Assembly (NCBI GenBank): GCA_021323595.1 | Contig: JAJPKR010000054.1 | Location: 1-45,886, forward strand | Length of the DNA stretch: 45,886 nt | Direction: 5' to 3' | DNA from: Terriglobia bacterium | GTDB taxonomy: Bacteria; Acidobacteriota; Terriglobia; Terriglobales; SCQP01 | Shown here: one piece after another, positions 1 through 45,886 of the stretch | Numbering within the stretch: position 1 is the first letter of the stretch | How the letters are laid out: every line of letters begins with the position of its first letter | Translations under genes and position numbers: made by a program | The notes under the pieces: generated by a model | The model's input: only the letters and a program-made list of their open reading frames with translations | Database searches by the model: none | Told to the model about the DNA's origin: nothing

Positions 1-602
1 CCGTCGAGCAGGAAGTTGTTGGCCTGTTCGCGGTTGCCGTTGATGTAGGGACGGCCGCCGTTGCCGGTGGGTTGGCCGTTGGTCATGCTCGAAGGATTCG
101 GCTGCACGCTGCCCGGCGAGAGCAGGGTCAGTTCGACGTAGTTCCGCGTGGCCAGGGGGAGGGCCTCGTTGGTGCGGGCATTGATGATCGTGCTGACTTG
201 GGTGGAATCGGTCTGCAATAGCGGTGCCGCGCCGGTGACTTCAACGGTTTGAGTCACCTGGCCGACGGGCAACGTGAGCGTGAGCCGAGCGGTTTGGTTC
301 AATACAAGCGTCAAAGGCCCCTCCTGCACCGTCTGGAAGCCCTTGGCGCTGGCCGAAACCGAATAATTCCCCACCGGCAAGCGAGGCAAATTGAACACGC
401 CCAGGTTGTTGGTAGTTGTCGTCCAGTCGGTGCCGCGGTCCGTATCATGGGCGACCACGCGCGCACCCGCCAGCGGTGCATTGGAGGAATCCACCACGGT
501 GCCGGTGATGGCCGCCATGACTTGCTGCGCGCCTGCACTGAGCGGAACCAAGCACAATGACATTGCCACCGCCAACGCGATCCACGATGTTGACCACTTC
601 AT
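1..602 (-). CDS. TonB-dependent receptor (Oar-like), N-terminal part, cut by the window edge
   Basis: About 200 residues can be read and the gene continues past base 1. Translation starts with ATG at 602-600, preceded by a GGAGG ribosome site 7 bases upstream. A signal peptide of about 24 residues ends near LSAGAQQ. It is followed by a carboxypeptidase-regulatory-like beta-sandwich (ITGTVVDSSNAPLAGARV, then GVFNLPRLPVGNYSV), then a plug-like segment (VEVTGAAPLLQTDSTQ, RNYVELTLLSPG, NGNREQANNFLLD). This order is typical of the roughly 1,000-residue outer-membrane receptors that are abundant in Acidobacteriota and thought to import oligosaccharides or other large ligands with TonB. The ligand cannot be told from this part. 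It is divergent from the gene starting at 803; I find no convincing promoter in the 200 bases between. Confidence 0.86.
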   Translation of the reverse strand, partial: MKWSTSWIALAVAMSLCLVPLSAGAQQVMAAITGTVVDSSNAPLAGARVVAHDTDRGTDWTTTTNNLGVFNLPRLPVGNYSVSASAKGFQTVQEGPLTLVLNQTARLTLTLPVGQVTQTVEVTGAAPLLQTDSTQVSTIINARTNEALPLATRNYVELTLLSPGSVQPNPSSMTNGQPTGNGGRPYINGNREQANNFLLD

Positions 603-802
603 GCCCTGCCTCCTTGTGGGCCCCGCGCACGACTCTGGGGCGGGGCCAAGGAAATCGCAAAAGGAAACGTCGCGCAAGTGCGGAACCGTTATTGAAATGT
701 TTCGAACATCATTAATCCCATGATTACGGGAAAGTTAGATGATGTCTGGCAGCTCTGTCGCGTGATAAAATCCACCCGGCGGTGGGCGGCCGAGGATACG
801 GC

Positions 803-1159
803 GTGAGCAGTGGGTCCAAGAACGAAGAAGAGATTCGTCGCGCCCTCGAGCGGGTTCTGGCCAGCAAAGAGTTTCGTGCCAGCCATCGCTGCCAGGACTT
901 CTTGCGGTACGTGGTCGAAACGACACTGGCAGGACGGGCCGAAATCCTCAAAGAGAGGACCATTGGCATCGAGGTATTCGGCCGGCCTGCGGCATATAAT
1001 CCCGGCGACGACGCGTCGGTGCGCGTGAAAGCCGGCGAAGTGCGTCGGCGGCTCGAGCTTTATTACGGATCCGAGGGAAGAGCTGACCCGTGGCGGATTG
1101 AACTCCCCCCCCGGCACCTATGTGCCCGAATTCCGGGCATCCTCCACCAAGCCTGTTGA
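803..1159 (+). CDS. N-terminal fragment of a frameshifted membrane-anchored protein
   Basis: This is the first half of what looks like one gene with the frame at 1098-2006. It encodes a roughly 100-residue domain found at the N-terminus of many acidobacterial and rhizobial proteins of unknown role: FLRYVVETTLAGRAEILKER, then IGIEVFGR, YNPGDDASVRVKAGEVRRRL and ELYYGSEG. In relatives the domain closes with a 'IELPPGTYVPEF' segment. Here the reading frame turns into nonsense at the C8 run 1105-1112, whereas the next frame carries PPGTYVPEF. I take GTG 803 as the start, with GAGG 6 bases upstream; an in-frame start at 782 is also possible. The domain is often fused to TolB-like or TPR modules and may be regulatory, but its function is not known to me. 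Confidence 0.6.
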   Translation: MSSGSKNEEEIRRALERVLASKEFRASHRCQDFLRYVVETTLAGRAEILKERTIGIEVFGRPAAYNPGDDASVRVKAGEVRRRLELYYGSEGRADPWRIELPPRHLCARIPGILHQAC

Positions 1160-2006
1160 ATCGCCGGCAACGGCTGGCGCAAACCAGCCGCTGCGATCGG
1201 CGGCTTTGGCGCTAGCGGTCGCGATGGCCGTCGTGGTCTCGGTCCTAGCGACTCATTGGCTGTGGCCGGCCGCAGTGCATCCCCCTCTCCCAGTGGCTGG
1301 ATCGGTCATGGATCACTTCTGGTCGCCGGTTCTCAAAGGCCAGGCGCCGGTCCTGCTCTCCGCCTCCTATGTTCCTGTGTACGGACCCAAGGAACTGTGG
1401 AAAACCGAAGCCAGCGGATCGCGCGATCTGGTACTGTTGCCCGATCAATTTGTCGGCGGCGGCGACCTCGCCGCTACGGCTAGCTTGGCGGCCATGCTCA
1501 CGGAAATGGGTCGCCCGTACCAGCTCAAGATTGGGAACCAGACGACTTTTTCCGACTTGCGCGGCACGCCTGCGATCTTGGTGGGCTATGCTTATACACG
1601 CTGGCAAGAGCTGAGTCATGACTTTCGCTATTACTTCGATATCCAACAGGCTCCATTTGGCGTGACCGATCGCGGACAGCCCACGGCTTGGGTGCTCAGG
1701 AATCTCGACGCTGACCGCCATACCCCTGAGGACTACGCCATCGTCTCGCGTGTCCTCGATCCGGATACGCAGGCGATGCTGGTCGAAGCCGCCGGCATCA
1801 CCCAGTACGGCACGGAGGCCGCCGCAGCCCTCATTACCGATCCGCCGGCTCTCGCCGCCGCTCTTGCGCAGGCACCCGCAGGCTGGGAGAACCGCAATCT
1901 TCAGCTCGTGCTGCACGTGCGCGTCATCGCCAACACGCCGGCGCAAACCAGCGTGGTCGCCAGCTATTTTTGGCCTGCGCCGCGACGCGCGCAAGCACGG
2001 CATTGA
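1098..2006 (+). CDS. C-terminal part of the same frameshifted membrane-anchored protein
   Basis: This frame restores the family ending of the N-terminal domain (PPGTYVPEF). It continues with a low-complexity linker, one transmembrane helix at roughly residues 30-53 (ALALAVAMAVVVSVLATHWL) and a roughly 250-residue region predicted to lie outside the cytoplasm. The TTG at 1098 is only the first start-like codon and is unlikely to be the true start; removing one C from 1105-1112 fuses this frame to the one starting at 803, giving a protein of about 400 residues. The C-terminal region contains SASYVPVYGPKELW and VLVGYAYTRWQELSHDFRYY-like stretches. It resembles the distal halves of other acidobacterial proteins of this type, possibly ligand sensing. 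No catalytic motif is visible. Confidence 0.65.
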   Translation: MNSPPGTYVPEFRASSTKPVESPATAGANQPLRSAALALAVAMAVVVSVLATHWLWPAAVHPPLPVAGSVMDHFWSPVLKGQAPVLLSASYVPVYGPKELWKTEASGSRDLVLLPDQFVGGGDLAATASLAAMLTEMGRPYQLKIGNQTTFSDLRGTPAILVGYAYTRWQELSHDFRYYFDIQQAPFGVTDRGQPTAWVLRNLDADRHTPEDYAIVSRVLDPDTQAMLVEAAGITQYGTEAAAALITDPPALAAALAQAPAGWENRNLQLVLHVRVIANTPAQTSVVASYFWPAPRRAQARH

Positions 2007-2014
2007 GCGCTGTC

Positions 2015-2056
2015 AAAAAATAGACCCTGCCGGTTCGGGCTTGCCCGGCAGGGTCT
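2015..2056 (-). terminator. Intrinsic terminator of the TPR/GMC transcription unit
   Basis: A perfect 12-bp inverted repeat (2022-2033 and 2045-2056, AGACCCTGCCGG) has an 11-base loop. On the minus strand it is followed after one A by six T residues (complement of 2015-2020). This is a textbook Rho-independent terminator for transcription coming leftwards from the TPR gene, 137 bases past its stop. Read rightwards it lacks a T tract, so it would be at best a weak terminator for the gene ending at 2006. Confidence 0.85.
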
Positions 2057-2193
2057 CTATTGTGTGCCTCGCAACGGGGCTGGAGGAGTAGCAAGGGACA
2101 GCCCCGCGGGTACAGCATGCGATGGCACAGGCACAGCGTAGCCGTCGAATGTTGCAGGACTGTGGCGAACGGGAATTTTGTTGGGTAAATTCG

Positions 2194-3492
2194 TTACATT
2201 TGGGGGTTGCGGTGGGGCGCCAGCGCATCGGCGGGCAGTGACTCGCCGCTGATCTCCTCTTCCAATTTGTCGCGTACCGATTGCTGCAAACGCAAGGCAG
2301 CGGCGAATTCGGCTTGCGCCTGCGCGCGATCACCGGCGTGAAGATAGGCCTGGCCGAGCAAGTAATGCACGCTGGCGCTATTGGGGCTGAGGCGGTCGGC
2401 GCTGCGGAGATGAGCGATGGCTTTGCGGTATTGATGCTGCCGCACCTCGACCTTTCCCAAACCGTAATACGAGCTGGCGAGCCGCGGGTCGCGGCGCAGC
2501 GCCTGCTGGAAGGCGCCGGCGGCGTCGCGATTGAGGTTCATGTCCGACAACACCGCGCCCAAGTGATCGTAGTCGTAGGCGACATCGGGCTCGAGGGCGA
2601 TATCTTGTTCGAATTCGGCGCGCGCTTGCGCGAATTTGTGCTCCCGCTGGTAAACGACACCGAGATAGAAATGGACGAAGGGCAGCTTGGGATCGGCCGC
2701 GGCGGCGGTTTGGAACTCCGCGAGCGCCTTGTCGTTCTCCAAGTGATTGAGGTAAGCCTTGCCCATCATCAAGTGGAAGGGCGGAGTGTTTTGGCCGACG
2801 GCAACGAGCTGCGACATCGCCCGTTGACGCCACGCGGCTTCGTGCGCGTTGTCGGCAGCCAACCCGAGCACGTAAAGGTATTCGACTTGGCGGTTCGCCC
2901 GTGACCAGAGCGGCGCCAGCGTGCGCACCGCGGCGGCATCTTGGTCGTCGAAGAAATCGCAGAGGCCGAGCAAGTAGCGCGCCTGGAAGGTATCGGATTG
3001 CCGCAGCACCGCCGACAGCGGGGCGATGGCGGCGTGGTAATCGCCTTGCTGGAAATAAGTCAGCGCCAGATCGAGTTGGATACCAGGATTGCCGGGAGTT
3101 CGGCGGGCTGCGCGCTCCAGCCACTGCCGCGCTTCCGGCCAGCGGTGGCGGCGCATTTCGATCACGCCCAGATTGACCATGGCCGCCGTCGCCTGCGGGT
3201 CGGCGGCGAGAACGGCGCGAAACTCGCGTTCGGCGACGGCGAGTTGGTTGCGCTCCAGAGCGGCTTTGCCGCGCGCGAAAGCGGCGGCGGGGTCGGCGGG
3301 ATTCTGGCGCGCCGCAGCGGCGCCGAGCGCCGCCGCGAAAACAAGCGCCGCCGCCCAGAGCCGGTACAGGCGGCGCGTGCGCGATCGCGTTTCACTCCGA
3401 GGCGCCGCCTTGCCGAGAGCCTCGGCCGCGGCTGGGGCTGGCGCCGCACCGACGCGCGCTTCGGCGGCCGCGGCCGGCGATACCAGCGGCAT
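2194..3492 (-). CDS. TPR-repeat protein with N-terminal membrane anchor
   Basis: The product is 432 residues from ATG 3492, 29 bases after the stop of the GMC oxidoreductase gene, so the two probably form an operon. An Ala/Pro-rich leader is followed by a hydrophobic segment (LWAAALVFAAALGAAAA, near residues 45-62), either a signal peptide or an anchor. The rest is a chain of tetratricopeptide repeats, for example AAMVNLGVIEMRRHRWPEAR, HFYLGVVYQREHKFAQARAE, DHLGAVLSDMNLNRDAAGAF and SSYYGLGKVEVRQHQYRKAI. About eight units can be counted, which would form a protein-binding superhelix in the periplasm. The partner is unknown; pairing with a GMC oxidoreductase suggests a scaffold or chaperone role but does not prove it. 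The same reading frame is open further upstream only because it overlaps the GMC gene. Confidence 0.85.
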   Translation of the reverse strand: MPLVSPAAAAEARVGAAPAPAAAEALGKAAPRSETRSRTRRLYRLWAAALVFAAALGAAAARQNPADPAAAFARGKAALERNQLAVAEREFRAVLAADPQATAAMVNLGVIEMRRHRWPEARQWLERAARRTPGNPGIQLDLALTYFQQGDYHAAIAPLSAVLRQSDTFQARYLLGLCDFFDDQDAAAVRTLAPLWSRANRQVEYLYVLGLAADNAHEAAWRQRAMSQLVAVGQNTPPFHLMMGKAYLNHLENDKALAEFQTAAAADPKLPFVHFYLGVVYQREHKFAQARAEFEQDIALEPDVAYDYDHLGAVLSDMNLNRDAAGAFQQALRRDPRLASSYYGLGKVEVRQHQYRKAIAHLRSADRLSPNSASVHYLLGQAYLHAGDRAQAQAEFAAALRLQQSVRDKLEEEISGESLPADALAPHRNPQM

Positions 3493-3521
3493 GCGCTCCG
3501 GACCGGTCCTCGCGCCGGCGC

Positions 3522-5246
3522 TTAGATCGCGCCCCGCTTCATTTCTTCCATCAGGTGATCGCAGGAGCGAACCGAGAGCGCCATGATGGTCAAGGTCGGG
3601 TTTTGGCACGGTCCAGAAGTGAAGCTGGCGGCGTCGTTCACGAAAAGATTCGGGACGTCGTGACACTGCGAAAACTTGTTCAGCACCGATCGCTTGGGAT
3701 CGTTGCCCATGCGTGCGATGCCGACCTCGTGAATCGCCCAACCGGGCGTGGTCGGCTGGGCGTGGGTGCGGATATTCTTGGCGCCGGCGGCTTCCAGCAT
3801 CTCGGCGGCGGAGGTGGCCATGTCCTCGACCATGGCGAACTCGTTTTGGCGGTAGGTCATGTGGAAGCGCAGGACGGGAATTCCAAAGATGTCTTTCACG
3901 TCGGGATCGATCTCGACGAAGTTGTCGAAATGGCCCAGGCTCTCGCCGAAGCCGCCGATGCCGACGGTGTTGACGGGATCGAGCAGGCCGCGCTTGTACT
4001 CCTCGCCGAAGCCCGCCGCTTCCCAATTGAATTCGACCCCGCCGCCGCCTTCGTAGCCGTAGCCGCGAATGAACTCCTTGGACGCGGCCACGCCCGGCAC
4101 GTTGCGGAAGCGCACCACGTAGATGCCGGCGGGGCGATTAGGACCGTTGACGTTGGGCTTGCCGGCCACGGCATTGAGGTTGGGGAATTGGCCGGTGGCG
4201 CCGCCGCCCATGACGTTATCCATGAGGTAATGGCCCAGCACGCCACTGCTATTGGCAAGCCCGTTGGGGTACTGGCGATTCGCGGAGTTGAGCAGAATGC
4301 GCACCGACTCCAGCGATTGCGCCCCTAGCACCACCGCGCGCGCGTACACCTCTTTCGGCTCGTGCGTGACGCGGTCGATATAGAGGATGCCGCGGGCGCG
4401 ATTGCGGTCCGAATCCATCAGCACCTGATAGGCCATGGCGTTGGGAATCAGCGTGCAACGGCCGGTGCGCAGCGCGTCGGCGACGGTGGTGAAGTAGGCG
4501 TTGAAATAGGAGTGCGTGACGCAGCCGCGCTCGCACGGTCCGCAATAGTGACAGGGCGCGCGGCCGTTGGTGGGCAGCGTGATATTGGCCGAACGGCCGA
4601 GGGTGATCGTGCGGTTCAGCTTTTCCTTGACACGCTCGCGAAACTGCGTCTCCGCGCACGTGAGGCCCATCGGCGGCTGGTAATGGCCGTCGGGCAGCCA
4701 GGGGATGCCCTCCGGCATGCCGGTAATGCCGACGTAAGGCTCGACGATGTCGTAATAGGGCGCGATGTCCTTGTATTCGATCGGCCAGTCTTCGCCGAAG
4801 CCGTCGCGCGAGGCGGCACGGAAGTCCAAATCGCTGAATCGCAGGCTTACGCGGCCCCAAACATTAGTGCGGCCACCGGTGACCCGCAGCCGCCCTTGCC
4901 AACTGAAGGGCATGTTGGGGTAGGTGGTGTACGGCTCCTCGAGGTCATTGCAGAACCAGTACCAGTTGTACTCCATGCAGGCGTAGCAGTCTTTCTGCAC
5001 GGGACGGGTCTTGCGAATCAATTCCGGCGCGCGGTTGCGGTACTTGAGCTTGAATTCCGGTTCGTGCTCGGTGAAGTTGCGGTCGGATTGTTGTGCGCCG
5101 GCGTCGATGATCGCCACCTTCAGGCCGGCTTCGCTCAGGCGCTTGGCGGCCCAGCCTCCGGAAGCACCGGAACCAACCACGATCACGTCATATTGCGGGT
5201 TGGCTGCGGGGGAGCGCAGCAAGATCGGCGAAGCGTTCGAGGACAT
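3522..5246 (-). CDS. GMC-family FAD oxidoreductase with a CxxCxxCxxxC motif
   Basis: The product is 574 residues from ATG 5246; an in-frame GTG at 5276 would add ten residues, and neither start has a clear ribosome site. The N-terminus carries the dinucleotide-binding motif VVGSGASGGWAAKRLSEAG. Further family signatures are RVTGGRTNVWGRVSLRF, the C-terminal HEVGIARMG (likely catalytic His) and CQNPTLTIMAL with the conserved Asn. The closest relatives by pattern are gluconate/fructose/sorbose dehydrogenase catalytic subunits, which oxidise sugars or sugar acids in the periplasm. Around residues 232-242 lies CHYCGPCERGC, whose spacing is that of a ferredoxin-type Fe-S site; an earlier pair is CYAC. 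No small subunit or cytochrome subunit gene is adjacent; the downstream gene is a TPR protein. The substrate is unknown. Confidence 0.88.
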   Translation of the reverse strand: MSSNASPILLRSPAANPQYDVIVVGSGASGGWAAKRLSEAGLKVAIIDAGAQQSDRNFTEHEPEFKLKYRNRAPELIRKTRPVQKDCYACMEYNWYWFCNDLEEPYTTYPNMPFSWQGRLRVTGGRTNVWGRVSLRFSDLDFRAASRDGFGEDWPIEYKDIAPYYDIVEPYVGITGMPEGIPWLPDGHYQPPMGLTCAETQFRERVKEKLNRTITLGRSANITLPTNGRAPCHYCGPCERGCVTHSYFNAYFTTVADALRTGRCTLIPNAMAYQVLMDSDRNRARGILYIDRVTHEPKEVYARAVVLGAQSLESVRILLNSANRQYPNGLANSSGVLGHYLMDNVMGGGATGQFPNLNAVAGKPNVNGPNRPAGIYVVRFRNVPGVAASKEFIRGYGYEGGGGVEFNWEAAGFGEEYKRGLLDPVNTVGIGGFGESLGHFDNFVEIDPDVKDIFGIPVLRFHMTYRQNEFAMVEDMATSAAEMLEAAGAKNIRTHAQPTTPGWAIHEVGIARMGNDPKRSVLNKFSQCHDVPNLFVNDAASFTSGPCQNPTLTIMALSVRSCDHLMEEMKRGAI

Positions 5247-5421
5247 GAGGACCGGACCAGAACCGAATGTTGTCACGCCCCGGTGCCGTGGTCAAGCAGG
5301 CCGCGCCGGCGGTTTCCCCCGACCGCCATTGCGGAATCGAGGCCGCCCGAGAGTGGCGGCTGAAAAGCAGCCTGATGCGATTGCGGCAGCGCTGGGGGGC
5401 CATGGCGTTTGAAGATGCCCA

Positions 5422-7500
5422 ATGGCCTGCCGCTCTCCGCCTGTTGGGCACAGCCAGGAAGCGAGCCCAGCAAGGCGTATCGCCTCGCCCGCCATTCTGG
5501 CAAACTTGGGGTGCTTGGGCCGGGCCTGGTACAACGCGCCGCTGCAGGTATTTCGCAATAGCCCAACTACGGCTATTGTCGGCGAGTTGACGAGTAACTG
5601 TCCGCTGACCGTCACCCCGGAGCAGATTCGCGCCTGGGAGCAGGAGATTGAGGTCTTGCGGCGTGCGAGCGGCGCGCTCGCGGGCGCGATTTACCTCGAG
5701 TTCGCGATCCCACGCTTCGGCCGCCGTGCCGACGCAATCTTGCTGATCGGGCCGGCGGTTTTCGTCATTGAGTTCAAGGTGGGCAGCTCTGAGTTCGCAG
5801 CGGCAGGCCGCGAGCAAGTTTGGGACTATGCGCTGGATCTTAAGAACTTCTACCGGTCCAGCCACCAAGCACCGATAATTCCGATTCTCGTCGCAACCGA
5901 GGCTGCGTCCACGCCGCTGGCGCCCCTTGTTCCCGATGACGACCGCGTATTCCGCCCAATTGATTCCAGCGCCGCCCAATTGAGCGAGGCATTGGCGCAG
6001 GCGCTCGCGATGCTGCCCTGCCAGCCGGCTCTCGATGCAGCGACCTGGGCCGATTCGCCTTACTGGCCGACGCCGACCATCGTTGAAGCGGCGCGCGCGC
6101 TTTATAGCCAACACTCGGTGGAAGCCATCGCCCGTTCCGATGCGGGCGCGAAGAACCTGCATCGGACAGCGGCGCGGCTCCGGGAACTCGCCGCCGGCGC
6201 CCAGCGCGAGGGCAAGAAGGCCATGGGCTTTGTTACCGGAGTTCCGGGAGCGGGCAAGACCCTCGTCGGCCTCGATCTCGCGACCCGGCGCGGGGATGAC
6301 GTGGAGAGGAGCGATTCCAGTCACGCCGTCTATCTCTCCGGCAACGGGCCTCTGGTCTCCGTTCTGCGGGAAGCGCTGGCGCGCGACGAACTGCAGCGCT
6401 TAAAGGAACATGGCGACGCCGCGAAGAAGAATCAGGCGCGGCAGAGCATCAAGTCGTTCATCCAGAACGTCCATAACTTCCGCGATGAGGCGCTGGTTCC
6501 GGAAAGGCCACCCTTCGAGCATGTTGTTGTCTTCGACGAAGCGCAGCGAGCCTGGAACCAGGCAAAAACCGCAGATTTCATGAAACGTCGCAAGAAGCGT
6601 CCTAATTTTCCGTATTCGGAAGCGGAGTTCCTGGTGATGTATCTCGACCGCCATAAGGATTGGGCGTTTATCGTCTGCCTGGTCGGCGGCGGCCAGGAGA
6701 TTTATCGCGGCGAGGCGGGAATCGGCGAGTGGCTGGATGCCATCAACCGACGCTTTCCCGCTTGGGACGTGCACCTGTCTTCGCGCCTCGCCGATTCTGA
6801 ATACGCGGCGCAGGCGGAGTTGGAGGCTATTCGCAACCGGCCCAACACCTTCGATGAGCCCGATCTGCACTTGGCCGTCTCGATGCGCTCATTTCGCGCC
6901 GAGAATGTTTCGGAGTTCGTGCGCTGTTTGCTGGACTGCGAGCGCGAGGGCGCTCGGGTCGGCTGCCGCGACCTGTATGGCCGCTACCCGCTGGCGCTGA
7001 CCAGGAATCTTGACTCGGCTAAGCGTTGGCTGCGCGCCCGTGCGCGCGGCAGCGACCGCTTCGGCATGCTCGCCTCCTCGCGGGCGCAGCGCCTGAAACC
7101 GCATGCCATTGACGTTCGGGTTGAAGTGAACCCGATCCACTGGTTCCTTAACGGCCGCCACGACACCCGGTCCAGCTACTATCTCGAAGACGCGGCTACG
7201 GAATTTCAGGTGCAGGGGCTCGAGCTCGACTGGGCATGCGTGACCTGGGACGGCGACCTTCGTTTTGACGGCGAGGGCTGGAGCCACCACAATTTTCGCG
7301 GCAGCCGTTGGCAGCGCGTTTGGAATGACGCGGACCGGCGATATCTGCGTAACGCGTATCGCGTGCTGCTGACGCGGGCGCGGCAAGGCATGGTGATCTT
7401 TGTGCCGCCGGGCGACGCTTCGGACCCCACGCGCAATCCGCAGTTCTACGACGCGACTTTCAGCTACCTCGCCGGCCTGGGCTTGCCGGTCGTCAGCTAG
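5422..7500 (+). CDS. DUF2075-type nuclease-helicase fusion
   Basis: A protein of up to 692 residues. The N-terminal part looks like a PD-(D/E)xK nuclease fold: RRADAILL (Asp 104), VFVIEFKVG (Glu 117, Lys 119) and QVWDYALDL (Gln 132). It is followed by a superfamily-1 helicase-like ATPase: Walker A GVPGAGKT (273-280), Walker B VVVFDEAQRAW (around 368-378), and near the end EFQVQGLELDWACVTWD and YRVLLTRARQGM, matching helicase motifs V/VI. This architecture is that of DUF2075/COG3410 proteins, often found in mobile or defence settings. Their target is not established. The start is uncertain: homology-like sequence begins near residue 34 (RAWYNAPL), so TTG 5506 or 5515 are alternatives to ATG 5422. 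It is flanked on the right by a hairpin and a pirin relic. Confidence 0.85.
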   Translation: MACRSPPVGHSQEASPARRIASPAILANLGCLGRAWYNAPLQVFRNSPTTAIVGELTSNCPLTVTPEQIRAWEQEIEVLRRASGALAGAIYLEFAIPRFGRRADAILLIGPAVFVIEFKVGSSEFAAAGREQVWDYALDLKNFYRSSHQAPIIPILVATEAASTPLAPLVPDDDRVFRPIDSSAAQLSEALAQALAMLPCQPALDAATWADSPYWPTPTIVEAARALYSQHSVEAIARSDAGAKNLHRTAARLRELAAGAQREGKKAMGFVTGVPGAGKTLVGLDLATRRGDDVERSDSSHAVYLSGNGPLVSVLREALARDELQRLKEHGDAAKKNQARQSIKSFIQNVHNFRDEALVPERPPFEHVVVFDEAQRAWNQAKTADFMKRRKKRPNFPYSEAEFLVMYLDRHKDWAFIVCLVGGGQEIYRGEAGIGEWLDAINRRFPAWDVHLSSRLADSEYAAQAELEAIRNRPNTFDEPDLHLAVSMRSFRAENVSEFVRCLLDCEREGARVGCRDLYGRYPLALTRNLDSAKRWLRARARGSDRFGMLASSRAQRLKPHAIDVRVEVNPIHWFLNGRHDTRSSYYLEDAATEFQVQGLELDWACVTWDGDLRFDGEGWSHHNFRGSRWQRVWNDADRRYLRNAYRVLLTRARQGMVIFVPPGDASDPTRNPQFYDATFSYLAGLGLPVVS

Positions 7501-7563
7501 TTTTGGAGCTGCGGCCGACGGCGAGGCTTTTTCGCCACGCGTCGCCGCCTTCCGCGCCGGCCG

Positions 7564-7602
7564 GGCGCCGGCGATCGATTGAGATCGATGATCGCTGGCG
7601 CC
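7564..7602 (+). terminator. Bulged GC-rich hairpin after the nuclease-helicase gene
   Basis: Left arm GGCGCCGGCGATCGAT (7564-7579) pairs with 7584-7602 through ATCGAT, a three-base bulge, CGC, one mismatch and GGCGCC, with a TGAG loop. It lies 63 bases after the stop at 7500 and is followed by GTTT only. It may act as a terminator, but the absence of a real T tract makes this tentative. Confidence 0.4.
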
Positions 7603-7628
7603 GTTTGGCCCCGGCCCGGCTGCCGGCG

Positions 7629-7724
7629 CTACGGGCGCTTGATGAAGCTGCCATCGCGCAGCTCGGCGTAGGTCTGCCGCAGCTCCTCCTGCGTATTCCA
7701 CACAATCGGCCCGTACCAGGCGGT
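7629..7724 (-). pseudogene. Relic of a pirin gene 3' end
   Basis: Reading the minus strand gives AWYGPIVWNTQEELRQTYAE followed by LRDGSFIKRP and a TAG stop. This is almost identical to the last 31 residues of the intact pirin at 18682-19587 (AWYGPIVMNTQEELRQAYAE, LRDGSFIKRP). No start codon and no cupin domains are present. The relic begins in frame directly after the kdpE stop codon (TGA at 7740-7742 on the minus strand), with only six intervening codons. It is therefore a leftover of gene duplication or of the event that placed the kdp locus here, and is not expected to be translated on its own. Confidence 0.85.
7631..7722. repeat. Left copy of the 92-bp pirin-tail direct repeat
   Basis: Bases 7631-7722 match 18684-18775 without gaps at 85 of 92 positions by my count, in the same orientation. 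Similarity stops abruptly at the pirin stop codon on one side and just before the conserved AWYG codons on the other. The two copies enclose the whole kdp locus. Confidence 0.85.
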
Positions 7725-7739
7725 GGGCCGACGCGAGGC

Positions 7740-8429
7740 TCACTTCGTGGGTACGACGAAGCGGTAGCCGACGCGGTGTTCGGTGAGCAGGAAGCGCGGT
7801 TGGCGGGGATTGGGTTCGAGTTTCCTCCGCAATTGATTGATGGCAACCCGCAGGTATTCAGCTTCGTCACCGTACTCCGGTCCCCAGACCGCTTGCAGAA
7901 GCTTGCGATGGGTGACGGGTCTGCCCTCTGCCCCCGCCAAAACACGTAGCAGGTCGAATTCCTTGGGTGCAAGGTGCACCGGCTGGCCGCCCGCGGTCAC
8001 GCTGCGACGCTCGAAGTCGATCGCGAGTTCGGGCGTGTTGACGGGCGGCGGGCCGTGGTCCGCCAGCAACTGCCGCCGTAGCGCGGCGCGGATGCGGGCC
8101 AACAACTCCGGAAAGCCGAAAGGTTTCGCAATATAGTCGTCGGCACCGGCGTCGAGAGCGCGGACTTTGTCCGGTTCGGAGTTACGCACGGTCAGCACGA
8201 TAATCGGCACGCCGGAAGCGGTGCGAATCCGATGGCACGTTTCCAGGCCATCGAGGCCGGGCAGGTTCATGTCCAATAGGACCAGGTCCATGCGTTCGCG
8301 GCCCAATACCGCTAGGGCTTCCTCGCCATCGCCCGCTTCGGCAATGGCGTACCCGGCGCCGGCCAACGTCGTGCGAAGCACACGGCGGATCTGCGGCTCA
8401 TCGTCCACGATGAGGATGGAGGGATTCAT
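7740..8429 (-). CDS. kdpE: KdpE response regulator
   Basis: The product is 229 residues of the OmpR/PhoB class. The receiver domain begins SILIVDDEPQIRRVL with the phospho-acceptor Asp 53 (VLLDMNLPGLDG) and the conserved Lys in DDYIAKPFG. The C-terminal winged helix (LAPKEFDLLRVLAGAEGRPV, then YLRVAINQLRRKLE and EHRVGYRFV) binds DNA. The start ATG overlaps the TGA of the upstream kinase gene (8426-8429), so the two are translationally coupled. KdpE classically activates kdpFABC when potassium is limiting or osmolarity rises; here that operon is divergent, across a 120-base gap. The reading ends next to the pirin relic. Confidence 0.93.
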   Translation of the reverse strand: MNPSILIVDDEPQIRRVLRTTLAGAGYAIAEAGDGEEALAVLGRERMDLVLLDMNLPGLDGLETCHRIRTASGVPIIVLTVRNSEPDKVRALDAGADDYIAKPFGFPELLARIRAALRRQLLADHGPPPVNTPELAIDFERRSVTAGGQPVHLAPKEFDLLRVLAGAEGRPVTHRKLLQAVWGPEYGDEAEYLRVAINQLRRKLEPNPRQPRFLLTEHRVGYRFVVPTK

Positions 8430-9904
8430 ACGGAATCGGGGATTTCGGCAATGGGAAGCGAGAGAGTAAAGACACTGCCCTGCCGGTTGCTGGGGCTGGC
8501 AAGGACCAGGGCGCCGCCGTTGGCCTCGGCAATGGCCCGCGCGATCGTCAGGCCGAGTCCGGTGCCGCGGCCGGCCCCCTGCGATTGGCGACCGCGATAG
8601 AACTTTTGGAAGATTAAATCACGCTCGTTCTGCGCCACACCCGAGCCGCGGTCGGCGACACTGAGGCACACGAAGGCGCCGTTTGGCTCGGCAATCACGG
8701 TAATCGGTTCGCGCTTGGGCGAGTACTGGTCGGCATTTTCCAACAAGCGCACGAGCGCCCTCCTGGTACTGGCGGGATCGACACACACGCGAGGCAGGTC
8801 TGGCGGCAATTCCAGTTCGACGGGGCGAGGCCCCAAGACGTTGCGGCAGTCGTTCAGCGCCGCACGGACGAGTTGGTCCACAGGTTGCGAGCTGGGCGCG
8901 GGCCGAAACTGGCCGGCTTCGAGCTGCGCCATCTCGCTAGCCTCAGCGACGAGACGGTCGAGGCGGTCGGCCTCCTGGTCGATCACCTGCAACAGTTCCT
9001 GCCGGGCCGCCTCGTCCGCCGTGGGGCCGTGCACCAAAGCGGTGACCGCCGCTTTGATCGCCGTCAGCGGCGTGCGGAAGTCGTGCGCCACGGCATCCAG
9101 CAGCGCGGACTTCAAACGCTCGCTTTCGCGTGTTGCCTGCGCGCGGGCGAGTAGGTCCAGGGCGCGCGCCCGCTCGAGCGCGACCGCGATCACGCCGCCC
9201 AGGGCCTCGCGCGTAGGCGGGGTCAGGCTTGTCCCGACCACGCCGAACGCACCCTCGGCGCGGACTCCCAAGCGCACGACGCCGATCGTGAGCGGGAGGG
9301 CGGCAGCGGGCTCCGCAGAACTAGGCGCGGGTGCGAGCACTTCGAGCGCCGCGGATCGGAGCTGTTGTGTTTCGATCATGGCAGCGGCCGCGCCGAACCG
9401 ATATACCTGCTCCCCCTCCGTGATGAATAGCGCCGCGCCTTCGGCATCGAACGTCTCGGCCAAATGCTTAGGCATGGTCCGCGCCAACTCCGAAAGGTCG
9501 GCATCGCCTAGCAAACGCTGGCTGAAGGCGTAGAGGAGCTCGGCTTCGCGCCGTCGGCGCCAGGCTTCTCGGGCTTGACGTTTGGCACGGTCGGAGAGGC
9601 CGCTGCCCACCACGGCCACGATCAAGAACGCGAACAATGCGACCCAATTCTGCGGGTCACGGATCGTGAAGGCGCCGACTGGAGGCAAAAAGAAAAAGTT
9701 GAAGGCCAGGACCGCCGCTAACGACATGAGGATGGCAACCGCAAGGCCCCACAAAGCGGAAATCGCCAAAATCGCCAGCAGGAAAGAGAGCGCGACGGTG
9801 GTGAGATTGACCGGAACCAACTGTCGATAAACGGCGGCGATGCCGGCTACGATACCGAGCACGGCGCCAACGCGCAGAGCCAGCGCAAGGAGCGGTCCCC
9901 TCAT
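8426..9904 (-). CDS. kdpD: KdpD kinase half: DUF4118-GAF-HisKA-HATPase sensor kinase
   Basis: The product is 492 residues, against about 900 for full-length KdpD. It begins directly with the four-helix DUF4118 membrane domain (residues about 5-102, including VNLTTVALSFLLAILAISAL and the re-entrant NFFFLPPVGAFTI), then a GAF-like region, the dimerisation helix with phospho-acceptor His 274 (LLDAVAHDFRTPLTAIKAAV), and the ATP-binding domain (N box LLENADQYSP, G1 ADRGSGV, G2 GTGLGL). The usual N-terminal KdpD ATPase and Usp domains are absent; two separate proteins carrying them are encoded at 16490-18663. A ribosome site AGGCAGGA lies upstream of ATG 9904, and a TAAAAT -10-like box sits at 9924-9929. 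Known role of the family: phosphorylating KdpE in response to potassium or ionic conditions. Confidence 0.92.
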   Translation of the reverse strand: MRGPLLALALRVGAVLGIVAGIAAVYRQLVPVNLTTVALSFLLAILAISALWGLAVAILMSLAAVLAFNFFFLPPVGAFTIRDPQNWVALFAFLIVAVVGSGLSDRAKRQAREAWRRRREAELLYAFSQRLLGDADLSELARTMPKHLAETFDAEGAALFITEGEQVYRFGAAAAMIETQQLRSAALEVLAPAPSSAEPAAALPLTIGVVRLGVRAEGAFGVVGTSLTPPTREALGGVIAVALERARALDLLARAQATRESERLKSALLDAVAHDFRTPLTAIKAAVTALVHGPTADEAARQELLQVIDQEADRLDRLVAEASEMAQLEAGQFRPAPSSQPVDQLVRAALNDCRNVLGPRPVELELPPDLPRVCVDPASTRRALVRLLENADQYSPKREPITVIAEPNGAFVCLSVADRGSGVAQNERDLIFQKFYRGRQSQGAGRGTGLGLTIARAIAEANGGALVLASPSNRQGSVFTLSLPIAEIPDSV

Positions 9905-10024
9905 CGCGGGTATTCCTGCCTCAATTTTAGCCTCGGCGTATTGCCCGGCTGATGCGCGCGGTCTTTACACAAACTTGATGCGGGCTTTATGCCATGCTGA
10001 CGGCGACCGCCGCAGGCTGAATGC
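9905..10024. promoter_or_regulatory. Divergent kdpDE / kdpFABC control region
   Basis: This is 120 bases between divergent kdp genes. Rightwards, TTTACA (9964-9969) and TTATGC (9987-9992) are spaced 17 bases and could serve kdpFABC, though the -10 is poor, as expected for a promoter needing an activator. Leftwards, TAAAAT (9924-9929) could be the kdpD -10. The AT-richer stretch around 9964-9992 is the likeliest KdpE site. The gap is too short for a large riboswitch such as ydaO. Confidence 0.45.
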
Positions 10025-10108
10025 GTGGAATATTTCATAGCCGGAATGTTTGCAGTGTGCGTCGGTGCTTATCTGATTTACGCCCTGCTGCGCCCGGAAA
10101 AGTTCTAG
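10025..10108 (+). CDS. kdpF: KdpF small subunit, 27 residues
   Basis: This short gene reads VEYFIAGMFAVCVGAYLIYA followed by LLRPEKF and TAG. The ending YALLRPEKF is the signature of KdpF, the single-helix lipid-like stabilising subunit of the potassium-importing Kdp ATPase. The start is GTG 10025 with AGG about 8 bases upstream; an overlapping ATG at 10021 is in another frame. KdpA follows 12 bases after the stop. Position, length, hydrophobicity and C-terminal motif all agree, so the call is firm despite its size. Confidence 0.93.
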   Translation: MEYFIAGMFAVCVGAYLIYALLRPEKF

Positions 10109-10120
10109 CGGTACCAGGGC

Positions 10121-11905
10121 ATGACTCACTTTCTGCTCTTGACCGCGATTTACTTCGTGGTCCTGCTCGGCATCACGAAGCCCCTCGGCAGCTACATGGC
10201 GCGGCTCTTCAGCGGCCAGCGCACCTTCCTGCATCCGCTGCTCCGCCCCGTCGAGCGCGGCGTATACCGCCTTACCGGCGTCGAAGAGCACGCCGAGCAG
10301 CGCTGGACCGAGTACACGCTAGCGCTGCTTGCCTTCAGCGCGGCGGGGTTCGTGTGTGCGTTTGCGATACAGCTCTTGCAAGGGCATTTGCCCTGGAACC
10401 CGATGGGCTTCGGCACCGCGCACAAGCCCGCGGGCGCCATCCCCGTGACACCGGACCTGGCTTTCAACTCCGCCATCAGCTTCGTCACCAACACCAATTG
10501 GCAAGCTTACAGCGGAGAGAACACGGTGAGCTATTTCACGCAGATGACCGCCTTCACCGTGCAGAACTTTGTTTCGGCCGCGAGCGGCGTGGCGATGGCG
10601 ATGGTCCTGATTCGAGGCTTTGCTCGGCGCGAATCGAAGACCGTCGGCAATTTTTGGGTGGATCTGACACGCGCAACGGTCTATTTGCTTTTGCCGCTGG
10701 CCTTTTTCGCCGCCCTGCTTCTGGCTTCTCAGGGAGTGATTCAAAACCTGCGGCCATCGGTCGTCGCGCGTACATTGGAAGGCTCGATCCAAATCATTCC
10801 GCAGGGCCCGGTCGCCTCGCAGGAGGCGATCAAAATGCTCGGGACCAACGGCGGCGGCTTCTTCAATGCCAATTCGGCCCACCCCTTCGAGAATCCGACC
10901 CCGCTGTCGAATTTCGTGGAAATGCTCCTGATCTTCTCCATTCCGGCGGGGTTGACCTACACCTTCGGGCGCGACGTCGGCGACACGCGGCAAGGATGGG
11001 CCCTGTTTGCGGCGATGAGCATTCTCTTTCTGGTTGGGGCCGGCGTGCTGTTTCATTACGAACAGCGGGGCAACCCGCTCTTGACGCAACTGGGGCTACA
11101 AGCGAGGGCAGCGCCAGGCCAGCCCGGCGGCAACATGGAGGGAAAGGAGACGCGCTTCGGCATCGCTGACTCGGCGCTCTTCGCCACCATCACTACCGAC
11201 GCCAGTTGTGGCGCGGTGAATGCCGCTCACGACAGCCTGACGCCGTTGGGCGGCCTGGTGCCTTTGGTCAACATGGAACTGGGCGAGGTCGTATTTGGCG
11301 GCGTCGGCGCGGGGTTGCTGGGAATGTTGTTGTTCGCGATCTTGGCTGTCTTCATCGCCGGTTTGATGGTGGGGCGCACGCCGGAGTATTTAGGAAAGAA
11401 GATCGAGCGGCGCGAAGTGCAACTCGCGATGATCGCCCTGATCGCCACGGCGGCGAGCATGCTGGTCTTTACCGCCGTGGCCTCGGTAGCGCAATTCCGT
11501 CAAGGCGGCTATTGGAACCCTCCCGGAGCGGCGACCGCGAACCTAACCAACGGCGGCCCGCACGGTTTTACCGAACTCCTCTATGCCTATTCGAGCACGT
11601 CGGAGAACAACGGCAGCGCCTTTGCCGGCTTGAACGCCGATACGCCTTATTACAACTTCACCACCGCCGGCGCGATGCTCATCGGCCGCTTCGCCTTCTT
11701 AATTCCCTTGCTGGCCGTCGGGGGGAGCTTGGCGTCGAAAAAGCGGCTGGCGATCACCAGCGGCACGCTGCCGACGAGCGGACCGCTGTTCGTAGGACTG
11801 TTGATCGGCACGATTCTTCTGGTCGGGGCGCTGACGTTTTTTCCCGCGCTGTCTTTGGGGCCGGTGGCCGAACACTACCTGATGCAGGCGGGCCATGTCT
11901 TCTAG
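10121..11905 (+). CDS. kdpA: KdpA potassium-translocating subunit
   Basis: The product is 594 residues, slightly longer than the roughly 560 usual for the family. It is a polytopic inner-membrane protein of the superfamily of K+ transporters. Family landmarks are LGSYMARLF near the start, [18 protein letters not shown] and [20 protein letters not shown], which form selectivity-filter loops, and [19 protein letters not shown] and [17 protein letters not shown] further on. KdpA forms the selectivity filter and the intersubunit tunnel through which K+ passes to KdpB. The last codons overlap the start of kdpB by 11 bases, indicating translational coupling and equal production of the two subunits. 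Confidence 0.96.
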
Positions 11906-14018
11906 CACCCTCGCCGCACCGCCGGCATCAGCGCGAATGCTGCGCCGGCGCTCGCTGGCGGACCGCGAGCTCCTGGTTCGGGCGCTGACGGACTCGTGGC
12001 GCAAGCTCAATCCCGTGACCTTGGCGCGCAATCCCGTGATCTTCGTGGTCGAGCTGGGCGCGACGCTGACCACCGCCATTTTGCTGCACGATCTCTATTC
12101 GCGTCCGGCGTGGACCCAGGCGATGAGCTTCGAGGCCCAGGTCGCGCTTTGGCTCTGGTTCACGGTGCTCTTCGCGAATTTCGCAGAAGCCATGGCCGAG
12201 GCGCGCGGCAAGGCGCAGGCCGAGAGCCTGCGCAAGAGCCAGAGCGAAATCGTGGCCAAGCGCATCGCTACCAGCGGCCGGATGCCGTCCGCGCCGCGGA
12301 AGGTCGAACTTGTGTCCGCCAGCAGCCTGCGGGCCGGCGACCTGGTAGTCTGCGCCGCCGGCGACGTGATTCCCGGGGACGGCGACGTGGTCGAGGGAAT
12401 CGCCACCGTGGATGAGTCCATGATAACCGGGGAAAGCGCACCGGTAATCCGGGAATCGGGCGGCGACCGCAGCGCGGTCACTGGCGGCACCCGCGTGCTT
12501 TCCGATGAGATCACGATTCGGATCCTGTCCAACCCCGGCGAGACGTTTCTAGACCGCATGATCGCCCTGGTCGAGGGGGCCCAGCGGCAAAAGACGCCGA
12601 ATGAAATCGCGCTCAACATGCTGATCGCGGGATTGACGCTGATCTTCTTGCTGGCGGTCGCGACGCTGCCGCCGTTCGCCATCTATAGCCGCCGCGCCAT
12701 GGGCGCTGGCTTGACGCCGTCCGTCCCGGTCTTGATTTCCCTGTTGGTATGCCTGATCCCGACCACCATCGGCGGCTTGCTTTCGGCGATCGGCATCGCC
12801 GGCATGGACCGGGTCATGCAGCACAACGTCCTGGCGACGAGCGGCAAGGCAGTCGAGGCGGCAGGCGACGTGGACACCTTGCTGCTCGACAAGACCGGGA
12901 CCATCACCCTGGGCAATCGCCAGGCTGTCGAGTTCATTCCGGTACGCGGCGTCAGCGAGGCCATGCTCGCCGACACCGCGCAGTTAGCCAGTATGGCCGA
13001 CGAGACGCCTGAGGGGCGCTCGATCCTGATGCTCGCCAAGGCGCGCTACGGGTTGCGCGGCCGCGAGGTCTCGGAGGCCGAGATGGAATTCATCCCCTTT
13101 TCGGCCTATACGCGAATGAGCGGCGTGAACTTGGAGGGGCGACAATTGCGCAAAGGCGCCACCGACGCCGTTGTCGAGTTCGTGCGCCGGCATGGCGGTT
13201 CGGTGGACGACGAATTGCTGGAGCGCTCGCGGCAGATCGCCAGCCAGGGCGGAACGCCCCTCGCGGTCTGCGACGGCACCCGCCTGCTAGGCCTGATCCA
13301 TCTCAAGGACATCGTCAAAGGGGGCCTGCGCGACCGCATCTCGAAATTGCGCGCCATGGGCGTGCGGTCGGTAATGATCACCGGCGATAACCCTCTCACC
13401 GCCGCCGCCATCGCTCGCGAGGCCGGCCTGGACGACTTTCTGGCGCAGGCCACCCCCAAAGACAAGCTCGATTACATCCGTAAGGAACAAGCCGCCGGCC
13501 GCCTCGTGGCTATGGCCGGCGACGGCACCAACGATGCACCTGCCCTGGCCCAGGCCGACGTTGGCCTGGCCATGAACACCGGCACCATGGCCGCCAAGGA
13601 GGCCGGTAACATGGTGGATCTCGACAGCAACCCTACGAAGCTGCTGGAGGTAGTCGAGATCGGCAAGCAGTTGCTGATCACTCGCGGCGCCCTGACGACG
13701 TTTTCAATCGCCAACGACGTGGCGAAATACTTCGCCATCCTTCCGGCTATGTTCGCGCCCATTTATCCGGCCCTGGCGCACCTGAACATCATGCGCCTGC
13801 ATGATCCGCGGAGCGCGGTGCTGGCGGCAGTCATCTTCAACGCCCTAATCATCGTGGCGCTCATCCCGCTGGCGTTGCGCGGCGTGCGCTACCGTGCCAC
13901 CGGCGCCGCCAGCCTGCTGCGCCGCAACCTGCTCTTCTACGGCGTCGGGGGACTCATCGCCCCGTTTCCCGGAATTTGGGCGCTCGATCTGCTATTGCGC
14001 TGGCTTCATTGGGCCTAG
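11895..14018 (+). CDS. kdpB: KdpB P-type ATPase subunit
   Basis: The product is 707 residues. It carries the P-type ATPase signature [12 protein letters not shown] with phosphorylated Asp 332, the actuator motif MITGESAPV (178-186), and the P-domain hinge [20 protein letters not shown]. The ion-binding helix motif [14 protein letters not shown] is typical of KdpB. ATP hydrolysis here energises high-affinity K+ uptake via KdpA. The Ser of TGES is the residue reported to be phosphorylated in E. coli KdpB as an inhibitory switch and is present. The N-terminus has about 20 extra residues before the conserved part. The kdpC start lies 12 bases after the stop. Confidence 0.97.
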
Positions 14019-14030
14019 CCGGGGAGCCTC

Positions 14031-14615
14031 ATGCGGCGATATTTCACAACGGCGCTACGAATGATCGCGGTCATGACCGTGCTTACCGGCCTGATCTATC
14101 CGTTGCTTCTGACGGGGCTCTGCCAGGCGATATTTCACGCTCGCACCGACGGCAGCTTGATTCGACGCAACGGCGTGATCGTGGGCTCGCGTCTCATCGG
14201 GCAGGCCTTCAGCGAGCCGCAGTACTTCCAGAGCCGACCGTCGGCGGCGGGTTCCGGCGCGGGCTACGATCCCACCGACTCCACAGGCTCCAATCTTGGA
14301 CCGACTAACGCCCAGCTAATCCGCCGCGTACGCGCAGCCGTGGCCGCCTTCCGTCGCGCCAACCCGAATTACCGCGGACGGATTCCTGCCGACCTGGTGA
14401 CGGCATCCGGCAGCGGCCTCGACCCAGACCTCAGTCCCGATGCGGCCTTGGCGCAAGTGCCGCGCGTCGCGGCAGCTCGCCACCTCAGCGAAGCCCGCGT
14501 GCGAGCGCTCGTCCTCTCCCATGTCGAGGGCCGGCAATGGAATCTTTTCGGCGAGCCCCGCGTGAACGTGCTCGAGTTGAATTTGGCGCTTGAGGATGCT
14601 TCCTCAGGAAAGTAG
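14031..14615 (+). CDS. kdpC: KdpC accessory subunit
   Basis: The product is 194 residues with one N-terminal membrane helix (MIAVMTVLTGLIYPLLLTGL) and a periplasmic domain. Family motifs are GSLIRRNGVIVGSRLIGQAF, YFQSRPSAAG, the STGSNLGPTN motif, and AALAQVPRVAAARHLSEARV near the C-terminus, ending VNVLELNLAL. KdpC stabilises the KdpFABC complex. The preceding sequence GGGGAGCCTC gives a ribosome site before ATG 14031. The outer-membrane protein gene follows after 8 bases, so it belongs to the same operon. Confidence 0.95.
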   Translation: MRRYFTTALRMIAVMTVLTGLIYPLLLTGLCQAIFHARTDGSLIRRNGVIVGSRLIGQAFSEPQYFQSRPSAAGSGAGYDPTDSTGSNLGPTNAQLIRRVRAAVAAFRRANPNYRGRIPADLVTASGSGLDPDLSPDAALAQVPRVAAARHLSEARVRALVLSHVEGRQWNLFGEPRVNVLELNLALEDASSGK

Positions 14616-14623
14616 GGTTCCTC

Positions 14624-16291
14624 ATGTCTGTTCCCAGGCTCGCAAAAACTGCGAAGATCCTCTGCATCTTCGGCCTGCTGCCGACCGCCGTTTCGTTCGG
14701 CCAAGCAGCGACTCCGCCGACGGATTTCCACGCAGCCCGCGCAAGCGCGAACCGCACGTCCGCCGCCTCGACCGCCCCTGCCGATCTGCAGCAGCAATTG
14801 GCGAGCCTGCGCGCGCAACTCGCCGCGCTCCAAGCCCGACTGGACACGTTGGAACGCAACGCCCCGCTTGCGCAAGCGGCTCCGGCGCATGTCGAGTCCG
14901 CCGCAGCAAACAACATGGACAAGGCCGCGCCGGCCACGAGCTCCCAGCCCGGACCCGCCGCCGCGAGTGCGGACGCGGCCGGCCAGCCGCCCCGTTCCCA
15001 AACCGCGAAACAGCCAAAACCCGGCGCCAGCCAGCCCTTTTCATTCGCCGATTTCAGCTGGTTGAACGGCAATAGCCGAGTGACCCGCTCGCCGCTCGAT
15101 ACGCCGGTCTTTACGGGGGAGTTTCGCGCCGATGTCAGTTATATCTACGACTTCAATCATCCGGCGGACGACACACTGGTGGGAACGACCGAGAGCGGTC
15201 GCACCCAGGAGTTTCAGGTTCAGCAGTTGGGCGTGGGCGGCGATTTTCACTACCACAACGTTCGCGGCCGGCTGATGACCCAGTACGGAATGTATTCCAC
15301 TATGACGCCGCGCAACGACGCAACTCCCGGCCGCGGGCAATGGAACCTGGCCGACGCCTATCGGTATTTGTCGGAGGCGTACGGCGGTTACCATTTCGAT
15401 CTCATGCACGGCGTCAACGTGGATGCCGGGATATTCATGTCATACATCGGCCTCTTCAGCTATTATAATTTCGATAATTGGTCGTATCAACCATCCTACG
15501 TTTCTTCCAATACTCCTTGGTTTTTCGACGGCCTCCGCGTACAGACCTTTCCCACCGACCGCCTGAAAGTAGAATTTTGGCTTATCAACGGGTGGCAGTC
15601 CTATGGCCGCGCCAACCACCGCCCCGGCTTGGGCACGCAAATTGCCTGGCGGCCCAACGGAGCGGTGGCGCTGATTTTCAATGAATACGGCGTCGGCGCG
15701 GATACGGTTGGCGGCCCCGCCCGTACGCGCTGGCATAGTGACGACAGCGTCGAATTGAAATACCGTGACGAACCCGACAATTGGCTGGATCGCGCCGCGC
15801 TTACCTTCACCGCCGACTTCGGTTGCGAGTCGGGCGGCGGCGTCGTGTGCTGGGCCAAGGGCACGCCGCAACAGCCGCGCCAATATTTCATCGGGGCCAT
15901 GGCCTACAACCGGTTTTGGCTGCGTCGGAACCTTTACGGTGTCACGTTCGGGGGCGGCTGGATCAACAATCCAGGGCGCTATTTGGTCTTGTTGCCGCCC
16001 ATCAACGGCGCCACCGCGGTTTCGGGAACGCCCTATTTTACGGAGAACCCCGGCGATCCCTTTCGCGCGTGGGATGCCTCGGCCACCTTCGACGTCATGC
16101 CCAGCCAGTACATTACCTTCCGCTGGGAGTTCGACCATCGCGGTTCGAATGTGCCCTATTTCGCCGGGCCGGGCGGAGTCACGCCGCCGGGCGGCAATAC
16201 CGGAGCACCGGGTTCCCTGGTGCCCAACTGGACGCCAGATCTGGTCAAGGCGGAAAACCGGCTGAACATGGCCTTGCTGGTGATGTTCTAG
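14624..16291 (+). CDS. Outer-membrane beta-barrel protein (BBP2-like putative porin) in the kdp operon
   Basis: The product is 555 residues. A signal peptide (CIFGLLPTAVSFGQA) is followed by a coiled-coil heptad segment (LQQQLASLRAQLAALQARLD), a Pro/Ala-rich linker to about residue 140, and a large aromatic-rich barrel with alternating strands such as FTGEFRADVSYIYDFNHP, GGYHFDLMHGVNVDAGIFMS and YITFRWEFDHRGSN. It ends in Phe (MALLVMF), the C-terminal signature recognised by the BAM machinery. The short coiled coil resembles periplasmic trimerisation or peptidoglycan-contact segments of porins. Eight bases separate it from kdpC, so it is probably co-induced under potassium starvation and may allow K+ or another solute across the outer membrane; that role is inference. 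Confidence 0.82.
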   Translation: MSVPRLAKTAKILCIFGLLPTAVSFGQAATPPTDFHAARASANRTSAASTAPADLQQQLASLRAQLAALQARLDTLERNAPLAQAAPAHVESAAANNMDKAAPATSSQPGPAAASADAAGQPPRSQTAKQPKPGASQPFSFADFSWLNGNSRVTRSPLDTPVFTGEFRADVSYIYDFNHPADDTLVGTTESGRTQEFQVQQLGVGGDFHYHNVRGRLMTQYGMYSTMTPRNDATPGRGQWNLADAYRYLSEAYGGYHFDLMHGVNVDAGIFMSYIGLFSYYNFDNWSYQPSYVSSNTPWFFDGLRVQTFPTDRLKVEFWLINGWQSYGRANHRPGLGTQIAWRPNGAVALIFNEYGVGADTVGGPARTRWHSDDSVELKYRDEPDNWLDRAALTFTADFGCESGGGVVCWAKGTPQQPRQYFIGAMAYNRFWLRRNLYGVTFGGGWINNPGRYLVLLPPINGATAVSGTPYFTENPGDPFRAWDASATFDVMPSQYITFRWEFDHRGSNVPYFAGPGGVTPPGGNTGAPGSLVPNWTPDLVKAENRLNMALLVMF

Positions 16292-16489
16292 GATCGCCGG
16301 CGAGCAAACCAGAGCTGGCGCGGATTTTGACGGGATCGCATCGCTCGCCGCTGGATTCTTTTACTGGTGCAGGTGCGTCTCACTCAAGGAGAGAGACGCG
16401 GCAAAGTCAAGGCATGCAGAAGACAGCCGCACCGTTAGCTCCCGGGCGGGCCGTCCGCCAACTCGGCCGCCGCTGCTAGGCTTGTTGCA

Positions 16490-17563
16490 ATGGCTTCCCG
16501 CCCCGATCCCGAGCAGCTGCTGCGCCAGGCCCAGGCCGAAGAACGGTACGCGCGCCGCGGGCGGCTCAAGATCTTCCTCGGCTACACGGCACGGGTGGGC
16601 AAGTCCTATCGCATGCTCGACGAGGGCCGGCGCCGGGCTGCCCGCGGTGAAGACGTCGTGGTCGGAGCCCTTCAGCAGAGCTACTCCGCCGAGATTGAGG
16701 CGATACTGGCGCATTTGGAAGTCATCCCGATGCGGATTATCGACGCAACGCCGGTCGTGGATGTCGAAGCGCTGCTGGCGAGGCGCCCGCACTGCTGCCT
16801 CATCGACGGCCTGGCCAATTCGAATCCCCCGGGCAGCCGGCATCGCGAGCGTTGGCAGGATGCCGAGGAGCTGCTAGACGCCGGCATCTCTGTGATTGCG
16901 AGCATTAATCTGCAGTTCATCGCCGAGCGCCGCGCGGCGGTTGAGAGCATCATTGGCCAGGCGCGCGGCGGTCCTGCGGTGCCGGAAGAGTTCGTCCGCA
17001 GTGCCGACGAGATTGAGGTGGTCGACGCGCCGCCCGAAGCCGCCGCCGCACCCGACAATGTCCGCCAATTGACTGAACTGCGAGAGATCGCACTGCTGCT
17101 GGCCGCCGACGTCGTGGACCAGCAGTTGGCGGCATACTTGCGGCGCCATGGCATCGAACAATCCTGGGGCGCCCACGAGCGGATTTTGCTTTGCTTGGGC
17201 GATGCACCGGCCGACGCCATGATCGCCAGCGGGCAGCGCAACGCCGCGCGGTTCCATGGCGAGCTACTCGCGGTCCACGTGGCGCCGCCGCGGCAGAAGG
17301 CGAGCGCCACTGTGCTGCGCAATATTGAGCTGGCGCAGCAAGCCGGGGCGGAGCTGGTGACGATCGAGGCCACCGACTTCGTACGTCCCGTGCTCGAGCT
17401 CGCCCGCGAGCGGGGCGCCACGCAAATCTTCCTTGGTCACGCCCGTTTGCGCCGGCGCTGGCAGCCTTGGCGCCGCGGCGCTCTCTACCGACTGATCCGC
17501 CAGGCGGAAGGCATCGATATCCGCATCTTCCCCGCCGAGACCAGCGTCTCTCTGGAGTCATGA
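16490..17563 (+). CDS. KdpD sensor-half paralogue with degenerate ATPase, plus Usp domain
   Basis: The product is 357 residues. Residues 24-230 align with the KdpD N-terminal domain: GRLKIFLGYTARVGKSYRML, with a Walker A altered from AGVGKT to ARVGKS, and CLIDGLANSNPPGSRH, where the family has DELAH, so the Walker B Glu and following His are lost. The 'TTxNVQHLESLND' segment has become ASINLQFIAERRA. Residues about 240-350 form a universal-stress-protein fold (AHERILLCLGDAPADAMIAS, ATQIFLGHARLRRRWQPWRR). There are no membrane or kinase domains. It overlaps the next gene by 4 bases (ATGA). It probably binds nucleotide poorly and could act as a regulatory partner of its intact neighbour. About 200 bases with no clear promoter separate it from the barrel gene. 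Confidence 0.85.
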   Translation: MASRPDPEQLLRQAQAEERYARRGRLKIFLGYTARVGKSYRMLDEGRRRAARGEDVVVGALQQSYSAEIEAILAHLEVIPMRIIDATPVVDVEALLARRPHCCLIDGLANSNPPGSRHRERWQDAEELLDAGISVIASINLQFIAERRAAVESIIGQARGGPAVPEEFVRSADEIEVVDAPPEAAAAPDNVRQLTELREIALLLAADVVDQQLAAYLRRHGIEQSWGAHERILLCLGDAPADAMIASGQRNAARFHGELLAVHVAPPRQKASATVLRNIELAQQAGAELVTIEATDFVRPVLELARERGATQIFLGHARLRRRWQPWRRGALYRLIRQAEGIDIRIFPAETSVSLES

Positions 17564-18663
17564 ACCAGGAAGCCAAGCGTGGGCGGCTGAAGATCTTTCT
17601 CGGTTACGCAGCAGGGGTTGGCAAGACCTACCGCATGCTGGTCGAGGGGCAAGCGCTGCAACGCGAAGGTGTGGACGTGGTCATCGGCTACTTCGAGCCG
17701 CACGAGCGCAAAGATACGATGACGCTGGCCGCCGCCTTCGAAATCGTGCCGCGCCGCGTCCTCGAATATCGCGGCGTCCGTTTTGAAGAGATGGATACGG
17801 AGGCGATCTTGCGCCGCCATCCGGCGTTGTGCCTGGTGGACGAGTTCGCGCATACCAACGTGCCCGGCTCGGCGCGGACGAAACGCTGGGAAGATGTGCA
17901 GGTGCTGCTCACGGCCGGCATCGACGTCTTTACCACCATGAACGTCCAACACCTTGAAAGCCTGAACGACCAGGTATGGCAGATCAGCGGCGTGCGCGTG
18001 CGAGAGACTGTACCGGATTGGGTCGTCGCACAGGCGGACGAGGTGGTGATGGTGGACCTGACGACCCGCGCGCTGTTGAATCGCCTGCAGCGCGGGGTCA
18101 TTTACGAGCCCGCCAAGGCGCGGGCGGCACTTTCGAATTTCTTTCGGGAATCCACACTGGGGGCGCTGCGCGAGTTGGCATTGCGTCAGACGGCGCACGA
18201 GGTCGAAGCCCGTCAAAAACACGGGTCGGAAGCGGCCGCTGTTTCCGGCATCGTCCCCAACGTCACGGGGGCCCGGGACCGCATCCTGATCTATATATCG
18301 GCGGAACCCTCGGCGGCGATGGTGATTCGTCGGGGCTGGCGGGTGGCGAACTATCTGCACGCCGAATGCCATGCAGTGGCCGTGCAGCCCGATGGGGCGG
18401 CCGAAGGCGGCCGCGCGCGCGCCGCCGAGCGGCAGGCGATCGAGCGGCATCTGGCCTTCGCCCGCAGCTTGCGCGTCGAGACTCACACGCTCGTGGCGCG
18501 CGACCCGGCACGGGCACTGGTGGCTTTCGCCCGCCAGCACCAAATCACGCAACTTTTCCTCGCCCGCACTCGGCACCGGCTGTTTGCACGGGATTGGGCC
18601 GCTCGCGTCGTCTCCCTGGCGCCGGATATTCAGGTTACGATCATGGCCGAACGCCGCCGTTAA
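17560..18663 (+). CDS. KdpD sensor-half protein: intact ATPase domain plus Usp domain
   Basis: The product is 367 residues from ATG 17560, overlapping the preceding gene's stop. It is the canonical KdpD N-terminal module: GRLKIFLGYAAGVGKTYRML (Walker A), IGYFEPHERKDT, CLVDEFAHTNVPGSARTKRW (Walker B with Asp-Glu and His), TTMNVQHLESLNDQVWQISG. It is followed by a Usp-like domain (ARDRILIYISAEPSAAMVIR ... ITQLFLARTRHR). In ordinary KdpD these domains lie directly before the DUF4118 membrane region; here they form a separate soluble protein whose membrane/kinase half is encoded at 8426-9904. It presumably senses the cytoplasm and docks on that kinase. The reported c-di-AMP SxS...FTAxY motif of some KdpD Usp domains is not visible. 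Its stop is 18 bases from the convergent pirin stop. Confidence 0.9.
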   Translation: MNQEAKRGRLKIFLGYAAGVGKTYRMLVEGQALQREGVDVVIGYFEPHERKDTMTLAAAFEIVPRRVLEYRGVRFEEMDTEAILRRHPALCLVDEFAHTNVPGSARTKRWEDVQVLLTAGIDVFTTMNVQHLESLNDQVWQISGVRVRETVPDWVVAQADEVVMVDLTTRALLNRLQRGVIYEPAKARAALSNFFRESTLGALRELALRQTAHEVEARQKHGSEAAAVSGIVPNVTGARDRILIYISAEPSAAMVIRRGWRVANYLHAECHAVAVQPDGAAEGGRARAAERQAIERHLAFARSLRVETHTLVARDPARALVAFARQHQITQLFLARTRHRLFARDWAARVVSLAPDIQVTIMAERRR

Positions 18664-18681
18664 CCTGCAATGGGGCCTGCA

Positions 18682-19587
18682 TCACGGGCGCTTGATGAAG
18701 CTGCCGTCGCGCAGCTCGGCGTAGGCCTGCCGCAGCTCTTCCTGCGTGTTCATCACGATCGGCCCGTACCAGGCGACCGGCTCCTCGATCGGCCTGCCGG
18801 AAACCAGCAGGAAGCGGATGCCCTCCTCGCCCGCCCGCACCGTTATTTCATCGCCGCGGTCGAAGAGCACCAGCGAGTGATTGCGGGCATCATAGGCGGG
18901 CGTAGCGGCGGGGTCCACTGCCGACTCGGTGAGCACGGCACGCGGCTCCGAGGCATCGCGGAACGAGCCGCTGCCGGCAAAGACATAGGCGAAGGCGTTG
19001 CGGGTGGTCTCGACCCGCAGGCGCTTGCGCCGCCCCGGCGGGACGGCAATATCGAGGTAGCTGGGATCGGCAGCCACGCCCTCGACCGGCCCCCGCCGGC
19101 CCCAGAACTCGCCGCAGATCACGCGTGCGCGCGTGCCGTCGTCGTCGGTCACTTCGGGGATGGCGGCCGCGGGAACGTCCTGGTAGCGCGGCGCGGTCAT
19201 CTTCAGTGCCGCCGGCAGGTTGGCCCAGAGCTGGAAGCCGTGCATTCGTCCCTGCGGATCGCCCTTGGGCATCTCTTGGTGCAAAATTCCGCTGCCCGCC
19301 GTCATCCACTGCACGTCGCCGGCGCTCATCTTGCCCTGATTGCCGAGACTGTCGCCGTGCTCGACTGAGCCGGCCAGGACGTAGGTGATCGTTTCGATCC
19401 CCCGGTGCGGGTGCCAGGGGAAGCCGGCCAGATAGTCGGCGGGATTCTCATTGCGGAAGTCGTCGAGCAGGAGAAACGGGTCGAAATCCTTGGTTTTGCC
19501 GAAGCCGAAGGCGCGCTGGAGTTTCACACCGGCGCCTTCGAGCGTCGGCTTCGGCTGAATGATCTGGCGGACGGGCCGCAGTGACAT
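18682..19587 (-). CDS. Pirin family protein
   Basis: The product is 301 residues from ATG 19587, with an AAAGGA ribosome site 6 bases upstream. It is a two-domain cupin of the pirin family: FPWHPHRGIETITYVLAGSV holds His 59 and His 61, and GDVQWMTAGSGILHQEMP adds His 103 and Glu 105, the four metal ligands. The C-terminal pirin domain ends LRDGSFIKRP. Bacterial pirins such as E. coli YhhW have quercetin dioxygenase activity in vitro and others bind metabolic enzymes; the in vivo role is usually a redox or electrophile response. It lies 50 bases downstream of yceI and likely shares its promoter and MarR-type operator. A second, truncated copy of its tail exists at 7629. Confidence 0.92.
   Translation of the reverse strand: MSLRPVRQIIQPKPTLEGAGVKLQRAFGFGKTKDFDPFLLLDDFRNENPADYLAGFPWHPHRGIETITYVLAGSVEHGDSLGNQGKMSAGDVQWMTAGSGILHQEMPKGDPQGRMHGFQLWANLPAALKMTAPRYQDVPAAAIPEVTDDDGTRARVICGEFWGRRGPVEGVAADPSYLDIAVPPGRRKRLRVETTRNAFAYVFAGSGSFRDASEPRAVLTESAVDPAATPAYDARNHSLVLFDRGDEITVRAGEEGIRFLLVSGRPIEEPVAWYGPIVMNTQEELRQAYAELRDGSFIKRP
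18684..18775. repeat. Right copy of the 92-bp pirin-tail direct repeat
   Basis: This copy lies inside the intact pirin gene, at its 3' end. It matches 7631-7722 at 85 of 92 positions, same orientation. Differences include both synonymous changes and changes such as Met/Trp and Ala/Thr, so the left copy has drifted since duplication. Confidence 0.85.
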
Positions 19588-19637
19588 GGCATTGTCCTTT
19601 CGCGGTACGCGCCAGCGGGGCGCGCACCGCGGGTGCA

Positions 19638-20192
19638 TCAGGCTTTGACGAATTCGAGTTCCAGCGTGATGGCGACCTCGTCGCCGATCAAGACCCCGCC
19701 GGTTTCCAGGACGGTGTTCCAGGTGAGGCCGAAGTCCTTGCGATTGATCTTCGCCGTCGCGGAAATCCCGATGCGCAAGCCGCCCCAGGGATCCCGGCCC
19801 GGGGGCGTGGGGCCTTCGACCGCGAAGACCACGCGGCGCGTTACGCCGTGAATCGTCAAATCGCCGGCGACGCTGAGCTGGCCTTCGCCCGTGCGGCGGA
19901 CTTCCGTGGAGCGGAACGTGAGCCGGGGAAATTTCTCCACGTCGAAGAAATCGGCGCTCTTCAGGTGCGCGTCGCGCTGCGGGTCGCGGGTGTTGATCGT
20001 GGCCGCCTCGATCGTGGCTTCGACGCGCGACCGGGTGATATCGCTTTCGTCCAGCGTCAACTGGGCGGCGAGGCCGGTGAAGTGACCCTTGACCGAGGTC
20101 ATCATCATGTGCCGCACCTTGAATTCGGCCACCGAGTGCGCGGGGTCGAGGTTCCATGTCGAGACCTGCGGCGCAGGAATGGGTGAAGTCAT
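19638..20192 (-). CDS. YceI family protein
   Basis: The product is 184 residues. Landmarks of the YceI lipocalin-like fold are STWNLDPAHSVAEFKVRHMM, TVKGHF-like MTSVKGHFTGLAAQL, the INTRDPQRDAHLKSADFFDV motif and GDLTIHGVTRRV. Family members bind isoprenoid-type lipids. No signal peptide is visible, so a cytoplasmic location is likely, unlike E. coli YceI. The start at ATG 20192 has a strong AAAGGAGA site six bases before it. The upstream 75-base gap to marR contains a near-palindrome (20235-20254) resembling the one in the marR promoter, so I infer control by that regulator. Pirin follows in the same direction. Confidence 0.92.
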   Translation of the reverse strand: MTSPIPAPQVSTWNLDPAHSVAEFKVRHMMMTSVKGHFTGLAAQLTLDESDITRSRVEATIEAATINTRDPQRDAHLKSADFFDVEKFPRLTFRSTEVRRTGEGQLSVAGDLTIHGVTRRVVFAVEGPTPPGRDPWGGLRIGISATAKINRKDFGLTWNTVLETGGVLIGDEVAITLELEFVKA

Positions 20193-20234
20193 GAGATCGT
20201 CTCCTTTCGGCACTTCCTTGGATGCATTTCGTGG

Positions 20235-20254
20235 ATAATCGTTGCAACAAATAT
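20235..20254. promoter_or_regulatory. Putative MarR operator upstream of yceI-pirin
   Basis: ATAATCGTTGCAACAAATAT is a 20-bp near-palindrome with core GTTGCAAC. It agrees at 15 of 20 positions with the palindrome inside the marR promoter, including both outer ATA/TAT arms and the inner TCGTT/AAC. It sits 43 bases before the yceI start, a suitable place for a repressor. Confidence 0.65.
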
Positions 20255-20267
20255 TTGGCCCGCCGGG

Positions 20268-20720
20268 CTAGCCGGGCTGGCGGATGGCGCGCAGCAGCGC
20301 CGCCAGCGCGCGCAGCCGCGGCCGGCCGAGATGGCCGAGCTGGCGGCGGTGGGCGGCGCGCACGGGCGCGTCGAGCCGCGCCAACAGCGCCAAGCCGCGG
20401 GCGGTGATCCGGGTGGTGACGGTGCGCCGGTCAGCGGGCTCGCGGCGGCGGGCGATGAGCCCGCGCCGGGCCAGGCGGTCGAGCAAGCGGGTGATGTCGG
20501 GATCGCGGGTGATCATACGGCCGGCGATCTCGCCGCAGGGCAGGCCGCTGGGCGCACCGCGCAGGATACGGAGCACGTTGTACTGCGCCGGGGAAAGCCC
20601 GGCGGTCTTGAAGACCTCCGCCAGCCCGCGGCTAAGCAGGTCGGTCGTGCGCAGCAGCTCGAGGTACGCCGCCTCTTCCGCGGCCCCTGCCACTGCCGCC
20701 CGGGAAGCCTTGCCCGCCAC
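20268..20720 (-). CDS. MarR family transcriptional regulator
   Basis: The product is 150 residues from GTG 20720. It has a winged helix-turn-helix: LSPAQYNVLRILRGAPSGLP, the recognition region IAGRMITRDPDITRLLDRLA, and the wing RRGLIARRREPADRRTVTTR, flanked by dimerisation helices. No ATG is available, and the frame continues upstream through the promoter, so GTG 20720 is chosen because it follows the -10 box by six bases, implying a leaderless message. A single Cys (GLPCGEI) could be redox-active. Operators before itself and before yceI-pirin suggest autoregulation and control of those two genes, consistent with an electrophile or oxidant response; the ligand is unknown. Confidence 0.85.
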   Translation of the reverse strand: MAGKASRAAVAGAAEEAAYLELLRTTDLLSRGLAEVFKTAGLSPAQYNVLRILRGAPSGLPCGEIAGRMITRDPDITRLLDRLARRGLIARRREPADRRTVTTRITARGLALLARLDAPVRAAHRRQLGHLGRPRLRALAALLRAIRQPG

Positions 20721-20726
20721 GCCTAC

Positions 20727-20756
20727 AGAATATTCGTTATAACGACTATTTGTCAA
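20727..20756 (-). promoter_or_regulatory. marR promoter with embedded palindromic operator
   Basis: On the minus strand TTGACA (20751-20756) and TATTCT (20727-20732) are spaced 18 bases. Between and overlapping them lies ATATTCGTTATAACGACTAT on the plus strand (20730-20749), whose core TCGTTATAACGA (20734-20745) is a perfect 12-bp palindrome. A dimer bound here would block RNA polymerase, as in autoregulated MarR genes. Confidence 0.75.
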
Positions 20757-20902
20757 GGCCGCCCGGGCGCGCGGGGCGCCGCCCACGACGGCGGAGGGAG
20801 GCGCGCCGTGCAGCGGGCGAGGCGGAGTCTGCACGAGAGCACCGGCGCGAGGCGGAACAAGCGGCGACGCAACTGTGCCACCGCTCGCCGCCCAGCGATC
20901 CC

Positions 20903-22123
20903 TCAGACGACGAGCAGCAGGCCCTCGCGAACCAGGCGGCGGGCCAGCGTCAATTGGCCGCCGGGGTCGAGACCGGGCAGGTCGCGCGGCCGGAACCGCG
21001 GTTGCGCCAGCGCGAAGCGCGCGGCGGGCGCGGCGGCGGCGGGCACGGTGATCGCGCGGCCGGGGATTTCCAGGGTCAATCCGCCGTCCGCCCGCGTTTG
21101 GCAGCGCGGCGCCAGCCCGGGCCGCCGCGCCAGCCAACTGGCCGGCTGGAGATCGCGAGCCGCCTGCAGTTGCGCCAACTGGCCGCGCCAGGAGGGTGGG
21201 CGGGCCGCCTCGAGGTGCGAGGCGAAGAGCTCGAGCGCCGCTTCGGCGTCGAGATGCGGTTCGGCACGGCGCCAGAGCTCGCGCAGGGTTTCGGCGACGG
21301 CACGCCGGTCAAAATCGGGGCGTGCGAAGCCCGGCGGCAGGGCCTTGCGCAGCGCCGCGTCGCGCAAGCAGGCGCCCGCCAGCGCTTCGAACAGCAGATC
21401 CGCCCAGGTCGTGCGCAGCACGCCCGCCGTGATGTGCAGCGAGACTTCGTCGCTCGCCTGGGCTTCGTGCGCCAGGCCGCGCGGCAGGTAGGCCACGTCG
21501 CCGGGCGCGAGTTCGAACTCCAAGGACACCGGGCCGAGCGCGTCGCGCGCCGGGTCAAACTCCTGCCCCGCCAGCGGCGACTCGATGGGCGTCCCGAAGA
21601 GCGTCCAATGCTTGCTGCCGGCGATCTGCAGGACGAAGACGTCGTGGGTGTCGTAGTGCGCTTTGGCGCCTTGCGTGTTCGGCGGAGTGAGATAGACGTT
21701 GGTCTGGCAGGGGCAGGAAAACTCGGCTTCGAGGCCGCGGCAAAAATCTCCCAGAGCCGGCACCACCTCGTCCAGGTAGGCCATCATGACCGTCGCGCCC
21801 GTGTCGAAGAGCGCGAAAACCCGCGCCACATCGAGGCGGTCGTCGTCGAAGGTGTAGTCGTCGCCGCTAAGTTCGCGGCGGGCATCCTTGAGCGTGATGT
21901 CGGGAAAGCGGCGGTCGAGCGTGGTAAGGACGCGATCAGCTTCGTCGAGCGAAAAGAGCCGCTCGAAGTAGCCGGGCTGGCCGCGGCGCACGACCAGCGG
22001 TCCGCGCTCCCAAATCTCGCCAAAAAATTCCGCGCGCGTCCGCGGCGCCAGCAGCCACTCCAACGTCGAGCCGCCGGCAACCTCGGGCGCCAACCGCGCG
22101 TGCGCGGGCCGGGAAGAGGACAT
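20903..22123 (-). CDS. JmjC/cupin-4 family Fe(II)/2-oxoglutarate oxygenase
   Basis: The product is 406 residues. The double-stranded beta-helix core carries AHYDTHDVFVLQIAGSKHW with the metal-binding His 156 and Asp 158 (HxD), and the distal His 219 in AYLPRGLAHEA. This layout, with an N-terminal EFFGEIWERGPLVVRRG segment and a C-terminal helical/winged region, matches the cupin-4 / ROX family, whose characterised members hydroxylate Arg or His of ribosomal proteins. The gene follows a small Tat-signal, lysine-rich protein gene by 45 bases and appears to share its promoter, so that protein could be the substrate; this is inference. The C-terminal third is Ala/Arg/Leu-rich and less conserved to my eye. 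Confidence 0.85.
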   Translation of the reverse strand: MSSSRPAHARLAPEVAGGSTLEWLLAPRTRAEFFGEIWERGPLVVRRGQPGYFERLFSLDEADRVLTTLDRRFPDITLKDARRELSGDDYTFDDDRLDVARVFALFDTGATVMMAYLDEVVPALGDFCRGLEAEFSCPCQTNVYLTPPNTQGAKAHYDTHDVFVLQIAGSKHWTLFGTPIESPLAGQEFDPARDALGPVSLEFELAPGDVAYLPRGLAHEAQASDEVSLHITAGVLRTTWADLLFEALAGACLRDAALRKALPPGFARPDFDRRAVAETLRELWRRAEPHLDAEAALELFASHLEAARPPSWRGQLAQLQAARDLQPASWLARRPGLAPRCQTRADGGLTLEIPGRAITVPAAAAPAARFALAQPRFRPRDLPGLDPGGQLTLARRLVREGLLLVV

Positions 22124-22168
22124 CGCAGGGCGCCGGCGGCTCAGCCAAGCCGCCGGCTTGGCAGACGA

Positions 22169-22453
22169 TTAATGATCGGGATCGGAAGCCTTGGGCTTGG
22201 CCGCCTTCTTCGCGTGCTTCGATCCTTTGGCCGCGTGCTTTTGGGACTTCTTGTTGTTTTTGGGCTTTTTCGCGTCGGGATCGCTCTGCAGGGAACTAGC
22301 CGAAGCCGCGCGTGCCGAAGCCACGACGGCAGCGGCACCCACGAACATCGTCCCTACTGCGGTCAGAAACGAGCGGCGAGGCAAGCGGCGCTCGGTGGAA
22401 ATCTGCTCATCCGTCAGCGACGCCGACGGCAGCTTAAAATCTTGATCGCTCAT
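22169..22453 (-). CDS. Small Tat-exported lysine-rich protein
   Basis: The product is 94 residues. Residues 23-50 form a twin-arginine signal (LPRRSFLTAVGTMFVGAAAV) ending ASARAASAS. The mature part, about 40 residues, is almost free of hydrophobic residues and has 12 lysines, bracketed by SDPD at both ends, with KHAAKGSKHAKKAAK between. The N-terminal 20 residues before the signal are acidic and could act as a leader. AGGAG lies about 11 bases before ATG 22453, and a promoter is visible at 22496-22524. Immediately downstream is a JmjC-like oxygenase gene. I do not recognise a family; options are a modified peptide, a cell-wall or DNA-binding polycation, or a metal-binding protein. Confidence 0.75.
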   Translation of the reverse strand: MSDQDFKLPSASLTDEQISTERRLPRRSFLTAVGTMFVGAAAVVASARAASASSLQSDPDAKKPKNNKKSQKHAAKGSKHAKKAAKPKASDPDH

Positions 22454-22495
22454 GGTGTAATCAGCTCCTACGGCAACACTGCCGAATCCTGGATC

Positions 22496-22524
22496 CTTAT
22501 ATCACTGCCCTGGCACCAAAACAA
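22496..22524 (-). promoter_or_regulatory. Promoter of the Tat-peptide/oxygenase unit
   Basis: Minus-strand TTGTTT (22519-22524) and TATAAG (22496-22501) are spaced 17 bases, with about 35 untranslated bases before ATG 22453. There is no competing promoter between the small gene and the oxygenase gene, which supports co-transcription. Confidence 0.55.
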
Positions 22525-22729
22525 GAGAGGAAGCTCACTTCCCGGCCCGCTGCAATCCTGCCCAGCATCTGCTCCGACGATTTCCGATTTCCGCATCTCG
22601 CCATCGCCCTGTCTAATTTCCGCGCATTGCCTAGTGGCAGTGAGACATCCGGCGACTGGAGTCAGAGCCCCGCGAACCGTCCACTGCCGGCTGCGAACTC
22701 TCAGCCAACGACGCGTAGGCCCACCGCGG

Positions 22730-24418
22730 TCACGGCTCACGGTGGGAGTTCTTAGGTTCATAGGGAACGTACACCGGCTCCCAAAAGTTGGCGGCCAACT
22801 CGCGCTCGAGCGCCGCCTCGTCCGGCACTTGGGCGTCGCCGTCGCGGAGGGCTGCGACGCCGACAGCGCGGGCGATCGGGCGGGACAGTTCACGCGCCTC
22901 CGCCACCGGCGGGAGCAGAGTGCCGCTCAGGTTCCGGTGCGCCGGCACTTGGCGCAGCAGCTCCTCGGTGGCTGCCTTGATCATGTTGTCGCTGACCTTT
23001 CGGGCCTTGGCCGAGATGATCCCCATTGCCAGCCCAGGAAAGATATAGGCGTTATTGGTTTGGGTAATATGCAACTGTCCGGCGCCGACGGTCACCGGAT
23101 CGAATGGGCTTCCAGTACCGATGAGTGCGCGTCCCTCGGACCAGGCCAAAAGGTCCTGCGGCGTGGCTTCGCTGCAGGACGTGGGATTGGAGAGGGGAAA
23201 GATCGCCGGGCGGGGCGTGTGGCGGGCCATTTCGCGGACCGCGGCCGCGGTGAAGGCTCCCGGCTGACCGGAGACGCCGATCAGGACCGATGGCTTAGCC
23301 TTGCGCATGACCTCAAGCAAATCGATCTCCCCATTCGTGCGCTTCCAGCCTTGGAGCTCAGCTTCCTCCCGCGCATACGGCTGCTGTTCCGGCCGCAACG
23401 GCCGGCCCGTCCGGGTCAGCAAACCGTGGCGGCCGACGGGATAGATGTGGCGCCGCGCCTCATGCGTGGACAGGCCGCGGTCTTGCATGAATTGGACGAG
23501 CAGGTTGCTGATGCCGACGCCGGCGGTGCCGAAGCCGACGACCACGATGTTTTGCTCCTCCAGCCGGGCGCCGGTAAGGTGCAACGCCGAGAGTACGGCG
23601 GCAGCGGCGACGGCGGCGGTGCCTTGAATGTCGTCGTTGAACGTGCAAAGCCGCTCGCGATATTTGTCCAGCAGGCGCGCGGCGTTGGCGCCGGCGAAAT
23701 CCTCCCATTGCAACAAGACGTGCGGCCAGCGCCGCTTCACGCTCTCGACGAAGGTCTCGACGAAGGCATCGTACTCGTCGCCGCGGATGCGCCGGTGCCG
23801 CCAGCCGATGTAGATCGGGCTCTGCAAGCGTTCTTCGTTATCGGTGCCGACGTCGAGCAAAATCGGCAGGCAATACTCGGGCCGGATTCCTCCCAGGGCC
23901 GTATAGAGCGCCATCTTGCCGATCGGGATTCCCATGCCGCCGGCGCCCTGGTCACCGAGGCCGAGAATGCGCTCGCCGTCGCTGACCACGATGCAACGCA
24001 CGTCGTCGTAGCGGCGCGGCGCCAGGATCTGCGCGATGCGGTCTTTATTGGGGTAGCTCAGAAACAGGCCGCGCGGCTTGCGCCAAATTTCGCTGAAGCG
24101 CTGGCAGCCCTCGCCCACCGTGGGGGTGTAGACGAGCGGAAGCAGCTCCGCGGCGTGACGGACCAGCAGGGCGTAAAACAGCGTCTCGTTGGTGTCTTGC
24201 AGATCGCGCAGGAAGCTGTATTTGTGGAACGGAGTTGGCTGCCGGTCGAGGGCCTGCAAACGGCGCTCGATCTGCTCGTCCAGAGTGCCCACATGCGGCG
24301 GCAGCAGCCCGTGCAGCGCGAAGAGATCGCGCTCGCGATCGGTGAAGGCGGTGCCCTTGTTCCAGCGCGGCGAGTTCAGCAGTCCATAGCCCGCCAGGGA
24401 AATCGGTTCTCGGCGCAT
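22730..24418 (-). CDS. NAD-dependent malic enzyme
   Basis: The product is 562 residues from ATG 24418 (an upstream GTG at 24475 adds a non-homologous Arg-rich piece). It is a full-length malic enzyme of the large, eukaryote/MaeA-like class: LLNSPRWNKGTAFTDRERD at the start, PLVYTPTVGEGCQRFS, the Tyr of LVYTPTVGE and IPIGKMALYTALGGI, the metal site LLQWEDFAGANAARLL, the Rossmann motif IVVVGFGTAGVGISNLL, and FPLSNPTSCSEATPQDLLAW. It converts malate to pyruvate and CO2 with reduction of NAD(P), linking the citric-acid cycle to pyruvate. Length and all motifs are intact. It is transcribed towards the Tat-peptide gene, 276 bases away, and seems a single-gene unit. Confidence 0.95.
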   Translation of the reverse strand: MRREPISLAGYGLLNSPRWNKGTAFTDRERDLFALHGLLPPHVGTLDEQIERRLQALDRQPTPFHKYSFLRDLQDTNETLFYALLVRHAAELLPLVYTPTVGEGCQRFSEIWRKPRGLFLSYPNKDRIAQILAPRRYDDVRCIVVSDGERILGLGDQGAGGMGIPIGKMALYTALGGIRPEYCLPILLDVGTDNEERLQSPIYIGWRHRRIRGDEYDAFVETFVESVKRRWPHVLLQWEDFAGANAARLLDKYRERLCTFNDDIQGTAAVAAAAVLSALHLTGARLEEQNIVVVGFGTAGVGISNLLVQFMQDRGLSTHEARRHIYPVGRHGLLTRTGRPLRPEQQPYAREEAELQGWKRTNGEIDLLEVMRKAKPSVLIGVSGQPGAFTAAAVREMARHTPRPAIFPLSNPTSCSEATPQDLLAWSEGRALIGTGSPFDPVTVGAGQLHITQTNNAYIFPGLAMGIISAKARKVSDNMIKAATEELLRQVPAHRNLSGTLLPPVAEARELSRPIARAVGVAALRDGDAQVPDEAALERELAANFWEPVYVPYEPKNSHREP

Positions 24419-24492
24419 GCCAAAGTTACATTTTGCTCCAGTGCGGCGCGCGGCTTCCCGCCTCCGGCGTGGCACGGCACCGCGCGGCGGTT

Positions 24493-25037
24493 CTAGGCGA
24501 ACGGAAAGGCGAAATCGTGCGGCGGCGTGACGCCGAGCAGGTAGCGCACGAAATAATCCCAGCGTCGGTGGATCAGATAAGGATTGCCGCCCTCGCTATG
24601 AAAGCGATTGGGGACGAGCAGCATGTTGAAATCGCGATTGGCCTTGATTACCCCTTCCACGAGGCGCATGGTCTCGGCCGGATCGACATTTTCATCCACG
24701 TCGCCGTGCACCAGCAGCAGATGCCCTTGGAGCCGCGGCGCCAAAGTCACGTTCGAACTCAGCGCCGCCGCGTGCTTGGCCTGATCGAAGGCCGGGGCGA
24801 GCGTATCGCGCACGGCGTCGAAAAGCCGGATGGCCGCCTGGCCGCCGGTCTCCTCGCAGTACCAGAAGCGGCCGCCGGTGAGCCAATGCGGCTGCACGTT
24901 CGCCAGGCTTACCAGGTGGCCACGGAACCGGGCAAGAAGCGCACCGCGCGTTCATAATCCTGCAACCGCCCCTGCGCCGGCGGCGCGGGCACGAAAGCCA
25001 GCAAGGCCGCGAAGGCCAGCGTCGTCGTCCATCGCAT
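24493..25037 (-). pseudogene. Collapsed S9 (DPP4-like) peptidase gene
   Basis: The 5' end encodes a signal peptide and the first mature residues of a dipeptidyl-peptidase-IV-like enzyme (LAFAALLAFVPAPPAQ, then RLQDYERAVRFLPGSVAT) and hits TAA. Shifting frame by one base near 24918 continues the same protein (LVSLANVQPHWLTGGRFWYC ... FDQAKHAAALS). It then jumps straight to the C-terminal catalytic end SNVTLAPRLQGHLLLVHGDV (Asp), RFHSEGG (His) and RRWDYFVRYLLGV. The roughly 500-600 residues normally in between, the beta-propeller and the GxSxGG serine nucleophile, are gone. Hence one frameshift plus one large internal deletion; the product cannot be an active peptidase. The TAG stop at 24493 is the family's normal end. 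The last 134 codons could be read alone from an internal start but lack Ser. Confidence 0.88.
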
Positions 25038-25051
25038 GGTGATTCGGCCGT

Positions 25052-28000
25052 TTACCGTCCGGACCCGCTTCCCGCAGTGGTCGCGGCCGCGCCCGCCGGC
25101 GGCAGCATGACGAGCGGGGTCAAGTTCTGCGCGAGCAGGGAGCGGTTGAAGGCCACCACGTCCTTGGTCATCAGCCTCTGGTAATCGCGCTTGGCGGCGG
25201 CAATTTGCCCCTCGATGATGGCGAGCAGCTTGTACTCGATATCCGTCGGCGCGTAATCTGCGCCGCCGGCAACGTCGCCGGCGCCGGTGCCGACCTCGCC
25301 GTTCAGCCAGATCAAGTTGAGGTAGGCCTTGTAGGCGTCTACGTAGTACTTGTCGTCGCTATTGGCCTCGACGCGATTGATGAGCTGATATTCAACCGCC
25401 TGCATCTTGGAGTCCATGTCGCGGACGCTTGTGAGCAAGCTCTTGCGGGCGCCCGTGATCTCGGCGCGCGGCGCGCCGTTGCCGCCGTTCTCGCTCACCA
25501 TCGCGCTCAGCGTCTCGAGTTGTTTGCGCGACCATTCGATTTGGTTGACCATGTCGCTGACTTGGTCGAGATCGCCACGAATCCGCAACTGCATCTTCAC
25601 CGCCGCTGCGATGCTTTGGTCCGTGCCGGCGGTGCGCGGATCCTTGAGGATGGTCAGGGGCTGGCTCTGGCTCGTGCCGTCCACGGTGAGCTTGACGGTA
25701 TAGCGCCCGGGAGGCGCCAGCGGGCCGCTCTCGGCCGGTTGAATGCCCCAATGGGTAATCGGCCGCCAGGTGGCGCCGCGGAACCGCACCTCATCCCAGA
25801 TGTGCGGATTGTCGGGCGCCGCCGTGCGCAGCCGCACCAGGCGCGGCGGCGCGTAGCGCATGTCCCAGCCGATGCGGTTCAGCCCGGCGCGGCCGGGCAC
25901 GCGCAAGGTGCGCACGAGGCCGCCCTTGGCATCGAAAATCTGCACTGCAACCGGGTGCTTCGGCGCCTGCGCCAGATAGAAGTTCAGCTCCGCGCGCGCG
26001 CCATGGAAGAAGCGATAAGCGGGCCGCGGCGCGAAGAAGTGCGCGGCGCCAAGCTGATCCGCTGCCGGCATGGTTTCAAGCGGCGTGATGTCGTCGAGGA
26101 TGTAAAAACCGCGGCCGTAGGTCGAGATCACCAGGTCGTGAAAGCGCTTCTGCACCACCGACCACGAAACGACCGTGTGCGGCAGGCCGGATTCGAGCGG
26201 CATCCAGTGCGCACCATCGTCGAGGGTGAAAAACAAGCCGCTGCCGGTGCCGGCAAACAGCAGGCCCGCGCGGTACGGGTCTTCGTCAATGTTGCGCACG
26301 TAATGCAGCGGTCCGGGGGGAATCGTCTCGCTGATCCGCTGCCAGGTACGGCCGAAGTCGGTCGTCTTATAAATGTAGGGACGGTCGTCGGCGCCATCCA
26401 GGTGAAAGTCCACGGAAACGTAGGCTGTACCGGCGGCAAAGTGCGACGGAGCGATGCTGGTGACTTCACCCCAAGGGGCGGGCAGGCCGACGTTGGCGGT
26501 CACGTCCGTCCAATGGCCGCCGCCGTCGCGCGTGTACCAAATCTTGCCGTCGTTCGTGCCCGCCCAGATCAAGCCTCTTTCGATGGGCGAGGGCGCGATC
26601 GCATAGACGACTTCGCCATAAAACTGTCCGAGGTTGTCGCCGCTAAGGCCGCCCGACGAAATCAGCTTGGAGGGATCTTGCGTCGAGAGGTCGGGGCTGA
26701 TGACCGTCCAGCTTTGGCCGCCGTCGGAAGTTTTGAAGATCACCTGGCAGCCGTAATAGACGGTGTTGTGGTCGAAGGGGTCGATGGCCAGCGGCGGCGT
26801 CCAGTGGCAGCGGTACTTGGTCTTGTTGGGCGGCGAATCGAGGGTATGGAACCACGGGCTCACCGAGCGCGCCAGCTTGGTGCGCGCGTCCCAGCGCGTC
26901 ACTTCGTCGCCATAGCAGCTTGCCCAGACGATATCGGGGTTGGTGGGATCGGGCAGCGTGAACCCGCTCTCGCATCCGCCCATGTCGCGATCCCAGCCCG
27001 GCTGGCCGCGCTCGCCGTAGAAGAACGGCGGCGCCAGGCTCGGCCCGCGCATCGTGCCGCTGTCTTGCATGTTGCCGTAAACCTCGTAGGGAATCTGGTC
27101 GTCCACGGCGACGTGATACATCTGCCCGATCGGCAGCGACACGCGATTGAAGCCGCGGCCGTGCACGGTGGTGATGTTGAGGCCGCCGTCGTCGCTGATG
27201 ACGAAGCGGTCTGCGTTGGTGGGATCGATCCAGATGTCGTGGTTGTCGCCGCCCCAGGGAACGGCATAAAAGGTGTTGCCGCCGTCGGTGGAATGGAAGA
27301 AGCTGCTGTTCGACAGCAAGACCTCGTTTTCGTTCGCCGGCGAGACGGCGATGCGGATGTAGTAGCCGGCGCGGCCGATCAGTTCCCGGTTCCAGTTGAC
27401 CACGCGCCAGTCGGCACCGCCATCGTCGGAGCGCCAGAACGAGCCTTGGTCCTTCGTTTCGATCAAGGCATAAACGCGGTTGGAATCGGTTGGCGCCACC
27501 GCTACGTCAATCTTGCCCACGGGCGAGTGGGGCAAGCCATGGCCCTCGATGCGATGCCAGCTCGTGCCGTTGTCGTGGGAAACAAAGACCCCGCTGCCCG
27601 GCCCGCCGCTCAGCTCCGCCCAAGGATGCATCACGACCTGCCACATGCCGGCGAACAGGGTGCTGGGGTTTTGCGGATCCATGCTCAAACCCGAGCAGCC
27701 GGTGTTTTCATCTACGAAGAGGACGCGCTGCCAAGTCTTGCCGCCATCTTTGGTGCGGAAGACGCCGCGCGATTGCTGCGGACCGGTGCCGCGGCCGAGG
27801 GCGCAAACAAAGACCTCGTTGGCATCTTGGGGATTGATCACGATGCGGCCGATGCGGCCGGTCTGGTCGAGGCCCATGTGCTGCCACGTCTTGCCCGCAT
27901 CCAGCGAGCGATAGACGCCATCGCCCATCACGTCCGTGTCGCGGATCATCCACGCTTCACCGGTGCCGGCCCAGACGATGGAGTGATTCGAAGCCGCCAC

Positions 28001-28312
28001 CGCCAGCGCGCCGATTGCCGCCACCGGCTCTTGATCGAAGATCGGCTGCCAGCGGTTGCCGCCGTCGGTGCTCTTGAAAATGCCGCCGGAAGCCGCGCCG
28101 GCATAGTAGGTGCTAGGGTCGCCGGGCACGCCTGCTACCGCAGCCACGCGATTGCCGGCGTAGGGGCCCAGAAAGCGAAAATGCAGCGCGCCGAGTTGCT
28201 CCGCAGTGAACTGCGGCGGCGCTTGCGCCGACACCATGAGCACCGCGCACATCACCGCCGCGGACAGACCCATCCAGCGCCTGCCGCACTCACGCCAGCT
28301 ACAATCCCGCAT
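25052..28312 (-). CDS. Very large secreted BNR/sortilin-type beta-propeller protein
   Basis: The product is 1,086 residues with an N-terminal signal segment ([20 protein letters not shown], after 13 extra residues). The body contains many Asp-box/BNR repeats of the form SxDGGxx[75 protein letters not shown]. This indicates two sortilin/VPS10-like ten-bladed propellers. The C-terminal roughly 250 residues form a different domain with [13 protein letters not shown] and a helical bundle with conserved [17 protein letters not shown]. Such proteins are often annotated 'glycosyl hydrolase' in Acidobacteriota, but no hydrolase active site is evident and the role is unknown. The minus-strand promoter TTGACA-17-AAGAAT ends 8 bases before ATG 28312, so this may be a leaderless start; the alternative is ATG 28273. 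Confidence 0.85.
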
Positions 28313-28320
28313 GGGGCGGT

Positions 28321-28356
28321 ATTCTTTCCTGCCTGCGCGGGGCTGTCAAGTATAAT
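28321..28356. promoter_or_regulatory. Compact divergent promoter pair
   Basis: Leftwards, TTGACA (28344-28349, minus strand) and AAGAAT (28321-28326) are spaced 17 bases and drive the BNR protein gene. Rightwards, a perfect TATAAT (28351-28356) lies 22 bases before the epimerase start; its -35 is weak. The two elements are nearly abutting, so polymerases at the two promoters would exclude each other. Confidence 0.6.
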
Positions 28357-28378
28357 TTATCCGCGCGACTCTTATCCT

Positions 28379-29341
28379 ATGTCTGCCTTCGAGTTAACTC
28401 GCTTGCATGTCATTGACTCTCATACCGCCGGCGAGCCCACTCGCATCGTGGTGGCCGGCGGGCCGGAGCTTGGCCGCGGCTCCCTCCGTGATCAATTGGC
28501 GCATCTGCGCCGGCATGACGAACTGCGCCGTGCCGTCGTGCTCGAGCCGCGCGGCTCGGAGGTCATCGTCGGGGCTTTGCTCTGCGAGCCGTCGAGTCCC
28601 GCGGCGGCGGCGGGGGTGATCTTCTTTAACAATGTCGGCTACCTGGGCATGTGCGGGCACGGCACCATCGGCCTGATGGTCACCCTTGCCCACATGGGCC
28701 GTATCGGACCGGGACGCCACAACATCGAGACGCCGGTGGGCATGGTTAGCGCCGAGTTGCACGGCGACGGGTCGGTCACGGTCGAGAACGTGCCCAGCTA
28801 TCGCCGCAGCGCTCAAATGCCCCTGCGTCTGGAAGACGGCCGCGTGGTGCATGGCGATGTCGCTTGGGGCGGCAACTGGTTCTATTTGTGTGACGACCAC
28901 GGCCAGCGCATCGCCGCCGACAATATCGAAGCATTGACCGATTTCGCCTGGCGGATTCGCCGCGCGCTGCCGGCGCAAGGCATCACGGGCGACCAAGGCG
29001 CCGAAATCGACCACATCGAGCTCTTCGGGCCGCCAGCGGCACCGGGGGCCGACAGCAAGAACTTCGTGCTGTGTCCCGGCAAGGCCTACGACCGCTCGCC
29101 CTGCGGCACCGGTACCAGCGCCAAGCTGGCCTGCTTGCATGCGCTGGGCAAATTGCCGCCGGGAGAAATTTGGCGGCAAGAGAGCGTGATCGGCACGATC
29201 TTCGAAGCCAGCTATCGGTTGGAAGGCGGCCGGGTGGTGCCCTCCATCAAGGGCTCGGCCTACATCACCGCCGAGGCCGATTTGATCTTCGATGCGCGCG
29301 ATCCGTTTCGCACCGGCATCGGCGCCGGATCGCGCGCATGA
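28379..29341 (+). CDS. Proline-racemase-family enzyme, probable 4-hydroxyproline 2-epimerase
   Basis: The product is 320 residues from ATG 28379. Both catalytic cysteines of the 4-hydroxyproline epimerase subgroup are present: Cys 92 in [20 protein letters not shown] and Cys 242 in [35 protein letters not shown] at the N-terminus and [12 protein letters not shown] near the end are also typical. The His after the first Cys (MCGHG) fits epimerases rather than trans-3-hydroxyproline dehydratases, which have Thr replacing the second Cys. It converts trans-4-hydroxy-L-proline to cis-4-hydroxy-D-proline. The next gene overlaps by 4 bases and would oxidise that product. A reading frame continues upstream on this strand through the BNR gene but is only its antisense shadow. 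Confidence 0.92.
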
Positions 29342-30462
29342 GCTGCGGCTCTCTCGACGTAGCCATTGCCGGCGCGGGGATCGTCGGTGCCGCCTGCGCG
29401 CGGGAATGCGCGCGCCGCGGCTTGCGGGTGCGAGTTTTCGACCGCGCCGGCGTGGGTGGCGGCGCCACCGCCGCCGGCATGGGCCATATCGTCGTGATGG
29501 ACGATTCGGAGGCCCAGTTCGCGCTGACGCGCTATTCGCAGCGGCTCTGGCAGGAGCTGCGGCCCGAACTACCCGCGGCAGTGGAATACGAGTCCGCGGG
29601 CACGCTTTGGGTTGCCGCCGACGAAGAGGAGATGGCCGAAGTCGAGCGCAAGCGCGGCTATTACGAGGCGCGCGGCGTGGCGTGCGAAGCGGTGAGCGCC
29701 GCCCAGTTGGCCGCGCTGGAACCGAACCTGCGCCCGGGCTTGACGGGCGCGTTGCTGGTGCCGGGCGACGCGGTCGTGTATCCGCCATGCGCGGCTCAGT
29801 ATCTTCTCGCGCAGGCCGTCGCGGCGGGCGCCGAGGTGAGCCTCGGCAGTCCTATCGTCGCGCTCGGCGAAGGCCGGGTGCGGCTGGCGAACGGGGAAAC
29901 GATCCGCGCCGGCCGCATCGTCAACGCTTGCGGAGCGTGGGCGCCCGAGTTGACGTCGGGCCTGGCGATTCGCCCGCGCAAGGGGCATTTATTGATTACC
30001 GATCGCTACCCCGGCTTCGTGCGCCACCAGCTTGTCGAACTGGGTTATTTAAAGAGCGCGCATTCGCTGACGCTCGATTCGGTCGCGTTCAACGTTCAGC
30101 CGCGTCACACCGGGCAGGTCTTGATCGGCTCCTCGCGCCAGTTTGGTGCCGCCGACGGCGCCGTCGAGGCGCCGATGCTGGCGCGCATGCTGGCGCGCGC
30201 TCAGGCCTACATGCCCGCGCTCGGCCGCTTGTCGGGATTGCGCGCCTGGACCGGCTTCCGCGCCGCCACGCCCGATAAGCTGCCCTTGATCGGTCCTGTG
30301 CCCGGCGACGATTCGCTCTATCTCGCCACCGGCCATGAAGGCCTCGGCATCACGACATCGCTGGCCACCGGTCGCTTGATCGCCGATCTGATGACCGGCG
30401 CCTCGCCTTCGCTTCCCGCCGAGCCCTATCTTCCCTCCCGCACGCTGAGTCATGAGAATTAG
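29338..30462 (+). CDS. FAD-dependent D-amino-acid dehydrogenase, probable D-hydroxyproline dehydrogenase
   Basis: The product is 374 residues of the DAO fold: nucleotide motif [20 protein letters not shown] at the N-terminus, [18 protein letters not shown] following, the flavin-contact segment [14 protein letters not shown], and the C-terminal [20 protein letters not shown] and [15 protein letters not shown]. It overlaps the epimerase stop (ATGA), showing translational coupling. Given this partner, the substrate is most likely cis-4-hydroxy-D-proline, oxidised to a pyrroline carboxylate. The deaminase/dehydratase and semialdehyde dehydrogenase needed to finish the route are not in the window. 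Peptide-bound hydroxyproline from plant extensins or collagen is a plausible source. Confidence 0.88.
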
Positions 30463-30562
30463 GCGCTAGCCACACCGCGAGCGGAATCAGCCGTGGTGTG
30501 CCGGAGTCAACCCCAGCGATTCGGCGCGGTTTTGCAGCTACTCTGATAGAGTTTCAGCGGGA

Positions 30563-32395
30563 GTGACCTTGAATCGGCGGGACTTCATCGGCAGTCTGGC
30601 GCTGCTGCCGGCGGCCTGGCGCTGGCATGCGGGGCTGCAAGCGCGCGGCGAGGGCGGCGGCGGCTATCGCACGCCGCATGGGCTGCCGCTCGACGAGCCG
30701 TCAGGCGTCATCGCGCCCGACGCCATCCCCGTGTGCAAGATCGCGCCCTGCGGATACGCCCCAGCGGCGCGCAAGCTGGGGATGATCACCGCCGCGCGTC
30801 CCGCCGCGCACTTCACCATGCATCCGGCGGGCCGGAGCGAGGTCGTGTTTCGCGGTACCCTGAGCGACCCCGCGTTCGACGCCGACTCGGGCGATCGCGT
30901 GCAATGCGCCGATTTCAGCGGGTTTCGCCGGGCTGGGCAATATCAGTTGCGGGTGGCGGGCGCGCCGCCGAGCGAGCCTTTTGAAATTGGCGAGGGCATC
31001 TATCGGCGGCCCTTGCGCCTCGCCAGCCGCTTCTTTTATGGCCAGCGCTGCGGAACCGAGGTGGCGATGGCGGGCGAGTTCGCGGCTTATCGCCATGCCG
31101 CTTGCCATCTCGCCGCGGCCTTTCACCCTTGCTCGGGCCGCGCCGGCGTCTGCCACAATCGCGGCGGCTGGCACGATGCCGGCGACTATGGCCGCTACAT
31201 CGTCAACAGCGGCATCACGACTGCAACGCTGCTGTGGACGGTCGAGTTGTTCGGCGGCGTCGTCAATGCGCTCGGCCTCGATCTGCCGGAGTCGGGCGGC
31301 CGCATGCCCGACCTGCTGCGCGAGATTCGCTGGAATCTGGACTGGATGCTGACTCTCGCTGACGCCGACGGCGGTGTTTGGCACAAACAAACCAGCACCG
31401 TTTTTTGCCCGTTCGTGATGCCCGAGGACGATCATCTCGTCAGTTTCATCATCGGCTCGGGAACGTCTCCCTATAAGACGACGGGCGCCACGGCGGATTT
31501 GGCGGCGGTCGCGGCGGTCGCCGCGCGCGTCTATGCACCCTACGATCCGGCCTATGCCGCGCGTTGCCTGGCGGCGGCGCGGCGCGCCTGGACATGGCTC
31601 GAGAAGTATCCCGATCAGCGCTTTCGCAATCCGCCGGGAATCTCGACCGGCGCTTACAGCGACTCCGAACTCGACGACGAGTGCCTATGGGCGGCGGCGG
31701 AGTTGTGGCGCGCCACCGGCGAGGACCGCTACCACGCCTACTTTTTGGCTCGCTATACGCCGTTCGTATCCGCGCTGCCGCGCTTCACGCCTCCCGGCTG
31801 GGGTCAGACCGCGGCGCTGGGCCTGTGGAGCTACGCGCTAGCCGAGGCGCGCAGCGGCCGGAGGCCGCTGCGGCCGCAAGCCGCGGCGCAGGCGGCGATC
31901 CGCCAGGCTTCGCTCGCCGCGGCGGATGAACTGGCGCGCCGCGCCGCCAACGGCTACCGCACGCCCCTGCGCAGCCGCGATTATGTCTGGGGCTCGAACG
32001 GCGTCGCCGCCAACTATGCCTTCCAGCTCTTGCTCGCGCGCCGCTTCCACGCGCGCCGCGAGTATCTCGAAACCGCGCTCGATTGCTTGCATTACCTTCT
32101 CGGGCGCAATCCGCTGGGATTCTGCTACGTGACCCATCTCGCCTCGCGCGGCGTGCAACGCCCGCACCATCGTCCCAGCGTGGCGGATGGCCTCGCTGCA
32201 CCCTGGCCGGGAATGCTCTCGGGCGGCCCCAATGCCGCTCGCGGCGACGCGGCCATGCGGAAGTTTGTGCCGGCGGGCACGCCGCCCGCCAAGTCGTATA
32301 TTGACAATCACGCCGCTTACTCGTGCAACGAGGTGGCGATCAATTGGAACGCGCCGCTGGTTTTCGCATTGGCCGGCGCGCTCGCGGAAACCTAG
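30563..32395 (+). CDS. Glycoside hydrolase family 9 with Tat signal
   Basis: The product is about 610 residues. A Tat signal (LNRRDFIGSLALLPAAW) is followed by an N-terminal immunoglobulin-like CelD domain (residues about 60-145, RSEVVFRGTL, FSGFRRAGQYQLRVAG) and the (alpha/alpha)6 GH9 catalytic barrel. Catalytic Asp pair: GGWHDAGDYGRYIVNSG (Asp 205, Asp 208). Acid/base Glu near the end: SCNEVAINWNAPLVFALAGA. Also LGRNPLGFCYVTHLASRGVQ and the RPHHRPS motif. Family members cleave beta-1,4-glucans (cellulose, xyloglucan) or exo-act on cello-oligomers and glucosamine. GTG 30563 has GGGA touching it; TTG 30569 with GGGAG five bases upstream may be the true start. The SGNH esterase starts 11 bases after the stop, so the two are co-expressed. 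Confidence 0.92.
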   Translation: MTLNRRDFIGSLALLPAAWRWHAGLQARGEGGGGYRTPHGLPLDEPSGVIAPDAIPVCKIAPCGYAPAARKLGMITAARPAAHFTMHPAGRSEVVFRGTLSDPAFDADSGDRVQCADFSGFRRAGQYQLRVAGAPPSEPFEIGEGIYRRPLRLASRFFYGQRCGTEVAMAGEFAAYRHAACHLAAAFHPCSGRAGVCHNRGGWHDAGDYGRYIVNSGITTATLLWTVELFGGVVNALGLDLPESGGRMPDLLREIRWNLDWMLTLADADGGVWHKQTSTVFCPFVMPEDDHLVSFIIGSGTSPYKTTGATADLAAVAAVAARVYAPYDPAYAARCLAAARRAWTWLEKYPDQRFRNPPGISTGAYSDSELDDECLWAAAELWRATGEDRYHAYFLARYTPFVSALPRFTPPGWGQTAALGLWSYALAEARSGRRPLRPQAAAQAAIRQASLAAADELARRAANGYRTPLRSRDYVWGSNGVAANYAFQLLLARRFHARREYLETALDCLHYLLGRNPLGFCYVTHLASRGVQRPHHRPSVADGLAAPWPGMLSGGPNAARGDAAMRKFVPAGTPPAKSYIDNHAAYSCNEVAINWNAPLVFALAGALAET

Positions 32396-32406
32396 GAGAC
32401 CGTCCG

Positions 32407-33639
32407 ATGCGCCGTCTGTTCGTCCTCGCCTGCTTGCTCTCGCTGGCCGTTCTGGCCGCCGCCCAGCGTCCCGCCGCTCATTGGGTTGGGACCTGGGCCG
32501 CGTCGCAGATGGGGGCCAGCGCCAATGAAGAATTGCCCGTAACCGCCGGCCAGCCTTTCACGCTGCGAGACATCGTGCACGTGTCGCTCGGCGGACGGCG
32601 GTTGCGGCTGCGCTTGGCGAACGACTTCGGCCCTGCGCCGCTGCACGTGGTGGCAGCGCACATCGCGCGGGTCCGCTCGCGGGTGACAGGCGAGATTGAT
32701 CCAGCCTCGGACCGCGCCATCACCTTCGCCGGCCGCGCGGCGGTGACGATTCCCGCCGGCGCCGAATATCTCTCCGATCCTGTAGCCTTTCCGCTGCCAC
32801 CGCGCTCGGATTTGGCGGTCACGCTGGTGCTGGCGGCGCCGCCGGCGCGCGCCACCGACCACTCCGGCGCGCATGAGACCTCCTTTATCGCCGAGGGCGA
32901 GCAAGCGGCGGCGCCCACCTTGACCCAGGCTCGGGCGGTGGAGCATTGGTATTTCTTGGCGGCAGTGGACGTGCTCGCGGCACCCGCAGCTCGCGCCGTC
33001 GTGTGCCTGGGCGACTCAATCACCGATGGCCACGCCTCCACCCTCAACGGCGACGATCGCTGGCCCGACGATTTGGCGGCGCGCCTGCAGCAGGCCGCCG
33101 CCACCCGCGACGTTGGCGTGCTGAACGAGGGCATCGGCGGCAACCGTCTGCTGCTCGACGGCATAGGCGCCAACGCTCTGGCGCGGTTCGGTCGCGATGT
33201 GCTGGAGCAAGTCGGCGCGCGCTACCTGATCGTGCTCGAAGGCATCAACGATCTCGGCGTGCTCACCCGCGATCATCCCGTTCCCGCCGCCGAGCATGAA
33301 CGCATGGTGCGGCGCATCCTGGCCGCCTACGAACAGATCATTCTTCGCGCCCACGCTCACGGCATGAAGGTCATGGGTGCGACCATTACGCCCGATGGCG
33401 GGCCGAGTTACTATCACCCCGGCCCGGCTTCCGAAGCCGACCGGCAAGCGATCAATGCCTGGATTCGCGCCCGCGGCCACTTCGACGCGGTCGCCGATTT
33501 CGACCGCGCCGTCCGCGATCCGGCGCATCCGGACCGCATGCTTCCGGGCTATGATTCCGGCGACCACCTGCATCCGTCGCCGGCGGGCTATCGCGCGATG
33601 GCCGCCGCCATTCCGCTGAAGTTCTTTTCCGCCCCCTAG
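32407..33639 (+). CDS. Secreted SGNH/GDSL-family esterase
   Basis: The product is 410 residues, with ribosome site TAGGAGA before ATG 32407. Signal peptide FVLACLLSLAVLAAAQ. After a roughly 190-residue N-terminal beta-domain (LRDIVHVSLGGRRLRLRLAN) comes the SGNH hydrolase: block I VVCLGDSITDGHAS (nucleophile Ser), block II NEGIGGNRLLLDG, block III EGINDLGVL, and block V YDSGDHLHPSPAGY with catalytic Asp and His. Such two-domain proteins deacetylate plant polysaccharides or act on rhamnogalacturonan/xylan esters; the exact substrate is not predictable. It is coupled to the GH9 gene, suggesting joint attack on a decorated polymer. Confidence 0.9.
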   Translation: MRRLFVLACLLSLAVLAAAQRPAAHWVGTWAASQMGASANEELPVTAGQPFTLRDIVHVSLGGRRLRLRLANDFGPAPLHVVAAHIARVRSRVTGEIDPASDRAITFAGRAAVTIPAGAEYLSDPVAFPLPPRSDLAVTLVLAAPPARATDHSGAHETSFIAEGEQAAAPTLTQARAVEHWYFLAAVDVLAAPAARAVVCLGDSITDGHASTLNGDDRWPDDLAARLQQAAATRDVGVLNEGIGGNRLLLDGIGANALARFGRDVLEQVGARYLIVLEGINDLGVLTRDHPVPAAEHERMVRRILAAYEQIILRAHAHGMKVMGATITPDGGPSYYHPGPASEADRQAINAWIRARGHFDAVADFDRAVRDPAHPDRMLPGYDSGDHLHPSPAGYRAMAAAIPLKFFSAP

Positions 33640-33704
33640 CCGCAAGTACGAGATCGGGCGCGATGGTGGCGCGCCGCGCTGGCGCCCGGCCGCCAGCTTG
33701 GCCG

Positions 33705-33733
33705 TTGAGGTACGGAAGCGGACGGAGTACAGT
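33705..33733 (+). promoter_or_regulatory. Possible internal promoter before the sugar transporter genes
   Basis: TTGAGG (33705-33710) and TACAGT (33728-33733) are spaced 17 bases within the 112-base gap after the SGNH gene, 18 bases before ATG 33752. It would allow the transporter and catabolic genes to be expressed apart from the two secreted enzymes. Confidence 0.4.
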
Positions 33734-33751
33734 GAGAGGCGCGAAACGCGT

Positions 33752-34735
33752 ATGGGCGACGGGGGAACCAGGCGGCGGCGCCAACGGGCGGCAGGGGCGA
33801 TCTTGGGGCTGGCGGCGCTCGTGGCAGGTGGGTGCCGGCGCGCGCCGCAGCGGGTCATTGCAGTCATCCCCAAGGGCACATCGAATCCCTATTGGCAAAG
33901 CGTGCATGCGGGCGCGGCGGCGGCGGCCCGGCATTTTGGCTATCGCATCTGGTGGAACGGCCCGCCGCAAGAGACCGACTACAGCCAACAGGCCGACATC
34001 GTCGAGGATGCGATCAGTCGCGGCGTGGTCGGCATTGTGCTCGCGCCGGCGCAACGCGACGCGCTGGCGCCGCCGGTGCGCCGCGCCGCTGCCGCCGGCA
34101 TTCCCGTCAGCATCATCGATTCCGGCATCGCCCTGCCGGCCTCGAGCTACGTCAGCTACGTCGCCAGCAACAATGTCATCGGCGGTCGCATGGACGCCGA
34201 CTATTTGGCGCAACTGCTGCACGGGGCCGGCGACATCGCCATCGTCGGCGTGGCGCCGGGCAGCGTCTCGACCATGGAGCGCGAGCAAGGCTTCGAGGAT
34301 GAGATCAAAGCGAAGTACCCGCGCTTGCACGTGGTCGAGTTTCGCTACGGCATGGCCGACGTGGCTCGCTCCCGCGCCGCCGCCGATGACATTCTCGCCG
34401 CCCATCCCCATCTCGCCGGGCTGTTCGCGTCCAACGAGAGCAGTACGCTGGGTCTGATCCTGGCCCTGCGCGCCCACGGGCTGGCGGGCAAGATTCCGCT
34501 AGTCGGGTTCGATACCGATCCCGATTTGGTGCGCGCGCTCGCCGCCCACGAGTTGTCAGCCCTGGTCGTGCAGGATCCCTATCAGATCGGCTATCAGGGC
34601 GTGGCGGTGCTGGCGCAAAAGCTCGCCGGCCAGAAGCCGCCCGCACACTTGGACACCGCTCTGCATTTGGTCACGCCAGAAAACATGAGCGCGCCGGGTA
34701 TGCAGGCGGTCCTCAACCCTCCGGTCTTTCACTGA
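33752..34735 (+). CDS. Sugar ABC transporter substrate-binding lipoprotein (RbsB-like)
   Basis: The product is 327 residues from ATG 33752. A lipoprotein signal ends LAALVAGGC, with Cys as the lipid-modified first mature residue. The periplasmic-binding-protein-1/4 fold is shown by VIAVIPKGTSNPYWQSVHAG, QQADIVEDAISRGVVGIVLA, AAGIPVSIIDSGI, ASNNVIGGRMDADYLAQ, LFASNESSTLGLILALRAHG and PLVGFDTDPDLVRAL. This family delivers ribose, xylose, galactose, rhamnose or fucose-type sugars to a CUT2 transporter, whose ATPase and permease genes follow directly. The neighbouring catabolic genes suggest a 6-deoxyhexose or its acid. Start alternatives at 33732 (GTG) and 33698 (TTG) exist upstream. Confidence 0.92.
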   Translation: MGDGGTRRRRQRAAGAILGLAALVAGGCRRAPQRVIAVIPKGTSNPYWQSVHAGAAAAARHFGYRIWWNGPPQETDYSQQADIVEDAISRGVVGIVLAPAQRDALAPPVRRAAAAGIPVSIIDSGIALPASSYVSYVASNNVIGGRMDADYLAQLLHGAGDIAIVGVAPGSVSTMEREQGFEDEIKAKYPRLHVVEFRYGMADVARSRAAADDILAAHPHLAGLFASNESSTLGLILALRAHGLAGKIPLVGFDTDPDLVRALAAHELSALVVQDPYQIGYQGVAVLAQKLAGQKPPAHLDTALHLVTPENMSAPGMQAVLNPPVFH

Positions 34736-34752
34736 TCCTGCGAGCGATCCCG

Positions 34753-36315
34753 TTGCCAACCGCCCCGTCCAATTCCGCCGGAATGCCGCCCGGGGCGTCG
34801 CCGGTCGCACCGGTCGTGGAAGTGCTCGGCATTGACAAGAGCTTCGCCGCCCCGGTGCTGCAATCGGTTTCCGCCGCGTTTCACGCGGGCGAGATTCACG
34901 CGGTCCTGGGCATGAACGGGGCCGGCAAGAGCACGCTGATGAAGATCATCGCCGGCGTGGTCGCGCCCGACGGCGGCGAGATTCGCGTGCAGGGCCGGCC
35001 GGTGCGCTTTCGCGGGCCGCGCGACGCGTTCGCCGCCGGCATTGCCATGGTGTATCAAGAGTTGGATCTGGCGCGGCACCTGACCGTGGGTGAGAACCTG
35101 CTGCTCGGGGCGGAGCCGCGCCGTCGGTTCGGCCGCCTGGATGCGCCGGCGGAGCGGCGCGAAATCGCCGCCCTGCTCGACGACTGCGGTCTGGCCGTCG
35201 ATCCGCGACGCCCGCTGCGCGATCTGCGCACGGGAGAGCGGCAGCAGGTGGCAATCGCCAAGGCCTTTCATCGCGCCCGCCGCCTGCTCATTCTCGACGA
35301 GCCGACCAGCGCGCTCAATGCCGCAGAGGTCGAGGCGCTCTTTGCGCTTCTCGGGCGGCTGCGCGCGCGCGGTCTTGCGATTATCTATATCTCGCATCGC
35401 TTCGACGAACTCGAGCGCATCGCCGACCGCGTCACCGTGCTCCGCAACGGCCGCGTCGCCTTCACCGCGACGGCGGAGCAAAGCTACGACTGGCCGCGCA
35501 TCGCTCTGGAAATGGTCGGGCAGGCGGCCGCCTCGGAGTTCGACCGCGCCGCCGACGCGCCCGCCGTTGCCGCGCCGCCGCGTCTGGAACTGCGCGCGGT
35601 TACTCTGCGGGGGCAATTCGAGGACGTGAATCTGGCCATCCGCCCCGGCGAAGCCCTCGGTCTGGCGGGCATCGCGGGCGACGGCCGCGCAGCGCTGGGC
35701 GAGTGCCTGTTCGGCTTGGGGCGCTTCGATTGCGGCGAAGTGCTCTTGGACGGCAGGCCGGTGGCTCCGCGCGGTCCCGAAGCCGCAGTGGCGCTCGGCC
35801 TGGGCTTCGTCCCCGACGATCGCGCTCAGGCGCTGTGTCCTCATCTGCCTGCCAGCGCCAACGCCACGCTGGCGGCGGTGCCGCGCTTTGCCTCTTGGTG
35901 GCGGCTGCGGCGCCGGCGCGAAGCCGCGCTCGCCGGCGAATGTCTCGCCGCCAGCGCCGTCGCCCCGCCGTATTGGCCGCTGCCGGCGCGGGCGTTGAGC
36001 GGCGGCACGCAACAAAAGCTGCTGCTCGCGCGCTGGCTCGCGCACCCCTGCCGCTTTCTTGTGCTGAACGAGCCGACGCGGGGCGTGGATATTCGGGCCC
36101 GTCAGGAGATTCACGCGCAAATCGACGCCCGCCTGCGCGCCGGTTTGGCTGCCCTGATCATCAGCTCCGATCTCGAGGAGTTGCTGCGCCTTTGCCGCCG
36201 CGTGGTGGTGCTCCGCCGCGGCCGGGTGGCGCGCGAGTTAGCCGGCGCGGCGCTGACGCGCGAGGCGATTCTGCTGGCGGCGATGCCCGAGGTTGCGCAA
36301 GGAGCCGCGTCGTGA
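34753..36315 (+). CDS. CUT2 sugar ABC transporter ATPase with two nucleotide-binding domains
   Basis: The product is 520 residues from TTG 34753 (ATG 34783 is an alternative). The first NBD is complete: Walker A VLGMNGAGKSTLMKIIAGVV, Q-loop MVYQEL, signature region LRTGERQQVAIAKAF, Walker B LLILDEPTSALN and ISHR. The second NBD has the family's usual degenerate P-loop (LAGIAGDGRAALGECLFGLG) but a good signature LSGGTQQKLLLARWL and Walker B FLVLNEPTRGVDI, with Asn in place of Asp. This pattern is typical of RbsA/XylG/MglA-type proteins, in which one active site dominates. It follows the binding protein by 17 bases and overlaps the permease gene by 4. Confidence 0.95.
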   Translation: MPTAPSNSAGMPPGASPVAPVVEVLGIDKSFAAPVLQSVSAAFHAGEIHAVLGMNGAGKSTLMKIIAGVVAPDGGEIRVQGRPVRFRGPRDAFAAGIAMVYQELDLARHLTVGENLLLGAEPRRRFGRLDAPAERREIAALLDDCGLAVDPRRPLRDLRTGERQQVAIAKAFHRARRLLILDEPTSALNAAEVEALFALLGRLRARGLAIIYISHRFDELERIADRVTVLRNGRVAFTATAEQSYDWPRIALEMVGQAAASEFDRAADAPAVAAPPRLELRAVTLRGQFEDVNLAIRPGEALGLAGIAGDGRAALGECLFGLGRFDCGEVLLDGRPVAPRGPEAAVALGLGFVPDDRAQALCPHLPASANATLAAVPRFASWWRLRRRREAALAGECLAASAVAPPYWPLPARALSGGTQQKLLLARWLAHPCRFLVLNEPTRGVDIRARQEIHAQIDARLRAGLAALIISSDLEELLRLCRRVVVLRRGRVARELAGAALTREAILLAAMPEVAQGAAS

Positions 36316-37262
36316 GCCGCTGGTGGAAGCGCCTGCTGCCTTATACGAGCCTGGCGATCTTGTTCGTCGCGCTGGCGCTGAGCTCGCCCAGCTTCTTGCA
36401 TGTCGGCAACCTGGCTACCGTCTTGCGCCAGGCCACGGTCGTGACCATCATCGCCATCGGCACGACGCTGGTGATGATCGCCGGCGAAATCGATCTCTCC
36501 GTGGGCTCGCTCTCGGCGCTGGCCGGCATTTATACCGCGCTGACGCTCCAGCATGTCGCCGCCGTCTCCGTCGCCCTGGCCGCGGGCGTCGTCGCGGGCG
36601 CCGCGCTAGGCATGATCAACGGCCTGATCACGACCCGTCTCTACGTTCCTTCGTTCATCGCCACGCTGGGGACCATGGGCATCTTTCGCGGCTGGGCGCT
36701 GCTCGCGACGCACGGCGTGCCCGTCACCAATCTTCCCGCCGGTTTCGGCCAGGTCGCCGACGGCAGCCTGCTGGGCGTGTTGCCCTATCCCGTGATCGCG
36801 CTGGCCGCCTCGGCCGCGATCGCGTATTACTTGCTCGGCCACACCCGCCTGGGCCGCTACTGCTATGCACTGGGCAGCAATCGCTCCGCATGCGTGCAAT
36901 CCGGCATCGCGACCCGCCGCTATGTGCTGCTGATTTTCGTGATCGCCGGCGGCTTCACCGGCCTCGCCGGCGGCATCGAAGCCTCGCGCCTGATCAGCGG
37001 CCAGCCCACGGCCGGCCTTGGTTACGAGCTCGACGCCATCGCCGCGGTCGTGATCGGCGGCGGCACGCTCACCGGCGGCGAAGGTTCGATTCTGGGCACC
37101 ATCGCCGGTTCCTTTGTCATGGCGCTAATCCATAACGGCACCGATTTGTTGGGCATCTCGCCCTTTGTGCAAGAGATCATCATTGGCGCGGTCATTGTCG
37201 CCGTGGTCGGCCTCGACGAGCTGCGGCGCGTGCGGTTGCGGCGCTGGGAGGCGGCGGCATGA
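36312..37262 (+). CDS. CUT2 sugar ABC transporter permease (RbsC-like)
   Basis: The product is 316 residues with about nine to ten membrane helices. It starts at GTG 36312, overlapping the ATPase stop. Family landmarks: ATVVTIIAIGTTLVMIAGEI followed by DLSVGS, the cytoplasmic-loop-type GMINGLITTRLYVPSFIATL, and the C-terminal GYELDAIAAVVIGGGTLTGG with EGSILGT. It forms the transmembrane channel with the ATPase at 34753 and the lipoprotein at 33752. There is only one permease gene, so it probably works as a homodimer. It ends with a 4-base overlap (ATGA) with the dehydrogenase gene, coupling import to catabolism. Confidence 0.95.
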   Translation: MSRWWKRLLPYTSLAILFVALALSSPSFLHVGNLATVLRQATVVTIIAIGTTLVMIAGEIDLSVGSLSALAGIYTALTLQHVAAVSVALAAGVVAGAALGMINGLITTRLYVPSFIATLGTMGIFRGWALLATHGVPVTNLPAGFGQVADGSLLGVLPYPVIALAASAAIAYYLLGHTRLGRYCYALGSNRSACVQSGIATRRYVLLIFVIAGGFTGLAGGIEASRLISGQPTAGLGYELDAIAAVVIGGGTLTGGEGSILGTIAGSFVMALIHNGTDLLGISPFVQEIIIGAVIVAVVGLDELRRVRLRRWEAAA

Positions 37263-38326
37263 GCTGCCCCGCGGTCACGGCCTACGCTACCGCGCCCTTC
37301 CGCCCGCGGCCGATCGTCAGCATCGGCGCGGGTGGCATCGTGCACGACGCGCACTTGCCCGCCTATCGCAAGGCCGGCTTCACCGTCGCCGGCATCTACG
37401 ATCTTGACCGCGACAAGGCCGGGGCGCTGGCGCGGCAGTTCGGCATCCCGCGCGTGTACGCCTCGCTGGCGGAAGCCGCCGCGGAGGCCCCTGCCGAGGC
37501 CGTTTTCGACATTGCAGTGCCGGCGGCGGCGCTCGCGGAAATCGTCGCCGCGCTGCCCGAGGGCCGCGCGGTGCTCCTGCAGAAGCCCCTGGGCGAGAGC
37601 CGCGAAGAAGCAGAGCGTTTGGTCGCCCTCTGCCACCAAAAGCATTTGCGGGCCGCCGTCAACTTTCAGCTCCGTCACGCGCCCAACATGCTCGCCGCGC
37701 GCGCTCTGCTCGCCGGCGGCGCGCTGGGAGATCTACACGCCATGGAGGCGCGCGTCAATGTGTACATGCCGTGGCATCTGTGGAGCTTCTTGCTGCCGCA
37801 TCCGCGGGTAGAAATTCTTTACCATAGCATCCATTACCTCGATCTCTTCCGATCCTTTCTTGGCGAGCCCCGCAGCGTGTACGCCAAGACCACCCGCCAT
37901 CCCGCAGCGGCGGAAATGTCACCCACGCGCTCCGCGATCATATTGGATTACGGCGACGACGTTTTCGCGGTGATCACCGCCAGCCACGGCAACCGCAGCG
38001 GCCGCGCGCAGCAGGAGAGCTTCATTCGCTGGGAAGGGACGCGGGGCATGATGGTGGCGCAGATGGGCGTGAACCTCAACTATCCGGCGGGCGAGCCGGA
38101 TACGCTCGCCTATTGCACGCTCGACAATGGCGCGCCCTCCTGGCGCACGGTGGCCCTGGCGGGAAATTGGTTCCCCGACGCTTTTATCGGCTCCATGGCC
38201 AGCGTGATGCGCTGGGCGGACGATTCCAGCCAGCCCGCGCCGACCGCGGTGGAGGACGCTTGCCGGACCATGGCGCTGGTCGAGGCCGCTTACGCCTCGA
38301 GCGCCGCCGGCGGCCGGCACGTGTGA
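37259..38326 (+). CDS. Gfo/Idh/MocA family dehydrogenase
   Basis: The product is 355 residues. The N-terminal Rossmann domain begins RPIVSIGAGGIVHDAHLPAY. The catalytic Lys motif usually written EKP appears as LQKPLGESREEAERL, so the Lys is kept and Glu is replaced by Gln. The C-terminal alpha/beta domain contains NFQLRHAPNMLAARALLAGG and HSIHYLDLFRSFLGEPRSVY, where the HYLD His-Asp pair is catalytic in relatives. It is an NAD(P)-dependent sugar or cyclitol dehydrogenase. In this context it may oxidise the imported aldose to its lactone, taking the place of a classical L-fucose/L-rhamnose 1-dehydrogenase; that is inference. The next gene starts 2 bases after the stop. Confidence 0.9.
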   Translation: MSCPAVTAYATAPFRPRPIVSIGAGGIVHDAHLPAYRKAGFTVAGIYDLDRDKAGALARQFGIPRVYASLAEAAAEAPAEAVFDIAVPAAALAEIVAALPEGRAVLLQKPLGESREEAERLVALCHQKHLRAAVNFQLRHAPNMLAARALLAGGALGDLHAMEARVNVYMPWHLWSFLLPHPRVEILYHSIHYLDLFRSFLGEPRSVYAKTTRHPAAAEMSPTRSAIILDYGDDVFAVITASHGNRSGRAQQESFIRWEGTRGMMVAQMGVNLNYPAGEPDTLAYCTLDNGAPSWRTVALAGNWFPDAFIGSMASVMRWADDSSQPAPTAVEDACRTMALVEAAYASSAAGGRHV

Positions 38327-38328
38327 CG

Positions 38329-39180
38329 ATGCCCCGCCGCATCGTGGATGCTCACCAGCATCTGTGGGATCCCGCGCGCAACCGGCTCTCCTGGTTGCGT
38401 TCCGTGCCGCCGCTCGATCGCCGCTTCGGGCTTGACGACTATGCCCGCGCCACCGCCGGCGCCGGCATCGTGGCCTCGGTCTATCTCGAAACGGATGTGG
38501 ACGAGCCCGAGATGCTGGCGGAAGCGCGCCACGCGCTTGCCTTGGCCGAGGCGCCCGAGAACCGCATCGCCGGCGTGGTCGCCGCCGGCCGGCCGGAATT
38601 CGACGGTTTCGGCGCGTGGCTCGAGCAAATCGCTCACCATCCCATGCTGAAAGGCCTGCGCCGCGTCCTGCACACGCAGCCCGACGGCTTGGGCGAGACG
38701 CCGCGCTTCGCCCAAAACGTGCGCGCGCTCGCGGCGTTCGGTCTCTCCTTTGACGTCTGCGTCCGCGCCGATCAGTTGCCCACGGCGCTGTATCTCGCCC
38801 GGGAGTGCCCTGACGTCACTCTCGTGCTCGACCACTGCGGCAACCCGCGCGTGCGCGAGCGCGAGCTCGATCCCTGGCGCGGCCGCATGCGCGAGCTGTC
38901 GCGACACCCTAACGTGGTCTGCAAGATTTCCGGCATCGTCGTCAATGCCGACCGCGAGCACTGGAGCGCCGCCGATTTGCGCCCTTACGTCGAGCACTGC
39001 ATCGAGTGCTTCGGCTGGGACCGCGTTCTGTTCGGCAGCGATTGGCCGGTCTGCACGCTAGCGGCGCCGCTCACCCGCTGGCTCGCCGCCCTGGCGGAAA
39101 TCGTCGGAGGCGAGAGCGAGGACCGGATCGACCGGCTCTTCTTCGCCAATGCGGCGCGCATTTATCGGCTGGCGGTGTGA
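38329..39180 (+). CDS. Amidohydrolase-2 family lactonase (L-fuconolactonase-like)
   Basis: The product is 283 residues. TIM-barrel metal-site signatures are IVDAHQHLWDP at the N-terminus, LKGLRRVLHTQP, VLDHCGNPRVRE and FGSDWPVCTLAAP near the C-terminus; this set is typical of L-fuconolactonase and L-rhamnono-gamma-lactonase. It would hydrolyse the aldonolactone made by the preceding dehydrogenase. It starts 2 bases after the stop of that gene and ends 9 bases from the end of the convergent mutarotase gene. It is the last gene of the rightward run that begins with the transporter. Confidence 0.9.
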   Translation: MPRRIVDAHQHLWDPARNRLSWLRSVPPLDRRFGLDDYARATAGAGIVASVYLETDVDEPEMLAEARHALALAEAPENRIAGVVAAGRPEFDGFGAWLEQIAHHPMLKGLRRVLHTQPDGLGETPRFAQNVRALAAFGLSFDVCVRADQLPTALYLARECPDVTLVLDHCGNPRVRERELDPWRGRMRELSRHPNVVCKISGIVVNADREHWSAADLRPYVEHCIECFGWDRVLFGSDWPVCTLAAPLTRWLAALAEIVGGESEDRIDRLFFANAARIYRLAV

Positions 39181-39189
39181 GCGCACGCG

Positions 39190-39558
39190 TCAGTCCATGT
39201 GAAACACTTCGCGCATGGTCGCCCACCATTCGCCGGGAGCGCGCTCGGGCAGCGGAATCTGCATCGGCTCCATCACTGCCCACCACTCCCGCGTCTTGGC
39301 GTCGGCGGCCAGGCGTGCCATGTCGGCGGCGAAGTCCTCGCCGGTGTACTCGAAGTAGCCGAAGAGCAGGTCGCCCAGCAGGAAGATCGAATAATTGCGC
39401 ACATGGACCCGCCGCAATGCGGCCAGTACCTCCGGCCAGACCTTGGCATGTTGCCGCACATATTCTTCGATCTGCTCTTGGCGCAGCCGCAGGACTTGCC
39501 CGAAGCGGCGGCAGCGCGGCGGCGGCGCCGGAGGGGACGCGGGCTCGTAATCGCTCAT
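39190..39558 (-). CDS. L-rhamnose/L-fucose mutarotase (RhaM-like)
   Basis: The product is 122 residues from ATG 39558. COG3254 features are RFGQVLRLRQEQIEEYVRQH, AKVWPEVLAALRRVHVRNYS (including the active-site His), LLFGYFEYTGEDFAADM and TREWWAVMEPMQIPLPE, ending in EWWATMREVFHMD. It interconverts alpha and beta pyranose anomers so that the dehydrogenase gets its preferred form. It is the only gene of the pathway on the minus strand, converging with the lactonase gene and diverging from the SDR gene. A TACAAT box ends 7 bases before the ATG and no ribosome site is present, pointing to a leaderless message. Confidence 0.92.
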   Translation of the reverse strand: MSDYEPASPPAPPPRCRRFGQVLRLRQEQIEEYVRQHAKVWPEVLAALRRVHVRNYSIFLLGDLLFGYFEYTGEDFAADMARLAADAKTREWWAVMEPMQIPLPERAPGEWWATMREVFHMD

Positions 39559-39565
39559 GCCCGGC

Positions 39566-39571
39566 ATTGTA
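39566..39571 (-). promoter_or_regulatory. -10 box of a probably leaderless mutarotase transcript
   Basis: TACAAT on the minus strand lies 7 bases before ATG 39558, placing transcription start at or beside the A of the ATG. I see no good -35, so activator help is possible. Confidence 0.5.
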
Positions 39572-39741
39572 GGGCAGCGGCCCGAGCGGGAAAGGGAACC
39601 GGCGCGGCGCGGCTTGTTAAGCAGCCGGTGAATCGAGCCGGCCTGCACGCCGATCGTGCGCCTGGCTGCCGGGCGCGAGGTTGGCGCGGCCGCGACCCGC
39701 GGTTCCTGGCGTACACTGCTCTTTTTCGATACCCAATCGCT

Positions 39742-40479
39742 ATGCGCCTCGCCGGCAAGACTGCTCTGCTCACCGCCGCCGCCCAAGGGATCGGCCGCGC
39801 CACCGCCCTCGCCTTTGCCGCCGAAGGAGCGCAGGTTTGGGCAACGGATATCGATCCTGCTCCGCTGGCACCCTGCGCCGCCGCCCATCCCAACTTGCGC
39901 CCCCGCACTCTCGACGTGCGCGATGGCCAAGCCGTGGCCGACCTCGCCCGAGAATTGGGCGCCGTGGACATCCTCGTCAATTGCGCCGGCTTCGTGCATC
40001 ACGGCACCATCCTCGACTGCGCGGAAGCGGATTGGGATTATTCCTTCGATCTCAACGCAAAATCCGCCTATCGCCTTTGCCGGGCGCTTTTGCCGGCGAT
40101 GCTGGCGGCCGGCCGCGGCAGCATCATCAACATCTCCTCGGTCGCCTCGAGCATCAAGGGCGCGCCGAATCGCTTCGTCTACGGGACGACTAAGGCCGCG
40201 CTGATTGGGCTGACCAAGGCGATCGCCGCCGATTACGTCGCGCGAGGGATTCGCTGCAACGCCATCTGTCCCGGCACGGTGGATACACCGTCGCTCGCGG
40301 CCCGCATTGCTGCGCAAGGAGATCCGGCGCAGGCGCGTGCTGCCTTCATCGCGCGCCAGCCGATGGGCCGTCTCGGCCGGCCCGAGGAAGTCGCGGCCAT
40401 CGCCGTCTATCTCGGCTCCGATGAGTCGGCCTTCACCACCGGGCAGACGTTCATTGTGGATGGCGGCTGGAGCATTTGA
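39742..40479 (+). CDS. SDR dehydrogenase, probable 2-keto-3-deoxy-L-fuconate (or -rhamnonate) dehydrogenase
   Basis: The product is 245 residues, a classical short-chain dehydrogenase: cofactor motif LLTAAAQGIGRATALAFAAE, acidic residue after beta-2 (WATDIDP, favouring NAD), NCAG in DILVNCAGFVHHGTI, catalytic Ser in IINISSVASS, and YGTTKAALIGLTKAIAADYV with Tyr-x3-Lys. The TAAAQGIGRA variant of the Gly-rich loop and the substrate lid GTVDTPSLAARI are features I associate with 2-keto-3-deoxy-L-fuconate dehydrogenases. It would yield 2,4-diketo-3-deoxy-fuconate, the substrate of the hydrolase encoded 53 bases downstream. An upstream TACACT box occurs near 39712, without a clear -35. Confidence 0.9.
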   Translation: MRLAGKTALLTAAAQGIGRATALAFAAEGAQVWATDIDPAPLAPCAAAHPNLRPRTLDVRDGQAVADLARELGAVDILVNCAGFVHHGTILDCAEADWDYSFDLNAKSAYRLCRALLPAMLAAGRGSIINISSVASSIKGAPNRFVYGTTKAALIGLTKAIAADYVARGIRCNAICPGTVDTPSLAARIAAQGDPAQARAAFIARQPMGRLGRPEEVAAIAVYLGSDESAFTTGQTFIVDGGWSI

Positions 40480-40532
40480 CGCCGCGTGGAGGCGCCCGAA
40501 GCGCTTTCAGGCGCAGCGAGAGGAACTGATCC

Positions 40533-41378
40533 ATGAAACTTCTCCGTTACGGGCCGCCGGGCCAGGAGCGCCCGGGCTTGCTGGATCCCGAGGGGCGCCT
40601 GCGCGACCTATCTGGCGTCATCGCCGACGTCGGCGGCGAGGCGCTGCTGCCGCAGTCGCTGGCGCGCCTGCGCGGGCACGCTTGGCGCGAGCTGCCGCTG
40701 GTGGCGGGCTCGCCACGCCTGGGTCCCTGTGTCGCCGGTACCGGCAAGTTTCTTTGCATCGGCCTCAACTACGCCGATCACGCCGCCGAGTCCGGGATGG
40801 CCGCTCCCGCCGAGCCCGTCGTTTTCATGAAGGCCACGTCAGCCATCTGCGGTCCGAACGACGACATCGTGATCCCGCGCGGCTCGCGCAAGACCGACTG
40901 GGAAGTCGAACTGGGCGTGATCATTGGCCAGACCGCCAAACACGTCGCGCTCGAGCGCGCGCTCGAACATGTCGCCGGCTATTGCGTGGTGAATGACGTT
41001 TCCGAGCGGGAATTTCAACTGGAGGGGACGGGTCAATGGGTCAAGGGCAAGAGCGCCGATACCTTCGGACCGATTGGTCCCTGGCTGGTCACCGCCGATG
41101 AGGTCGTCGATCCGCAAGCGCTGGAGCTTTTCCTCGAAGTCGATGGTCAGCGGCGCCAGCATGGTTCGACGGCTTCGATGATCTTTCCTGTGGCTTTTCT
41201 GGTCAGTTACCTGAGCCGCTTCATGCGCTTGCTGCCCGGGGACATTATTTCGACCGGCACGCCGCCGGGAGTCGGTCACGGCCAGCGTCCGCCCGTGTAT
41301 CTCCGTCCTGGACAAGGTATGCGCTTGGGCATCTCCGGTCTCGGCGAGCAGCGGCAGCGCGTCGTTGCCGACTGCTAG
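40533..41378 (+). CDS. FAH-family hydrolase, probable 2,4-diketo-3-deoxy-L-fuconate hydrolase
   Basis: The product is 281 residues. It begins MKLLRYGPPGQERPGLLD, as do many diketo-deoxy-sugar-acid hydrolases. Fumarylacetoacetate-hydrolase landmarks: LCIGLNYADHAAESG, the metal-binding acidic residues in RKTDWEVELGVIIG and YCVVNDVSEREFQ, KSADTFGPIGPWLVT, and the C-terminal GDIISTGTPPGVGHG. It cleaves the carbon-carbon bond of the diketo acid to pyruvate and lactate in the non-phosphorylating L-fucose and L-rhamnose routes. It is the last gene of this cluster and directly follows the SDR gene. The 150 bases after it hold no terminator I can support. Confidence 0.92.
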   Translation: MKLLRYGPPGQERPGLLDPEGRLRDLSGVIADVGGEALLPQSLARLRGHAWRELPLVAGSPRLGPCVAGTGKFLCIGLNYADHAAESGMAAPAEPVVFMKATSAICGPNDDIVIPRGSRKTDWEVELGVIIGQTAKHVALERALEHVAGYCVVNDVSEREFQLEGTGQWVKGKSADTFGPIGPWLVTADEVVDPQALELFLEVDGQRRQHGSTASMIFPVAFLVSYLSRFMRLLPGDIISTGTPPGVGHGQRPPVYLRPGQGMRLGISGLGEQRQRVVADC

Positions 41379-41532
41379 CCGGCACCCATTTGGGAATCGC
41401 CCGCCTCGAGGACGTGGCCTGGTCGGCTTCCGTTTCTACGGAATTTTCCGGCGTCGGGTCTTCCCGACTCCTCCCGATTCCCCCGAACCTGGCGGTGTAC
41501 TAAGTTTGCATGTGATGGAGGGGTCACCTACA

Positions 41533-42792
41533 ATGCTGCCCAGTTCGCCCACCGCAGGCACGGAGGGCTGCGAATGGATACTGCAGCAACTCGATCAGGC
41601 GGTGTGGCATGCCGATGCCGATCGGGAGCGCTACCTGTTCATCGGTTCAGCCGCGCAGGCGCTATTGGGCTATCCCCTTACCGCCTGGCTCAACGAAGGA
41701 GGCTTTTGGCGGCGCCATGTCCATCCCGATGACCGCGAAAGAGTGCGGAACGCCGCCGGGCGCAATTGGATACGCTTCGATCATTTCGAAATGCAATATC
41801 GGTTTCAGCATGCCGACGGCCATTACGTTTGGCTGCGCGATTCCGTCCGGCTGGTTCGCCGCAGTACCGGAATTGTTGGCCAATGTGGAGTGTCGTCGGT
41901 CGAGACTTCCAGCCGGGTGCGCGAAGACGCGCTGGCGAGCGAACTCGGCCGGTTGCAAGTCATCTTGCAGCGAACGCCGACCCTAGTCTGCATCGTCGAC
42001 GCGAATTGGCGTCTGGAGTTTTGCGGCGGAGGGATCGCGGCGGAGATGGGCATCGAGTGCGATAGCGCCGTTGGCATGCCGTTGGAGACATGGTTCAACA
42101 GCGCGCGCGACGGCGCCCACGTGCCTGAGGCCTGTGCACGAGCCCTGCGCGGCGAAATCGTCAATGTCGAGCATAATTGGCGCGGGCGCGCCTTTCAGGT
42201 GCGCGTGGAACCGTTGCAACTGCGCCGCGGGGAGCCCGCCGACTGCCTGGTCATCGCCTGGGAGATTACCGACCGCAAGCAACTCGAGCAGCAGGCACGG
42301 TTCTATTCCCTCAGCGATCCGTTGACGGGCTTGGCCAATTATCGGCGTCTGATCGAGGTGCTCATCCAGGAGCGGCAGCGCAGCGATCGCTCGGGACGCG
42401 AGTTCACTCTGCTGCTTCTCGACATGGACGGCCTCAAAAGGATCAACGATATTTTCGGCCATCGCACCGGCACGCGCGCGCTCTGCCGGTTGGCGCGCAT
42501 CCTGCGCGAGAACTGCCGCACCATGGATTTGGCGGCGCGCTACGGCGGCGATGAATTCGCCATGGTGCTGCCGGAGACGGATTACTTAGGGGCGCAGCGC
42601 GTCGTCCAGCGGATTACGCAATCGCTGCAGTCGGATTTGGAAGTGCCGCCCATTATGGCTAGCATCGGCATCGCTATCTATCCCGCCGATGCCGGCAGCG
42701 CACAACAGCTCCTGGATGCTGCCGACCGCGACCTATATCGCCGCAAGCATGCGGCACACAGCAACCCTCGCGACGCCGGAGGGCTCGGCTGA
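41533..42792 (+). CDS. PAS-PAS-GGDEF diguanylate cyclase
   Basis: The product is 419 residues from ATG 41533, which has GGAGG about 11 bases upstream; ATG 41515 in the same frame lacks one. There are no membrane segments. A first PAS fold with PAC (AQALLGYPLTAWLNEGGFWR, HPDDRERVRNAAG, HADGHYVWLRDSVRLV) and a second (LVCIVDANWRLEFCGGG) are followed by a GGDEF domain: SLSDPLTGLANYRRLIEVL, LLLDMDGLKRINDIFGHRTG, and the active-site YGGDEFAMVLPETD. RTMD lies five residues before GGDEF, matching the inhibitory RxxD site for product feedback. It should make cyclic di-GMP in response to a cytosolic PAS ligand. No EAL domain. Monocistronic as far as I can see. Confidence 0.93.
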   Translation: MLPSSPTAGTEGCEWILQQLDQAVWHADADRERYLFIGSAAQALLGYPLTAWLNEGGFWRRHVHPDDRERVRNAAGRNWIRFDHFEMQYRFQHADGHYVWLRDSVRLVRRSTGIVGQCGVSSVETSSRVREDALASELGRLQVILQRTPTLVCIVDANWRLEFCGGGIAAEMGIECDSAVGMPLETWFNSARDGAHVPEACARALRGEIVNVEHNWRGRAFQVRVEPLQLRRGEPADCLVIAWEITDRKQLEQQARFYSLSDPLTGLANYRRLIEVLIQERQRSDRSGREFTLLLLDMDGLKRINDIFGHRTGTRALCRLARILRENCRTMDLAARYGGDEFAMVLPETDYLGAQRVVQRITQSLQSDLEVPPIMASIGIAIYPADAGSAQQLLDAADRDLYRRKHAAHSNPRDAGGLG

Positions 42793-42833
42793 TCGTCGCC
42801 TTCCTGCCGCGGCCCTTCTGCGGCGATGACCGC

Positions 42834-45269
42834 TCAGGGCAGATTTAACAACGTCCGATAAACCGCGAAATTGGCGCTGGTCACGGCAGTGAGAAAATCG
42901 CCATAATTCGCCGGCTCGCCACCGCTGGGAAACCCCCACGAATCCATGCCCAAAGCTGTGATCGCGCTGCCGTCATACGCGTTGTCGCGCCGGGTCAGCA
43001 GGCCCCAATCGGCTTGTTCGCCGCGATTGTCGTAGAGTTCCCACCACTTGTAGCCGACGACATGATACGTGCCGCTGGCGCTATCGTGCGCCATCATCAG
43101 CAACTGCACCCGGGACGCGAACAACTGGCCGCGGGCCGCTTGCGTCGCACTCTGCGGTTCGGTCGTGTCGGGGCCGGGGTCGGAAGCGAGCGGCGAATCC
43201 GGCTGGGCGAGATAACCTTCCCAGGCGATCCACGGCTTGTCGCCGCCATATTGCGTGATAAAGTCCACGCGCGCCTGATCGTTGCAGGATGCGCAGCCGG
43301 TGGGAATGCTGGCCACCGGCAGCACATCCAAGTATGGCGCGGCCGCGGCCAGGATTTGTTGCCGGGGCGGCGCGCCCCAGCCGCCCAGCGTCGTCGGACC
43401 CAAGTAAAGAATGCCAGGCGCTTCCGTGGCGAGCGTCTGCTTGATCACCGAAAAATAATGATCGGCGAAATGTTGCAGAAAATCGTTGAGATCCTGCGCC
43501 ATGGCGGCGGTGGCGCCGTCGAGCCGGTAGGGGTCGCGCGGCACCCACGCATGCGTGCCGTCTTCGTCAAGCAGCCCGCTGCCCGTTCCCCAGCCGCCGC
43601 TGTCGCCGAAGGTCGTGTAGTTCGAGCCCCAGGCGGAATTGAGGGCAGCGATACTGCCGCCGTAACGCGCGGAGAGCCAATTCGCGAGTTCCTGTTTGGA
43701 GTAAACGGTCGTGTCGGTGTAAGCGATGGGGTTGCCGTTGGCGTCGACACCGGTAAGTTGCGTGGGCGGCGTCACCAGGACGATCCAGCCAAGGTTGGGC
43801 TCGGTGCGGCCATTTCCGCCATCGGGAACGCCATCGGTCAGGGTTGGAAAGTCCGGCCCGGCGCCAAAGCCCATGAGTTCGTCGGTATCATCCACGTTGA
43901 AGCCCACGAGGTAATCGCTATGCGGGCTATGGATCCAGTTGTATTCGACGTTGGCGGGGTCGGCGAGATCCTTCTGCAGCCAAAGCGCGAAATTCGGATC
44001 GAAGATGTCCGGCATCGCGTGCCGGTAGCCGGTATAAACGCTTCCGGCCACCGGCGCGATGAGGTCCTTTACGGGATTCGCGTACGCATTCGGATTGCGC
44101 GAGTAGTGCGCGGGCCAGAGGAGGCCGGTGAAGGCGATGGGGGCGGGATTTGCATGATCCGGAGTATTCCAGCTTGCGCTGGTGGTGGTGGGAAGGACGT
44201 AAAGGCTGGCATATTCCGCCGCCGTATTGAAACCCCAACTCTTCATCCTGCGCACGATCTGGGGCCCCCACGTCACGCTCGCGTCGCCGTATTTTTCGGC
44301 CACCGCGGAACACGGCGAAAGCAGCGCCGGCGCTAACAGACTCACACAGGCGGTGCCATCGAGTTCGACGCCGAACTGATCCGCACCGGGATCCGACGCA
44401 TCGGCGTGGTATACGCCGCGCATCCAAAACACGTTGCCGGCCGGCGTGCAGAGCCACCAGCGGCCGGAGATCTTGGCGGTATAGAAATGGGGTGCCGGGC
44501 CGGCGGGGCAGGGCATCTCGGTCGCGCCGCCGTATTCATCCAAGGTGGCCGAACCCACGAGCAAATTGAACGTGGCGCCGCCGGTCAGCGGCGTAGCGCC
44601 AGAGTCGGTGACCACCACGCTTACCGAATGAATGCCCGCGACCGTGGGCGTGCCGGTGATCGTTCCCCCCGGGTCAAGAACCAGCCCAGCGGGCAGGGAA
44701 CTGCCTGCAGCCAGCGTCCACCGGTACGGTGCCGTGCCGCCGCTGGCGCTGAGCACCGCCTCATAAGGCGCGCCGAGCAGAGCCGCGTGCAATCCCGTAG
44801 TGGTGATCAGATGCGATGTGCCCGGCGTCGGCGCGCTGCCGCTCCCGCTCAAGCTTACGGTCGCGCCATTGGCGGCCGCACCCGAAGTAGCGACGTTCAA
44901 CACCGCCGTCGTGGGTCCAGAAACGGCGGGAGTGAACGTGACCTGAATGGCGACGGATTGGCCGCCGGAGATCGAGAGCGGAAGAGTTGGCGCATTCGTG
45001 ATCCCGAAGACAGCGGAACTGATCGTCAGGCCGGTCAGCGAAAAACTGCGCTTTCCGCTATTGCTGATCGTCACCAACTGCGAGGCGCTTGGGCTGCCCA
45101 CGCTTTGCGAACCGAACTGCAGCGCGACCGGTGCCACGGCCAGCGTGCCGGTGGCCGCCGCGACGGCGGAAGAAGTCGAGGTGATCGAACTGCCCCCGCC
45201 ACAGTGATTCGAGACCAAGGATAAGACTGGGACTAAGGAAAAAATGAGGCGTTTGCTGCAATATTTCAT
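42834..45269 (-). CDS. Secreted multidomain glycosidase-like protein
   Basis: The product is 811 residues. An export signal (LIFSLVPVLSLVSNHCGGG) resembles acidobacterial lipoproteins, but His at -1 of the Cys is not a normal lipobox. Next is a choice-of-anchor-D/ASPM-like domain (residues about 42-150: VALQFGSQSVGSPSASQLVT, QVTFTPAVSGPTTAVLNV), then a putative-Ig He_PIG domain (SGGTAPYRWTLAAGSSLPAG, DPGGTITGTPTVAGIHSV), then a catalytic-looking region of about 560 residues beginning KISGRWWLCTPAGNVFWMRG, which recalls GH50/agarase-like and GH42-like TIM barrels. Candidate acidic residues include IAWEGYLAQPDS and FNVDDTDELMGF. The substrate and exact family are unresolved. It is convergent with the cyclase gene, 41 bases apart. 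Confidence 0.78.
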   Translation of the reverse strand: MKYCSKRLIFSLVPVLSLVSNHCGGGSSITSTSSAVAAATGTLAVAPVALQFGSQSVGSPSASQLVTISNSGKRSFSLTGLTISSAVFGITNAPTLPLSISGGQSVAIQVTFTPAVSGPTTAVLNVATSGAAANGATVSLSGSGSAPTPGTSHLITTTGLHAALLGAPYEAVLSASGGTAPYRWTLAAGSSLPAGLVLDPGGTITGTPTVAGIHSVSVVVTDSGATPLTGGATFNLLVGSATLDEYGGATEMPCPAGPAPHFYTAKISGRWWLCTPAGNVFWMRGVYHADASDPGADQFGVELDGTACVSLLAPALLSPCSAVAEKYGDASVTWGPQIVRRMKSWGFNTAAEYASLYVLPTTTSASWNTPDHANPAPIAFTGLLWPAHYSRNPNAYANPVKDLIAPVAGSVYTGYRHAMPDIFDPNFALWLQKDLADPANVEYNWIHSPHSDYLVGFNVDDTDELMGFGAGPDFPTLTDGVPDGGNGRTEPNLGWIVLVTPPTQLTGVDANGNPIAYTDTTVYSKQELANWLSARYGGSIAALNSAWGSNYTTFGDSGGWGTGSGLLDEDGTHAWVPRDPYRLDGATAAMAQDLNDFLQHFADHYFSVIKQTLATEAPGILYLGPTTLGGWGAPPRQQILAAAAPYLDVLPVASIPTGCASCNDQARVDFITQYGGDKPWIAWEGYLAQPDSPLASDPGPDTTEPQSATQAARGQLFASRVQLLMMAHDSASGTYHVVGYKWWELYDNRGEQADWGLLTRRDNAYDGSAITALGMDSWGFPSGGEPANYGDFLTAVTSANFAVYRTLLNLP

Positions 45270-45605
45270 GGGAGGGTCGGGAGAAGGACTGCCGAGCGCT
45301 GCGACGGAGGCTGCGTTCGAGCTGCCGGCCTGACATCGCCGTCCGGATGTTTACCGACCCAAAGTGTACGGATTGAGCACTAGGGAAAATACTGGTCTGA
45401 CGAGCAAAAGTAGGGCAGTTGCGGTCAGCCGATGCCGACGTTTCATAGGTTTACCGTCGCGAATAACCCTTCGCCACTCAGGTAAACTCCCGATTGGCAT
45501 CTTCGGAAGTGAACCGGATTTGCTCGCGGCGGGCGACCGGATTACGATCGGCAATCCCTTTGCGCAGTTCAGTGAAGGATAATTCAGGCAACCAGGAGAC
45601 GCGCG
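45270..45605. other. Intergenic region between divergent genes
   Basis: These 336 bases hold no gene I can support; the short open frames on both strands have biased, low-complexity composition. A GATAAT box (45578-45583) and AGGAGA (about 45595-45600) precede the rightward RsbR-like gene. No clear promoter is seen for the leftward glycosidase-like gene. Confidence 0.5.
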
Positions 45606-45886
45606 ATGGCGAATTGGGTCGAACAAGAGACGCGGCCGGCACAAACTTCAGGGACCCGGGAATTGCTGCGGGAGTTGGTGGCGCACCTGCGGCAGAATCG
45701 CACGGTCTTGCGCGAGGAGTGGGCCCGGCGCATTACGGAAGCGAAATTGCTCACGGCCATGAGCAAGGAAGAGATTTTCGCCGAGGCCACCGCCGTGTAC
45801 GACAACTACATCGAGGCGCTCGAGTCGGGCACCTTCGAAGCGCTGCAAGCCTACGCCCGCAACCTCTCCGAGCGCATCATTCCGCG
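45606..45886 (+). CDS. RsbR-like N-terminal domain protein, cut by the window edge
   Basis: Ninety-three residues are visible from ATG 45606, with AGGAGA seven bases upstream. The sequence TRELLRELVAHLRQNRTVLR, EEWARRITEAKLLTAMSKEE, YDNYIEALESGTFEALQAYA and RNLSERIIPR is a four-helix, globin-like RsbRD N-terminal domain. In relatives it precedes either a STAS domain (stressosome-type anti-anti-sigma co-antagonist) or a histidine kinase/phosphatase output. The output domain lies beyond the window, so whether this is a stressosome component or a sensor kinase cannot be decided here. Confidence 0.8.
   Translation, partial: MANWVEQETRPAQTSGTRELLRELVAHLRQNRTVLREEWARRITEAKLLTAMSKEEIFAEATAVYDNYIEALESGTFEALQAYARNLSERIIP

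What the first reader, a model, noticed from the sequence alone, without database searches (positions are those of the whole stretch)
20903..22524. Tiny Tat-exported lysine-rich protein paired with a JmjC/cupin-4 oxygenase: possible new protein-hydroxylation system
A promoter (22496-22524) drives a 94-residue protein with a Tat signal and a roughly 40-residue tail holding 12 lysines bracketed by two SDPD tetrapeptides. Forty-five bases later comes an Fe(II)/2OG oxygenase with intact HxD...H (His 156, Asp 158, His 219). Known cupin-4 enzymes hydroxylate basic or His-containing protein segments. A Tat substrate stays folded in the cytoplasm, leaving time for modification before export. The pairing suggests that the oxygenase modifies the tail (Lys, His or Asn) before export, a RiPP-like logic. 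The enzyme family is established; the pairing as substrate and enzyme is inference.
Basis: partly seen in the sequence, partly recalled or inferred. Interest (0 to 1): 0.62.

Follow-up and report, generated by a model that had tools for sequence, protein, structure and literature searches.

The report
Exported Asp-motif peptide with its hydroxylase
Two adjacent genes encode a small exported protein and an iron-dependent oxygen-adding enzyme that most likely modifies it before export; the same pairing, held together by a shared recognition tag and aspartate motifs rather than by the lysines first noticed, recurs in at least three bacterial phyla and appears to be an unnamed family of modified exported peptides.

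Summary
In detail: a 94-aa Tat protein (22453-22169, -) and, 45 bp on, a 406-aa JmjC_2/cupin-4 oxygenase (22123-20903, -) with His156-Asp158-His219. Only the promoter is weak. The pairing is not chance: in the window's own phylum 12 of 16 genomes with the oxygenase carry the small Tat gene beside it, with no orphan copies found; in Pseudomonadota 14 of 14 readable loci do; Actinomycetota have a Tat-less version. Conserved are an N-terminal tag (LTDExI), the twin arginines and D-x-D motifs (SDPD here). The lysines are not: most cores have none. The oxygenase folds like NO66 and ends in a winged helix with the element order of RiPP recognition elements. Best reading: a RiPP-like cassette whose oxygenase binds the tag and hydroxylates the Asp motifs before Tat export. 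Enzyme-substrate pairing is strongly supported; Asp as target is inferred; Lys/His/Asn are not supported as the general target. Relatives (BipG, a JmjC ornithine hydroxylase; RRE-bearing JmjC proteins) are published, but I found no description of this precursor family. New variant of a known kind.

The parts
22169..22453 (-). Small Tat-exported precursor-like protein, 94 aa
   Evidence: ORF and motif; homologue beside the oxygenase in G040 and others
22394..22417 (-). Leader motif L13-T-D-E-Q-I-S-T20, the proposed recognition tag
   Evidence: L13 invariant, D15 and I18 at least 90% in alignment A2; the same LTDExI tag in Tat-less actinobacterial peptides
22298..22378 (-). Twin-arginine signal (R26-R27-S-F-L), hydrophobic region and A-x-A sites; cleavage near residue 49 or 52
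   Evidence: Sequence; R26 invariant and R27 at least 90% in A2; TatC in the genome
22172..22297 (-). Core, residues 53-94: Lys-rich spacer between two SDPD motifs; predicted disordered
22274..22285 (-). SDPD motif 1 (residues 57-60)
   Evidence: D-x-D in 29 of 29 Tat-type cores
22175..22186 (-). SDPD motif 2 (residues 90-93)
22132..22157 (-). 11-bp G+C-rich hairpin between the two genes, without a T run
   Evidence: 61-nt stretch folds at -28.9 kcal/mol, z -4.0; not constant in relatives
20903..22123 (-). JmjC_2 (cupin-4) Fe(II)/2OG oxygenase, 406 aa
   Evidence: Pfam PF08007; model pLDDT 92.3; NO66 Z 33, 390 residues aligned
21650..21658 (-). Iron-binding His156-x-Asp158
   Evidence: Invariant in A1 and A3
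21467..21469 (-). Iron-binding His219
   Evidence: Invariant in A1 and A3
20906..21133 (-). C-terminal winged-helix domain (residues 331-406), candidate leader-binding, RRE-like
   Evidence: Strands 331-360 then helices 362-399; LDxxGKLxLxRRLxREGLL motif conserved in leader-bearing pairs

Best explanation
A two-gene RiPP-like cassette. The small protein is a precursor: residues 1-22 carry a recognition tag (LTDEQI), next comes a Tat signal, then a disordered core with two D-x-D (SDPD) motifs. The oxygenase holds the tag with its C-terminal winged-helix (RRE-like) domain and uses Fe(II), O2 and 2-oxoglutarate to hydroxylate the core before Tat carries it out of the cytoplasm. The most likely modified residues are the Asp of the D-x-D motifs (beta-hydroxy-Asp). 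Hydroxylated acidic motifs would suit metal binding outside the cytoplasm. Shown here: both genes, the intact active site, the fold, the conserved pairing, the shared tag and motifs. Inferred: that the small protein is the substrate, that the winged helix binds the tag, that Asp is the residue, and the metal-binding role (a guess).
For: Pairing: among 60 relatives the two genes are found together in G000 and G040 and as strong homologues in no other. In the own phylum 16 of 396 genomes have the oxygenase; 12 of them have the small Tat gene beside it; the small-protein profile gives 11 strong hits in 392 genomes (E <= 4e-23), all beside the oxygenase, then a gap to 5e-6, which is generic Tat signals. 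Pseudomonadota: 14 of 14 loci with enough flank. Order and strand vary (head-to-head in G245, G204, G956 and G981), so this is not just one inherited operon. Tree of 92 enzymes: 23 of 25 in the window's clade and 22 of 26 in the actinobacterial clade are paired, 0 of 28 in the ROX-like clade; label changes 8 against 40.9 shuffled. Tag. D-x-D exceeds composition-matched shuffles (152 against a mean of 74, maximum 93). RiPP context: a graspetide-ligase relative lies next to the G040 pair (TIGR04187, E 1.7e-45, below its curated cut-off). JmjC enzymes of this kind hydroxylate RiPPs (BipG, PMC12707348), and JmjC-RRE proteins lie in RiPP-like contexts (PMC12710340). Active site.
Against: No biochemical data. 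The window's core is poor: two motifs against up to nine or more repeats elsewhere. Six leaderless members (L093, L094, L097, L098, L100, L101) lack the tag but keep D-x-D. The GPADGG actinobacterial subfamily (L124, L143, L144) lacks D-x-D. Known JmjC RiPP enzymes act on ornithine and ROX enzymes on His or Arg; I know of no JmjC_2 enzyme shown to act on Asp. D-x-D was part of the search rule, so its universality is partly circular. None of the 13 same-family genomes searched has the oxygenase.
Confidence: 0.6

Rival explanations
1. Same pairing, but the modified residue in this lineage is Lys (hydroxylysine) in the basic spacer.
For: 28.6% Lys in the window's core and 18.6% in the core of the nearest paired relative G040. 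JmjC enzymes can hydroxylate Lys (JMJD6, PMC9371714) and ornithine (BipG, PMC12707348).
Against: Lys is in only 6 of 29 Tat-type cores and absent from all f49 cores, although the enzymes belong to one clade.
Confidence: 0.13
2. The oxygenase installs something other than a plain hydroxyl, such as a cross-link or an oxidised Asp derivative.
For: 2OG-dependent macrocyclisation in RiPPs is cited in PMC12710340 (reference 45), and conversion of hydroxy-Asp to aminomalonate is described in a graspetide cluster (cited in PMC13097080). G040 adds an ATP-grasp enzyme of the graspetide-ligase superfamily.
Against: The window genome has no such ATP-grasp. Known JmjC RiPP enzymes (BipG, PbsQ) are hydroxylases.
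Confidence: 0.13
3. The small protein is not a substrate but a partner, regulator or carrier, and the oxygenase acts on something else.
For: No direct evidence of modification; the core sequence is very variable.
Against: Shared leader tag across phyla with and without Tat, tandem core repeats up to nine or more copies, and one to three small genes per oxygenase look like RiPP precursors.
Confidence: 0.08
4. A housekeeping ribosomal oxygenase (ROX: L16 Arg or L27a/L8 His hydroxylase) with an unrelated neighbour.
For: Fold and sequence are closest to NO66 and MINA53 among solved structures.
Against: The ROX-like clade is separate and has 0 of 28 pairings. Ser421 of NO66 is Gly here. Only 16 of 396 genomes of the phylum have it, unlike a housekeeping gene.
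Confidence: 0.04

Closest known systems
BipG / BpmG / PbsQ, JmjC (cupin-like) ornithine hydroxylases of biphenomycin-type RiPPs (PMC12707348, PMC12257519)
   Same: A JmjC Fe(II)/2OG enzyme that hydroxylates a ribosomal precursor encoded beside it.
   Different: Their substrate is Orn made from Arg in an F-R-F core, in multi-enzyme clusters, and no Tat signal is mentioned in the passages read. Here one enzyme and Asp-motif cores. Direct sequence comparison with BipG was not made.
JmjC (PF08007)-RRE fusions noted in the RRE survey (PMC12710340)
   Same: JmjC domain with a strand-strand-strand-helix-helix-helix domain; bacterial homologues in RiPP-like contexts.
   Different: That paper names no precursor family, tag or Tat signal for them, in the text I read.
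Bufferins and other MNIO RiPPs with signal peptides (PMC12452194)
   Same: RiPP precursors carrying an N-terminal signal peptide and modified by a non-haem iron enzyme before export.
   Different: Sec, not Tat; Cys motifs, not D-x-D; MNIO plus DUF2063 partner, not JmjC_2.
Ribosomal oxygenases NO66, MINA53, YcfD/ROXA
   Same: Full-length fold including the C-terminal winged helix, HxD...H.
   Different: No paired small gene in the ROX-like clade; substrate-binding Ser421 replaced by Gly.
Graspetides (MvdC/MvdD, TIGR04187 ATP-grasp ligases)
   Same: G040's cassette has an adjacent ATP-grasp of this superfamily and a core rich in Asp and Lys.
   Different: No ATP-grasp homologue in the window's genome.

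Membership tests
JmjC_2 (cupin-4) Fe(II)/2OG oxygenase | Matches PF08007 above its cut-off | tested here: met
   86.2 bits against a cut-off of 22
JmjC_2 (cupin-4) Fe(II)/2OG oxygenase | HxD...H iron triad | tested here: met
   His156, Asp158, His219 invariant in A1 and A3
JmjC_2 (cupin-4) Fe(II)/2OG oxygenase | Uses 2OG and O2 to hydroxylate | not testable with these tools
   No assay possible; Tyr144 and Lys171, at the positions I recall as 2OG-binding in NO66, are invariant (assignment from memory)
Ribosomal oxygenase (NO66/MINA53/ROXA), as substrate class | His-binding Ser (NO66 Ser421 / MINA53 Ser257) | tested here: not met
   Gly234 in the window, at least 90% conserved in the paired family
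Ribosomal oxygenase (NO66/MINA53/ROXA), as substrate class | Falls in the ROX-like clade | tested here: not met
   Separate from the 28-row ROX-like side (branch 100/99)
Tat substrate | Twin-arginine motif, hydrophobic region, A-x-A | tested here: met
   PRRSFLTAVG...ASARAASAS; R26 invariant and R27 at least 90% conserved in A2; export itself not tested
RiPP cassette | Small precursor gene conserved beside a peptide-modifying enzyme | tested here: met
RiPP cassette | Conserved leader distinct from a variable core | tested here: met
   LTDExI tag with unlike cores across phyla; six leaderless exceptions
RiPP cassette | Core is post-translationally modified | not testable with these tools
   Needs mass spectrometry
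RiPP recognition element (RRE) | Winged helix with three strands then three helices that binds the leader | tested here: inconclusive
   Order of elements fits, motif tracks the leader, but NO66 has a similar domain and binding was not tested
Graspetide | ATP-grasp macrocyclase in the genome | tested here: not met
   No match to the G040 ATP-grasp in G000
Bufferin / MNIO RiPP | MNIO enzyme and Cys motifs | tested here: not met
   The enzyme is JmjC_2; no Cys in the 94-aa protein

The most novel reading that the evidence does not exclude
An undescribed class of RiPPs spread over at least three phyla: Tat-exported (or, in Actinomycetota, Tat-less) Asp-repeat proteins, multiply beta-hydroxylated on D-x-D motifs by a dedicated JmjC_2 oxygenase guided by an LTDExI leader, giving periplasmic or surface metal-binding polymers. 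To my knowledge it would be the first Tat-exported RiPP class and the first JmjC_2 aspartyl hydroxylases.
Probability: 0.4. Interest if true: 0.78.

Novelty: new variant of a known kind. Interest (0 to 1): 0.62.

Why it matters
It would link an orphan branch of the JmjC_2/cupin-4 family, usually filed as ribosomal oxygenases, to genetically encoded, sequence-matched substrates. It would show that the Tat route, not only Sec or ABC exporters, carries RiPP-like products. The leader tag and paired genes give a simple handle for genome mining, and the tandem Asp repeats make both the modification and a metal-binding role directly testable in E. coli.

Tried and rejected
Lys as the conserved feature: rejected, most cores have none. 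Graspetide cassette in the window: rejected, no ATP-grasp homologue in G000. Known family for the small protein: Pfam and NCBIfam give only Tat-signal hits or noise; TIGR02811 (25.1 bits against a cut-off of 48.45) is the shared Tat signal. Housekeeping ROX: rejected. A first automatic pairing rule gave false calls in control loci (L059, L061, L069, L084, which look like shadow frames or other genes); the tree labels were therefore set by reading each case, which is a source of bias. G615 (L102) was unpaired, but its contig ends 28 bases after the oxygenase. Streptomyces plasmid JmjC genes (L110-L115) belong to another branch with other peptides. Literature searches for a description of this family found none; the library holds open-access papers only. 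A paper on Asp beta-hydroxylation in a graspetide cluster (SmaO, cited in PMC13097080) could not be read, so whether SmaO is a JmjC_2 enzyme is unknown to me.

Full report
What is there. On the minus strand lie a 94-codon gene (22453-22169) and, 45 bases on, a 406-codon gene (22123-20903). The first has a good twin-arginine signal (PRRSFLTAVG, hydrophobic stretch, A-x-A) and a 42-residue tail with 12 Lys and two SDPD motifs; two SDPD appear in none of 200,000 shuffles of that tail, and the Ser codons differ. The second is a JmjC_2/cupin-4 protein (PF08007, E 1.7e-24) with His156, Asp158 and His219. The upstream neighbour is a malic enzyme and the downstream neighbour a MarR regulator, so the pair looks like a unit of its own. 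The genome has TatC.

Conserved pairing. Among 60 relatives both genes occur together in the window's genome and in G040, of another family of the same order (46% and 39% identity), and nowhere else as strong homologues. In the own phylum (not named by the tools; my guess is Acidobacteriota) 16 of 396 genomes have the oxygenase at E <= 1e-15. In 12 of these a small Tat gene lies beside it. The four without (G273, G312, G322, G403) are more distant enzymes, and one of them, G312, has an unrelated-looking but very Asp-rich 100-codon frame just upstream (L036 6226-6528). The reverse test, a profile of the small proteins over 392 genomes, gave 11 strong matches (E 6e-28 to 4e-23), every one beside an oxygenase; the next best, at 5e-6, are ordinary Tat signals of long proteins. 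So the small gene was not found without the enzyme, with the caveat that the profile was built from such members.

Beyond the phylum. Starting from a Neorhizobium galegae relative, searches of its class and phylum gave 14 loci with enough flank, and all 14 have one to three small Tat proteins beside the oxygenase. Their cores are mostly tandem repeats such as TDSDTGAYADPAGNGRG or TDSDPNDPAGRGRG. In Actinomycetota 35 of 246 genomes have a relative, and most of the loci read have a 57-130 aa peptide directly before it with the same tag (for example MRVEGLTDEDITTV) and an Asp-rich tail (DGDATDSSDGDA), without a Tat signal. A Streptomyces clavuligerus plasmid has a 48-aa version ending ADNDPSDPPIAIADPDPFDPVI. 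In the tree of 92 enzymes the paired ones gather in two clades, 23 of 25 and 22 of 26, while the ROX-like side has 0 of 28; the labels need 8 changes against 40.9 when shuffled. The labels were set by reading the loci, and the tree's deep bootstrap values are rough.

What is conserved in the small protein. In the alignment of ten Tat-type members, L13 and R26 are invariant and D15, I18, R27 and F29 nearly so: a tag L-T-D-E-x-I, then the twin arginines. The tag persists where Tat is absent, so it is not part of the Tat signal. In the core the shared element is D-x-D (29 of 29 Tat-type cores, 20 of 23 others; observed 152 against a shuffled mean of 74 and maximum of 93 in the Tat type). D-x-D was part of the search rule, so its universality is partly circular; its excess over composition is less so. 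Lys is in 6 of 29, His in 8, Asn in 20. The cores of family f49 (for example GGTDSDGGGDAAAPADSDQATDSDQATDSDSQQ) have no Lys, Arg, His or Asn. AlphaFold finds no structure in the 94-mer (pLDDT 53.6), so the argument that a folded Tat substrate waits for modification has no support.

The enzyme. The model has mean pLDDT 92.3 and matches human NO66 over its whole length (Z 33, 390 residues, rmsd 5.3), then MINA53, B. subtilis YxbC and YcfD/ROXA. The iron triad is invariant. In NO66 and MINA53 a Ser (421/257) holds the substrate His (PMC9994133); in the alignment it falls on Gly234, which is at least 90% conserved in the paired family, so a His substrate is unlikely. Residues 331-406 form strands followed by helices, the order that defines RiPP recognition elements in PMC12710340. 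A C-terminal motif (LDxxGKLxLxRRLxREGLL) is kept in nearly all leader-bearing pairs and is degenerate in the six leaderless members and in the ROX-like clade. This fits leader recognition, but the leaderless members are one clade, so it counts as one event, and L103 has a leader with a degenerate motif.

Mechanism. The best reading is a RiPP-like cassette: the winged helix holds the tag, the JmjC pocket hydroxylates the D-x-D motifs, and Tat exports the product. Supported: pairing, tag, motif, active site, fold. Inferred: that the small protein is the substrate, tag binding by the winged helix, Asp as the residue, and metal binding as the purpose (beta-hydroxy-Asp is a metal ligand in siderophores; own knowledge). 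RiPP context is independently suggested by G040, where an ATP-grasp of the graspetide-ligase superfamily lies directly next to the pair, and by more distant JmjC relatives beside LanM or radical-SAM genes.

Relation to the known. JmjC enzymes that hydroxylate RiPP precursors are published: BipG, BpmG and PbsQ act on ornithine (PMC12707348, PMC12257519). JmjC-RRE proteins in RiPP-like contexts are mentioned in PMC12710340. RiPP precursors with Sec signals are known as bufferins (PMC12452194). Asp beta-hydroxylation in RiPPs is known from other enzymes (PMC13060819, PMC13097080). I found no account of this precursor family, its tag, or a Tat-exported RiPP, within an open-access library only. It is therefore a new variant of a known kind rather than categorically new.

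Noticed in passing
L027 9620-10708 (-), G040: ATP-grasp of the graspetide-ligase superfamily (TIGR04187 E 1.7e-45, below its cut-off) directly next to a Tat precursor with a duplicated SDTGRPPDNKxKSGSDHDKREPGD unit and the JmjC oxygenase: a possible hydroxylase-graspetide hybrid.
   Followed up: partly
window 22132-22157 (-): Strong 11-bp G+C-rich hairpin without a T run between the precursor and enzyme genes (z -4.0); could set the ratio of the two products.
   Followed up: partly
L109 3793-3939 (+): 48-aa Streptomyces clavuligerus plasmid peptide before a JmjC relative: tag LEPDEI and ADNDPSDP/ADPDPFDP core, no Tat.
   Followed up: partly
L124, L143, L144: Actinobacterial subfamily with an N/D-D-D-D-type tag but EGPADGG...HDGGADG repeats and no D-x-D.
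   Followed up: no
L110-L115: Streptomyces plasmid cassettes: regulator, ~50-aa peptide ending DGGGTGKGDGND or close variants, JmjC protein, then in some an aldo/keto reductase; another likely RiPP branch.
   Followed up: no
L036 6226-6528 (+), G312: 100-codon frame of SDGDGTDGDG repeats just upstream of a distant JmjC gene; counted as unpaired in the tree.
   Followed up: no
L035 5791-7055 (+), G130: The oxygenase is split over two frames next to an intact small Tat gene; pseudogene or sequencing error.
   Followed up: no
L028-L032, L039, L040, f49/f46: Small proteins have a Cys after the Tat hydrophobic region (TTACPGG), so they might be Tat lipoproteins.
   Followed up: no
L103 3413-4479: A 114-aa possible nitrile-hydratase-leader-like peptide beside a 236-aa protein with a possible cupin domain, in the same Neorhizobium region; judged by eye only.
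   Followed up: no
window 18682-20720 (-): MarR regulator, YceI and pirin genes in a row downstream, with a TTGACA promoter-like site at 20756; looks ordinary.
   Followed up: partly
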